Source of the DNA: Uranotaenia lowii
Taxonomy: Eukaryota; Arthropoda; Insecta; Diptera; Culicidae
Reading direction: 5' to 3'
Length of the DNA: 64,000 nucleotides
Assembly: GCF_029784155.1 (NCBI RefSeq)
Contig: NC_073693.1
Coordinates: forward strand, 313,883,304-313,947,303
A program made the translations under genes and the position numbers. The notes under the pieces are model-generated. The model was not told the origin of the DNA. It saw only the letters and a list, made by a program, of their open reading frames with translations, and made no database searches. This document shows, in pieces, positions 1 through 64,000 of the stretch. Within the stretch, counting starts at the first letter, position 1; each line of letters begins with the position of its first letter.

Positions 1-850
1 TTCTGAATTTTTGGCTTTTAATGTGAATTTTTTCTTCAGTTATTTATTCGAAATTCCAGTTGTGAATCAGAATGAAAATTTCAATTGATGAAACTGTTTC
101 AGATTTTACAATTCTTGATTACGATTTTGAAACTTTCATTGGTTCCAATTCTGCATAAGAATTAAAAGTAAAAATTTCAAATCTTCAAAATGGATTGTAA
201 CTTTGAATATTTTCTTTTCATATTCCAAAATGATGAGTTTCACAAATAGAAGTTTTAAAATCTAAAAAGAGATTCGAATAAGGAAATTTTCCCAATGATG
301 ATCAAAACTTAAGTTCAGTAACAATAAACTGGATACAGAATCTGAATTCTTATCAAAGACAACGAGTTTCAATGCTAGTAAGCAAATCAATCATCCAATC
401 AATGGCTGTAAAAATCTGGAGCCAATATCAAAATTATTAGATAAAAATCATGAAGAAAAACACTTGACTCTTGTTTATCGAAATACATCAATCGTTTTTA
501 AATCACTTTTTTTGAATAATTCGCAATAATTTTGATGAAATGGACCCAAAAAATTGGGACTCAAGTACAAAATTTCAATAATTTTAGCTATTTTTTTTGT
601 TAATTTCAGCAGTGCAAAAACTCGGACTAAATCTGGGTGATTTACCTTGGATAAGATTTTGAGGTTTTGGCTTTAATTCATAATCGAGATTGTTATTCTT
701 GAATTATTTTAGACGTTCATCAAAATTTTATTATGAATTTGTAATTTTGAGTAAGGAGAAGAACATTTTGCTGAGCATTTTTGGATCCTCATGTTGGGGG
801 GGGGGGGGGGTTTAACCTCAAACCCCTCCCCCCTTCCGTTCCTACGGCCA
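1..850. repeat. Right-hand part of a long inverted-repeat element with poly-G end (copy A)
   Basis: This AT-rich stretch resembles the right half of the element at 3607-6930. Shared features are a block around 650-790 (TTTTGAGGTTTTGGC and what follows), a run of 15 G at 796-810, a GGTTTAACC-type junction, a C-rich block and a terminal CCTACGGCC near 842. The left part lies outside the window. No reading frame of interest is present. A non-autonomous DNA element is inferred from the copy at 3607-6930, which shows both ends. Confidence 0.6.
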
Positions 851-3606
851 AGGATCAACATGATTCAACAATCATAAGAGCTTGTTTTTCGGAGCTCAAA
901 AGTAATAATATTTTCGTCACTTGAAAACCTAGTTGATTTTTTTTTAAATTTTTCTGTAAAAAATGATATGGAGATTTCACTCTTGCAGAAAATTAATGCT
1001 ACAAGATCTACAAAACTATTCCTAGTGAAATTGCATTTGTGAAAATACGTATTTCCTTAGAAAAGATGAGTGTCCTCTAACATTTTTATTTCTTCAGGTC
1101 AAGGAGTTATGTGTTTGTTTTATCTTGAAGAAAGGGTTATTTTTGTATATTTGGCTATTTTTCGGTTAACATATTAAAATTATCGAACTTATGATTATAT
1201 CCTACATGATGAAAATTTGATGAAACATTATGGAACTGGTCAATTTGATTGAATTGATCGTTTATTCTTTGTCGAGAACTTAGTATCACCATATTGTTTT
1301 CTTTTTGACCGGTACTGTTCGGGATCGACCGGAAAGTATCTCAGCAGTATATTACCCAAACTTTAGCACGTAATAAGTTCGGCAACCTGTATACAGCATG
1401 TATATCACTTGCTAGCAATGGAGCAGCAGCATATTGGCCACCGCCGCTGTTCGGTTAGGATGCTGTGTACCTTCCTTGAACTAAATATGGGCTCACTTTT
1501 CCAACTTTTCGGAATATTTTCCGAGGGATCGGAATAGGGTTAGTTCATTTATGGGGAGTAGAATGAATCCTTTTTGCCATATATTAGGCTAGGTGTGAAC
1601 GTGTGAAAATAAGAACTAAAATGCTAAACATCCTTGGCAGGATACTTTCCTTCTCGGTATTCCGAGATACATTTGGAGTGGTTTTCCATGTCTTATAAGG
1701 ATCATGGGTTTTGAGTAGATGTTTTCGACAAGAGTTCATCGAATATTACTTACTTTTCGCAACGATATGTGGATTGTTTACATTTTCGTGTCAATTTTGA
1801 CTTTATTGTAGTTTTAAGAGGGAAAAGTCGTTATAACCCTTAAGCATATTTCACTCCGTTCTTAAAATGTAGCACCCCACAAAGCTGTCGGAAGTGGATA
1901 TAAATTTCCAAATATCTTAGAACCAGAAAATATATGTTTGACCATACTCTGCCTACCCGAAATAAAGTAGAAACAAAACTAACCACTTGATTTTCCCAGC
2001 CATTTTTCCATTGCCGGTCCGATTTTCTTTATCTCGTGAAAAACCGTAAATACCGAATGCCAGTTGCACAGCCGAAAAACGTGTTTGGGAATTGTTTTCC
2101 GTTTTCTCAAAGCTCTGAATGTTCTAGCTGCTCTCCACTCTACTGGCTTTTCACATTATGGAGCTTCTCGATTCCCAGCGGAGGACATGGTGTTTATTCT
2201 TTGTTCCGGAAAAATGTACGACGACTGACTGTTGCTCGAGTTGCTCCTTTGAATTTGGCGGGCCCAGGCCAACATGTTCGGTCTTCTTGGGGGTGATTTG
2301 TTCCGTTTTCCGATACGATGCATGGGCCAGGAAAATTGGAAATTCAACTCAATCCAAATAAACCACCGGCAGCACCCGGGCAACCAAACAGCTGAACAAA
2401 GAATGAGATTGAGGAAAATTGAATTTAGTTAGATTGAATGTTGGGAATTAAGAGCAAGAAAAAAGGTGGCGATCGAAGTGGCAATGCTTATCGAAAGGAT
2501 TAAAACATTAAATAAGTTAAAAACTCTTCGAAGTTTTTTCCTATTAGAGACACCAAATGTGTTTTATAATAAAACTCAATGCTGAACTTCTGAGGGCATA
2601 CAGTCGTTTTTGTTTGAAATTTTGAATTGACGATAAACTTAGATTGAAAAATTATTATTTCAGCGGCAAATTATTTTTCTGTTACGGTCTTTTTCCTTGT
2701 TGGAAATGCCAAATCTATAATTTCAGCATAATTAAAAAATAACAGAACGACTCCTACCTTAAAAAGTTGTTCCTCAAGTTACTTTTTATTTCATCGATGG
2801 AACTTTTTAAAAACTTCAGACAAGCTAGTGCTATATTTCAAAAATCTTTCTCCAAAATTTTTACAAGTCCGATTTTCGTTAAATAACTGTGTTTAGACAA
2901 CACAAACTTTAGAAAGCTTAATTATTAATAAATAATAGATAAGTGATCTATTTTACGCAAAAAAAAACTTTTAATTATTAAAAAGTGGAAGATAGAAAGG
3001 AAAATATGAAAATAAAAAGAATTATAGGCAGAGATCGATAGCTTCTAGGAAAAGGTATATATTTCGAACATGTAGTCCAAGTCAAGTATAGCCAACACAT
3101 CTCTCGCTGAAACGTTGAGTGGCTTACCTCGGGTCCGAAGGGAGTCTATTTAATTCTTTCTGGCGACAAGAACTGGCTGAAAATGAAAAGTTTACAGTAG
3201 TTTTTGATTTTATTTTGCCTTTGCCTCTTTTCAAAGAAAAAATCTGTTTTTTTAAATCATCTGCGAGATTTTAAATACGGAATTGATTTTCAATGGAAAT
3301 TTTTTTCTGGTTTCTTCCTACAATGCAAATTGCAAAGATTTCCATATTTTCGGGGTACATTGCTAAAAGGTTTTGCTTTTTGTTTTCAAAAGTCAAAATC
3401 GAAACTTAAATCTCAAATTTGGATTGCGTTTGTAAAACTCAGATTTTAACCTCAAAATTTGTATCCATTACTTAAACTTACTTTTGAAAGTTATTTATTT
3501 TGAGAGCTTTCTTAGAAAAAACTTATTCTATGTTCAAATTAAATATGTCTTCGACAGTTTAAATTTCTCTAATAGTTTACAGAATTTAACGTTCACTACC
3601 AGTCAT
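851..3606. other. Non-coding stretch, no gene recognised
   Basis: Mostly AT-rich sequence. A more GC-balanced part at about 1300-2420 lacks the low-complexity look of its surroundings, but the short open frames there (60-86 codons, overlapping on both strands) resemble no protein I know. It could be intergenic, intronic or regulatory. No tRNA, repeat array or TIR pair was seen. Confidence 0.5.
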
Positions 3607-3937
3607 GGCCGTAGGAACGGGGAGGGGTTTTGGGGGTTAAACCCCCCCCCCCCCCATGAGGGTCCATCAAGAGCAAGCGAGGATTTCTACTCTTCATCCA
3701 AAATTTGTTTCTCTTTTTAATATTTTGATGATGGAGTAAGGATATTCGATAGTAACAATCTTGACTCTGAACTGATGTCAAAACCTCGAAAATTAATCCC
3801 AAGTTCACAATTCAGCTTCCGTTTTTTTTTCAAATTTTCTCGCTTATAGATAGTAATTAATTTCTGAATAATAAATTTAAAATAAGATTTAACTCGCTTC
3901 AGAGATTTTGTTCCATATAATCAAAATCGAAATTGTA

Positions 3938-5226
3938 AAGGGTCATACGGTCAAAATTTGGTCAAGGGAAAATGCGTGTAAATCGGTGAAATCGTTTATT
4001 TAAAAAATCAAATTAAATTTATTTTTCAAGTTTTATTAGTATAAAATTCAGGAAAAATATTCAGTTAGGCTTCCGCTTTTCCAAATCCGAATTGCCGGGC
4101 CTTACGCTTAACCCCTGCCATCAGATTTTGTACAGCCACCTTGTCCACCTTCTTTGCCGCAGAAAGCCAGTTTGCCTTGAACTGCTGCTCGTCCTTAGCA
4201 GTTTTTTTGGTCTTCTTTAGGCTCCGCTTGACAAAGTATTTCTCAATTGAGCGGAGCTCTGGCGTGTTGGGAGGGTTCTTGTCCTTGGGAACCACCTGCA
4301 CGTTGTTGGCGGCGTACCACTCCATGGCCTTTTTACCGTAATGGCAAGATGCCAAATCCGGCCAAAACAGTACGGAACAACCGTGTTTCTTCAGGAAAGG
4401 CAGCAGACGTTTATTCAAACACTCTTTCACGTAAATTTCTTCGTTGACAGTCCCGGTAAGTATGAAAATGCTGCTTTTCAAGCCACAGGTACAGATGGCT
4501 TGCCAAACCAGATATTTCTTCGCGAATTTTGACAGTTTCATGTGCTTGAAAATATCTGCTACCTTTCCCCTTCCTTTTGCCGTATAAAACTCCTGTCCCG
4601 GAAGCTGCTTGTAGTCGGCTTTGACGTAGGTTTCGTCGTCCATTACCACGCAGTCAAACTTCCCCAGCATCGTCGTGTACAGCCTTCGGGATCGCGCTTT
4701 GGCCGTCGTATTTTGTTTATCATCGCGATTTGGAGTCACTACCTTCATGTAAGTCGATAGTCCCGCTCGATTTTTGGCTCGATGCACGGTTGTAGACGAT
4801 ACACCCAGCTTATTAGCGGCATCTCGGAGAGAGAGCTTAGGGTTTCGCTTAAAACTACCGGCAACTCTCTTTGTCGTCTCAGCGGATTCCGGTTTTCGAT
4901 TTTCCCCCCGATCCAGACTTCCTGGCTGTTGACAAACGTTCCCCAAACACTTTAATTACATTTTTAACGGTTGATTTGGCAACTTTTAGCGATTTTGCCA
5001 GCTTTGCGTGAGAGTTGTTCGGATTGTGCGAGCAAAATTTTGATACACTGCTCTTCTTCCTTGGACGGCATTTTGACAACTGAAGAGTGAATACCAAAAT
5101 CAAAATAGGAGCAACATTCTACACACACACACACCTTCAAAATGAGGGGTGTTCAGGTTTTTTAAATGCAAAATTGAAAGAAATACGTCAAGTTGATATT
5201 GACCAAATTTTGACCGTATCACCCTT
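3938..5226 (-). mobile_element. Tc1-like transposon of the DD37E type (ITmD37E-like), full length with both TIRs
   Basis: Both ends carry the same inverted repeat, AAGGGTSATACGGTCAAAAT and onward. They are flanked by TA on both sides (3936-3937 and 5227-5228), the usual Tc1/mariner target duplication. The element is about 1.29 kb, a normal length, and carries one transposase frame on the minus strand. It lies inside the long-TIR element at 3607-6930, so it inserted later. A short CA run at about 5121-5133 lies near the right TIR. The transposase is frame-broken, so the copy is probably not autonomous. Confidence 0.9.
4065..5100 (-). pseudogene. Tc1-like transposase, DD37E, frameshifted
   Basis: The protein would cut and paste its own element. 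The main frame (4065-4946, 293 residues) has a helix-turn-helix region (KLSLRDAANKLGVSSTTVHR) and then the catalytic core. The first Asp is in VMDDETYVKADY, the second in LFWPDLASCHY, and the Glu in LRSIEKYF. Exactly 37 residues separate the second Asp from the Glu, giving DD37E. The N-terminal DNA-binding part (SKFCSHNPNNSHAKLAKSL) is in another frame at 4879-5073, so at least one indel near 4900 splits the gene. The segment after the catalytic Glu also looks short by about two residues compared with the two other Tc1-like fragments here (EKYWAIVK, ERYWAIVK). Identification is firm; activity is unlikely. Confidence 0.9.
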
Positions 5227-6930
5227 TATGGGGGCAGATATTAGTTAGGGCTAATGGTGGCGGTGGACATATGATGAGGTTTTTGGGACGGTTTTGCATC
5301 CTCAGTGAGATTAGAATCTCTGTTGAGAGGGTGCAGTAGACTTCCAGTTCCTTCAATTTAGGCGACATCAAGTTTTTACAAATGTTGATTACGATTACCG
5401 TGACTGCGGGTAATTCCGAGCAGCACATAATACCGTGCGTTTTCTGGAAAAATGCTTTTTTCTATGCGAAAAATTATTTATATCCAACATTTTAATTTTT
5501 TTTTAAAATGAAAACTTAAGAATCAAAATATGGAATTTGCGATCATCGATGGTTAAAATCTTTGAATTTGTATGAGAGTCTGGTAGATCAAACTTATTTG
5601 ATTCAAACTTCATCCTGTGGTTGATTTTTTTTAAATAAAACTTGGGGTTGTTTGCATAAAACAAAACTAAGAAAATTAACTAAAATTCTTATTTATATTT
5701 GTAATTTGAAGCTAAATTGTGTGTACAAACTTGTTTTGATTAAAAAAAATTGAAATCTAGAAATTGAATTGACAAATTAAAGTTTTTAAGTTCATGTTCT
5801 CTTCAATTCCTCAACAATTTTATGTTAATTGAAAAACTCATTAACAAGCTAAGAAGCTGAATTTTGAATCTGCATTCTGAATCAGAATTCTAAACTTGAA
5901 TTTAAAAATTCAGCTTTGAATCAGTTTCCAAATTTCTGTACGACCTGTGAAATGTTAAAAAAAATACGATATCCGAATCTTAATTCCAGATCAGAATTTT
6001 ATGTGCCAAATTTTAAAGTGTTTATTCATGAATGTATTATTTAAATTCTGTAGTTCTGGTTTGATTTTTAATTGATTATTTAATTTATTTATTCGTAATC
6101 TATATTGCAATTCTAAATTAAAACGTGAATTTCAAATTTCAAACCTAAATCAGATTTTTCAATTTTGGATTACCATTTAGAAGCTTTAAATGTATCAATT
6201 TTTGTGTAAGAATTATGTTTAAAAATATTTGATAATATTTTAATGTAAAACATTTTTTTTTTCTATTCGGAGAACAATGATCAAAATATTAAAAACGCAT
6301 ATGATTTGCGAAAAACATGATTCAAATAAGATATGAAATGCAAAACCTAAAGAGACTTCATACAAAGAGGCACAATCTGATCCTCTTTGAAATAATAAGC
6401 TTGCACTTGCAATCCTGCTGTAGGGCTGCTTTTAAGACTGCTTGGTTTTGCTCTATTGGAATGACACTGACAGAAAATCTTAAATTCCAATCATGACATT
6501 TCGTCTCTTTGTTTACTATAGGCTCGTTAGCAAAACCAAATTTGACCAGGATTTCGAACCAGTTTTTCATTTTTAATTTCTTATGATTATTCGAACTGAA
6601 GAAACAAGAATCCCAAACTGGATATAAAAAAAATTGAAATTCAATATTGGTTTTAGAAAAATGGAACCAGAACCTCCGAAATGGGTATAATTTAAAATTG
6701 ATTATTCAGACCTGAATTTATGAACAAATGAGAAAATTATGAAAACCAGTAGCAGAATTTCGAACTTGGGATGGGTTTTTGAGGTTTTGGCATGAGTTTT
6801 AAGTCTAGATATCATAATTTAATTATGAATTTAAAATTTTGAGTGTAGAGTAGAATACCTTGCTTCCATTTTTGGACCCTCCATGGTGGGGGGGGGGGTT
6901 AACCCCCAAAACTTCAACCTCCCCGTGGCC

Positions 6931-7619
6931 ATGGTGTAAGCATTGAACTTACGCACAATTCTGTCAAATACCTACAGCATTTTATGCTTAACACAGCCCA
7001 AGAAAAAAATAAAAACGCCAGCACTCTTCGGTTGAAACGTCACTTTCTGGTGTTGCAAAGCGATAATGCTAAGTTGAGTTCGCAATACTTTGTTTACTAT
7101 ATTTTTCTTTGGGGTCATTCACTAATTACGAAAGTATTTAATAGGGAGGGGCTGGGGTGTAACCAGATTTATTACCAGGTTTATTATAGCTTGAAAGTCA
7201 TCGCATTTATTTAATCAACACAAACTGTAGATAAATAGCAAAGTTCAGAGTGCACGGAATTAGGTGCAAAAGTGCACGGAATTAAAAACATGCAAGAGAG
7301 AGTGCACGATTATGTGCACGAGTGATTATGTGCACGAAACACATTTTTCAGAAGCATTTTTCCAAACTTTTCTCGTGTATTTCATCAAACTACGATATTT
7401 TTTCCTTGAAGTACATAAAAAATCCAACTAATGGTGGGTTTGTGACCTTTTGAATCATTCATTTGAATTTTTAACCAGCCTTGAAAAATAAAAATCGCTT
7501 AAGTGCACGGAAATACCCGCAGTCACGGTTTATTTATAAAAAATCATCCGAAAGTCAATTGTTGGTGTTGTTCCGATCGTTTTTGGTGTCAACAAGTGTG
7601 ATTTGAGTGGTGTTGAGTG
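6931..7619. other. Non-coding flank upstream of a BEL/Pao gag relic
   Basis: AT-rich sequence without a recognisable gene. It contains the GTGCACG cluster listed separately and leads directly into the gag-like frame at 7620. It may include the leader or part of the 5' LTR of that retroelement. No second LTR copy was found in the window to prove this. Confidence 0.4.
7249..7337. repeat. Cluster of GTGCACG words
   Basis: Five copies of GTGCACG or AGTGCACG occur within about 90 bp, spaced roughly 10-40 bp apart, and a sixth lies near 7502. The core GTGCAC is palindromic. The first two copies continue as GGAATTA. This may be a degenerate tandem array or clustered protein-binding sites in a retroelement leader. 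The function is unknown. Confidence 0.5.
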
Positions 7620-9415
7620 ATGGCTAGCAAAGCGGAGAAAAAACTAGCAGCGGACCTTCTGACGAGACGACGAGCGTGTGCCGAACGAGATGTGGTGGAG
7701 AAATTCGTAGCGGAGTTCACCTATGAACGATATTCTTGCCAGGTTGCGGAACGTTTAGAGGCGCTCAACAAGTGCAACGAGTTGCTCCTGAACGTGCAGA
7801 ACGATATCGAGATGGGTGACAGCGAAGAACGGTTCGAGACACATCTGGAGTTCTGGGTGAATTTCGAGAATCGGTTTTGCCGAGCGAAAGGTTTCTTGTT
7901 GTCCAAACTGGCTCGCATCGGCTTCTCACAGCATGGCTTCCAGTTTCCATCATCGGCTGCCGAAAATCGATCTTCCGAAATTTAGTGGAGATGAATCGTG
8001 CTGGATCTTGTTCCGAGACAACTTTCTCTCGATCATCCACTCCAACGAGGACATACCGATCGTCAACAAGCTGCAGTATCTGTTGCAGTCGCTGGAAGGA
8101 GAGGCAAAAAAACTGTTCGACTCTGTGGATATCCAAGCCGATAACTATGCGTCGACGTGGGACGCATTGAAAAAGCGCTACGACAACAAGCGATTCCTCA
8201 GAAAAGAGCTGTTCCGAGGCCTGTACAACCTTCCACCGATTCTGCATGAGTCAGCACAAGACCTCAATACACTGGTTGATGATTTCCAGCGACACGTCAA
8301 GGCACTGGGGAAGTTAGGTGAACCGATAGATCATTGGGACACTCCGCTCATCTTCATCCTGACGAATAAATTGAATTCGGCGACGATTCGTGCGTGGGAG
8401 CAAGATACTCGACAGAAGGACGAGGTGAATACGACGAGCTCATCGAGTTTCTAATTCAACAAGTCCGGATGTTGAAATCCGTGGACAGCGATTTACAGCA
8501 TCGTTCCTCAGGCTTCACCGTTTCCAAGGTGGCCGGACAAATCCCAAAGAAGCAAGCCCCCATCAAATCTGTCGTAAACGCAGCTACGTCCGAAACCCAA
8601 TTCAGCACTTCTCCATGCCACTGTTGTTTGAGAACACATCCCCTTCACCAATGTCCAGCATTTTCAAAGCTGTCAAGCTCCCAACGACGAGAGCTTGTGA
8701 CACAGCACAGTCTTTGCTGGAATTGCTTCCGCGGGAACCACCAGGCTAGAACCTGTAAATCTAAGTTCCTGTGCAGGATTTGCCAAGCGCAGCACCATAC
8801 GATGTTGCACGACCCAGCAGCAGCACCGAATGAGTTCTCACCCGAGAGATCACAAGCCACACAAGAGCCAACCATCTCAGCCAACCATCAATAAATCCAT
8901 CCGTGCATTCAAATTCGACGGTTCTATTGGAGACAGTTATGCTGTTAGTTGTCGACCGATACGGTAGAAAGATTCCTGCTAGAGCTCTGCTAGATTCTGC
9001 AGCGATGTCCAACTTCATCACCAAGAAGCTGGCGAACGAACTCGCCACCCGCCAAAGCCCCGTGGACATATCAGTTGCCGGAATTGGAGTGTCAGTGAAG
9101 CGCATCAAGCACAAGTTAGCTGCCAAGATCGTATCCAAGAATAGCGACTTCTCCACCACACTCGATTTCCTCGTCATAAAGAAGCCAACATCATATCTCC
9201 CCACATCCCCGATTGATACAACTGCCTGGAGAATACCAGAGGTTCCATTGGCGGATCCTCAGTATAACGTTCCAGCAACAATCGACATGATCATCGGTGG
9301 AGAATGTTACCATGAGTTCCACACAGGTGTACGCCATTCCCTCGGTAACGGTTTACCGATTTTGGTGGACACCTTCCATATCACTAGACAAGGCTATCAT
9401 CTTGTAAGATGCAGA
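7620..9415 (+). pseudogene. BEL/Pao retrotransposon gag-protease region, broken
   Basis: The frame opens at the ATG at 7620 (MASKAEKKLAADLL). After a shift near 7925 comes a DUF1759-type Gag domain (PKIDLPKFSGDESCWILF and onward, 7957-8390). After another shift near 8420 come Cys/His knuckles (CHCCLRTHPLHQC, CWNCFRGNHQARTC, CRICQAQHH). A stop at 8892-8894 is followed, in a third frame, by a retropepsin-like region with ALLDSAAMSNFITKK and a downstream IIGGECYHEF block. In life this would package RNA and process the polyprotein. The similarity stops near 9415, before any RT, so the copy is truncated as well as frame-broken. Codon use is more GC-rich than the AT-rich surroundings. Confidence 0.85.
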
Positions 9416-9597
9416 GCGTTTTCCAGCCTCGGGCAGCGACGAATTTCTTTTATAGGTTGTACAAAGTATAATAACCTTAATGAAATGTGTATTTTTGGTT
9501 TACATTTTTTGGCTTCATATAAAGGACTTTCGATTCGTTTTTTTTTGTTGAAATTTTTTAAATGATATTCCAGTGGAAACAGATTTTTTTTATTGAA

Positions 9598-9722
9598 TTT
9601 TTAATATTACCTGGAAGTGCTGAAAATAATTTTAACTCCTGTCATTTCACAAGGTGGAACAAGTTCAAACGCGCCTTATATTTAACCATCTACCTATTAA
9701 GAATTTCTTCTCCGAAATGATT
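9598..9722 (-). repeat. Dispersed repeat, second copy inverted at 61153-61270
   Basis: Reverse-complementing this interval gives a sequence close to 61153-61270. Both share a TCATTT-GGAGAA start, AAGGCGCGTT, and GTGAAATGACAGGAGTTAA. No TIR or coding frame was recognised. It is an old non-autonomous repeat of unknown class. Confidence 0.6.
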
Positions 9723-9984
9723 TAGCATTATGTGAGGTAGGTCAGAAAGGGGTTAAAGGAATATTTCATGAAATCAAACGAAAATGCTGTGGAATCAAAG
9801 CATTTGATATTTTGAATCAGAGAACATTTTTTGATACAAAGGAAGACGTTTTTCGAAACAGAGGAAAATGTATTTGAATCAAATTAATTTTTATTAATCC
9901 CAAAATCAAAGGATATTTTCCTTTGTTTTTGTAGCACTTTCTTCTGAAAAAAAAACTTTTAGGTGCGTGTATAGCATAGAAAGA

Positions 9985-11113
9985 GATGGTGTTCGTTGAT
10001 TTCGAAAAAGTATTTGACCGACTGAACCACGAACTCATCTGGGCAGCTCTTAGAAGACGAGGGGTCCCAGAGAAACTAGTCCATCTCATCGAAGCACAGT
10101 ACGAGGCATTTTCGTGCAAGGTCTTGCACGACGGTGTCTTTTCCGAACCAATCCCGGTAACTGCTGGAGTGAGACAAGGATGTATTTTGTCACCGCTGCT
10201 TTTTCTCATCATAATGGATGAGATCTTGACTGGATCGATTGACTGTAGACCAAACCGAGGATTGCCGTGGAATCCTGCAACCATGGAGCAACTGAACGAC
10301 CTTGACCTGGCAGACGATATTGTTTTGCTCGCCCAAACACAACAAGACATGCAGAGCAAACCCGACGACCTCACCGAAAGCTCCAAGGCAGCAGGTCTCA
10401 AAATCAATGTCGGAAAGACCAAGTCGATGGAAATCAATACAGAAAATCGTTCCAATTTCGTGGTAGCTGGACAACAGGTTGAGACAGTGGAGTGCTTCCA
10501 GTATCTTGGTAGCCAGATTACGCCTGATGGTGGTACCAAGAAGGACATCGAAACCAGGATCAGAAAAGCCCGATTTGCGTTTGCGAGTCTCCGAAACATC
10601 TGGCGGCCACGCCAGATCTCTCTACAAACTAAGATTCGAATCTTCAACTCGAACGTCAAATCCGTATCGCTGTACGGGTGTGAAACTTGGTGCACATATG
10701 CGGTGACGACGCGAAAACTGTAAGTTTTTGTGAATCGCTGCCTGCGGAACATCATCCGCGCTTGGAGGCCTGGCAACTGGATCTCAAACGTTGAACTTCA
10801 TCGCCGGTGTCATCAAAAGACGCTAGAAATCGAGATTCGGGAACGTAAGTGGAAATGGATTGGGCACACGCTGCGAAGAGATGAAAACGAGATTTGCAGA
10901 GAGACGCTTGACTGGAATCCAGATGGGCATCGAAAAAGAGGCAGGCCCAAAAGCTCGTGGCGGCGAAGTCTAGCCGCTGAAATCCGCACAGTTGACGAGA
11001 ACCTTGGCTGGCAGCAAGTGAAGACGCTGGCTCCGGATCGCCAGCAGTGGAGATCTTTTATCTCAGCCCTATGCGCCGGTCAACCGGCGCTGGACCCTTA
11101 GATAGATTAGATA
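9985..11113 (+). mobile_element. 5'-truncated LINE (non-LTR retrotransposon) with RT frame
   Basis: The frame 9986-11101 begins inside the reverse transcriptase at motif A (VFVDFEKVFDRL). It continues with RQGCILSPLLFLI and the catalytic LADDIVLLA, then the thumb and a C-terminal region (RKWKWIGHTLRRDENEIC, HRKRGRPKSSWRR) common to many animal LINEs. A single stop at 10721-10723 interrupts it in frame; the copy at 30318-31175 has Gln there. The end is a TAGAT-rich tail. Flanks share GCATAGAMA (near 9976 and 11114), a short target duplication. The paralogous arm near 50200-50216 has no LINE at this site, so insertion came after the duplication. The clade is not assigned. Confidence 0.85.
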
Positions 11114-11310
11114 TTGCATAGACAACTGAATTCAGTAGACGGTCAAAACCATCATAGTTTAAACATGTTTAAGGGATAAGAGAGGGAGAGAAAGAGTGGT
11201 TTTTCTCTAATTTTCGATAACTGCCATTCATTTGTTAAATGTACACATATATTGAACTAAGTACAAAAATATTCAATCTTGGTCTTTAACAAAACTCTGA
11301 GTTTTACAAT

Positions 11311-12797
11311 TCATTTGATGTTCATGAAAAAGGTAAGCGCAGTGTAGATCATATCAATCATAGCAGTGACCGCAGGAGTGCTTATAATTGGCGTTCCTGC
11401 ACCACAAACCTGAACACCTTGTCTAGCGATTAGATGAATGAGCCTCAGAGTAGAACGAAGATCCAAATACTCTCGACGACGACCTGGAGTATATGGCAGC
11501 CTTGCCGTCAAGTTGAAAATGTTCAGAGCAATTGTTTCGTTCTGTAAAAGAGGAAAATTTAACGATATTTTATAAAAAGGTTTTTCAATTGATTGATCCT
11601 TACCACATCATTGAAGACGTCCATCGATCGACAGTACCAGTAACATTCAAATATGATTGCTGCCACGGCACAAAACACTATGACTGCCATTATCGTTATT
11701 CCCGTTAGCATGGATTCCAGTAAAAGCAACGCTGCTGTAAAACTGGCAAAATAGTAACTGATAAAAAAGGCAACCCTGATTGCTTGACCTATTTTGAAAA
11801 ATGATCTGAAAGTATGTGATTATATTTCATTAGTTTTCCAAATTTCATTTGACAATGAAATTACATCAAAACGAGCTCATGTTGGAGGGCAACCGTGTTG
11901 ACTTTAATTTTTAAATCTTTCCAAAATTCAGCTTCCATATACTGCATTTGTTCCGTTAGATCAAGACTAAGCTGAATCCTTTCGTAGCTTTTTGCAACCA
12001 ACTTGAGTTCCCCAGTCAAACCGCAAATCAGAGATGTAAACGAGCAACAGCAACAGAAATATCTAGTAAAGAAAAATAATATCGCTACAGTAGAGTATGA
12101 ATAGATCAAAAATTTTCCAGCCGATGGTCCAGAATACTCGGCGACAATATCCATCCAAAACGCCATACATTTCACATATTGGGGAATTGCCGTTATCAAC
12201 AGATTCATAGTCAACATTACAAGAATCGCTAAAAATGTACGATGAATTGATCGGTAGCTCATTTGACGAACTTCAGCATCGTAATCGGGATCCCCTGACG
12301 ATGTTGGTTTGGCAAGAAGAAACAATTTAGCCTCTTCGATAGTTTCGTGAAAATGGTTCCATACAAATCCGTTGATAGTTGATAAATTCACAACAATAAT
12401 CATCGCTGTACGAAGAATCTTTATGAGAGAAATTTCATCCTCATGTAAAATAGACACCACAAAAAGGGCAGCGATTAACCAAATAAAGCCATTCATCACT
12501 CCTACAGATGCTTTCCACCAACGTTTCCACATATTTTCCGGTTGAACTCGTATTCCTAGAAATTTAGTATAACAGCATCAAAGATTTCAAGCATCAAACT
12601 AAGAGATTTCTGAGCGCTGAGTAGCAATAAAATGAAATATAGAACAAATTAATCTAACCTCCTAGCAGAACTATGACATTCATCAACCTGAAACAATCAT
12701 CTCCGGGAACTTGGATATCAACCAAAAACTGCTTAAGTTTCTTAAAACTTCGCCTTAGCTGCAGCAGATGATGACCGAGAATCAACTCAAACATCAT
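11311..12797 (-). CDS. Odorant-receptor-like seven-transmembrane protein, 420 residues, 4 exons
   Basis: Likely an insect odorant receptor (7tm_6 family), a ligand-gated channel subunit of sensory neuron membranes. The exons I infer on the minus strand are 12797-12659, 12555-11865, 11805-11604 and 11541-11311. All introns are short (59-103 bp) with GT-AG borders, phases 1, 2 and 0, and the frame stays open to TGA. The start MMFELILGHH is chosen because the paralog at 48471 begins the same way (MMFQLIRGHH). Several hydrophobic segments are visible: GVMNGFIWLIAALFVVSI, FLAILVMLTMNLLITAI, a Cys-rich YFCCCCSFTSLICGL, and ISYYFASFTAALLLL followed by IMAVIVFCAVAAIIFECYW. The C-terminal exon (GRRREYLDLRSTLRLIH then TAMIDMIYTALTFFM) fits the conserved receptor tail. 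The frame is intact and probably functional. A related chemoreceptor subfamily is possible. Confidence 0.8.
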
Positions 12798-12910
12798 TTT
12801 GAAACGCACTTCAACGAAACACTAAGCGGTAGGGCAATTTGAACCTTGTAATTTAAACCTAACGTTTTCAAGGCTTTGTTTTGACCCAACCTGGCATCTG
12901 TTCGATACTC

Positions 12911-13217
12911 ACGCTGATTTTCGTGTTCCGAATGTGTCAAAACTGTCAAAACTCATTTGATGGCTTTATTGCCTTTGATGATCTTCTAACGGGTGTTCCT
13001 GAGATAGATTTGTTCCATTTCAACACTTTTAACAACTTTATCGTAATTTCCTTAAGAAACTCGACATATGTTTGTGTCATTCCTATTGTTTCAGTGAAAT
13101 TTTTTTTAAGACACCTAGAAAATATTTCTCCTGACCAATTGTTCCACATTGAATCCTGTAAAGCGAAATTGAATATCAACGATGAAGCAATAAAAAAATG
13201 ATTGGAACATCAAACAC
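12911..13217. other. Segment present upstream of one receptor paralog and absent from the other
   Basis: In the paralogous arm the sequence passes directly from GCAGGAAGTGT to GTGAGTATCGAACAG (48354-48379). Here about 307 bp separates the two blocks. It is either an insertion here or a deletion there. It has short GTGTTCC/TGTTCC words near its ends and a TGTCAAAACTGTCAAAACTC duplication near 12936. A 77-codon minus-strand frame within it (SMWNNWSGEIFSRCLKK) matches nothing I recognise. Confidence 0.55.
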
Positions 13218-13479
13218 TTTCTGCTTTAAAATAATTGCCCAAATTATGCAGTTCTCAGGGCATAATTAGCATTTCTCTTGGTTTATTCTTTCAACCAGGC
13301 ACGTGCGAAGAACCCGTCCATGGGCTAAAATCTGTTTCACATAGAATCTGGTCGGATAAAATAGATAATTTCTCCGCAAAGAAATAACGTACAACAAAAG
13401 TAAAAATGTCATTTTGTCATTGCACTTTAAGGGAAAAAAATACACAAAAATCATTCGTCAGCTTTTCGGATGAATTTTC

Positions 13480-13896
13480 GAACTTTTTTTTTGTGATACC
13501 AGCCATCATTTTCTGCACAGTACTGCTGGTAACCTCATTCGCCATCTTGTTCCACCACTTTTCCATTTGAGTGGGTTTTTTCATGGTTCTGCCACATTTC
13601 TTCAGTTTGCCCTTAGCCCTTAACTATTGCCCAATATTTCTCGATGGGACGAAAATCCGAACAGTTTGGTGGATTGATACTTTTTTCAACAAAATCGATC
13701 TTGTTCTCCTTATACCACTTAACGACATTCCGGCTGTAGTGGCAGCTTGCCAGGTCCGGCCAGAACTTCACCGGACCTTTGTGGGACCGAATGAATGGCA
13801 AAACCCTCTTCTGGAGACATTATTCTTAGTAAACATTTCTATTCATTGTGTCCCCAGTGATGAAAATCTTAGTCTTCTTCCCACAACTACAGATCC
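13480..13896 (-). pseudogene. Tc1-like transposase, C-terminal half
   Basis: The clearest frame (13613-13801) contains the second catalytic Asp (KFWPDLASCHY) and the Glu (FRPIEKYWAIVK), with 37 residues between them: the DD37E type. Further upstream coding (CSCGKKTKIFITGD at about 13850-13893) is in another frame, and a stop follows IVKG, so the gene is broken. The fragment ends exactly at the GATCC target duplication of the BEL/Pao element. Confidence 0.8.
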
Positions 13897-14719
13897 TGTT
13901 CTCAAAACAAGAATTAAACGACGCGGATTCCGGTAATTTGAACGATTTATTTCTATCGTTAAATTATCCCTGTAATTATATTAATTCAGCATTTAGGGAT
14001 TTAAATTGACAGTAAATTGCTTAATTTTACATTATAATGTGTGTGTGTGGTGTATCATTTGTCTACTCACGTTTAATGCCTTTTTGCTAATATTGTGTTC
14101 AGTCCGAAATTCGAGTGTCGTACGGTACGGCTAGCACTGATTTTAACCTGTGGCAAACGCAATTGTTTACAACGGTTATCTACCTGTTCAGATTTTAAAT
14201 TGTTGTCTTATTTAGGATTTACCTGTTCTCCGGTCGGGTTCGGCACTAACTTTGATCGGCACTGACTATGTTCAGCGGAATAATTAGGTTTACGCCACGA
14301 CTACCTGTGATATTAGACCTACATAAGTTACATACAGTTCAAATCTTTCACACTTCAGTTTACCTTCACGAAACTAAACGCACTTAATGCTTCTTCAAGC
14401 TAACGATTCCGGTGTTAGTCGTTTGGAACGTAACTGTAACGGTAACTAAATGTTAGTATAATTTCTAATCGAAAATTCTGTAAATGTTTACTCTTCAACT
14501 GTTTTCGCTAAACTTAATCTTTTCCTTCTTTCTCAAATCTTCTTCTGACACTTCTCGCTTTGGCCCAGTGACTCAGACTATATGTCCACTAAACTTAATG
14601 AGTAATTTTATTACCGATAATGATGTGTTTTACCGTTTTGAGGTTTTTCGGCTACCAGTGACGGCGTACTTTGATGGGGTCCACTTGATGGTAGAGGTGC
14701 GTCCGTAGATGACGTGACA
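13897..14719 (-). repeat. BEL/Pao 3' LTR
   Basis: This 823-bp repeat matches 21610-23526 once the retroposon in the latter is removed. One difference was noted: G at about 14043 here, A in the other copy. It starts TG and ends CA in the sense of the element. The pol frame runs about 109 bp into it before its stop. Confidence 0.93.
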
Positions 14720-16319
14720 CTCCCCCCCGGTAAGCCAGAACCAGTATCTTGCTTACACTCCGTTGCACCGACGTCAAGTACCGCCAACTTGACCGCTGGT
14801 CGCTCGTAGACGTTGAATAAAGTTCGCACCGTTGCACTGCGTACTTGTCCGTCACGCTCGTTGACTTTAACCACACGACCCTTTGGCCATGAGTTTCGGG
14901 GAAGGTCGGAATCCACTATTACGACGATATCTCCTTCTACAATCGGTTTCACCGGGTAGTGCCATTTGGAACGATGGCGAATAGTTGGCAGGTATTCCTT
15001 TAACCATCTCTTCCAGAAAATATTGGCGTAGACCTGAGAGGTTTTCCACGTATTTTTCAGTGTAGCGAGGCTTTCATAATATGGTATCAAAGGTTTAGAA
15101 CCGTGCGAAGATCCGAGCAAAAAATGATTCGGCGTCAATGCCTCACAGTCAGCATTTTCGATTGGAACATAGGTGAGGGGGCGCGAGTTGATAATAAATT
15201 CGATCTCCAATAAACTGTTGCGAAGAACTTCGTCGGTTGGTAGCCTTGGGAGATTCATGTTGTTCAGAATCTTTTTCACCGATTGCACAAGCCTCTCCCA
15301 GCTTCCACCCATATGGGGACTATTGGGTGGTAGGAATGGCCATTTCGTGTCTGCACTAATGAACTCTCGCATCATCTCATCTTGATCTAGGTTTCTGGAG
15401 GCTTCAATAAGTTCGCGACTTGCTCCTACGAAGTTGGTCCCACGATCACTGAAGATTTCAACAGGTGTACCCCGCCTGGCTATAAAGTTTCGAATGGCCA
15501 TGATGCAGGAGCTGGAAGTTAATGAGTGGGCAATCTCTATGTGTACTGCGCGTACAACTAAACAGGTGATTAAAACTCCCCATCGTTTCTCGACACGTCG
15601 ACCAACTGCAACCTGCATCGGGCCGAAATAATCGATTCCAGCATAGGAAAAAGGTCTGGAACAGGCGGCGAGCCTTGCTGGAGGTAGATCAGCCATCATC
15701 GGTGGTTGGGGCCGAGCGTTGGCATTCTTACAGGCTTGGCAATCACGATGAACTTTGTTGCAGACTCTTCGAAGTTTCGGGATATAATACTTCTGTCTTA
15801 GTTCGTTCACTACTGTTTCGTGATTGAGATGGTGGTAGCGTTCATGAATAAAAGTAACGACTAAAGTCGTGACACGGTGACTCTTTGGGAGCAAGATAGG
15901 ACACGCAGTATCCGAGCTTACAAACTGGCAATTGGAAATTCTGCTTTTCATTCGTAGCACTCCTCGTTCATCGAGGAAGGGTGAAAGCCCGTAGAGAGCA
16001 CTAGACTTTGGGACACGAATTCCATCCTGGTTGATGTTAGATAGCAATGCATACTCCTCACTGTATTCCTCCAACTGTGCCATGCGATAGATATGACACT
16101 CAGCATCCAACAATTCCGTCTGTTGCAGTACGCCAACTACTGGCTCTTTACCAGTCCGTCTGGCACGAATATTACGGGGATAACGAATAATAAAGGCCAA
16201 CAAACGAACCAGTTTCATCCAGTTAGAGTGATCGTTGAAGTTAATCAGGGGTTCCTGTATCGAATGTACATTGATTTGTTGAACTATTTCAGTGTCCGTC
16301 CAGCCATAACATGTCAGTT
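14611..16319 (-). CDS. BEL/Pao Pol, integrase part
   Basis: Inserts the element's DNA into the genome. The frame is open from the inverted-repeat junction at 16319, with an internal Met at 16216-16218, down to a stop inside the 3' LTR at 14611. From that Met, 535 residues follow. It has an H2C2 zinc-binding module (HHLNHETV, then CQACKN), then the integrase core with Asp in YAGIDYFGP, Asp in IFSDRGTNF and Glu in GGSWERLV. The C-terminal region includes the BEL/Pao DUF5641-like block (KRWLKEYLPTIRHRSKW, then VVIVDSDLPRNSWPKGRVV). All catalytic residues are present. It is cut off from RT and RNase H by the inverted segment at 16320-16845, so no complete Pol can be read through. Confidence 0.9.
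14720..14728 (-). other. Polypurine tract of the BEL/Pao element
   Basis: Directly upstream of the 3' LTR on the minus strand is GGGGGGGAG, the purine run expected to prime plus-strand DNA synthesis. Confidence 0.75.
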
Positions 16320-16845
16320 GTTCTTACACGCCTTGGCTGGGTTGTTTATGGGCCATGCTCAATGTCCGGCGATTACCGCAGCTCAGAAAAGCAACTTGCG
16401 TATAACTATCATGTTTGCCAATGTGATGAACTCCACTTAACAGTGAAAGAGTATTTTTCTCTGGATAGTCTTGGAATCCAATCAGATACGAATCGAATTC
16501 TATCAAAGGACGATGAGCGCGCGATGGCACTTCTGGAGAAAAACACAAATCGTCAAGGAGCCCGATACGAAACATGCTTGCTTTGGCGCTATGATAATGT
16601 TGATTTACCGAACAGTAAAACTATGGCTCTAAACCGTCATAAATGTCTCGAAAGGCGGCTTGTTCGAGAACCAGAAGTAGCCAAAGCCTTGCAGCAGAAA
16701 ATTCTCGAATACGAAACCAAAGGATATATCCGACAGCTTACCACAAAGGAAGAGAACGAACATCGTGAACGCTGTTGGTACTTGCCGATTTTTCCAGTTG
16801 TGAATCCTAATAAACCTGGAAAACTAAGGATTGTTTGGGATGCTG
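16320..16845 (+). repeat. Inverted 526-bp copy of the element's own protease-RT region
   Basis: On the plus strand this reads like the minus strand of 18216-18740. It carries VLTRLGWVVYGPCSM, then CQCDELHLTVKEYF and the N-terminal RT part up to LRIVWDA. The copies are nearly identical. One visible difference is a single C present here (GATGAACTCC) and missing in the direct copy (GATGAATCC). The segment breaks pol between RNase H and integrase. The arms are separated by about 1.37 kb, so a transcript of either strand could fold into a long hairpin. Confidence 0.93.
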
Positions 16846-18618
16846 GCTGGGACATTGGCTTTGTGGTTGCCAGATGAAGTCCGGTCCCTTAAACCATCTG
16901 CTACATGGGTTCAGGTTTGGAGTTTTCTGCCACTTTGTCCCTTCATCAGCTACGTTAAGTTTAGTTGGGACCCAGTTCCATTCAGCAACACTAGTTTTTT
17001 CCAGAATTTCCCCGACGCGGGCTCCAACATATTTTGTATACCTCCTGTGGTCGGACCTCAACCAACATAGCACGTCACGGGAATCAGACCAGAAATATCG
17101 TTTCGATATAGAAAGACGATGGGTTTCCACTATATCCTTCGCTAGTCGTGCTCCAATCACTGCTGCTTGCAGTTCTAGTCTGGGAATAGACATATATTTA
17201 AGAGGGGCTACGCGGGTTTTTGCGGTGACAAAGGCGCACTCCACAACATCTTCCTCAAAGCGCAAATAGGCAACGGCAGCGTAGCCATTTTCGCTTGCAT
17301 CCACGAACACATGAATTTGAATCAAATTTGTTGCGAGAGAGGAAGAGGTGTGCTTTCTGTAACATCTTGGAATAGATACGTTTTCGACTTGTTTTAACAC
17401 CTTCAACCAAATGCACCACTTTGCAAACTGTTGCTCATTGATTGGGTCATCCCACTGTATTCCCGAACGCCAGATTTCTTGGAGAAGGACTTTAAGAAAC
17501 ATAAGGAAGTTTGCTAGAAATCCCAGTGGATCGTATATGAGCATTAAAGTCCGTAGAACCTCACGCTTGGTAGGAACCTCTAAGCCATCGAGTAATTCCG
17601 GTTTGCATCTTCTAGGAGTCCTGAAGGTGAACGTGTCGGAATTTGTATCCCACCACATTCCTAATACTTTTTCGGTAGCCAGCTGGCTTCCAACATCTAG
17701 ATCTTTGGAAACTGCTGTGCAATCACCCATCGCTTCCATCACATTTCTTGAGTTCGATAACCACCCTCGTATCTCGAAACCTCCACTAGCATGAATCATC
17801 CGCACGTTTTTTGTCAAATCAATAGCTACTTCCTCTGTTTCAACGCTACATAACATGTCGTCCACATAAGTTCCATTCTCTATCTCATCGGCAGCTTGAG
17901 GATACTGTTCGTTAAACCGTTTCGAGTTCAAGTTTTTAATGTACTGAGCACTGCTTGGTGAACAGCTCGCTCCAAACGTCATGACTTCCATAACATACGT
18001 CATGGGAGCTTCTCCAGGACTTCCTTTGTTCCACAAGAACCGTTGACAGTGTTGATCTCTGCTGTTTATCCGAACCTGATGGAACATCTCCCGTATATCA
18101 CCTGTGATTGCGACTCGATATTCGCGGAAACGACGTAGAACGTGCGATAGCGGAGCAACTTGATCTGGACCTTTCAGCAAGAATGAGTTGAGAGACACTT
18201 TGCCTACCTTCGCTGCAGCATCCCAAACAATCCTTAGTTTTCCAGGTTTATTAGGATTCACAACTGGAAAAATCGGCAAGTACCAACAGCGTTCACGATG
18301 TTCGTTCTCTTCCTTTGTGGTAAGCTGTCGGATATATCCTTTGGTTTCGTATTCGAGAATTTTCTGCTGCAAGGCTTTGGCTACTTCTGGTTCTCGAACA
18401 AGCCGCCTTTCGAGACATTTATGACGGTTTAGAGCCATAGTTTTACTGCTCGGTAAATCAACATTATCATAGCGCCAAAGCAAGCATGTTTCGTATCGGG
18501 CTCCTTGACGATTTGTGTTTTTCTCCAGAAGTGCCATCGCGCGCTCATCGTCCTTTGATAGAATTCGATTCGTATCTGATTGGATTCCAAGACTATCCAG
18601 AGAAAAATACTCTTTCAC
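16846..18618 (-). pseudogene. BEL/Pao Pol, reverse transcriptase and RNase H part
   Basis: Copies element RNA into DNA. Readable motifs are the N-terminal fingers (ERCWYLPIFPVVNPNKPGKL), palm (RVAITGDIREMFHQVRI), the catalytic YVDDMLC at about residue 250, and a connection region (LTKNVRMIHASGGFEIRGW). RNase H motifs follow: HVFVDASENGYAAVAYL, SIPRLELQAAV, FWSDSRDVLCWL and VPTKLNVADEGTKW. The frame is separated from the protease frame by a one-base deletion near 18633, where the inverted copy has the extra base. At the other end it runs into the inverted segment and stops at 16807. Catalytic residues look intact, but the gene is broken at both ends. Confidence 0.9.
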
Positions 18619-18620
18619 TG

Positions 18621-21584
18621 TTAAGTGGATTCATCACATTGGCAAACATGATAGTTATACGCAAGTTGCTTTTCTGAGCTGCGGTAATCGCCGGACATTG
18701 AGCATGGCCCATAAACAACCCAGCCAAGGCGTGTAAGAACGGCTGTCGGCTCATTCTCTAGACCTTCTCTAGAATCTAGTGGGTACTCAAGACGAATGTT
18801 GTCCATTCCCAGTAGGATTCGTGGTCTGACATTAGCGTAGGAATCTATGGGAATATCAGAAAGGTAATGGTATCGTCGAATGAGTTCTGCACCGGAAAGC
18901 GTTTGCGAAGGTAGGGATAAACTCTGAACTGTGTGTACTTTGGCTAGGTTGAAGCGTTCGTCCGATTGCATTCCACTGATCTCGATTGAACACTTTACTG
19001 AGTCTGCTTCGAATCGTCCCTGACCAGCAGTCCAACTAATACAGAGCGGATATTTTTCGCCTTCCAAATTGAGATCTTGCCATAAGCCGTGCTCCATAAA
19101 TGTGGAGGTCGAACCACCGTCTAGAAATGCGTAGGTTGTGATTGAACCTTTTCTGCCATGCAATGTAACGCGGATGTATTTGAGTAAAACTCCTCCTAGT
19201 GAACAATTGTGCGCGTTACATGAAGGGTGATGTGACATACTACTAGTATTATTAGGACTAATAGGATTATTAGAACTAATAGGAATATTAGGGATGTTAG
19301 GAGTATTAGCACTATTCTGTTCTTTATGCTTCCTATCGTCATGTAGAAGCCAATGATGCAAATATCTACACCCATTTGTGTTACATGGAACTCTTCTACT
19401 ACATGTCTTGAAATGTTTGGTTAGACATTTACGGCAGATATTTTGCTCGTTCACTACAGACCAACGTTGATTTTTTGACATATCGAGAAAGGCTCTGCAG
19501 TTTTCGATGGTTGTACATTCTCCACCACAGGCTGGACATGAATTCTGATACGACCTTGAGGATGGCTGTTCCGAATGTAAATGAAGGAAAGCCTCCTCTT
19601 TCCTATGTTTGGCGGAAGGTTTATTCCATGATTGTGGTCTTGTTACCCTGCTGAAAGCATCCACCTTTTTGCTTAGCCACATGTTAAAGTCCATGAGAGA
19701 CGACGCGCCAGTTTTCTGTAGATGAGTTGCCCATTTCATTTTCAAGTTTATAGGAAGGCTTTCGACTAACTCCTGTAGCAAGGTAGCGTTATACAGACGT
19801 TCATCCAATCGACAGGCTAGAATTGTGGCACAGAGATTTTGAACGGCAATACCAAAGTCAATTATACTCTCCAGCTTATCTGCCTTTGGTGGTGGCATCG
19901 ACTTGACTCTCTTCATCATCGTGTCAACTATCGTTTCCGGATTTCCAAAGAGGGTGCTCAGACGATTCATAATAACCGGAACGTTGTCTGGATGAAGAAG
20001 AAGGCTTTTGACGGTACTAAGAGCTCTGTCTTGTAAACTTCTTTCTAAACGATCCAAAAGCTCATCATTCCGGAAGTCGCACATCCTCGCTGTGCGTTCA
20101 TACGCCGCAATGAACCTAGGCCATTCCTCTGGATCTCCACCAAACTTAGGCAAGTCTTTTACTGTTTGTCTAGCAGCAAGATGCTCTGCACTCAGTCTCC
20201 TTTCGATAGAACAGACTTCATCAGCGATGATTTGCTGTTGAGGGAAAAGCGATAGGCGTCTTGGGGTCGATGCTGATACAGGGGGAAGGTTGGAATCGCT
20301 CTGGGTTGCGTAGGGATTTGAATAATTCACTAAGTCGGGCTGTGAGGTACCTATCACACTTCTTGGAGCTTGCTGCTGTGAAACTGCTACCCTCGGCTGC
20401 TGAGTGGTATACACTGGTGGATATTGTTGCACCGGAAATGAACTGGGCGGACATGCTGAAGGGTAAGATTGGTGGTGGTTTTGCGGAAGATTAACTGAGC
20501 CTTGAAATGCTCCACTTGGCAATGATGGCACGCGCATGGAAGTGGACGAGGGGTTTGAAAGCGGAAAAGCGAACTGAGGATCAGCCGAGCCGGAAGATTG
20601 CAAACCATAAAGGGGAGGAATAGAGGGAATCGTCGCTGAAGACTGTATGCTACAAGTTGGCATGATATTGGATGTAGCTGCAGCTAATGCCGCCCTTGGA
20701 GCCGAACTCTTTGAAGAATCTGATGCAACCTGAATCCTCACCGATTTCGCTACTCTTCCAGGATACTCGGGAAGTGTTGTTTCATTCCCGGGCATTGCTG
20801 TAGCATTCTCGATGTTATGGGTTTTATTCAGCCAATTTTCGACCCTTTGAACACTTTCACTTGTTTTTGAATCGGTGTCAAGACCTGCTGACAACTGCTC
20901 TTCCAACTGTAGGCGCTCATCTAATTGTTTTCTTTCTAGGGCTTGTCTGGCTTCCAGAGCTTTGAGTTTCTGTTCGCGAGTTTTTGTTGAATGCTGTGAT
21001 CCCTTAGAGGAAGATATTCCGCTACCCTTAGAACCCTGAACTCTAGAAGCAACCAATGTTTCGTATCGCGTTGACATCATCGGTTGTTTTGGAATCGCCC
21101 CAACGCTTCGACGGCCAGAATTAATTAGTTCACCAGAATGGCTTACGATGGATTCATCTAGAAGTAGAAACTGCTCATGCATCCTTTGTGACTGCTCCTT
21201 CAACTGCCGAAGTCTCTCCATCTCAAGCTGCTGTTGTTTCTGCTGCTGCTCGAGTTGTTCTTGCTCCTTAGCCTGCTGCTCACGTTGTTGCTCACGCTGC
21301 CACTGTTCTTTCTGCTTCTTGACTCGGTCGATCTCTTCTCTCAGAGCAACTCTCTCCTTCTCCAGCGATTCTCTAACGCATTTGTTGCAGCTCCAATCAG
21401 CATTTTCAATGCCTTCATCCACATTGACACATTCATAATGGAACCAGGTGTCACAGGAATCGCATTGGACCATCCGGCTCGTATCGTTGCGGCTACATGT
21501 CCCACAACTTCTCCCCTCACCATGAGAAACAGTTTCATTGTTTTCACCAGTATTATTTGCACTCGCTACACTTTTATTCGACAT
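18621..21584 (-). CDS. BEL/Pao Gag-protease with N-terminal PHD finger, 987 residues
   Basis: Starts at an ATG 25 bp inside the 5' LTR. Residues about 26-72 form a C4HC3 PHD-type zinc finger (CGTCSRNDTSRMVQCDSCD, then WFHYECV and WSCNKC). PHD fingers usually bind histone tails. Next is a long Glu/Gln/Lys-rich coiled-coil-like stretch, then a Ser/Pro/Gln-rich linker. A DUF1759 Gag region follows from about residue 470 (VKDLPKFGGDPEEWPRFI), Cys/His knuckles from about 680 (CPACGGECTTIENC, CRKCLTKHFKTC), and a retropepsin-like site near 820 (AFLDGGSTSTFM). The frame ends at CQCDEST through the one-base deletion; without it the frame would continue into RT. Gag itself looks intact. Confidence 0.9.
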   Translation of the reverse strand: MSNKSVASANNTGENNETVSHGEGRSCGTCSRNDTSRMVQCDSCDTWFHYECVNVDEGIENADWSCNKCVRESLEKERVALREEIDRVKKQKEQWQREQQREQQAKEQEQLEQQQKQQQLEMERLRQLKEQSQRMHEQFLLLDESIVSHSGELINSGRRSVGAIPKQPMMSTRYETLVASRVQGSKGSGISSSKGSQHSTKTREQKLKALEARQALERKQLDERLQLEEQLSAGLDTDSKTSESVQRVENWLNKTHNIENATAMPGNETTLPEYPGRVAKSVRIQVASDSSKSSAPRAALAAATSNIMPTCSIQSSATIPSIPPLYGLQSSGSADPQFAFPLSNPSSTSMRVPSLPSGAFQGSVNLPQNHHQSYPSACPPSSFPVQQYPPVYTTQQPRVAVSQQQAPRSVIGTSQPDLVNYSNPYATQSDSNLPPVSASTPRRLSLFPQQQIIADEVCSIERRLSAEHLAARQTVKDLPKFGGDPEEWPRFIAAYERTARMCDFRNDELLDRLERSLQDRALSTVKSLLLHPDNVPVIMNRLSTLFGNPETIVDTMMKRVKSMPPPKADKLESIIDFGIAVQNLCATILACRLDERLYNATLLQELVESLPINLKMKWATHLQKTGASSLMDFNMWLSKKVDAFSRVTRPQSWNKPSAKHRKEEAFLHLHSEQPSSRSYQNSCPACGGECTTIENCRAFLDMSKNQRWSVVNEQNICRKCLTKHFKTCSRRVPCNTNGCRYLHHWLLHDDRKHKEQNSANTPNIPNIPISSNNPISPNNTSSMSHHPSCNAHNCSLGGVLLKYIRVTLHGRKGSITTYAFLDGGSTSTFMEHGLWQDLNLEGEKYPLCISWTAGQGRFEADSVKCSIEISGMQSDERFNLAKVHTVQSLSLPSQTLSGAELIRRYHYLSDIPIDSYANVRPRILLGMDNIRLEYPLDSREGLENEPTAVLTRLGWVVYGPCSMSGDYRSSEKQLAYNYHVCQCDEST

Positions 21585-21609
21585 TTCGAACTAAACGGAT
21601 AATTTAATT

Positions 21610-23526
21610 TGTTCTCAAAACAAGAATTAAACGACGCGGATTCCGGTAATTTGAACGATTTATTTCTATCGTTAAATTATCCCTGTAATTATATTAATTC
21701 AGCATTTAGGGATTTAAATTGACAGTAAATTGCTTAATTTTACATTATAATGTATGTGTGTGGTGTATCATTTGTCTACTCACGTTTAATGCCTTTTTGC
21801 TAATATTGTGTTCAGTCCGAAATTCGAGTGTCGTACGGTACGGCTAGCACTGATTTTAACCTGTGGCAAACGCAATTGTTTACAACGGTTATCTACCTGT
21901 TCAGATTTTAAATTGTTGTCTTATTTAGGATTTACCTGTTCTCCGGTCGGGTTCGGCACTAACTTTGATCGGCACTGACTATGTTCAGCGGAATAATTAG
22001 GTTTACGCCACGACTACCTGTGATATTAGACCTACATAAGTTACATACAGTTCAAATCTTTCACACTTCAGTTTACCTGCTCTGCGACGTAGTTCCACCT
22101 CCCCGTGGTGCAGAGTGGAAACGTGTCTGCAAGTCCGGCGTATTGCAGATGTACGGCCAAGAGAACTACACCAAACCCACTAGAGGCCGTCGACGGGCCC
22201 CGCCAAACCCGCGCGGAAGAAGTGGTGCACCCGGGTACTTAGGTACCAGTACTTGGGTGTGAGTGTGATGGTCCAACACGCTGTCGGGGGGTCATGACCC
22301 TGATATGCGGATGCGACCGGAGGGAGAGCGATCGCCAACTTGTTTTGCGCTTCGGTGGGTATAGACCCGTCTCGCAAAATGAGTAGATGCGCAAAGTGGT
22401 GGCCAATGGTGGGCCGATCACTTAGGGGCGTGTTTACACGTCAGTGTCCGAGAGGCACATTCTGCCGGAGGTGTCAGGGTTCGACACGCGTTTCGGGAAT
22501 TGATGCGCCCGAACCGCGAGTGTGACCTGATGAGGGCGTTCTATAGCCCGATCTGCGCTTCGGGTGGTCGAGCGCCCGACTTGAAGATCGGGTAGTTGCG
22601 CTGAGTGGTGACTTAAGTCAACACTATTTGTGAGTTCGGAGGAGTCTGAGTCCTACACGTGGCCTAGGGGGCTTACCCCCCCTACCCGCGTGTTTGAACA
22701 GAGAAAGTGCCGTCGACAACTCGCTTTGTGTTTCTGGATCTTGGACTGGATTCACAAAGTTAGTAGTTGCGCTATGTGGGGACCTCATTCACACGATGAG
22801 ATGTCGGGTCCTAACTCGTCAGAGGAGGGGTCGCGCATCGAGTTGTGTTAGAATGAGGCTATGCTATCAGAGGGTTCGGAAACGAGTATTGCCTTGGAGC
22901 GCACTAGCGCGAAATGACCTCCCACTATTGAAGCAAAGTGTGTCAAACAGTTCGAGGTGGGAACAAAGGTCAGTGGCCCCAGGTGGACTTTATGGCGTAG
23001 GGGGTACAGTGTTCCTTAGCATTGTATCATGAGTCGTCCAATTGCACCCATGGACCCAGAGTAGCAAAATGGGGGGACGCGGTGGCTCGCCGTGCCTTGG
23101 AATGCAATCCGTAAAATGGATTTACCACCTGGGTTAACAACTAATAAAAAAAAAAAACACTTCAGTTTACCTTCACGAAACTAAACGCACTTAATGCTTC
23201 TTCAAGCTAACGATTCCGGTGTTAGTCGTTTGGAACGTAACTGTAACGGTAACTAAATGTTAGTATAATTTCTAATCGAAAATTCTGTAAATGTTTACTC
23301 TTCAACTGTTTTCGCTAAACTTAATCTTTTCCTTCTTTCTCAAATCTTCTTCTGACACTTCTCGCTTTGGCCCAGTGACTCAGACTATATGTCCACTAAA
23401 CTTAATGAGTAATTTTATTACCGATAATGATGTGTTTTACCGTTTTGAGGTTTTTCGGCTACCAGTGACGGCGTACTTTGATGGGGTCCACTTGATGGTA
23501 GAGGTGCGTCCGTAGATGACGTGACA
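21610..23526 (-). repeat. BEL/Pao 5' LTR, interrupted by a retroposon
   Basis: This is the same 823-bp LTR as 13897-14719, split at 22077 by a 1,080-bp insertion. The insertion plus a 14-bp duplication accounts for the length difference. The 5' LTR would normally hold the element's promoter, so the insertion may change its transcription. Confidence 0.92.
22078..23157 (+). mobile_element. Non-coding poly(A) retroposon inside the BEL/Pao LTR, family not recognised
   Basis: About 1.08 kb, clearly more GC-rich than its surroundings. It ends in ACTAATA and a run of 12 A (23146-23157). The 14-bp flank CACTTCAGTTTACC occurs on both sides (22064-22077 and 23158-23171), the hallmark of LINE-driven insertion. 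No long frame is present. It shares ACCTCCCCGTGGTGC near its 5' end with the 5' end of the LINE at 33921, so it may be a deletion derivative of a LINE or a large SINE. A B-box-like GGTTCGACAC lies near 22478, but no tRNA fold was seen. Confidence 0.85.
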
Positions 23527-23531
23527 GATCC

Positions 23532-23880
23532 CTTGCCAAATCATCAACTTACGAGCAAATTTTTCTGCGAAAACAAACTTGAATCTACCCGCAACATTCC
23601 TTTTACGCTTCGCAAGGTAAAATTTGTTACCGGGTATTTGTCCAAATCCATTTTGACAACTTCCTTGCTGTGGTTTTGGCAACCAGGTTTTGTTTCAGCG
23701 TCCTGTTGGGGTGTTTGCTTGCATGATACGACCGCAAGCCTTCTCGCAAACAAATTCGTCGAGCTGTACTGTGGTTCGTCTGGAAATTTTTCGCCAAATC
23801 ACGCAAGGAGATTCCAGGATTATTGTGAACTGGAATTTCGCGATCTTAATCCCTGACCACGTCAGTTTCTCAACGTGAGT
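23532..23880 (-). pseudogene. Tc1-like transposase, N-terminal half
   Basis: On the minus strand this reads FGQIPGNKFYLAKRKRNVAGRFKFVF and then FARKLMIWQGIC. It corresponds to the part between the first and second catalytic Asp of the DD37E transposase whose other half lies at 13480-13896. Upstream sequence is degraded, with coding traces in more than one frame, and the first catalytic Asp motif is not clear. Confidence 0.7.
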
Positions 23881-24077
23881 GTGCAGAATTTTCTCTCACC
23901 TTTCACGTTCCATCGTCGATAACTTTTCACTGACTACCTACTTTATCTTGATAAAATTTTCACCACTAAGTAAACAAACCATCCGGATCAAAACACTGTC
24001 AATAGATTCGCGATGTGACAACTAGAGGCGCTGCAGTTAATGAAAAGATGCGACCAGATTCTATGTGAAACAAATTT

Positions 24078-24390
24078 TAATTTAATAAATCACAATCAAA
24101 GCACCCTTTCATTTTACGATTTTTCTTCCTGACGCGCAGCACGGCGACGCTATTTGTTCTAAATAATAAGCAAACAAACAAATTTGCGTCTCAAAGATTC
24201 CTCCTAATAAGTATCCATGGCTACATTTGGGCGCTTAACGCTTGACTCCATGATGACGTCGCGTTACGTCACAATCGTTCATAAACAACTGTATGGATAA
24301 GGAGTGCATCGAAAATAAGTTAAAATCACATTTTTTTTTTCATTGTATTGATTATATTGATGATTTAAACAAAGAAACAGTTCGGAAGTA
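24078..24390. other. Non-coding spacer between two Tc1-like relics
   Basis: No gene seen. It contains two close CRE-like words, TGACGTC and TTACGTCA (about 24251-24270). These could be chance or part of a degraded transposon end. Confidence 0.4.
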
Positions 24391-24770
24391 TTATAAAAAG
24401 CTTATTTTTACAGTTGATAAAGCTGATACAGCTGATTGATCACACTTCTTGGCCGCAGCATTCCAAATTTTCTTGAAAACCGCCATGGTCCTGTTGGCCT
24501 TACCATCCTTCTTGAAAACTCTCTTGACGATAGCCCAATATCGTTCTATGGGGCGAAGCTGGGGGCAGTTTGGTGGGTTAATATCTTTCCCAACGAAATC
24601 TACATCGTTATCCTCAAACCATATAAGAGTGCATTTAGCGTAGTGGGCTGACGTCAAATCCGGCCAGAACAATGGTGGAGTCGTATGTTGCAGTTGCAGT
24701 CGTAAGTGGCAGCAATCTTTTCTGCAAACACTGGTAGATATCGGCATTTATTGTTCCCGTTCCGGCGCAG
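24391..24770 (-). pseudogene. Third Tc1-like DD37E transposase fragment
   Basis: The minus-strand frame has the second Asp (LFWPDLTSAHY), 37 residues, then Glu (LRPIERYWAIVKRVFKK), and the C-terminal tail (FKKIWNAAAKKCDQSAV). The first half of the gene, with the first Asp, is missing or unreadable, and no TIR pair was recognised. It differs in sequence from the other two DD37E copies in the window, so it is a separate family. Confidence 0.8.
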
Positions 24771-25199
24771 TCACAACGAACAGCGGTCCATAACAATGAA
24801 TTATAAACAAAATACGAAGAAATGCGAAAATTATGAAATAATTAAAAAATGTTAAGTGAATTAGTTTTAAGGGAAAAAGTATTCTGTAAATATTTCACAC
24901 AAAACAATGAATTACCCCACCACTATTTACACAACACATAAAATGAACTACCAACACTGTACACTCACAACATAGAACTAAGAGTGAGACAAACATGACA
25001 TGAAAGTGATAAGTGAACTGAAAGTTTAGTTGTATAAGTGACATGTATATTTATTTATGCTTCAATAAAATCACTTTTCAAACCGAAAATTTCGCTTCGC
25101 TTCTCGGCCTTTGTTCTGCTCCGCCATCGCTGGTCAAGTTGATGACCAAAGTTGTTCCTGCTATTCCGAATCCTTCGACGCCGTTTGGGACCCAATTCG
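24771..25199. other. Non-coding stretch, possibly retroelement flank
   Basis: AT-rich. CAATAAAATC at about 25062 could be a poly(A) signal of an LTR, but no matching LTR copy was found. Coding similarity to BEL/Pao starts at about 25200. Confidence 0.35.
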
Positions 25200-25202
25200 T
25201 GG

Positions 25203-26543
25203 GACACTAAGAACGGAATCCTGCGTCCGTACATGAACCAGGAGGAAGCAGTTGCAGCTATACGAGAGACGTTTCTGATGCTGAATTCCGGAGGTTTTCC
25301 TCTCTGTAAATACGCATCCAATGTTCCAGAAGTAGTTGAGCAGTTTCCAGCAGAGCTTCGAGAACAGGCTTCCGTTTTGGAACTTGATCGTTCGTCTCCA
25401 ATCAAAGCACTCGGCTTATTTTGGAAGCTTACCTCCGATGAGCTTCTGTTCAAAGTTCCTGAATGGCCAGACGTCCCTTCGACCAAGCGAAATATCCTGT
25501 CGCATATCTGCAGCTTGTTCGATCCGCTTGGGTTAGTTGGTCCGGTGATTGTTCGTGCGAAAATGCTGATCCAGCTCCTTTGGGAAATGCAGTTAGGCTG
25601 GGATGATCCGGTTCCCACAAGTATTTCCGACCAGTGGATGGAGATATCATCGCAGCTCCCGATTTTGTCGCAGCTTTCGATTCCTCGCTTCGTGTTGACG
25701 GAGAAGCTAGCCACTTTAGAGCTTCATGGGTTTGCTGATGCTTCGCTGCGTGCATACGGTGCCTGCATCTACCTTCGTTCGATATCCGCATCGGGTGCAG
25801 TCACTGTCCGCCTGATGACAGCAAAATCCAGGGTTGCCCCAACTGAGAAGCGTAGACCTACCCTCGCACGTCTGGAGTTGTGTGCTAGTCTTCGTTTGGC
25901 TAATCTACAGAATCAACTGCTGGAGAGCCTTCAACTCCAAAGTCCCCGGTTTCTGTGGTCAGATTCTACAATCACACTGCACTGGATTTCGCGCGATCCA
26001 TCGAATTGGAATTCCTTCGTCGCCAATCGGGTTTCGCAGATTCAGCAGTTAACTGAGACCGCTACGTGGCTGCATGTGCCTACTGAAGACAATCCGGCTG
26101 ACCACATTTCGCGTGGTTTGACTCCAGAATCCATCGTTGGCAATGAATTGTGGTGGAATGGTCCAAAATGGCTGTTTCGTCCTCCTCAACTTTGGCCTGA
26201 GTCTGCGTATTCCTGGAAAACCCAGCCGCCACCAGAAGTAGACACCGAGAAAAGGAAATCCGTTCCTATTTCTGCAGTTTGCACTCACCAAGAGTCCTGG
26301 ACCCGAGAAACGTTGGGCTATTTTGATAGTTACTACCGCCTACTTCGAATCATCGCCCTTTGCAAGCGTTTCATGAATAACTGTAAGTTATTGGAACATG
26401 CACGCACCGTAGGATTTCTGGTACCTTCCGAGATTCGTTCGGCAGAGTTGTCACTTCTGCAATGCTTGCAGCTCGAAGAGTTGGATGAAGATCACAAACG
26501 TTTACGCAAGGCTCAACCGTTTCGCAGAAATCTCCGTTGCTGA
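25203..26543 (+). pseudogene. BEL/Pao Pol: end of RT and RNase H
   Basis: Begins just downstream of where the RT active site would be (EAVAAIRETFLMLNSGGFPL, SNVPEVVEQFP). It continues through the connection region (ILSHICSLFDPLGLVGPVIV) and RNase H: LHGFADASLRAYGACIYL, LARLELCASLRLANL, FLWSDSTITLHWI and VPTEDNPADHISRG. The frame is open for over 440 codons and shifts by one base near 26540 into the next frame. It is a 5'-truncated relic. Confidence 0.85.
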
Positions 26544-27311
26544 AACTTCGCCCGTTCATGGACCAAAATGAACAGTTGATTCGTGTGGGAGGTCGCCTCA
26601 AAAATGCTCCAATTCCATTCAACCGAAAATATCCGTTTCTCATTCCGAAGAAGCATTTCATCACGGATCTTATCTTCCTCGACGCCCATGAAGAAACACT
26701 TCACGCAGGACCTTCGCATCTATTGGCCGCAGTTCGTCGTCGTTATTGGCCAATAGATGGTCCAAATAAAGCTCGTAATACAGTCCACCAATGCATCGTC
26801 TGTTTCCGCAACAAACCGAGATTCGCTCAGCAAGTTATGGCACATCTTCCTGCTGTACGTGTTACACCATCGCTTCCATTCACCAGTACCGGAGTCGATT
26901 TCATGGGTCCAGTGTATTTGAAACCTCCTCGCAAACAGGGCCCAATCAAATCCTATATTTGCGTCTTCGTTTGCATGGTTACCAAGGCCGCACATCTCGA
27001 ACTGGTAATGAGCCTCACATCCGACGCTTTCATCGCAGCGCTGAAACGGTTCTGCTACCGGAGACGACGTCCATCAGATATTTACTGCGACAACGCCACG
27101 AATTTCGTCGGCGCCAAGAACCAGCTGGAAGAACTTACCGTGTTCTCTTCCTGTCGCAACGGCATCAGTCCGAGATTGCCAGAACAACAGCCCGAATGGG
27201 AATCGCTTTCCATTTCATCCCACCACGCTCACCCACCTTTAGAGGGTTGTGGGAAGCTTGCGTCAAATCCGTGAAACATCACCTATATCGCGTGACTCTT
27301 GATGTCCTTCA
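26544..27311 (+). pseudogene. BEL/Pao integrase, N-terminal part
   Basis: Has the H2C2 zinc-binding module (HEETLHAG, then HQCIVCFRNKP). The integrase core has its first Asp in STGVDFMGPVYL and second Asp in IYCDNATNFVGA. A shift near 27150 moves to another frame holding the catalytic Glu (FRGLWEACVKSVKHHLY). It is then cut at 27311 by a DNA element. Confidence 0.85.
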
Positions 27312-28714
27312 CTGCCGTAATCTGGCAAACTGACGTATGCGCCAACATTACCGATTTGTGTTTTTTGCAGTTGAACGATAGAAGATACCAAACTCGACCT
27401 AATTACATAAAAATATGTTCAGAAATGATAAAAAATACCAACATAACATTATGAAAACAAAATGACGTATGCGCCATTTCTACTCAAAGTGACGTAAGTT
27501 TAATAAAAAACATGTTTGGAACGCTTTGATTACGTCTCAAAGTAACAGTGAGGGTGAGGACCATAATAAAAGACTGTCTTTGTCTAATTCTTAAATTCTA
27601 TGAATTAAAATTACTAGAAAATTGCCAGTGGCAGCTTCAGGACTAATAGAAATGAGGGACAAAACCTTTATACCATTATACTTGTAAAATGATTATTAAT
27701 TTCAAAAGGTGTCAATGGCTTTGCCTATTCATGAGGAGGTTGGGAAGGGCAGAAGGAGGTTGGTTTGGGTCTTAATTAAGTCCTTGTGTTTCATATGTTT
27801 TGCATCATGCATGCATGCATCATGAAAGACGCGTTTTAGTGCGGACTTTCTTCCCAATACTGTCGTTTGTCTTCTGGCATCAAAGGACAGAGTTTCTTAA
27901 TAATATATTCCTATCTTGACTTTTTGATAGAGTTGATTGAAGACTGAGTGTTGACTTTTGTACTTCCTTCAACTGCGATTGAGTAAACATTTTAACTTTC
28001 CAGAATTCTCCTCCAAAACGTGTCTTGTAACTTAAATCGAAACATCTTTGCGTGAATCGGACCTGTTTCACGTCGTACAGTTTCGGGCGAGGTTTCAGTT
28101 TGCTCAGAACAGATTGTTTCACCTGAATGCTGGGTTGAAAGAAGTCATTCCACAGAACTCCGTTCTTTCACCCTCCAAGAAGTCTCATTAAGAGTAACGA
28201 TTCGCGTGGAAAATATTACGTCCTTGAAACGTTCCATTCGCGGAAGTTGGATAACCTATTGAAAAATACGCTTCTTTAGTCCAGACACCTATTCTATTAC
28301 CGGATTATCCTCAGGCTCACTCTCGGTCAGGCTATACCGTACTCAGCAATAAACTCCATTTCTTTTGGTTCGGATACAGCTCCACGAGCCGCGAATATTT
28401 GACTGATTGTGAAAGAAAATATCTGGAAATGGTTTGTCACATGCTACGATGGATGTACGTCATTTGGTCTTGGAAACAGTGAAAAATAATAGCTGTTTCT
28501 ACAACAAAATGACGTTGGTAACATAACTTCCGTTAATAAACCTTTTTCCACAAATTATGTATTTGGCCATGTTTTGTCATCATTTAAACTCATAGTGTAC
28601 AGATTTGATTACTGAAATTTACTCGGAGGCTCATTAAAAAAACGTTTTTGCAAAAAGCTTCGTACTGAAAATTTAACTCGCTGGCGCATACGTCAGATTG
28701 CCAGATTACGGCAG
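27312..28714. mobile_element. DNA transposon with CTGCCGTAATCTGGCAA TIRs and 4-bp target duplication TTCA
   Basis: Both ends read CTGCCGTAATCTGGCAA, one mismatch, then CTGACGTATGCGCC, inverted, over about 35 bp. TTCA flanks both sides (27308-27311 and 28715-28718). Without the element and one TTCA, the integrase reading frame is continuous across the site. The 1.4-kb interior has an 80-codon minus-strand frame (27880-28122) that I do not recognise, and a GCATCATGCATGCATGC word at about 27802. It is probably non-autonomous; the superfamily is not assigned. Confidence 0.85.
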
Positions 28715-28914
28715 TTCAGACGCAAGAGGGAATGACCACTACGGTCGCACAAATCGCAGCGTGCTTCAACTCCCGGCCGGTTACTCCCCGTTCCAACGAT
28801 CCCACAGACCTTGAGGCCCTAACTCCAGACCATTTCCTAATCGGTGGTCCAATCCTAGCTCTTCCCGAACCAAACCTAACCTCACTATCCTCCAATCACC
28901 TGTCCCGCTAGCAA
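28715..28914 (+). pseudogene. BEL/Pao integrase, middle piece between two DNA elements
   Basis: Reads QTQEGMTTTVAQIAACFNSR, then LEALTPDHFLIGGPIL and NHLSR followed by a stop (TAG at 28908-28910, where a Trp codon TGG is usual). These are the standard blocks after the catalytic Glu in BEL/Pao integrases. The piece is bounded by the target duplications of the flanking elements. Confidence 0.8.
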
Positions 28915-29885
28915 GGGGCTGTTCACTAATTACGTAAGCACATAAGGGGGGTGGGGGGGTTTCACATTTGCTTACGATCTCTTACTAGGGGGGTAGGGGG
29001 GGTTTCCAAAAATCTTACGTAAGAAATGTAACATTAAAAATTCATCACAGGCATACGAAACCATATTACTCAGGTTTTTTTTACTCACTACCTATTTGTT
29101 GGTAAATTTTGATGTTATGTTATTTATCTTTTAATCTCTTTAAATTAATAAAAAAATGGCAGGTTCTATAAAATTTATAGATAACCAATTCAAACCAACA
29201 TGCTTTAAAAAAACTAAATCACATTATTAAAAAAGATTGTCACTTTTCGCTTCCATCAAAACAATCTTTTTAATTGAGAAATTTAAAGAAACAAAAAGGA
29301 AAATGGCGCGTTGTGACACCACGAGTTGAATCCATCATATTTTGAAAATGACTTCATCCTTAAAAAATCTTTAAAAATCAATATAAGGCGCATTAAATAA
29401 TGAATTTCTAGACAGTTTTTTCAGTGATAGACACTTCCTACTATACATTTTACTAGTGATTTACCAAAAACTTTATCGTTTACCGCTGAATGAGTCTGAG
29501 CTTTTAGGTTAGTAGACAACGTGATAGTCGTTAAACATTTTTGCCCTAATTCTAGTAGTGTAGATTTTTTTTTTTAATTTTCATGATTTGCAGGTAAAAA
29601 CATAACAATTTTTTATGGTACCTTGTGCTAACCTGATCTCTCTTTTTCAAATCGGAACTTAGATTTTATATAGTTTTTTCGATTGTGGAAATTACTGAAA
29701 ATTATTGTTACCTATTTTACAAGCTTTTTATGATAATAACGTGTCAATTTCTCAAATATTAAAAAACGTAAGATCTTACAAGGGGGGGAGGGGGGGGTTT
29801 TGAAAAATCTTACTTTGTCTTACCAGGGGGGGAGGGGGGGTTGAAAATTTCCAAAATCGTGCTTACGTAATTAGTGAACGGCCCC
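28915..29885. mobile_element. MITE-like DNA element, TIR GGGGCYGTTCACTAATTACG, 3-bp duplication CAA
   Basis: A 971-bp element with 26-bp TIRs that differ at one base. Flanking CAA (28912-28914 and 29886-29888) is a clean 3-bp duplication, compatible with PIF/Harbinger-type elements. Just inside both TIRs lie paired G-tracts (28947-28966, 28986-29001; 29781-29799, 29826-29841). No transposase frame is present, so it is non-autonomous. Confidence 0.85.
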
Positions 29886-30300
29886 CAAGACCAACAGCGT
29901 GTTCTCCAAACGCTTTGGGATCGCTGGTACGTCGAACACTTGCCCACTCTACAGCGTCTCCAAAAATGGCCCGGTTAACACCCGAATCTAGCCGTCGGTG
30001 ACATGGTTCTGGTCGAAGACAACAACTTGCCTCCTACGAAATGGCCCATCGCTCGAGTCCTGAAGACGATTGTTGGCGACGATGCGTGTGGCAGAGTTGC
30101 AGACGTGCTGTGTGATGGAAACCAGATCCGCCGTTGCTCAATCCGCAAAATGTGCCCGCTCCCACATTGCGAAGCCTCCGAATCCTCCACAGTCACGGAA
30201 TCCGAGCGTCAGCCTTCCGCTCCGAGCTGCACTCCCCAACCATCTCCCACAATTGATCTTCAGGCTCCATCCACACTTCCGGCCGCTGCTCAACTTTTGG
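29886..30300 (+). pseudogene. BEL/Pao Pol C-terminus
   Basis: Reads QRVLQTLWDRWYVEHLPTL, then, after one or more disruptions near 29970, LAVGDMVLVEDNNLPPTKWP and VADVLCDGNQIRRCSIRKMC, the usual end of BEL/Pao integrases. A Pro/Ser-rich tail follows. The end is displaced by the LINE inserted at about 30318. Confidence 0.8.
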
Positions 30301-30317
30301 CTCCGAACAGCGAGATC

Positions 30318-31175
30318 TACCTACCTACCTAAGAGTCCGGCGCCGATTCACCGACGCATAGAGCTGAGATAAAAGATCTCCACTGCTGGCGATCCGGAGC
30401 CAGCGTCTTCACTTGCTGCCAGCCAAGGTTCTCGTCAACTGTGCGGATTTCAGCGGCTAGACTTCGCCGCTACGAGCTTTTGGGCCTGCCTCTTCTTCGA
30501 TGCCCATCAGGATTCCAGTCAAGCGCCTCTCCGCAAATCTCGTTTTCATCTCTTCGCAGCGTGTGCCCAATCCATCTCCACTTACGTTCCCGAATCTCGA
30601 TTTCTAGCGCCTTTTGATGACACCGGCGATGAAGTTCAACGTTTGAGATCCAGTTGCCAGGCCACCAAACGCGGATGATGTTCCAGAGGCAGCGATTCAC
30701 AAAAACTTGCAGTTTTCGCGTCGTCACCGCATATGTGCACCAAGTTTCACACCCGTACAGCAATACGGATTTGACGTTTGAGTTGAAGATTCGGATCTTA
30801 GTTCGTAGAGAGATCTGGCGTGAGCGCCAGATGTTTCGGAGACTCGCAAATCGGGCTTTTCTGATCCGGGTTTCGACGTCCTTCTTGGTACCACCATCAG
30901 GCGTAATCTGGCTAACAAGATACTGGAAGCACTCCACTGGCTCAACCTGTTGTCCAGCTACCACGAAATTGGAACGATTTTCTGTGTTGATTTCTATCGA
31001 CTAGGTCTTTCCGACATTGATTTTGAGACCTGCTGCCTTGGAGCTTTCGGTGAGGTCTTCGAGTTTGCTCTGCATGTCTTGTTGTGTTTGGGCGAGCAAA
31101 ACAATATCGTCTGCCAGGTCAAGGTCGTTCCGTTGCTCAATTGCTGAAGGATTCCACGGCAATCCTCGATCAGGC
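30318..31175 (-). mobile_element. 5'-truncated LINE, same family as 9985-11113
   Basis: The minus strand matches the LINE at 9985-11113 closely. It shares CFQYL-SQITPDGGTKKD, IRIFNSNVKSV, RKWRWIGHTLRRDENEIC and HRRRGRPKSSWRR, ending at a TAGG-repeat tail (plus strand 30318-30331). It has Gln where the other copy has its stop. The similarity upstream ends within IEDCRGIL near 31175. It is truncated and not autonomous. Confidence 0.85.
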
Positions 31176-31356
31176 CCATTGATTCAAAAATAAAATCCGA
31201 GTACCGACACGAAAGATCAAAACCGCAATCAAGCAATGCTCTGTCAACTTCATAAGGCAAATTTTGGACTTCTCTGATAGACTCTTTTATTATGTTTGAA
31301 AAACTTCTTTCGGTGGCCATCCCTGTTGTGAACATCCGGCCACCCGTTGAATCCAC
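31176..31356 (-). other. Unrecognised coding-like segment fused upstream of the LINE fragment
   Basis: The open frame that enters the LINE at about 31175 extends upstream to 31356 with sequence unlike the other LINE copy (SIREVQNLPYEVDRALLDCG, FDLSCRYSDFIFESMG). I do not recognise it. It could be host or retroelement sequence picked up by template switching at LINE insertion, or simply flanking DNA with a chance open frame. Confidence 0.35.
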
Positions 31357-33578
31357 TCATTTTCAAATTATTAAGATTCACTGAAAACCCATTTTCTTGG
31401 CATTTTTGTTTGACAAAATTTGTTATTTAAGAAAGTCTTTAAAGATTTTTTTTAACTTTAATCAATTTAGTTAGTAAGAGATCTTTTATCCCCCGCATCA
31501 TGCGATGCTATGAAAAATTTATCGTTTCTTTATTTGTAAGTTCAATTAAGATCTTCAAAGTTGATGAACCATAATCACATTTTAACCTTTTTTTTTCAAT
31601 AATCTATCATGAAAAAACAAAAAGAACCAAACTTTTTGTGCCCTTACAAATATACTAACACATTTAAGCCATGAAATGAATCATTAATTCTTTTATTTCC
31701 ATGAACAACTGATTCAACGTGCTAAGCTGAATAATTAAAATGTCACCATCAGGATTTCAACTTTCTATACATAGGATGTCGAAAACAGAATGATTTCAAC
31801 CAATCCGACAAATCTGCCCACAGAATTATATTCTGAAGGTTTTTCAGATTAAATGAAATGTCATCATTATAAACCAGAAAAGCGTGTGCTGTTTGGCTTG
31901 TACTGTAAAGACTTTCTCGTATAATTATTAATTAGTTCGGGTAACGTTGATTAATTAGCTACCTAACATAAATTTATGGAGGCATTATAGTTTATTCATA
32001 CTTTTATGAAAAAAATATACTTGTCCTTCCTGTTTAAAGCTTCATTAGCTTCTATTAACCTAATGATTGAAAAATCATACGTTTAGAATTTTTCGTAAAA
32101 AAACCTATTCTTAGGAAGACTCGAGCGAGGCTAAAAAAGCATCCATACGTAGCTGGCAACTGTCACCATCATTCCAGCTATTTTGATCGGTAAGACTTTG
32201 TTTGCCATAAGCGCACGTTCAATCGATTGGTAATATGATATTTTGAAAATTAGATTCCCCCGTGGGAGTGTTCGAGCTGCTTCCAAGTGAGTTCCCAAGT
32301 GGAAAAGGATTCCAAAGCAATGAAAAAGTTCCACCGGGAGATGAAGAGGAGATCAGGCACTAGTAGAGACCAGTAGACTTCTGGGGCTCATCATTTTGTA
32401 TTTTGTCCGCATGTTTACGAAGCGCGTGGCTCTCCGAACGTGGCACCCGGCTGAATGGAATAAAATATGATGGCAGAATTATGATGGTTCATTCCGTTCG
32501 AATGCGCCAACACGAAGTCGATTTGTGCAAAATGACAACGCAAAAGATGATGACGACGACGAGGACTGTGTAAGGCCATCGTCAGGTTTGTTTGAACTGG
32601 TTGGTTCATGTTTTTTTACTGGCTCAAATTTGGCATGTCTTTTCGACAGGTCCAAAGTAATCGGATCAATTTCAGAATACTCATTTTCAATGACATGGAA
32701 CGAGTTGAGCCCCGATGAAAAAAGAAACTAGAGTTATAAAGTCGCTTACAAGCTATGAGGATTGGTTTTCACGTGCCCTAAGAAGCTAAAGAATTTTTCT
32801 CGTGAAAGATGAGCGAAAATTGAAATGGAATTTTATTTCAAACAGCCATGAGAAAGCACACATTTATACGCCTGATCGTAAAAAAAACTGTTTCTAGCGA
32901 CCCAGCAAGTCCTTTCAAAGATTGAACGAGGAGGGTTACTTGTGCCATACAAAAGTCATATTCATACACAGTGACTCGATAACAATAATCTATTTACGAG
33001 CATCTATCCCAATACGAAGAAATCTCCAGCAATGCAATGGGGGTAACTCTCAAGCAAACGGACATGAATATTAAGTGCCACTCGTGTCGAATTTCTCCAG
33101 GATGCGAACATTCTGCTGAGTATCGTGCTTTCTTGCTGCCGTAAAAGAATTAAACGGAATTTCTCGTTCAAAATGTGTACTAAAAATATTGGGTTTCAAT
33201 TCATGATTAAATTGAAAAATTCTCTTACAGAACCCGTTTGTTTTTGGCTACACGCCCGAACATTTTATGTTGACAAAATCGAATGAATCGCATCGAATCA
33301 AATCAGTTTTTTTTACTTATTACTACAAAAAAACTTTTATTTTTATTATCAACGTAATCTTAAGTTAATTTCTAATCAGTTTTAGTCAATTTTTTTTATT
33401 TATTATGTTTCTCATGCATTTTTCTTGTTTTGTTTATAATTCTTGTTTTTTTTGTCATATTTGCTATTTTTGTGATTCTTTATCATTTTGAGCTATTTTT
33501 GTCATTTTTAGTCTTTGGTTTGTACGTGTTTTTGAATTTTATACAATTTTCATCTTTTTGTCATTTTTGAGTACTTAA
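31357..33578. other. Non-coding stretch, no gene recognised
   Basis: No TIR pairs or retroelement frames were seen. The part at about 32100-33240 is more complex and GC-balanced than the T-rich part at 33290-33560. Short open frames occur but resemble nothing. It may be ancestral single-copy DNA surviving between the transposon clusters. Confidence 0.45.
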
Positions 33579-33920
33579 CCCTCATCGGCATTAGAGTGTA
33601 ATTTTGACAATACATTGCAAGTTTGAAGGCTGGTAACTTTTTTCAGAAGCTTCAAAAAACAAAAATTTCTTCGGGGACCCTAAATCAGTTCAAAAGTATT
33701 TTAATATTGCATCTTTACTTTTTTTATGACCGAACCCTGGAAGCCTGGACAAAAAAAAACTCCCTTTTCCGGCTTAGAGTGTCAATTTGACACTCCAAAA
33801 GTAAAATCTATCTAAGTCGTTTTAATTATAATTTATTTCATATATATCTTATATCATTAGAAACATTGTAATGTCAGTAAAATATGTTCAAACATTTTTG
33901 TCTGCCACTTCGATTCTCTA

Positions 33921-35495
33921 CCTCCCCGTGGTGCTAGCTGGGGTGCGAGCAACCTTAGCGGAGATTGGGTACCCAACCCCGGTGGATGCTTTAGTCACAT
34001 GCAGACTGAGTTAGGGGGCTTCGTACGCGTCTGTTCTCCATGTCAGGGGCGGCGTGCGGAGTGCAACAACGTCCTGGTGGTGTTCGGGACCCAAAACAGC
34101 AACATCCCGGCGGTCCTCCTGCGAGATAGTGGGGTTAGCTGCGGGTCTTGCGAGCCCGTGACTACAAAAAACATAAGTAACGAACAACGAACAACAAATT
34201 TGGATGGAAATCGGCAAAGACCCTCGCGACGAAAAGGGAAACTTGGAAACTTGGAACATGGAACTCTAAATTTTGTGGGCAGTACCCACGTGCTCTCCAA
34301 CGAATCGAAGAGCCGCAAATTCGACATCGTAGCGCTGCAGGAGGTATGCTGGAAGAGCTCCACGGTACGAACGTACCCAGGTGATCGTGCCATCTACCAG
34401 AGCTGCGCCAACACACGAGCTTGGAACAGCTTTTGTAGTGATGGGAAAGATGCAAAAGCGCGTGATCGGCTGGTGGTTGATCAACTCACGAATGTGCCGG
34501 TTGAGAATCAAGGGCCGGTTCTTCAACATCAGCATCATCAACGTGCACAGCCCTTATTTCGGAAGTACAGGTGACGACAAAGACGAATTTTACGCGCTGG
34601 ATCGTGAATACGACTGTTGCCCAAAACATGATATCAAGATCGTCATCGGGAATTTTAATGCTCAGGTCGGCCAGGAGGAGGAATTCAAACCGACAATTGG
34701 AAGGTTCAGGGCGCACCAGCTGACCAACGAAAACGGCCTCAGACTTATTGATTTCGCCGCCTCCAAACAAATGGCCGAACGTAGTACCCTTTTCCAGCAC
34801 CGCCTCCCACACAAGTACACCAGGAGATCACCGTACCAAACGCAATCACCTGGAGGAGGAGGAGCTCGAGGAGCTGGAGCAGCTCCATCGTTCCCAAGAA
34901 ACACGAAAGTTCTATCAGAAACTCAACGCATCCCGCAAAGGCTTCGTGCCGCAAGCCGAAATGTGCCGGGATAAGGACGGGGGTATCCTGACGGACAATC
35001 GTGAGGTGATCAAAAGGTGGAAGCAGCATTTCGACGAACACCTGAACGTCGCACATGCAGGAGATCAAGACGGTGGGGGAAGGTACATCGTCGGCGTAGC
35101 CAACGACGTAGAGGAGCCACTCCCAACGATGAGTGAAGTTAAGGAAGCCATTCGCCAGCTGAATAGAAACAAGTCGGCTGGGAAGGATGGCATCGCAGCT
35201 GAACTCATCAAAATGGGCCCGAACAAGTTGGCCGATTGCCTACACCGGTTGATAATCCGGATCTGGGACATAGAACAGCTACCGGAAGAGTGGAAGGAGG
35301 GGGTAATATGCCCCATCTACAAGAAGGGCGACAAATTGGACTGTGAGAACTACCGATCGATCACTGTCCTCAATGCCGCCTACAAAGTGTTGTCCCGAAT
35401 CCTACTCCGCCGCCTAACGCCACGAGCAAACACATTCGTGGGAAGTCATCAGGCCAGCTTCATGGAGGGACGGTCTACGACGGACCAGATATTCA
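33921..35495 (+). pseudogene. LINE fragment: 5' region, endonuclease and N-terminal RT
   Basis: Begins CCTCCCCGTGGTGCTAGC, presumably the 5' UTR. An apurinic-type endonuclease follows in two frames (FDIVALQEVCWKSSTV; FNISIINVHSPYFGS; IVIGNFNAQVG, where the usual GDFN has become GNFN). Then comes an RT N-terminus in a third frame (RNKSAGKDGIAAELIK, VICPIYKKGDKLDCENYRS, GSHQASFMEGRSTTDQIF). The sequence stops there, before the catalytic palm. Loss of the 3' end is unusual for a LINE and suggests a later deletion. It lies inside the piggyBac-like element. Confidence 0.85.
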
Positions 35496-35789
35496 TTAGA
35501 CCGGTTGTTCCACCGCCAGGTTGTTCCCGGATTTTCATTGCTTTTACTTGCTTTGGGCCAATCAAAAGTATATTCATTGGAAAGCAAATTTAATCTACAT
35601 TCTGAGGTGCACGCTGTGAAATTTCACAAAAATATGAAAATTATAAACGTAAAATCATTCCTGAATTTCTAGAACCACAAGCAGCACGTCCAGAAAAACG
35701 TGTTTGTTTGCTCTCCAAGTAGGTACGGTGTGGGTGGTGATTTGGGCAGAGAGCCAAGCCGAGAGCCGAAATAATGAGGCATGTCGTGA

Positions 35790-35930
35790 CCAGTGATGGC
35801 AACCTTCCAGATTTTTTCTGATTCTTCCAGACTTTTTGGACTTTTGCCAGACATTTTTTCAGGATTCCAGACTTCCAGACTTTTGACATTTCTTCCAGAC
35901 AATTTCAGACTTTTGGCTTAGGACATAAAT
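35790..35930. repeat. Degenerate CCAGACTTTT short repeat
   Basis: About eight variants of TTCCAGAC with T-rich spacers occur within 140 bp on the plus strand. It is pyrimidine-rich and imperfect. Class unknown. Confidence 0.5.
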
Positions 35931-36808
35931 TGTTCTACGAAACTATGAAAATTCGAAATGGCCAAATGGCCATGGAAATATGGCAGAAAATGATTAAAAT
36001 TTATGAATTATGAATGCAGTGATTGAAAGCTATGTACAGTATCTCCAATTTTCAGTTTCAATTTTCGAAAAGCTGTCAAATGAAAGAAAAATGCTTTTGA
36101 CAGTAAATTCATCTCAGTGAAGTTCATTCGTTCATTCATTCATTTTGTTGCATTAAAAATCTTAAGACAACAAAATGTTAGAATTAGAATAAATTTTGTA
36201 GTCATATTTTTTCAAAAACTCTACCATCGCTCAAACAGTTTTTACTAGCAATCGAATGAAAAGTAGGTTTTTCAGACCACTTTTTTGCACTTTTTGTGAC
36301 CCTTTCATTGAAAAAATTTAAAAAAAAATTTCCTGGCTTCATGATGTAGACATTAACTTCCGCTCTCATATGCATAAGACAAATATTTTTTTTGAACGAG
36401 TAATGTATGAACTACAGCAGTTTTCCTGAGGCATGATTTTTTTTCTTCCATACTGAATAAAGAGAAAACTAGTAGCTTTAGCTATATACAATGTTCCAAA
36501 CATATTTTACTGACATTACAAGGTTTCTATTGATATAAGTTTTACATGAAATTAATTATAATTCAAACGAATTAGATAGATTTTACTTTTGGAGTGTCAA
36601 ATTGACACTCTATGTCTGAAAAGGGAGTTTTTTTGTACAGGCTTCCAGGGATCGTCAATAAAAAAAAGTAAAGATACAATATTCAAGAACCTTTGAAATC
36701 ATTTGGGGTCCCCGAAGAAATTTTTGTTTTTTGAAGCTTCTATAAAAAAGTTACAAGCCTTCAAACTTGCAGATATGTAGTGTCAAAATGACACTCTAAT
36801 GCGGATGT

Positions 36809-37250
36809 ATGTTGTATGTATGTTGGTAATCCACCATGGGTGCACGGATTCACCGCAGTTTCTGCCAAAGTATGGGTTCACATACATCCTTAGATTATTA
36901 GGTTCGACAAATCTCCAATGCAGTGCGCCGCCATACCCGGACCCCATGGCTTCGTATGAACTGTTATGTGGTGAATGTATTGCGGGTGTTGATGTAGGTA
37001 GAACGAATCAATCAGGTGGGCTTGTTTACTTACAGGTATTCCGGCATCCTATATACCTGGCCAGCTGGCAACTGATTGAACATTCCAATTATATAGTCAG
37101 TTATATAATGAAACACATCTTACCTGTCGGCCCGCTTATGGGATTCGAACCCAAAAGTTTTTCTTGCCGATACCGGGAATCGAACCCAGTACGCCTGGCG
37201 TACCAATACCAGACTCGCGCCAGCCTATCCACTAGACCACATCGGCGCTT
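36809..37250 (-). mobile_element. tRNA-derived SINE, family 1, minus-strand copy
   Basis: On the minus strand the head reads GCGCCGATGTGGTCTAGTGG, with A-box TGGTCTAGTGGA and B-box GGGTTCGATTCCC. A second B-box-like GGGTTCGAATCCC follows a few bases later. The tail at the left ends in ATGT-type repeats. Flanking duplications are 26 bp (36783-36808 and 37251-37276). It lies within the right TIR of the piggyBac-like element. The second copy is at 55705-56082. Confidence 0.88.
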
Positions 37251-37283
37251 TCAAAATGACACTCTAATGCGGATGTGGGTTAA

Positions 37284-38003
37284 AATAAAAACATCAGAGT
37301 TTCATCAACTACTTTGAAAATATTGATAGAAAAATTTCATACAAACATTCTTAAATGTTTTTGACTTCTGACTCTGTTGAATCATTTTATGTTTTAGAAC
37401 AAAGTAGGAAGTTTCTTATCAGTTTTCAACATTTTTGGTTTTAAATTTTTGAAAGCCCGGCACCGCTTATAACGTTTTTGATAAACTTGGCCTGTTTATA
37501 GATAAAACCTTTTTGCATCTTGTGACCAAATTCCCAGTTTTTCAATGGAATTACAGTGATTATTGTGAAGCAATCTTAATTATTTGTAGCTGAATTATTT
37601 TTTCAGTCATTTTGCACTTGAACAGTCGTTGAATGTTGTGAAGCGTTAGTTCGATAGCTGAACTGAAATTTGTTTCATGAAAAAATAACATCTGAGAGAG
37701 AGATGGCAGCTTGCCGATGCTTTTTTAAACGCCACTCTAGCTTTAATTCAAAAAGTTACATCGGCAAGTTTAAGCAATAATCAAATCTTACATAAACCTT
37801 GTAGTAAGGTTTATTGAGCCTAGCATTTGAAAACGATTGAACAAAATATGAGTATTTGTACGCACACATATTTGGAAAAAAAAATCAGTTTGCTGTGTCA
37901 ATTTTATTACAGTGCCAAAGAATGATGAAAAATTTACCGGAAATACCGTCCCAATAGCCGGTATTTCCGGTATTGGAAAATGGACGGTTTTACCGGTTTC
38001 GGT
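37284..38003. other. Non-coding stretch
   Basis: No gene seen. An inverted pair CTTGCCGATG/CATCGGCAAG lies at about 37711-37771. A CCGGTA-rich patch at about 37936-38005 precedes the mariner relic. Confidence 0.4.
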
Positions 38004-38171
38004 ATGGACATCGCTGTTTGGAGTATGTTGGAGGCCGAAGTCTGCTCTAAGAAACATGAAGGTGTGGAGGTCCTGAAGCGACATCTCGTTGCAGCCTGAG
38101 ATAAAATACCACAAGAACACATGCGAACCTCATACGATGCGTTCCTCGACCGTCTGCGGCGGGTGGTTTAA
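38004..38171 (+). pseudogene. Tc1/mariner-type transposase, C-terminal relic
   Basis: Reads IAVWSMLEAEVCSKKHEGV, then VEVLKRHLVAA, stop (TGA at 38097-38099), DKIPQEHMRTSYDAFLDRL and a final stop. This pattern of a W-x-x-L-E block, a short helix, then a D-F-x-x-R-L block is the end of mariner-type transposases, where the stop position is normally Trp. Only about 55 codons remain and no TIR was found. Confidence 0.65.
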
Positions 38172-38579
38172 ACTCAAGGGCGAAAAAGTTGAACTTAAAC
38201 AACAAACTAAACGGTACTTAAAGAAATCCATTCTCGAAAATAGATATTTAAAAATCACTTTCCGATACCCAGTTTCTCGGGACCAGGGATTGAAATGCTC
38301 TTGCTCAAGCGGCTGAGCATCAAAGCTCTTGAAGCTCGAGAGCGAAGAAAGCTGGAGCCAATTCTAGCCCACCAATAAATGCTCAAATTAAGCTCATACC
38401 TCTTCTGGCTCTAGGAGACAAGGTTTTGCATTTTGCTTTGAGTTTGTTAGCTCAAGGAGCCGAAATTTCTTGAGCTTGCTGGCTCAGCAAAATTGTAACA
38501 CTTGAGCCAAATGATGTGTATTGACTTTGCTATTGTGGTGCTGTGTGAGCCAACGGCTTTATATGCACCAGAAACTGTG

Positions 38580-41500
38580 GAAGGGCTTGTTGGGATTAAT
38601 AAAATCAATGTTAGAGATTTCTTGTAACTGGTAAAAGTTACCAGCACTAGTAACTATGAAATAGTGAGATTTACATTTTTTCAGGGAAAAACGCCAAATG
38701 AAAGGGCTTATTGTGAGGAATATTAAAATCAATGTTGGAGAGTTCTAGTAACTAGTAAAAGTTACCAGCACTAGTAACTATGAAATAGTAAAATTTACAA
38801 TTTTTCGGGAAAAACGCCAAATGAAAGGGCTTATTGTGAGGAATATTAAAAACAATGTTAGATAGTTCTAGTAACTAGTAAAAGTTACCAGCACTAGTAA
38901 CTATGAAATAGTAAAATTTACATTTTTTCGGGAAAAACGCTAAATGAAAGGGCTTTTTGCGAAGGATATTAAAATTAATGTGAGAGAGTTCTAGTTACTA
39001 CTTAAAGTTACCAGCACTAGTAACTATGAAATAGTAAAATTTACATTTTTTCGGGAAAAACGCTAAATGAAAGGGCTTTTTGCGAGGATTATTAAAATCA
39101 ATGTTAGAGAGTTCTAGTTACTAGTTAAAGTTACCAGCACTAGTAACTATGAAATAGTAAAATTTACATTTTTTCGGGAAAAACGCCAAATGAAAGGGCT
39201 TTGCGAGGATTATTAAAATCAATGTTAGAGAGTTCTAGTAACTAGTAAAAGTTACCAGCACTAGTAACTATGTAATAGTGAGATTTACAAATTTTTTGGA
39301 AAAACGCCAAATGAAAGGGCTTTTTGCGTGGATTATTAAAATCAATGTTAAAGATTTCTTGTAACTGGTAAAAGTTACCAGCACTAGTAACTATGAAATA
39401 GTAAAATTTACATTTTTTCGGGAAAAAACGCCAAATGAAAGGGCTTTTTGCGTGGATTATTAAAATCAATGTTAGAGAGTTCTAGTTACTACTAAAAGTT
39501 ACCAGCACTAGTAACTATGAAATAGTAAAATTTACAATTTTTCGGGAAAAACGCCAAATGAAAGGGCTTTTTGCGAGGATTATTAAAAACAATGTTAAGA
39601 GGTTTTGTAACTAGTAAAAGTTACCAGCACTAGTAACTATGAAATAGTAAAATTTACATTTTTTCGGGAAAAACGCCAAATGAAAGGGCTTTTTGCGAGG
39701 ATTATTAAAATTAATGTGAGAGAGTTCTAGTTACTACTTAAAGTTACCAGCACTAGTAACTATGAAATAGTAAAATTTACATTTTTTCGGGAAAAACGCT
39801 AAATGAAAGGGCTTTTTGCGAGGATTATTAAAATCAATGTTAGAGAGTTCTAGTTACTAGTTAAAGTTACCAGCACTAGTAACTATGAAATAGTAAAATT
39901 TACATTTTTTCGGGAAAAACGCCAAATGAAAGGGCTTTGCGAGGATTATTAAAATCAATGTTAGAGAGTTCTAGTAACTAGTAAAAGTTACCAGCACTAG
40001 TAACTATGAAATAGTGAGATTTACAAATTTTTTGGAAAAAACGCCAAATGAAAGGGCTTTTTGCGTGGATTATTAAAATCAATGTTAAAGATTTCTTGTA
40101 ACTGGTAAAAGTTACCAGCACTAGTAACTATGAAATAGTAAAATTTAAATTTTTTCGGGAAAAACGCCAAATGAAAGGGCTTTTTGCGAGGATTATTAAA
40201 ATCAATGTTAGAGAGTTCTAGTTACTAGTAAAAGTTACCAGCACTAGTAACTATGAAATAGTAAAATTTACAATTTTTCGGGAAAAACGCCAAATGAAAG
40301 GGCTTTTTGCGAGGATTATTAAAATCAATGTTAGAGAGTTCTAGTTACTAGTTAAAGTTACCAGCACTAGTAACTATGAAATAGTAAAATTTACAATTTT
40401 TCGGGAAAAACGCCAAATGAAAGGGCTTTTTGCGAGGATTATTAAAAACAATGTTAGAGAGTTCTAGTAACTAGTAAAAGTTACCAGCACTAGTAACTAT
40501 GAAATAGTAAAATTTACAATTTTTCGGGAAAAACGCCAAATGAAAGGGCTTTGCGAGGATTATTAAAATCAATGTTAGAGAGTTCTAGTAACTAGTAAAA
40601 GTTACCAGCACTAGTAACTATGAAAAAGTGAGATTTACAATTTTTTTGGAAAAACGCCAAATGAAAGGGCTTTTTGCGTGGATTATTAAAATCAATGTTA
40701 GAGAGTTCTAGTTACTAGTAAAAGTTACCAGCACTAGTAACTATGAAATAGTAAAATTTACATTTTTTCGGGAAAAACGCCAAATGAAAGGGCTTTTTGC
40801 GAGGATTATTAAAATAAATGTTAGAGAGTTCTAGTTACTAGTTAAAGTTACCAGCACTAGTAACTATGAAATAGTAAAATTTACATTTTTTCGGAAAAAA
40901 AACGCCAAATGAAAGGGCTTTTTGCGAGGATTATTAAAATCAATGTAAGAGAGTTCTAGTTACTAGTTAAAGTTACCAGCACTAGTAACTATGAAATAGT
41001 AAAATTTACAATTTTTCGGGAAAAACGCCAAATGAAAGGGCTTTTTGCGAGGATTATTAAAATCAATGTGAGAGAGTTCTAGTTACTAGTTAAAGTTACC
41101 AGCACTAGTAACTATGAAATAGTAAAATTTACATTTTTTCGGGAAAAACGCTAAATGAAAGGGCTTTTTGCGAGGATTATTAAAATCAATGTTAGAGAGT
41201 TCTAGTTACTAGTTAAAGTTACCAGCACTAGTAACTATGAAATAGTAAAATTTACATTTTTTCGGAAAAAACGCCAAATGAAAGGGCTTTTTGCGAGGAT
41301 TATTAAAATCAATGTTAGAGAGTTTTAGTAACTAGTAAAAGTTACCAGCACTAGTAACTATGAAATAGTGAGATTTACAAATTTTCGGGAAAAACGCCAA
41401 ATGAAAGGGCTTTTTGCGTGGATTATTAAAATCAATGTTAAAGAGTTCTAGTTACTAGAAAAAGTTACTAGTTCAAGTAACTATGAAATAGTAAAATTTC

Positions 41501-41690
41501 GAAATTTTCGGGAAAGCGCCAAATGAAAGGGCTTGTTGCGAGGATTAATAAAATCAATGTTAGAAATTACTAGTTACTGGTAAAAGTTACCAGCACTAGA
41601 AACTATGAAATAGTAAAATTTTGAAATTATCGGAAAAAATTTCGAAATTAGAGGGCTTGTTGCGAGGATTATTAAAATCAAAGTTTATGT
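38580..41690 (+). repeat. Tandem array, about 25 units of 122 bp, forward orientation
   Basis: Each unit carries GTTACCAGCACTAGTAACTA, GAAATAGTAAAATTTACA, TCGGGAAAAACGCC and AAATGAAAGGGCT in that order. Units are very similar, with the last two more diverged. Variants recur in order: the run of units at about 38945-39690 repeats at about 39690-40430 (period near 740 bp, six units), an incipient higher-order repeat. Confidence 0.93.
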
Positions 41691-41699
41691 GTTAAAAAT

Positions 41700-43455
41700 G
41701 TGTAAGTTTTCTTACTTCATAGTTACTAGTGCTGGTAACTTTAACTAGTTACTAAAACTCTCTAACATTGATTTTTATAATCCTCACAAAAAGCCCTTTC
41801 ATTTGGCGTTTTTCCCGAAAACTTGTTAATTTTACTATTTCATAGTTACTAGTGCTGGTAACTTTTACTAGTTACTAGAACTCTCTAACATTGTTTTTAA
41901 TAATCCTCGCAAAAAGCCCTTTCATTTGGCGTTTTTCCCGAAAAATTGTAAATTTTACTATTTCATAGTTACTAGTGCTGGTAACTTTAACTAGTAACTA
42001 GAACTCTCTAACATTGATTTTAATAATCCACGCAAAAAGCACTTTCATTTGGCGTTTTTTCCGAAAAATTGTAAATTTTACTATTTCATAGTTACTAGTG
42101 CTGGTAACTTTTACTAGTTACTAGAACTCTCCAACTTTGATTTTAATATTCCTCACAATAAGCCCTTTCATTTGGCGTTTTTCCCTGAAAATATGTAAAT
42201 CTCACTATCTCATAGTTACTAGTGCTGGTAACTTTTACTAGTTACTAGAACTCTCTTACATTGATTTTAATATTCCTCACAATAAGCCCTTTCATTTGGC
42301 GTTTTTCCCGAAAAATTGTAAATTTTACTATTTCATAGTTACTAGTGCTGGTAACTTTTACTAGTTACTAGAACTCTCCAACATTGATTTTAATAATCCT
42401 CACAATAAGCCCTTTCATTTGGCGTTTTTCCCGAAAAATTGTAAATTTTACTATTTCATAGTTACTAGTGCTGGTAACTTTAACTAGTAACTAGAACTCT
42501 CTAACATTGATTTTAATAATCCACGCAAAAAGCACTTTCATTTGGCGTTTTTTCCGAAAAATTGTAAATTTTACTATTTCATAGTTACTAGTGCTGGTAA
42601 CTTTTACTAGTTACTAGAACTCTCCAACTTTGATTTTAATATTCCTCACAATAAGCCCTTTCGTTTGGCGTTTTTCCCGAAAAATTGTAAATTTTACTAT
42701 TTCATAGTTACTAGTGCTGGTAACTTTTACTAGTTACTAGAACTCTCTTACATTGATTTTAATAATCCTCGCAAAAAGCCCTTTCATTTAGCGTTTTTTT
42801 CCGAAAAAATGTAAATTTTACTATTTCATAGTTACTAGTGCTGGTAACTTTAACTAGTAACTAGAACTCTCTAACATTGATTTTAATAATCCTCGCAAAA
42901 AGCCCTTTCATTTGGCGTTTTTCCCGAAAAATTGTAAATTTTACTATTTCATAGTTACTAGTGCTGGTAACTTTTAATAGTTACTAGAACTCTCCAACAT
43001 TGATTTTAATAATCCTCACAATAAGCCCTTTCATTTGGCGTTTTTCCCGAAAAATTGTAAATTTTACTATTTCATAGTTACTAGTGCTGGTAACTTTTAC
43101 TAGTTACTAGAACTCTCTAACATTGATTTTAATAATCCTCGCAAAACGCCCTTTCATTTGGCGTTTTTCCCGAAAAATTGTAAATTTTACTATTTCATAG
43201 TTACTAGTGCTGGTAACTTTAAGTAGTAACTAGAACTCTCTTACATTGATTTTAATATTCCTCACAATAAGCCCTTTCATTTGGCGTTTTTCCCGAAAAA
43301 TTGTAAATTTTACTATTTCATAGTTACTAGTGCTGGTAACTTTTTCTAGTTACTAGAACTCTCTAACATTGATTTTAATATTCCTCACAAAAAGCTCTTT
43401 CATTTGGCGTTTTTCCCGAAAATTTGTGAATTTTACTATTTCATAGTTACTAGTT
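41700..43455 (-). repeat. Tandem array, about 14 units of 122 bp, reverse orientation
   Basis: This is the same unit read on the other strand (CATAGTTACTAGTGCTGGTA, then CCCTTTCATTTGGCG). Orientation switches at about 41690-41710. Within this arm a four-unit block seems duplicated: the rare variant CCACGCAAAAAGCACTTTC occurs at about 42029 and 42521. Confidence 0.93.
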
Positions 43456-43735
43456 ACAAAAAAGCAGGCGTTGGCTGGAACAGCAGCAGTGAAAACAAGC
43501 TCAACGAATTTGAATCGGTTGAGCCAACAAGCTCAAGCTCCTCTGGAGGCATGAGCTAACGGGCTCACGAGGCAAAAAAAGAGCTAAGGTTTCTTCCAAA
43601 TAAGAGCTTAGCAATGCGAAGCTCCGGAGACAAAAACGATAGGAGCTTCGTCGATTGCTTTGTAAGCGGAGCTATGGAAATCAAGAGCTATGAAGCTCGC
43701 TCAAAAGAGCTTAATTTTCAATCCCTGCTCGGGAC

Positions 43736-45193
43736 TAAAGGGTGGCATTATGCTACCCAATTCTAATTATAGCCTTATCGGGAACTCAATTCAATTCAAT
43801 TAACAGTGCCATTTTGCTTATCCTGTTTAGCTGAAATGTTAACGAACCAGTGCGATTTGGTTCTGGGTGTCATCATCACCAAGCCCATTCAAAACATTTT
43901 CTCAATTATTTGGAATAAAGAGACATTATCGAAAACATCGAAGACACTTCAGCTAGACCCGCAGACGGTGTTCTCGCGCACATCTTCGGAATAAATTGAT
44001 TAAAAACGCATAAAATTTGCCGGTCATCGTAAACAAGAGCACCGAGTTCGTTGTTGTTTGTGCGCCATTATCGCAAATTTAAACTGTTATTGAGTGTGAG
44101 CTTATAACCATCAGCTGCCGATACTGGAGCATTTTTCGGAATTGCCAGATGGTCCACCACGCCAAACAGTTCCTGAGTCAATGTAAAAGTAAATAAAGCA
44201 AGAAAACAACCAAAAATCGGCCATTGATAAAGGCAGGCAGCCAGGATCGTGACAAAGCTCATTGGGACACAATCGGATTTTTTGGAGTTGCGGAGGTGAT
44301 TCCGAGAGCGACGAGAAAAATGAAACAACGAAAATTGCTCAATTAACAGTCTCGTTGTTGAAGATTGAGCGCGTCATGTTCGCAGGATGATGATTTCTTT
44401 TCACCGATGTGACTGCAGATGACGCCAGATGGAGAGTGAATGGAACAATGGATTTGAAACGATGACAACTACTGTTACTTGAGGATGAACTTGTGGCTTT
44501 AATTGGTTTTTTTTAAACATTACTTAAATATGTTTTTCTTTGATGTTCTTTTTTTTCAAAATTCAGTTTATTGCACTTAGCTGTCTTCGTTTAAATAAAA
44601 ATGTCTTCGTTTAAATAAAAATGTTCAATTCTTGGATCCAAACATCCCATTAATAATTGTGAAGAGTGATCAATGTTGAAATTCTGAGATATTTATCACT
44701 TCATTGAATTTGCAGTATTAAACGATTTTACAATAAATTTTCTCAAAATTGGATGGTAGAATTGACCACATTGACGACCAAAATTAAAAATTTGTCAATG
44801 AAATTGAGTTGTATGAAACTCAAAACCATTTGACCCCAAAAGGTATACGAAAATCTGAGCAGTTTTTGAAAAGTGTTGCAGTTGATTAAGATAAAAATTC
44901 ATGTTGAATATCAACAAACAAAATCAAAAAAACGATTGTTTTCAGTTTGATGAAAACTGCAAACCTTCCTTATGAATTACTTTCTTAAAATTTAAAAAAA
45001 GTTTTTATGATGATTATGTTCACGACACAAATTTTTAACTTTCTCACTGGTCGGTGAAATCAGACCAATCTGACATTTAGGCGATTTTTTTTCTCTTTTC
45101 CAGCCTTGTCTTTTTAAGGCACTACATAAGTTCACAAATTGGAACTTATTTTTAATTATATATTTCGATATGCAATTTTACAAACCTTTAGAT
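43736..45193. other. Non-coding stretch, no gene recognised
   Basis: Moderately complex, possibly ancestral DNA up to about 44500, then AT-rich. A 21-bp unit (TGTCTTCGTTTAAATAAAAA and one more base) is directly repeated at about 44581-44622. Short open frames on both strands resemble nothing. Confidence 0.45.
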
Positions 45194-45493
45194 TAAGTTC
45201 ACTGGTATTGAGAAAAAATAGTAGAATTTTTTACATTTTGAAAATTTAACCATGCAAAAATGTTTTAAAGATCTTTGGGCGTTGTTTTTTTTTTTACAAC
45301 ACTGTTTCTATGTTAGCCGAATGTGATCGAAATGTTGCTATTTCTGCATCACAGCATGCGAAACTACAACACGTTTTGTAAAAACTCTTGAAGGACACAG
45401 ATCTTGAAAATGTTTTTGCATGGCAATATTTTCAAAATTAGCTAAACGTGGTAAAATTTTTACCACTTTTTCCCAATACCAGTGAACTTGCTC
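45194..45493. mobile_element. Small MITE with inverted ends
   Basis: The ends AAGTTCACTGGTATTG and CAATACCAGTGAACTT are inverted. Similarity continues inward for about 90 bp (ACCATGCAAAAATGTTTT against AAAATGTTTTTGCATGG). The length is about 300 bp with no coding. The target duplication and superfamily were not resolved. Confidence 0.7.
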
Positions 45494-48102
45494 TTAGTAT
45501 TAAAACTCAAATCTTGACAATTAAAAAACCTTATCTTGGCTTTAGAATAGATTTCTTTTTGAAGTGATACTTAACAAGCACAGACCATTTAAACTTCAAA
45601 ATTCATTCATCAAATACTAGTTCCACACACCAATAAGCCATATGTCAGTTGTTTATTACTAACAAGTCAACAGAATAAAAAAAACATCTTAAATATAGTA
45701 TCTATTACTTTAGTCAGTTTGATTCTTAGTAAATTGTTTAAGGCAAAATAATTTTTATGCTGATATGAAATATTCTTCAAAAACCAATTTTTATTATGTG
45801 TTTTTTGTGCTTCTAAATACCAAATTCTTCATTCAAAAGGGTATTGAAAACTACAAAGGCCACAGAATTCAAATTTTTCCTAGGAGTAAATAATTTAAAA
45901 GCAAATCTTGATTAATTTGGGTGCCCCTTATCCAAATATGCAATGAGTTTTTAATATATCAGCTTTTGTTTTGAAATAAATTTAGAAGTTTAATTGAAAA
46001 TTAAATGATTTGTGCGCTTTTTGACAACAGTGTAAAACAATAATAAAATTTAAAAAATATTTTTTTAAGTCTCTGATCAACTTTTGCTAAGATCGCAAGT
46101 AATTTCAACTTTTGCGAGCAAGTTATAGAATTTTTTTGATAACTTTTCACCATTCTGTAAATTTGAGAATTTGAAAGAATTCTTAAGAAGTTAATGTAAG
46201 ATTCAAATCGTTTTGCAGTCTTATACAAATCTGTTAAATAAAATGAGAACTTTTATTGAACTTTCTTTAGTATTGTCAAAAATACTTGTAATATCTTTTC
46301 AATTTTTTTATGATTGAAGAATCAGGTTTTTTCAAGTTAAGGTCATCTCTGAAATTAGGATATCTGGGCTAAAAATGGATGTTTAATGAAATGAATTAGA
46401 AAAGCAAACTCAAAACCAGTTTTTAGCATTCATGTAGGTTTATTGATTCATTAGTTGTCCATAATTGATTTCACTAAAACCTGATACATTTTGAAACTTT
46501 TAAATGCCATACCACCAAAACTAGAGGGGATAGACTCTCCTGACAAAAGATTCGAATTTAAGACGCCATTGTTTTCAAAATTAGTCAAAAATGCGGTTCT
46601 TTGGAGTTGGCTATTAATTTGTACAAAAAAGGTTTAAAAATGGTTAGCGTTTTTATTCAATTTTTTTTTTATGTTAAAACGAATATTTTTCATCTTCATA
46701 TTTTGATATAATTTTCAACATTATTCGTCAAATTTTATAGTTAGACTGTTTACAATTTTTGATTTTTTAAAATATATTTGTCTTTGAAATACAATTTTGA
46801 GTTTTTGTGTTCTGAAAACTAAATCTTCTTGGAAGCCTAAAAATCTCAAATATTGTTTGTACCTTTTGTCCTTTCTATTTAGAATCCAATGTTTCAATTG
46901 ACGACGACAAAATTTTAATCAATTATGATTTATCAATTTATCTTAGAAAAGATCTAAAATTATACGAAGTAGCAGTGTGCAATTTTCACTAAAATAATGT
47001 TTTCTTTGTCCTTCAATATTTTTTTTACAAAACTTGAAATATCTTATTTTGATTTTTATCAGTTGATTCTTGAAAAAAACAATTCAATGAAATGTCCATT
47101 ACCAGGGGGCTCTTCCGAGCTTTTTGGTGTGCGGGAGTGTGGCGGGAAAAAAAATCTCAACCTACACTTTTCAGATTAAGCTTTCAATAATTTCTTAATT
47201 TTATCAAATTAAATTCAATAATATACCACGTGTTTGAAACAAATTCTCTTGAGTTAAAATGGGAAATCTATTTTTTTCCTAGCCGAGAATTCACAATTCA
47301 AATCGTGATTAAGAATATTTTGTTCATATTCAAAATATAACAGCGGAGATTTGTCAATGAATTTAATCTAAACTGTATATAGAAAAGTTATTTCAATTTA
47401 GATGATTATAAATTAACAATAAATATCATTTTACTAAAAATGGTTGAGTATTATGGTTAATTTCCGTTCGAAGCTGAAATTTATTAAAATTTGGATTTCA
47501 TGTATTTTTAAATCGTTTTCTTTTCTATTTCTGTGCACTGAATCTTATGTCCAAAGCCTTTATTTCTTTTTTTCTAGTTTTATATTCGTTTTTCGTTGTT
47601 AATAAAATTTGAATTTCAAACTTGCAAACTCGACTGGCATATATTTATTTTCCAGGAAATTTCTTACTAAGAATAAGAAACATAATTTTGAAGAATTTAT
47701 TGATGACTTTTCGGAAAAAGTCATTCAAATATTGAAGTCGAATTTGCTGTTCCTTGGAGTTGTCCATCAAATTTTACAAAAAAGGTTTTAAATGATTAGC
47801 GTTTTTATGATTTTTTATATATTTTTTATATCATCAGCTTCATATTTTGTATTTATCTTTGAACAAATGTACCAAATTTTATAATTCTGCTATAAAGATT
47901 TTCTGAAATTTTGATTCTGTTTGATTTTGAATTGTGACAGTGAAATCTATATTCGATATTGATCGGTTCAATAGTTTTCGGGTCTATATTGACAGACAGA
48001 CAGACAAACATTTAGTTTTATATACATACATTGGCATAGATTTTTTGGAATTTTAATTATTTCTAGCTAAATTTGAATTTCAAACCTCTCCACCCCCCAT
48101 AA
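45494..48102. other. AT-rich non-coding stretch with a diverged direct repeat
   Basis: No gene recognised. Blocks at about 46590-46745 and 47745-47890 are diverged direct copies (both with TTGGAGTTG, ACAAAAAAGGTTT, TTAGCGTTTTTAT). A GACA microsatellite is at about 47990-48006. Confidence 0.5.
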
Positions 48103-48194
48103 ACGGGTTCTACCAACGTGCGTGGTGGAAAGAATAAACCAAGAGAAATGCTAAGAATACCATGAGAACTGCATAATCTGTGCAACTATTTTAA

Positions 48195-48349
48195 CCCTTC
48201 GTTTCATAAAGTAACAAATTTGCATCAATTAATGTATGGAAAAAGTGAAAAAATCGTATTTTATTTTAATTTTTTTTTCTCGGTCTTCTCATCATTTCCA
48301 AAATTAAAAAAATATTTTTAGAGAAAATTAAAAATCATGAAATGAAGGG
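48195..48349. mobile_element. 155-bp piggyBac-type MITE
   Basis: TIRs CCCTTCRTTTCAT, inverted, flanked by TTAA (48191-48194 and 48350-48353). The paralogous arm has a single TTAA at the same place (about 13225), i.e. an empty site, which supports the call. It lies about 120 bp upstream of the second receptor gene's start codon. Confidence 0.85.
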
Positions 48350-48470
48350 TTAAAGCAGGAAGTGTGTGAGTATCGAACAGATGCCAGGTCGGGTCAAAAC
48401 AAAGTAAAGGTTTAAATTACAGCGTTCATACTGCCCTACCCCTTAGTGTGTCGCTGAAGTGCGTTTCAAA

Positions 48471-49991
48471 ATGATGTTTCAGTTGATTCGTGGTCATCAT
48501 CTGCAGCAGCTAAGGCGAAGTTTTAAGAAACTTAAGCAGTTTTTTGTTGATGTCCAAGTCCCCGGAAATGATTGTTTCAGGTTGTTGAATGTCATAGTTC
48601 TGCTAGGAGGTTGGTTTAATTTGTTTGGTATTTCAATTTAATGCTATTCAGAGTTGAGAAATCTCTTAGTTTGATAATTAAAATCTTTGATGATGGAAAA
48701 ATTAATTTCCAGGAATACGAGTTCAACCGGAAAAAAGATGGAAACGTTGGTGGAAAACATCTGTAGGATTGATGATTGGCTATTTATGGCTGATTGTTGC
48801 CATTTTGGTGGTCTCTATTTTCGACGAGGATGAGCTTTCGCTCATTAAAATTCTACGAACAGCGATGTTTATTGTTGTTAATTTGTCAACTCTCAACGGA
48901 TTTGTATGGAACCATTTTCACGACACTATCGAAGAGGCTAAATTATTTCTTCTTGCCAAACCAACATCGTCCGGGGATTTGGATTACGATGCTGAAGTTC
49001 GTCAAATGACCTACCGGTCAATTCACCGAACGTTTTTGACGATCCTTGTTATTTTGACTATGAATCTGTTGATAACGACTATTCCCCATTATGTGGATTG
49101 TTTGGCGTTTTGGGTTGATATCGTCGCCGAGTATTCTGTACCCTTGGCTGGAAAAGTTATGATTTTTTTATACTCTCTTGTAACGATAATCTTATTCTTT
49201 ACCAGATATTTCTGTTGCTGTTGCTCGTTTACATCTCTGATTTGCGGTTTGACTGGGGAACTTAAGTTGGTTGCAAAAGGCTACGAAAGGATTCAGCTTA
49301 GACTTGATCTAATGGAACGAGTGCAGAACATGTCAGGTTCAAATCGACCGTCGAGTCAGTACGTTGAAGCTGGATTTTGGAGAGACTTAAAAATTGAGGT
49401 CAACACAGTTGCCCACCAACATGAGATAGTTTTGATGTAGTTTGAGTGTCAAATGAAATTTTAAAAACTTATTTAATATAATCAAACTCTTTCAGAACAT
49501 TTTTCAAAATATGTCAAGCAATGAGGGTTACCTTCTCCATCAGTTACTATTTTGCCAGTTTTACAGCTGCGTTGCTTTTACTGGAAACCATGATTTCAGA
49601 AATATCGATAATGGCAGTCATAGTGCTTTGTGCCGTGGCAGCAATCATATTTGAATGTTACTGGTATTGTCGATCGATTGACGTCTTCAATGATGCGGTA
49701 AGGTCCAATATATTTGAAAACATTGAAATCAAAAAGTCGTTAAATATTCCTTTTTAACAGAACGAAACAATTGCTCTGAACGTTTTCAGCTTAACAGCAA
49801 GGCTACCATATACTCCAGGGCGTCGTCGAGAGTATTTGGATCTCCGTTCGACTCTGAGGCTTATTCATCTAATCGCTAGACAAGGTGTTCAAGTTTGTGG
49901 TGCAGGAACACCGGCTATCAGCGCTCCTGCTGTCACCGCTATGATTGATATGATCTACACTGCATTAACTTTTTTCATGAACATCAAATGA
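48471..49991 (+). CDS. Odorant-receptor-like seven-transmembrane protein, 431 residues, 4 exons
   Basis: Paralog of the gene at 11311-12797, with the same expected role as a membrane chemoreceptor. The exons I infer are 48471-48609, 48713-49436, 49496-49697 and 49761-49991, with GT-AG introns and phases 1, 2 and 0, and an intact frame to TGA. The start is MMFQLIRGHH. Hydrophobic segments parallel the paralog (GLMIGYLWLIVAILVVSI; FLTILVILTMNLLITTI; YFCCCCSFTSLICGL; MAVIVLCAVAAIIFECYW). It has 11 extra residues in the intracellular-type loop after the Cys-rich segment (MSGSNRPSSQYVEAG). The first three exons differ at scattered residues; the last exon is almost the same. Conserved sequence upstream (GTGAGTATCGAACAGATGCC) may be promoter or 5' UTR. 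Probably functional. Confidence 0.8.
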
Positions 49992-50392
49992 ATTGGGACA
50001 TTCAGAGTTTTTTTGACAAACATTTTGCAGAGTCTTGTTAAAGACCTGTATTGAATATTGTTGAATTTAGTTCTATATGTGTGAATATTCACCAAATGAT
50101 AGGATGTTATCGAAAATTAGAAAAAACCCACGTTCTCTTTTATCCCTTACAGATTTTTTATACTATGATGTTTTCAACCGTCTGCTGAATTCAGCTTTCT
50201 ATGTTATATATGCAGCTAAAAGATTTTTCATTTCAAAGGAAAATTGTCGCATAAACAAAGTAAAATATCCATTAATTTTGGGATGAATTAAAATTACTTT
50301 GATTCAAAAACATATTTTCCTTTGTTTCGAAAAACGTCTTTTTTTAATTAAATATGCAATGAATTTATAGCATTTTCGTTTGATTTCATGAA

Positions 50393-52323
50393 AGTTTCTT
50401 TCCAAATTTCTCCAATTTAATCTTAAAACATGTATTCCTCGATCATTTTTTTTGCCCTTGGTTCTTATAAAATCTAGTATAACAAATTGATTTTATTTAA
50501 AAAACTAATGAATTTTTTTTTTCAATGTTTTATCAATTCAACAATATGTATGAAATATAATGTTTTTAAATATTTGACCACGATTCCGTTAGGGACCGTA
50601 TTTTGAAAAGTCTCTGCAAAGAAAAGTAGAACATAAAACATTTGAGTAGACAAGTCAAAACTGCAAGGCAAAAATTCTTTCAAACAAAACATTAAGTGAA
50701 ATGCCGTTAAGATTATTTAGCATTGGCAATAAAAACGTAGAAAATACTTACTTTTAAGCATGCTTACATGGAACTGAACATAAAGACGATTTTCTGTCCA
50801 AGAAGCAAATCGAATTCGATGCCTTTCTTTCTTGGTATCAATCGCCGTCGGCTGTTGATTAAAACAAATTTAAAATATAAACAATTCATTTCAAATTAAT
50901 TTAAAAATTATTTGATATGTGAAATAAAGAAGTATCTGCTTCTGTAGCCGAAAATTTATTCAAACCGAACATTTATTAAAACCGAAAACTTATTCGAACC
51001 AAAAATTTATTTAAACCGAAAATTTATTCAAGCCGAAAATCCTTTCTCTATTTCAATTTCACCATAATTATCTCTTGATTATTTATTTTGTTGAGTACAT
51101 GGTGCCGCTGGATCCCAAACACGACAAATTACGGTTTGCCGAGTGCTCCAAGTTTTGGTGTTTTGACACTCAAAAACCACCAAAGGGGGGACCAACGGAA
51201 ATTTCAAAAATCAAATTTTAATTTTGATGCCAAATGAATTAGAAATGCATGCAACGTCGAGAACTGAAGTTATATCGAAAATTTATTTGGCATCGCAAGC
51301 GTGCAGTTTTGAAAATTTTATAAAGTTTCAGCCAATCTAAAATGTACAGATATGTTAAGTTTAAAAACATAAAAAACGAGAAACAAATTATAACTTCCTC
51401 GTATTGAATCTGTTTCTGCAGCTCTTCGAAATTGGATTGTAACGGAAATTGCATCGACATGTTGACGGCCCTCATATTTAGGTAAATATATTCCTTTTTT
51501 GAACAGCAAATAAACGTTATACAATGAGATACAAATGTCACAAAAAGACTAAAATTCAGTCCACGCACTAACGTTTAACTGCAAATGTTGTGAGTTTGAC
51601 ACGGAAAAAATTGCTTACTCACACGGTGATCATCGATTCATAGTGTGCAAATTTGAAGGCAAGGAGAATTTATTTCGTACGGCGACTCTCATTTCACAAC
51701 TTCTGGTTGTTTACTATTTTTTCATCCCACCTACTTTTAAAAGGATAACCCGTAAATTATTTCAAATAGATGTTTTAATTACCATTAAATCAGAAAACAT
51801 CTATGGTACAAAGGTAATGTGCTCAGCTTTCATCTCGCAGGTTCAAGTTCAAATCTATGTGCAGAATTTTATTTTAAATAAGTTCAAAATGTTTGAAAAT
51901 AGAAACAAATATAAATAATAATAAAGATTAAAGCAAATCAGAATTCAAAACCAGAAAACTACTTAAATGTTTGGCAAAAATTTTTTTTCAAAGTTTCATT
52001 CAAAGCTGAATAGCCTTCTACTCAGCATTGTTTATGGGACTTGAAAGTATCAATAAAAACTTAAAATTTTTGCTGAGTAGAACGCTATAAAGCCTTCAAT
52101 CAGGACTGAGTAAGATTCTAAGAGACCATTCTATGGAACTTTTGGTTACTTGGGAAACTTGTTTTATTTAAAGTATCCTTCTTTTCATATACTTAATAAA
52201 AAATTAATATTTAATTTCCGTTTAAAATCATCATTTTAGGGATAAGACAGTCTTTTACCGATAATTAACTGACAAACGCCATGTGGGTTTCAAAATTCAT
52301 GAAGAAAAATGAAGCCATGTTGG
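50393..52323. other. AT-rich non-coding stretch
   Basis: No gene recognised. A 109-codon minus-strand frame at 51239-51568 resembles nothing and is likely chance. It contains the minisatellite listed at 50947-51040. Confidence 0.45.
50947..51040. repeat. Short minisatellite, about 5.5 imperfect units of 16-17 bp
   Basis: The consensus unit is close to AACCGAAAATTTATTCA. Units vary at one to three positions. Confidence 0.75.
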
Positions 52324-54638
52324 CAGGCGCGGATCTAGAGATTGCTTCTAGGGGGGGTGATTTAGTAAATTTTCCAAAATAAGGGCCAAAATTTTTTAAG
52401 TGACAGGAAAAAATAAGAACTATGACAGGAAAAATGTTGATGCTAAAGATGAAAAGAATTCAGCAATGTTGAAGACAATTAAAAAAAAAAGATTGTTCAA
52501 AGAACTCTATAAATCTGTTTGTGGCTGGCTTAGTCTTTGGCAAAACGCAGAAAAATGTTTTTTTTTCACTGGTATGAAGTCAAATTTACGTTTATTTTTC
52601 TAGTTGGGAATATAGAATGACCATTTGTTTATTTTTATCAGATAAGAAATCCATATGCAATTTAATTTTCAAAATCGTACTTTATTTATTTTCAGTCAAA
52701 ATTAAATCTGTTGATATGATTTCAACTCACTCAAATGAGCATCTCTGGTTTCATGGTTAAAACAACGTCTTAATAATTTTGAAACTATTACAATATTCGG
52801 GTAAAAAAGCCATTTACATAAGTTTCAATTATATTTATTCGAAATATATTCTCTTTTGAGTTCCAATTTTAAACCGTATGTCGCTTCATTGCTTATCGAA
52901 ACCCGTCAATGTATTTCTTATTTTTCACTTGAAGTTACAATGAAATATCAATTTAAAGACGTGAATCAAAAAACAATCTTAAACAGTTTGGCGACAGATT
53001 TGAAAACAATGCATGAATAAAAAAAAACTTACAAAAATTATTACCTGTTTTAGACTTATAGTTCCTTATATCAAATAGTAATGTGTTGATCTGGGGTACA
53101 ATCTTGGGTAGACTGTATTTTAATTGGTGTTTGTTTTTTAACGGCAAATCCACCCAAGCTTTCAATGACAAACGAGTTTTATGCGATACTCAGAACAAGG
53201 CATAGAATAAAATTCGTTTGTCATTAAAAGCTTGGACTGTTTGGCCGTAAAAAACAAACATTTAATAGTAATTTATGAAAATATGCCCTACTAATAAACG
53301 GTTAGCATAATTTGTACAATGAAAGCTTCAGTTACAATGTAGAAACTTATTTTTAGATATGGTTAAAATATTTATTGATATGGATTTTGAGCAGAAATTA
53401 CAAAAGAATTCATATCGATAAAAATGAATCAATCATTAAAAGATAAAATAAGAGATTAAAAATTTGTTGCTAGCTTGATCCAAATCGAAAATTTTAGTTT
53501 GAAATTTGGCTTTTGAGAAGACTGTGATAAATAGTATACAATACATTAACAAAATATGGAATTCCCTGCAGATTTTTTATTTTGAAATTTCAAGTCTCTT
53601 TATCAGTTAATATTTTATTTATTAAAAAAACAGTTCCATAAGTGAAATCATGTGGATAATTTGATTTTGCATTATACGAAAATTGTAAAATGAACTCGAA
53701 ATCTACTTTAAATTTGAAATTTTTTGCTGAGTTGTGACATTGATTCAAAAAATTGAATAGTAAAATTGAATCAACAATTTTGCGATCTTCTACGATTTTA
53801 ATCATCTCCAACGAAATACTTTCTTGATATTTTTATATTGGTTTAAAAAAATATTTACGGCCTGAATATGAATCTGAATTTAGAATGTTGATTCTGCCTC
53901 TGAATTTTGTAACTTAAATTCAATATTTGAATTATAAATCTGTTTCCGAGTTTCAACATTACTTCTAAAATGTAAAAACGCGATTTCTAAATCTTGATTC
54001 CAGATCAGAACTTTTAATACAGTTAATTGCATTACTTAACGTTCATAAAAAAATGTACCAAGAACTGAAATTTGTTTCGTAGCCTTTAATCATAAATTCA
54101 AATTCTGATATTTTGAGGATTCGATCTGAGCCCACTAATTCAATTATTTGATCTGAATCCGGTAATTGAATCTGAATTGAAATACGAAAATTTTAATGAT
54201 GACCCTAAATTTGTTTGATACTCTTTTTCATTTCCATCTAAGAAACACTTTCTTTGAATCATGCACCAAGCAATTCAGAATATTCTCATAGCGATGAGAA
54301 TGAGAGTGAGAAGTTTCACTCCAAAATGCACAAAAATCTGATGTCATGCTTAAGGAAATTCATTAAAGAGTGAGGTACAAGCTTTATCCCTTTCGCACGC
54401 CCGACGCCAACACGAAGTTATACACGCGCATAATTCAAGAATATTTTCAAGCAGCATCTGAATTCTTATGCACGCGGCGTAAAAATGGTGATTTCAATGT
54501 TAAGATATTTTGACACATGAAAAATTTATATTTCATCTAAATTGAGTTAAAAAAATGGTGACCATTTTACTGATGATTTATTTTTTCCGCTTGGGGGGGG
54601 TGATCACCCCCATCACCCCCCCCGTAGATCCGCGCATG
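52324..54638. mobile_element. hAT-type non-autonomous element with G-rich subterminal tracts
   Basis: TIRs CAKGCGCGGATCTA are inverted and flanked by the 8-bp duplication CATGTTGG (52316-52323 and 54639-54646). Just inside each end is GGGGGGGTGAT (at the right end in both orientations). The 2.3-kb interior is AT-rich and non-coding. It includes a long palindrome and sequence reminiscent of the interior of the element at 3607-6930 (about 53860-54010 against 5860-6000). Confidence 0.85.
53129..53260. repeat. Near-perfect palindrome of about 130 bp
   Basis: The left arm (GTTTGTTTTTTAACGGCAAA, then CAAGCTTTCAATGACAAACG) pairs with the right arm (CGTTTGTCATTAAAAGCTTG, then TTGGCCGTAAAAAACAAAC) around a short centre near 53195. 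It may be a tiny MITE nested in the hAT element. Confidence 0.75.
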
Positions 54639-54646
54639 CATGTTGG

Positions 54647-55685
54647 GAGACTCAAATTGTCATGAGTTTGAAATTTTTTTTTTCATTAACATTCCAAGTT
54701 CCAACGTGTGTTTGGTTACGCAAAAATCCGACAAGAGAAAAAAAAGTGGGAACTGTAGTGATTATAAGTTTGAGAAAATATCTAGAAAAAAAAAGAGAAT
54801 GAACTTCTATTTGAGTATAATGTCAATTAAAGACGAATATGTTTTACAAAAGAATGAGTAAAAATTGCGTATCGTGTGAAGCGAAAGAAACTGAACGAAG
54901 GCGAAACGATGATCAAAAGAGATCGCCGATTGAGCGTCAGTCTTTTAACGAATCTTGAGTTTTACCGTCGCGTATAAGAAGTACAAAAATAGTTAAATTA
55001 AATACGTTCCGAAAAGTTATTAAAAGTACGACAGTAACGAAATTATATCTGAGGAACTACTGAGCCGATTTCTACAAACATTACACCATTTAATACTTTA
55101 AGTTTCAAAATTTTTCTATTAGGTCTAAGCATTTTGAACAAGATATTAAAATGAAGAGGTTTTTTCTGTTAGATGGTGGTTTTTTTTTATTTCAATGTCA
55201 TTTTTTTAACGTAATTTCATGGCGTAGAAAAGTGAAGAACTGAAACTCTACTTTATTGGCATGGTCATAAATCATAGGGGAGTGTGGGATATCATAGGCC
55301 TCTTTTTTTCGTTGCTTCATAACTTCTTTATTATAAAAGATAAAACTATAAAAATAAATAGAAACATAATCATAAGGCATTTTTTTTGAATTTTTAATAA
55401 GTTATTTTCCTCAAGTTCTGACTGTTTAAAAAAAAGGAATCTATTTTTGGACTTTGAAAAATTGTGTGAAGTCGTGGGCCACCAAATCCAAGTTGACTAG
55501 AAAATGTGCAAAGTTTATGAGTTGACCCAAAATTCAAATTTCATGAATCATTCAGTTATTTAAAGCAATTTCAGATAAGGAAATAAAAAAAGAGTGATCA
55601 AATAATTCTTAAAACCTTGCTCACGGTGTCTCTGATGGAAACCATTTTATTTATCGCAAATTAGCATTGCTAATTTTTGCACCAT
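54647..55685. other. AT-rich non-coding stretch
   Basis: No gene recognised. A block at 54870-54990 is more GC-balanced. The short frames here are not convincing. Confidence 0.4.
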
Positions 55686-55704
55686 ACGAAAGCTGGGACT
55701 TTCC

Positions 55705-56082
55705 ACTAGCGCTGATGTGGTCTAGTGGATAAACTGGCGCAAGTCTGGTAACCCAGGCGTACTGGGTTCGATTCCCGGTATCGGCAAGAAAACTTTTGGG
55801 TTCGAACCCCATAAGTGGCCGACAGGTAAGATGTGTTTAATTGTTTGAATTAATAAATGTACTAAATATTTCAGAGGGAATGCATCTAGGGATAATCTGA
55901 AGAGACTATTACAAGCGAAGTGGATTGCCAGCCATTGTAGGTCTCTGAAGGTTGGATGACTTCCCTCGACGAACCATCGGCCGTGGAAGCCCTCGAAGCA
56001 ATTCGAAGGCCAAGCCACACAGACATAGGCTGGACCTTGCTACCGATGGGGGAATCATACATACATACATACATACCTACAA
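55705..56082 (+). mobile_element. tRNA-derived SINE, family 1, plus-strand copy
   Basis: Head with A-box TGGTCTAGTGGA (about 55718-55729) and B-box GGGTTCGATTCCC (about 55764), followed by a second B-box-like GGGTTCGAACCCC near 55798. The body ends in a tail of ATAC units (about 56058-56075). The flanks share ACGAAAGCTGGGACTTTCC (55686-55704 and 56083-56101). Same family as 36809-37250. It would be copied by a LINE acting in trans. Confidence 0.9.
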
Positions 56083-56134
56083 ACGAAAGCTGGGACTTTC
56101 CCCTTTTATTTGACCCAAAATTTAAAATAATCCG

Positions 56135-58300
56135 TGGGGGGTCTAGAACAACATTTTTTTTTGAAGATTTTTTAACCTTTTTAATGGTTTTTTCAAAGAC
56201 AAAATCCTACAAATCACTGTGAAAACGTTTGTCTTACCTTTAGCGTTGATCCAACTTCATAAATCAATAACATGATCTTAAAGGAAATTTTCCTGGCTAC
56301 AGCTTTGTAGGGGATATCAAAGGTTTAAAAATTGAAAGAAATGAGTTTCAATGTGACAAACGGAGAGATTATTAATATTTCGTATGAAAAATCTAATAAA
56401 ATTTATCAGTCTATCAGCTTAGTTATTGATTGTAGGGTGTTTAACTGTTCAGAATGGTATATTAACTTTAAAATCAATCGTTTACATAAATTTGATCAGA
56501 ATAACGAGCATTTATGGGCTTTTATAATTCGAGAAAACATATCTTTCTCTTTTTTGTCGATCCGATTTTTCCGAAATTGGAGGAATAAATAAATTGCAAG
56601 GTATTTTAAACAGAAACTTGATAAATTCTTCGAAAATTCAAACATTTGAGAGATCGAAAGCCATACTGTAGAAGATAGAAATTATATCGCCTGTTTTTTA
56701 TGAAATTTTAAAACATTTCGATGTAAATTATTTCGATTTTTTTTATTTGTTTGCAATGTAAATTGTATAAAAAATTTGTGGCATGCAAGTTTTTGTCCAA
56801 TTTTGTTTTCCAAATTATTGAAAATTTTAATTTATTTAAATTATCCCCACCGCCCTCATGATGCTTAAACTCCAAGTCAAAAAATCGGATTTCAAATTTT
56901 TCCCAGCCTTATGAAAAAGATGGCACCTACTGTATTTGAAAATTTTGTAACTCATTCCATACTTGGGGCAACGCAACATATCGAAAATGTGCATAATTGG
57001 GGCAAATACATGTAAAAAATAAATTTAAAGCATTTTAATCCACTGCAATAAATTTTTTTCATGAAACGATGTTATTTTTTGTTTTCATAAAAGTAAGAAA
57101 ATGACATTTCAGGGAAAAGCCAAAAATGCAGGAATCCCCAGACAAATGTTTGCATGTTCCAATGAATGTATTGCGTATTAAAACGAAATAAAAAATCGAG
57201 AAAAATCCGAAGCCTTAAGATCTGACAACTTAAAGTGAATATTTGATGTTGAGATTTTGTAATCATCAATGAAAGACTTTAGGTTGAGTTCGTGTACTTT
57301 TGTCAAAAATGAATAATCTTGAATTTTCGCTTGAAAACTCAAATTCTACTAAATTTTAACATACACGAATGGATCCAAAAACGCTTTCATATGCAATCAA
57401 ACATAAACAAAAGGTTGATATGGGCTTGTGATATAGCTCAGTTGGCAAGTCTGTTGTCTCCTGAGCCGATGTCCGCGAGTTCGAGCCCAAGAGTAAACAT
57501 CGAACACAGTTGTACCGGATGGTTTTTCAATAACGATCCGCCAACTGCAACGTTGATAAAGTCGCGAATGCCATAAAAATGGTAAAACGACTATAATCGA
57601 AACAAAAAAAAAAAAAAGGTTGATATTTATTTTTGTTTTATATATGACACTTTAACATCTTTGTGGTGACCGTGTCTATAGATTAACAATTGATTAACAG
57701 TGAAAACCAGTGAAAAAACCTTCAGAAACCATCAAAAAGGATGTAAGATTATTCAAAATTTTGACTTAAATGTAAGAATAAAGTCCAATTTGTTTCCTAG
57801 TTCCAATTATTTGTACATGAAGTCCTCAACCTTAGCTCAAAATAGAAATAACTAAATTTTCAAAAATGGTGGGAGACTTTTTTTCACAATAAAACCCCAC
57901 AAATGCACTTTTCTTCAGATTATCCTGATCAAATCTAAGTAAAAGAGTGATTTTTCAATGTAATTTTCCATCCTGAACATTAAAACACTCTACAATCAAT
58001 AACTAAGTTGATAGACTACTATCTGGTCCTTGTACAATCATTCATGAGAAAATTTATTAGATTTTTCAAATGAAATAATACTAATCACACATTAATGTCA
58101 CATTACAACTCATTTCTCACAATTTTAATGACTTTGATATCTTCTACAAAGCTGTAGCCAGGAAAATTTCCTATAAGATTACGTAATTGATAAATGAAGT
58201 TGTATCAACGCTTAAGGTAAGACAAACGTTTTCACAGTGATTATTATGATTTTGTCTTTGAAAAGACCATTAAAAAGGTTAAAAAATCTTCAGCCTTTCT
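56135..58300. mobile_element. Element bounded by long inverted repeats of about 340 bp
   Basis: 56135-56475 and 57960-58300 are inverted copies, diverged but clear. Shared blocks are GAAGATTTTTTAACCTTTTT, GTGAAAACGTTTGTCTTACC, TTTCCTGGCTACAGCTTTGT and ATTGTAGRGTGTTTTAA. The interior is AT-rich and non-coding and holds the second SINE. The exact ends and target duplication were not resolved. Confidence 0.65.
57422..57613 (+). mobile_element. tRNA-derived SINE, family 2, with poly(A) tail
   Basis: A-box TAGCTCAGTTGG (57434-57445) and B-box GAGTTCGAGCC (57477-57487) in a tRNA-like head. A body of about 100 bp and an A-rich tail follow. The flanks share AAAAGGTTGATAT (57409-57421 and 57614-57626). 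It differs in sequence and tail from family 1. About 190 bp long. Confidence 0.88.
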
Positions 58301-59280
58301 CCCGATACATGTTAAAAAAAATCTGCGATTTTTTATAGCCTAAAAATAAATTATTGCAGCTGAATTTAGTCTCGGAAACATATTTGAGTCACGTTACAAG
58401 CTTTCCAAAACTATAAATTTTTGTAAAAATTGGTTGAGAAACTAGAGAGTTTTAGCGAACAAAGTATTTCACGTCATTTTATCCAAGGTGATTTAAATAA
58501 TTGTATTCCAAGTATCGAAATGTAAAGTGTTTAAACACAAACAAGATTCAAGCAAAAAAATCAGAATGTTCGAAAAGAAAACTGGTTTCAATAAAATAAA
58601 AGTGATGTATTGAAAAAAATAAAACGATGCGATAAAACTGATATTCTATTCTTTTGTTGGTAACATTCGAGTTTTACTTCATAGTCCTGAAGTAAAATAT
58701 GCAAAAATATATAAAAATGGAGAGGCATTTTAATTGTAACACCTGCACGTATAAACTAAGGTTACCTGATTGCCCGGATTTATCCGGGTTTACCCGAATA
58801 TTAAATACAATATTTGGGAACAGTTCGGACCGGCGCAATTGCCTGGATTTGTGATGCAATAGGGCGTGACGTGAAATCGTTGGAATTTTTTTCAGTTATA
58901 TGCAATGTAGTTGCGCTGGGAGGTTAAAGCTGGCGGTCTCAAATCGAATCATCCCCGGTCGCATTATGTTCTTATGCCAATGGTGCTATTTATGATATTG
59001 ATTACTCACGATTGGCATGGAGGCTGAATTTTGAGTGTAGTTTTGGACCACCCTGAGATACAGCTTTTAAATTTTTGAAGAGTTTATACATTTCATTATT
59101 ATGCGTAAAAAAAATAAGAATTTAAAAATCAATTTTGAACATGTTTCCTTACATCATGAAACCTTAGTTTCATCAAAGCAGTTGACTTAATGACCCTATT
59201 TTTATCGTTATCAATCCGGAAGAAACATTTTCTCAGAACGCAAATCAAGGAATCAAAAATTTCCTAGAGCTCGGGATGTT
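58301..59280. other. Non-coding stretch with a dispersed repeat copy
   Basis: No gene recognised. 58755-58860 (GATTGCCCGGATTTATCCGG, then ATATTTGGGAACAG and GGACCGGCG) resembles 63405-63520 (ATATTTGATACAAAATTTGG, then AGTCCGGCCC), a dispersed non-coding repeat. Confidence 0.45.
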
Positions 59281-62200
59281 GTCAAAGGAATTAAAACATT
59301 GTTAACGGAGGCCACCTTCTGCTCTTTAACCTCCGGAAGCGAAGCAAAGACTGGGCCAGCCAGCCAGCCAGCCAGCCAACAGCAGCAGGTCCCAGAACAA
59401 AAGTTATTTCCGTTTCCTTGCGGGGAAACAAACTCAAATCCGAACAGTTGCGCGCCTAAAAGTAACAGGTTGTTGGCAGATTAAATGGCAATTTTCGAAC
59501 GCTTCGCCGGAAAACTCTGCTCCCCAGCCCAGATCCGGGGCCCCGGTGGAAGATGGCGGGAGGATGAACTCGAACTTTATAGTAGGTCGAAAGTTTCCGA
59601 AAGCAATTAGGAAAGTTGTTTAAATGATCAATACGTAGGAACTCTCCTTCAGCGAAGTGCCCGATACGGTACACTAATTGGATCGAATGTCAACAGAGGT
59701 AATAAAGTGGAACCTTTTATAGAAAACTAGCAGACCCGGTAAACTTCGTCTTACCATGTTTAACTTGGCGTCTCGCTGTCGTGAACATGTCCTAGTTTTT
59801 TTAAAATATCCTTCTTTTCCGTTTACTCGAATTGTCACGCTTAATTCTATCGGAATCAAACCTAAAAATTTTAACTCAATTCTACGGGTCTTTACATAGA
59901 TTATCAAAACATTACCTTCAATCAATCTTACATGCATCTTACAGGAAAACTTTTAATCTACTTTTCTTTGATTCGGATGCTTTGAATATTGCCGAATGGT
60001 GTCAGGTATCAGCTTCCCGTTGAAAATTGGAGTTTTTCAGCACTCAACGTGACCATCAAACTTGGCAAGCCTCTTGTAGCATGCTTAAAAAAATTCACTC
60101 TTTGTAGCTCGTTCCATAAATAACTTTATGTTGATTGTATCTATGTTTCATTTATTGAATACCATTAAGTTGATTCACTCCGCTTTGCTCGAGTTCACAT
60201 TAAGGTTGAAATCGGAATCAAAAGTTTCTCATTAATTGGAATTTATTGCATATGAATCATTATGGAAAAAGAATTTTGAATATCGGGACCATTTAAGGAG
60301 TGTTTGCCCAATATTATGCCTAACGCAGTACTTTCAGCTCCCAAGTTTCTTCGGAGAGAAGATTTTTTACTAACCATTTTCAAGCAGCTTTTTGTTCACT
60401 ATTTTCACCCTTGGAAGCAGTGGTAATTAAATAATATCCATATTTTCATCAAAACCATGTCAAAAAAAATTCACCGTTTTATTATTTATTTCAGCAAAAA
60501 ATGCTTATTAAATTCCTTTGGACATTTACTCAATTAATACAAAAACGATCGGTTTTGAAAGGAGGAAAAAATATGTTAAGATTTTTTTATATTCAACAGA
60601 ATTACAGCAATTTTATTTGCATTTTTATTCTAATGGTCATATCTGCCAATTTAAACCATTGTTTTTTAAGATTCTAACTGAAACATTGAGGTTTTTGAAA
60701 ATTAAATAGATCGAAAAGAGCTAATCTGTTAAGGCTACAATGATTCCATGAGTTCATTCGTTTTTTCTGAAAGTTTTCATGTACATATGCCTCGAAACCT
60801 TTAAAAACATATAAGTGTCTTTCGGCTATAATCACAGTTCAACTTTCATATTGTTTGAAAAAGAAATATCTAAGTAAAGGTACATTTGTCCCATTTACTG
60901 ATGCAAGTGAAAACACATTGCTCTTTTTCAGATGCGTCAGTGTAAAGACTTTAAAGTAAATTTAATACTTTTTCCTTTTTTGACTTTTTTATCAACTTTC
61001 ATTGATATATCTGCAGTTGCCTCAGAATAAAATAATGCTTGGTACTTCAATTTCACTGAACACTGTTTTACCATAAGACCTTCATTTACAAAGAAATTTA
61101 ATAATTTTGAATATCCGCTTCAGATTTAACATTCGGCATACCCTTTCTGATCATTTTGGAGAAATAATTCTTAAAAGGTATATGTTTCATGACTAAAAGG
61201 CGCGTTGCCACTTGTTTCACCGTGTGAAATGACAGGAGTTAATATCATTTTCGATACTTTCAGGTCATAATAAAAACTTATCAAAAAAAAATCTGCTTGT
61301 GCTATCAAAAAAATAATGCTTCTGGAATATCAATCCCAGAAAAACTTTTCAACAAAAAAGCGGTCTCTTCTATGTAGCCAAAATATGTTAAACATAAACA
61401 CACTTTCATGTTAAGTACGTACTTGATTTCTGTGTAAACAAACAGTGAACCTGTAAACAGTTTTTCGGTGAATGATTTAAAAAAAAAGTAGAGTTTATTT
61501 AGTCAGATTGTTTAATTGGGCTCAACGATTTATAGATGAAGAAATAATGTGAACATGTATACATTAATAATTTATTAATTTTTTGTAAATGTTGAACGTT
61601 TGCACTTGCTCTAGTGTATCTTTTAACAGATATTTCTTTCATTTTTATTGATCACTTTCACTTATGCTTGCAAAAAATCAAAAAGTTCTTTGCATTAGGC
61701 CTACATCAATCCTATATGATCCTATTTAAAGGACAGGCTCTTGTTCAGTTCATGTGTCTGTTCATCTCCAATGGATTTTGTTGTTGTTCTGTAAATTTAA
61801 AGGCACCCGAAACATTTCCAGTTAAGCACATTTGTACATGTTCGAAAAATGTTTCTAGTGGTATTGGATTATAAAATTGTATGTAAATCTTCCCACTTTC
61901 TTTTTTTCAAATGTCCACAAAGAGTCAAACGCATACCATAATTTTATATACATCAGTGCTAAATTCATATTTTTCAGACAACAATTTCTGCTGAACTTAA
62001 AATAGTTCTTTTTCTAAATCTTTTCAATGGTATTGATTTGATCGGCAAAATATCAATCTGGGCGTCATTCATTACTTTGTGCTGTACAAATGATCCAGGA
62101 ATCAAGAAGAAAAAAACACATCTAGGCTTCATATCGCTACCACATGCATTGAATGAGATTATGCTTGGTTTAGAAATGCGCGCCCAAATATTTCAACTAA

Positions 62201-62827
62201 TCTAGTATGCTATGCCATGGTTACCATCCTCTCTCGACGTTTGCTTGCGACGCCTTGGACGACCATAGAGACGAAAAACAAATCGCCCGGCGCCCGAAGT
62301 AAAGAAAATCTCCAAAAATGGATGTCATGACTTTAATTTCATTCAAAAAACTACAAATTTAATTATTACGGACAATTGATGCGACTTTCTGTTATTTTTA
62401 TTCGATATAAACCGATTCGCATGCCTACAGAATATTCTAAAAATAATTTCATTTGAATCGTTTGGGTCATTTCGGAGGAGTAGTACTACAAACACCGTTA
62501 CAAGAGAATTTTATATAATAGATTAAAATTCTACGACAATCCCGAAAAAGATAGAAACATTCTCCAGTCCGAAACTCTGCATGACGGGTGGCTGAAGTAA
62601 ATAATTATAAAGTTCTTTGGCGCACAAAACTGGGTTTCGTTATGTGAATTGCTTTATGCCGCAACGATAAATCCCGGGAAATAAAACTTTAGCCTCAACT
62701 TGGTCATCATTTTAATATTTTCGGTTATGACCGGCAGCTGACCTTTTGTGGGTGGTTTGTCGAAAGCATGAACGAAGAAAGATGCACACGATATTCGTTT
62801 CCCCATAAGTAGTGCAGTAAATATATG
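59281..62827. other. Non-coding stretch
   Basis: A GC-balanced patch at 59310-59680 includes a CCAG repeat (about 59352-59378). AGCAGACCCGGTAAACTTCG near 59730 looks like the edge of a widespread insect repeat. 61153-61270 is the partner of 9598-9722. No coding region is recognised. Confidence 0.4.
61153..61270 (+). repeat. Dispersed repeat, partner of 9598-9722
   Basis: Inverted relative to 9598-9722. Shares TCATTTTGGAGAA, AAGGCGCGTT and GTGAAATGACAGGAGTTAA. Confidence 0.6.
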
Positions 62828-62864
62828 CATAAAAGCTTTAACGACGAACGTTCGCCAGTCAGTC
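62828..62864 (+). promoter_or_regulatory. Possible RNA polymerase II core promoter
   Basis: A TATA-like GCATAAAAGC (62828-62837) lies about 30 bp upstream of TCAGTC (62859-62864), which matches the arthropod initiator with A at 62861 as the start. Spacing is right for TATA-Inr promoters. The surrounding 62600-62880 is less AT-rich than its neighbours. No coding exon was recognised downstream in the window, so this rests on two short motifs. Confidence 0.3.
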
Positions 62865-64000
62865 GTTTACCGAAAGGCGAGAGATAGTATATTGCAGGGT
62901 TGAAGCATCTGCAAGGATAAAACTTGATGAATGCTGCCTTTTACTATAGATTTTGAAGCATTATAAAAAGCTGCTATTTTCTGCTGTTTTCGGAATCGAA
63001 AAGAAAAATAAATAAAGTTAAGTTCAAGAGTGATTGAAAAAAGTATTTTGATCAAACTTTAGGTTTAAATTTAAGGTTTCATTTCAATGGAATAACAACT
63101 TCAACAGTATTTAGAAACGTTCTTAATTTCATCTGGAGGCAACGATCAATTGACTTATTTTGTTTCAGCTCTGGGTGAAGTAGTTTAGATATCCTATCTA
63201 CTTAACTGGCATGTTGAGAAGCAATAATTATTCAATCAGTTGTCACTACACCCAAGCTTCAAAGCAAAATGATGCATGACTTCTACATTCAAACGAAACA
63301 AGAAAAAAACATGTCATGGTATTTTCTTCATATTTGATGATTCATACAAAGATTAGAAAAAAAAGGAAGTTCATTATTAGAGTAGAGTCTGATGTGTGGG
63401 TGTAAGCTTGTCTGATTACTCGGTTTTAATCAATTTCCCCCGGATATTTGATACAAAATTTGGAAAAGCCTAGTCCGGCCCGATTATCCGGATTTTGTTT
63501 GAACTTAGCCCGGCTTTATTCACTTTATACGCTATCTCATACAAAAAACCCAGCTCAAGTTTATTAAAATTTACCATCTATCGTATCTATCGCTTTTTGG
63601 ACTTTTCGGAACTGTTATCGTTCTAGAAGTCAACAAATTTACTTGAAAATGAAAAAATATTAGCACACGGTCGCAATTTGAATTTGGTTCAAAACTAATA
63701 TACATAATTTGGTTATTCAAAAGTTTAAATTATTTGTGTTGTGATCGATTACTTTTGTGACGTGAATTCACGCTGGAACTGACCATTTTTAACTTGAAAA
63801 CATACCACTTTGATTTCCTGTTCTTTCTTAGGTAATTGAATATTTGTTTCTCCAAAAAGTTATAGAGAAAACAATTACCCAAAATTTGATGTTTATAGCT
63901 TCTCGATTGAACAACAATGAACCAAGTTTTGCTTCTTTGAAATTGTGACGTGAATTCACTCAATTTTAAAAGACTGAAGGATAGTGGACTGAATTCACGT
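62865..64000. other. Non-coding stretch to the window end
   Basis: AT-rich. 63405-63520 is the second copy of the repeat at 58755-58860. CGTGAATTCACG-type words occur near 63761, 63947 and 63991. No gene seen. Confidence 0.4.

What the first reader, a model, noticed from the sequence alone, without database searches (positions are those of the whole stretch)
38284..43727. hAT-bounded element whose body is a head-to-head inverted satellite
A complete hAT signature (CAGGGATTGAAA ends, 8-bp duplication CTCGGGAC) encloses 4.9 kb of 122-bp satellite: about 25 units one way, then about 14 the other way. A transposon able to carry or seed satellite DNA would be a way to disperse satellites. The inverted layout could also form a kilobase-scale hairpin and feed small-RNA pathways.
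Basis: partly seen in the sequence, partly recalled or inferred. Interest (0 to 1): 0.85.

Follow-up and report, generated by a model that had tools for sequence, protein, structure and literature searches.

The report
Transposon filled with mirrored satellite repeats
A probable hAT-type jumping element has a body made almost entirely of a 123-base repeat arranged as two opposite-facing arrays; it may be one way in which repetitive DNA spreads, but other copies in the genome could not be checked here.

Summary
At 38284-43727 a perfect 12-bp terminal inverted repeat (CAGGGATTGAAA) is bordered by a perfect 8-bp duplication (CTCGGGAC, fitting the Ac-type pattern nTnnnnAn). None of 1500 Markov-simulated flank pairs reproduced both. 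Inside lie two opposed arrays of a 123-bp (not 122-bp) unit: 25.2 copies at 38593-41685 and 14.3 at 41694-43454. The outer ends are packed with GAGC (31 in 563 bp; 1 in the 4862-bp array). No ORF of 90 aa or more lies inside.

Best reading: a non-autonomous, foldback-like hAT element whose arms are satellite arrays. The arms share one monomer pool, keep no mirror register (P=0.92) and meet at diverged left-arm units, which argues against an assembly palindrome or a recent inverted duplication. A 25-bp block with a dyad is invariant in 36 interior units of 38 cut out.

Foldback transposons that seed satellites are known (Tetris), but Tetris was suggested to be Mutator, and the parts of a review table that I saw name no hAT. 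So: a new variant of a known kind. Not tested: other copies (genome search did not complete), mobility, small RNAs, organism. Satellite dispersal remains inference.

The parts
38276..38283 (.). left 8-bp target-site duplication CTCGGGAC
   Evidence: fits nTnnnnAn (pattern from passages of PMC10368747, and PMC8961557)
38284..38295 (+). left terminal inverted repeat CAGGGATTGAAA
38284..38577 (+). left end, GAGC-rich (16 GAGC on both strands in 38284-38573)
   Evidence: array similarity starts at about 38578
38593..41685 (+). left satellite arm, 123-bp unit, 25.2 copies
   Evidence: partial first unit from about 38578
38758..38782 (+). example of the invariant 25-bp block AAAGTTACCAGCACTAGTAACTATG (dyad GTTAC-8-GTAAC)
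   Evidence: invariant in 36 of the 36 units kept (2 of 38 dropped); coordinates read off
41469..41685 (+). diverged inner units of the left arm: one complete unit with 17 differences from consensus (41469-41590), then a partial unit at 81/95 identity (41591-41685)
41686..41693 (.). eight bases between the two opposed arrays
41694..43454 (-). right satellite arm, same unit inverted, 14.3 copies; also a 493-bp (4-unit) period
43455..43727 (-). right end, GAGC-rich (15 GAGC on both strands)
43716..43727 (-). right terminal inverted repeat
43728..43735 (.). right 8-bp target-site duplication CTCGGGAC

Best explanation
It is one insertion of a non-autonomous hAT-type transposon with foldback architecture. 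Short TIRs and GAGC-rich ends would be bound by a hAT transposase supplied from elsewhere (inferred), and cut-and-paste insertion made the 8-bp duplication (shown by its footprint). The interior consists of two opposed arrays of one 123-bp unit, which have grown, rearranged and probably exchanged sequence by unequal crossing-over or conversion (inferred from local multi-unit duplications and the shared monomer pool). If transcribed through, it would give a hairpin about 1.7 kb long at about 93% identity between arms, a natural siRNA substrate (inferred). If this family moves with its arrays, it disperses satellite DNA (inferred, untested).
For: Perfect 12-bp TIR and 8-bp duplication, both together in 0 of 1500 simulations. 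The duplication fits nTnnnnAn, reported for Hermes and hobo (passages). The ends carry 31 GAGC against a mean of 3.6 and a maximum of 10 in 1000 mononucleotide shuffles; clustered short subterminal repeats are described for Hermes ends. No ORF of 90 aa or more within the element. The arms share one monomer pool: mean identity 0.924 within left, 0.934 within right, 0.924 between. Each arm has its own local duplications: 306 bp identical at offset 736 in the left, 256 bp identical at offset 493 in the right. Best arm-to-arm alignment: 93.1% over 1722 columns. The RNA fold is dominated by cross-arm pairs.
Against: Only one copy was seen. No hAT transposase was found, but only 10 of the 54 listed ORFs of 90 aa or more in the window were scanned. 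Element length, 5444 bp, is just above the 2.5-5 kb that PMC8961557 gives for hAT elements. The two ends share the TIR and scattered motifs, with one 42-column stretch at 79%. The arrays carry almost none of the end motif (1 GAGC in 4862 bp), so they do not look like amplified transposase-binding sites. Nearest-neighbour units lean weakly towards the same arm (23.2 of 36 against 18.9 expected, P=0.089), so free exchange between arms is not proven. [quoted passage not shown]
Confidence: 0.62

Rival explanations
1. An ordinary short hAT MITE inserted here, and the satellite arose or expanded in place afterwards; the transposon never carried an array, so it is no vehicle.
For: Only one locus is known, and both arms show local segmental duplication, i.e. 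growth in place.
Against: In-place expansion alone does not explain two opposed arrays unless an inverted core pre-existed (inference). The arms fill the element up to the GAGC-rich ends on both sides.
Confidence: 0.22
2. It is a foldback Mutator-like element (as suggested for Tetris, and as described for Muta1 of Aedes aegypti), which also makes 8-10 bp duplications.
For: Foldback form with tandem repeats inside, and an 8-bp duplication within the MULE range (passages).
Against: The strict TIR is 12 bp; the paper seen gives MULE TIRs as typically over 100 bp, though 2 of its 14 families are under 60 bp. The duplication fits nTnnnnAn; the CAGGG start as a hAT sign is recalled.
Confidence: 0.1
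3. The inverted junction is an assembly artefact joining two arrays.
For: Arrays are hard to assemble. The same window holds a perfect 414-nt inverted repeat of unknown cause. No reads could be examined.
Against: A false palindrome should be mirror-identical at the junction. Here the best alignment of the arms leaves about 184 bases at the inner end of the left arm unpaired, and the first 123 columns beyond that match at 0.84, the lowest of 14 blocks (the others 0.89-0.98). No mirror register exists (mirror diagonal 0.921, best 0.933, P=0.92). The arms differ in copy number and in the lag of highest identity. TIR and duplication match across the whole structure.
Confidence: 0.05
4. The ends are a chance pairing, and the array is an ordinary local satellite.
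For: A 12-bp inverted match alone is not rare: 146 of 1500 simulations.
Against: TIR plus duplication in 0 of 1500; both ends share the GAGC enrichment.
Confidence: 0.01

Closest known systems
Tetris and its TIR-220 satellite, Drosophila virilis (PMC4079207, passages read)
   Same: Non-coding foldback transposon whose long inverted arms hold AT-rich tandem repeats (about 220 bp) that expand into satellite arrays; 8-10 bp duplications.
   Different: Suggested by its authors to be Mutator superfamily, with long TIRs that include the repeats and a flanking domain sharing 37 bp with the repeat. Here the strict TIR is 12 bp, the ends look hAT, the unit shares little with the ends (5 shared 8-mers left, 0 right), and there are about 25 and 14 units.
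Galileo, a foldback-like element of the P superfamily (mentioned in passages of PMC4079207)
   Same: Foldback-like element with tandem repeats within its arms.
   Different: Its repeats contain extra transposase-binding sites according to that passage; here the array lacks the end motif (1 GAGC in 4862 bp). Superfamily differs; the duplication length differs too (recalled).
Muta1 and other MULEs of Aedes aegypti (PMC5225508, passages read)
   Same: Foldback form (Muta1), 8-9 bp duplications, non-autonomous relatives with variable interiors.
   Different: Short 9-15 bp subterminal tandem repeats in long TIRs, not a 123-bp satellite body; Mutator transposase.
hAT elements of the Ac type: Hermes, hobo (passages of PMC10368747 and PMC8961557)
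   Same: 8-bp duplication nTnnnnAn, short TIR (hobo 12 bp); for Hermes, short subterminal repeats clustered in both ends.
   Different: They encode transposase, and no satellite body is described in the passages; the subterminal motif of Hermes differs.
Transposon-borne satellites: Xmix/Xstir and miDNA4 in Xenopus, DINEs in Drosophila (review PMC9659126, passages); Crassostrea Helentrons (PMC7492417, listing and abstract start only)
   Same: A mobile element carrying a satellite array.
   Different: The review gives Tc1-Mariner for miDNA4, Helitron for DINEs and no superfamily for Xmix; I saw no opposed arrays described in those passages.

Membership tests
hAT superfamily | 8-bp target-site duplication | tested here: met
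   CTCGGGAC on both sides
hAT superfamily | short TIR (10-25 bp according to PMC8961557) | tested here: met
   12 bp perfect
hAT superfamily | element size 2.5-5 kb (PMC8961557) | tested here: inconclusive
   5444 bp, slightly above; the array accounts for most of it
hAT superfamily (Ac family) | duplication pattern nTnnnnAn | tested here: met
   cTcgggAc by inspection; one site only; 1 in 16 random 8-mers with equal base use would fit
hAT superfamily | hAT transposase in the element or in an autonomous relative with the same ends | not tested
   No ORF of 90 aa or more inside; relatives could not be searched because the genome search gave no answer
hAT superfamily | several copies with the same ends at different sites | not tested
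   The genome search unanswered in 19 tries; no second copy of the ends in the window
Foldback-type element | long inverted arms built of tandem repeats | tested here: met
Mutator superfamily (foldback MULE) | 8-10 bp duplication and long TIR (typically over 100 bp) | tested here: inconclusive
   8-bp duplication fits; strict TIR only 12 bp; 2 of 14 Aedes MULE families have TIRs under 60 bp
Culicine tapiR satellite | contains the tapiR1 and tapiR2 sequences | tested here: not met
   best ungapped match 18/30 and 18/29, the same as in 5 shuffles each (18)

The most novel reading that the evidence does not exclude
A hAT lineage that carries its own inverted satellite as a working part: a mobile, self-complementary array with a selectively conserved 25-bp dyad box (a possible host or transposase protein site) that disperses satellite monomers and feeds hairpin-derived siRNAs, so that satellite spread and silencing ride on one element.
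Probability: 0.18. Interest if true: 0.7.

Novelty: new variant of a known kind. Interest (0 to 1): 0.5.

Why it matters
How satellite families jump between chromosomes is an open question. A cut-and-paste element whose body is the satellite would make it directly testable: compare array length and orientation among copies that share the same ends. The opposed arms also give a defined hairpin source with which to ask whether satellites enter the siRNA or the piRNA pathway.

Tried and rejected
tapiR satellite: tested against the tapiR1 and tapiR2 sequences printed in PMC9781653; no better than shuffles.

Other copies: the 30-nt conserved core of the unit gave 0 stretches in viral contigs and 0 in genome contigs. 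These are viral and prokaryotic collections, and both answers warn that records of the window's own genome may be left out, so this says little. The end pattern with a variable gap gave 25 viral contigs; I read none of them and take them, untested, as chance hits to 18 fixed bases.

Organism: BEL/Pao-type domains point to an animal; my impression of a mosquito is recall. A predicted membrane protein (48769-49440) found nothing in the protein database (E up to 0.001), the PDB or Pfam. Rfam gave 0 matches at gathering thresholds in the window.

Array as amplified transposase-binding sites (Galileo-type idea): not supported, because the array lacks the end motif. Unit derived from the ends: no clear sign (5 shared 8-mers in the left end against 1.3 expected, 0 in the right against 1.1). 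Recent inverted duplication of one arm: rejected, no preferred register (best diagonal 0.933, P=0.92; reversed-order control up to 0.935). Strong folding of one unit as RNA: z -1.40 only, 18 of 200 shuffles fold as well.

Papers: the listings (2 of 2; 15 of 25; 5 of 5; 1 of 1; 20 of 120; 10 of 23; 3 of 3; 6 of 6) showed, by title and abstract start, no hAT foldback element with satellite arms. Several listed papers holding both words, for example PMC8504770, were not opened. One search for the end and unit letters found 96 papers, 30 listed; none of those 30 holds the unit strings, and none looked transposon-related by title.
Full report
What is there. The window holds, at 38284-43727, a 5444-bp segment bounded by a perfect 12-bp inverted repeat, with an identical 8-bp sequence directly outside each end. 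Each 12-mer occurs once in the window and the 8-mer twice. In 1500 Markov simulations of the 1-kb flanks a 12-bp inverted match alone arose in 146, a 5-bp TIR with an 8-bp duplication in 56, and the full 12+8 combination in 0. In the whole window 76 pairs with a TIR of at least 12 and an 8-bp duplication were counted, of which only the first six were printed, in order of position. Three of those six are array-internal; besides the element, the other two (16731-18330 and 33654-36732) have palindromic 8-mers, so there the 8-mer and TIR are simply one longer inverted repeat. CTCGGGAC is not palindromic.

The body. Tandem Repeats Finder gives a 123-bp unit, 25.2 copies forward (38593-41685) and 14.3 copies reversed (41694-43454). 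I cut out 38 complete units (24 left, 14 right); partial edge units were left out. Mean pairwise identity is 0.924 within the left arm (276 pairs), 0.934 within the right (91) and 0.924 between arms (336), and each class contains identical pairs. Exact matches reach 306 bp within the left arm (offset 736, six units), 256 bp within the right (offset 493, four units) and 202 bp between the arms in inverted orientation. Mean identity is highest at lag 6 in the left arm (0.945) and lag 4 in the right (0.943); these peaks were not tested against a null. So the arms draw on the same units but have rearranged separately.

The junction. At the centre the left arm ends in the most diverged complete unit (17 differences from consensus; the other 37 units have 1-12) and a partial unit at 81/95 identity; the right arm starts with a stretch at 37/42. 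The right arm's innermost complete unit is not unusual (6 differences), so the decay is one-sided. The best alignment of the two arms covers 1722 columns at 0.931; it leaves about 184 bases at the inner end of the left arm unpaired, and the first 123-column block beyond that is the poorest of 14 (0.84; others 0.89-0.98). No diagonal of the left-by-right unit matrix stands out (mirror diagonal 0.921, best 0.933, P=0.92 against shuffled unit order; reversed-order control up to 0.935). A chimeric read or a false palindrome would match best at the junction, so I judge an artefact unlikely, though no reads could be examined.

The ends. The left (about 294 bp) and right (273 bp) ends share the TIR, one 42-column stretch at 79%, and little else in order, but both are packed with GAGC: 31 on both strands in 563 bp against a mean of 3.6 and a maximum of 10 in 1000 mononucleotide shuffles. 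The array has 1 in 4862 bp. Passages of PMC10368747 describe short subterminal repeats bound by transposase BED domains for Hermes, asymmetry of its two ends, and an 8-bp target preference nTnnnnAn; PMC8961557 uses the same pattern to place hobo in the Ac family. CTCGGGAC fits. That GAGC is a transposase site here is inference.

The unit. Dropping units A24 and B01 (2 of 38), 41 of 123 positions vary among 36 units, and a 25-bp run AAAGTTACCAGCACTAGTAACTATG never varies (permutation P=0.0002). It holds a dyad GTTAC-8-GTAAC. The dropped unit A24 breaks the block, the partial unit at 41591 has one change in it, and B01 starts inside the unit at the edge of the array. The units are not independent, so the P value overstates the case; still, the block is a candidate protein site.

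What it does. The best-supported reading is a non-autonomous hAT insertion with foldback architecture whose arms are satellite arrays. Shown: end structure, duplication, opposed arrays, absence of ORFs of 90 aa or more, hairpin potential (1568 of 1608 predicted pairs cross the junction in a 3518-nt fold of 39937-43454; no shuffled control was run for this fold). Inferred: transposase in trans, growth by unequal exchange, exchange between arms, siRNA production, dispersal of satellite. [quoted passage not shown] Both are analogies, since the organism of this window is not identified.

What is known. Tetris of Drosophila virilis is the nearest precedent: foldback, AT-rich tandem repeats in its arms, origin of a satellite; its authors suggest the Mutator superfamily (passages of PMC4079207). 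The shown parts of a review's Table 1 of transposon-to-satellite cases include Helitron, Tc1-Mariner, foldback, Pearl, CACTA and others; the term hAT occurs twice in that paper, both times in reference titles in the passages shown (PMC9659126). The paper searches that combined hAT with foldback or satellite terms listed no such element (titles and abstract starts, plus passages of some). That is not proof of absence: most subscription papers and the repeat databases were not searched.

Limits. The decisive test, a search of the window's own genome for further copies, was requested 19 times and never answered (calls listed in Tried and rejected). Only 10 of the 54 listed ORFs of the window were scanned for protein families. 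Membership in hAT therefore rests on end structure alone.

Noticed in passing
16432-16845 and 18216-18629: A perfect 414-nt inverted repeat (100%) overlapping both ends of a BEL/Pao-type reading frame (16807-18618, -): a recent partial inverted duplication or a misassembly.
   Followed up: no
11936-12860 and 48408-49332: Two inverted paralogous stretches (925 nt, 88%) overlapping similar hydrophobic 223-aa reading frames; no Pfam hit for either, and no PDB or protein-database hit for the one tried.
   Followed up: partly
10580-11105 and 30325-30850: Inverted LINE-like copies, 526 nt, 95%.
   Followed up: no
33654-36732: Pair of palindromic GAAGCTTC sites with an A-rich inverted 12-mer; possibly another element or chance.
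   Followed up: no
38593-43454: A 25-bp block with a dyad, invariant in the 36 interior units examined, comparable in kind to protein-binding boxes of other satellites (comparison recalled).
   Followed up: partly
37930-38010: Stretch with repeated CCGGTATT-like words left of the element, possibly the end of another transposon (by eye).
   Followed up: no
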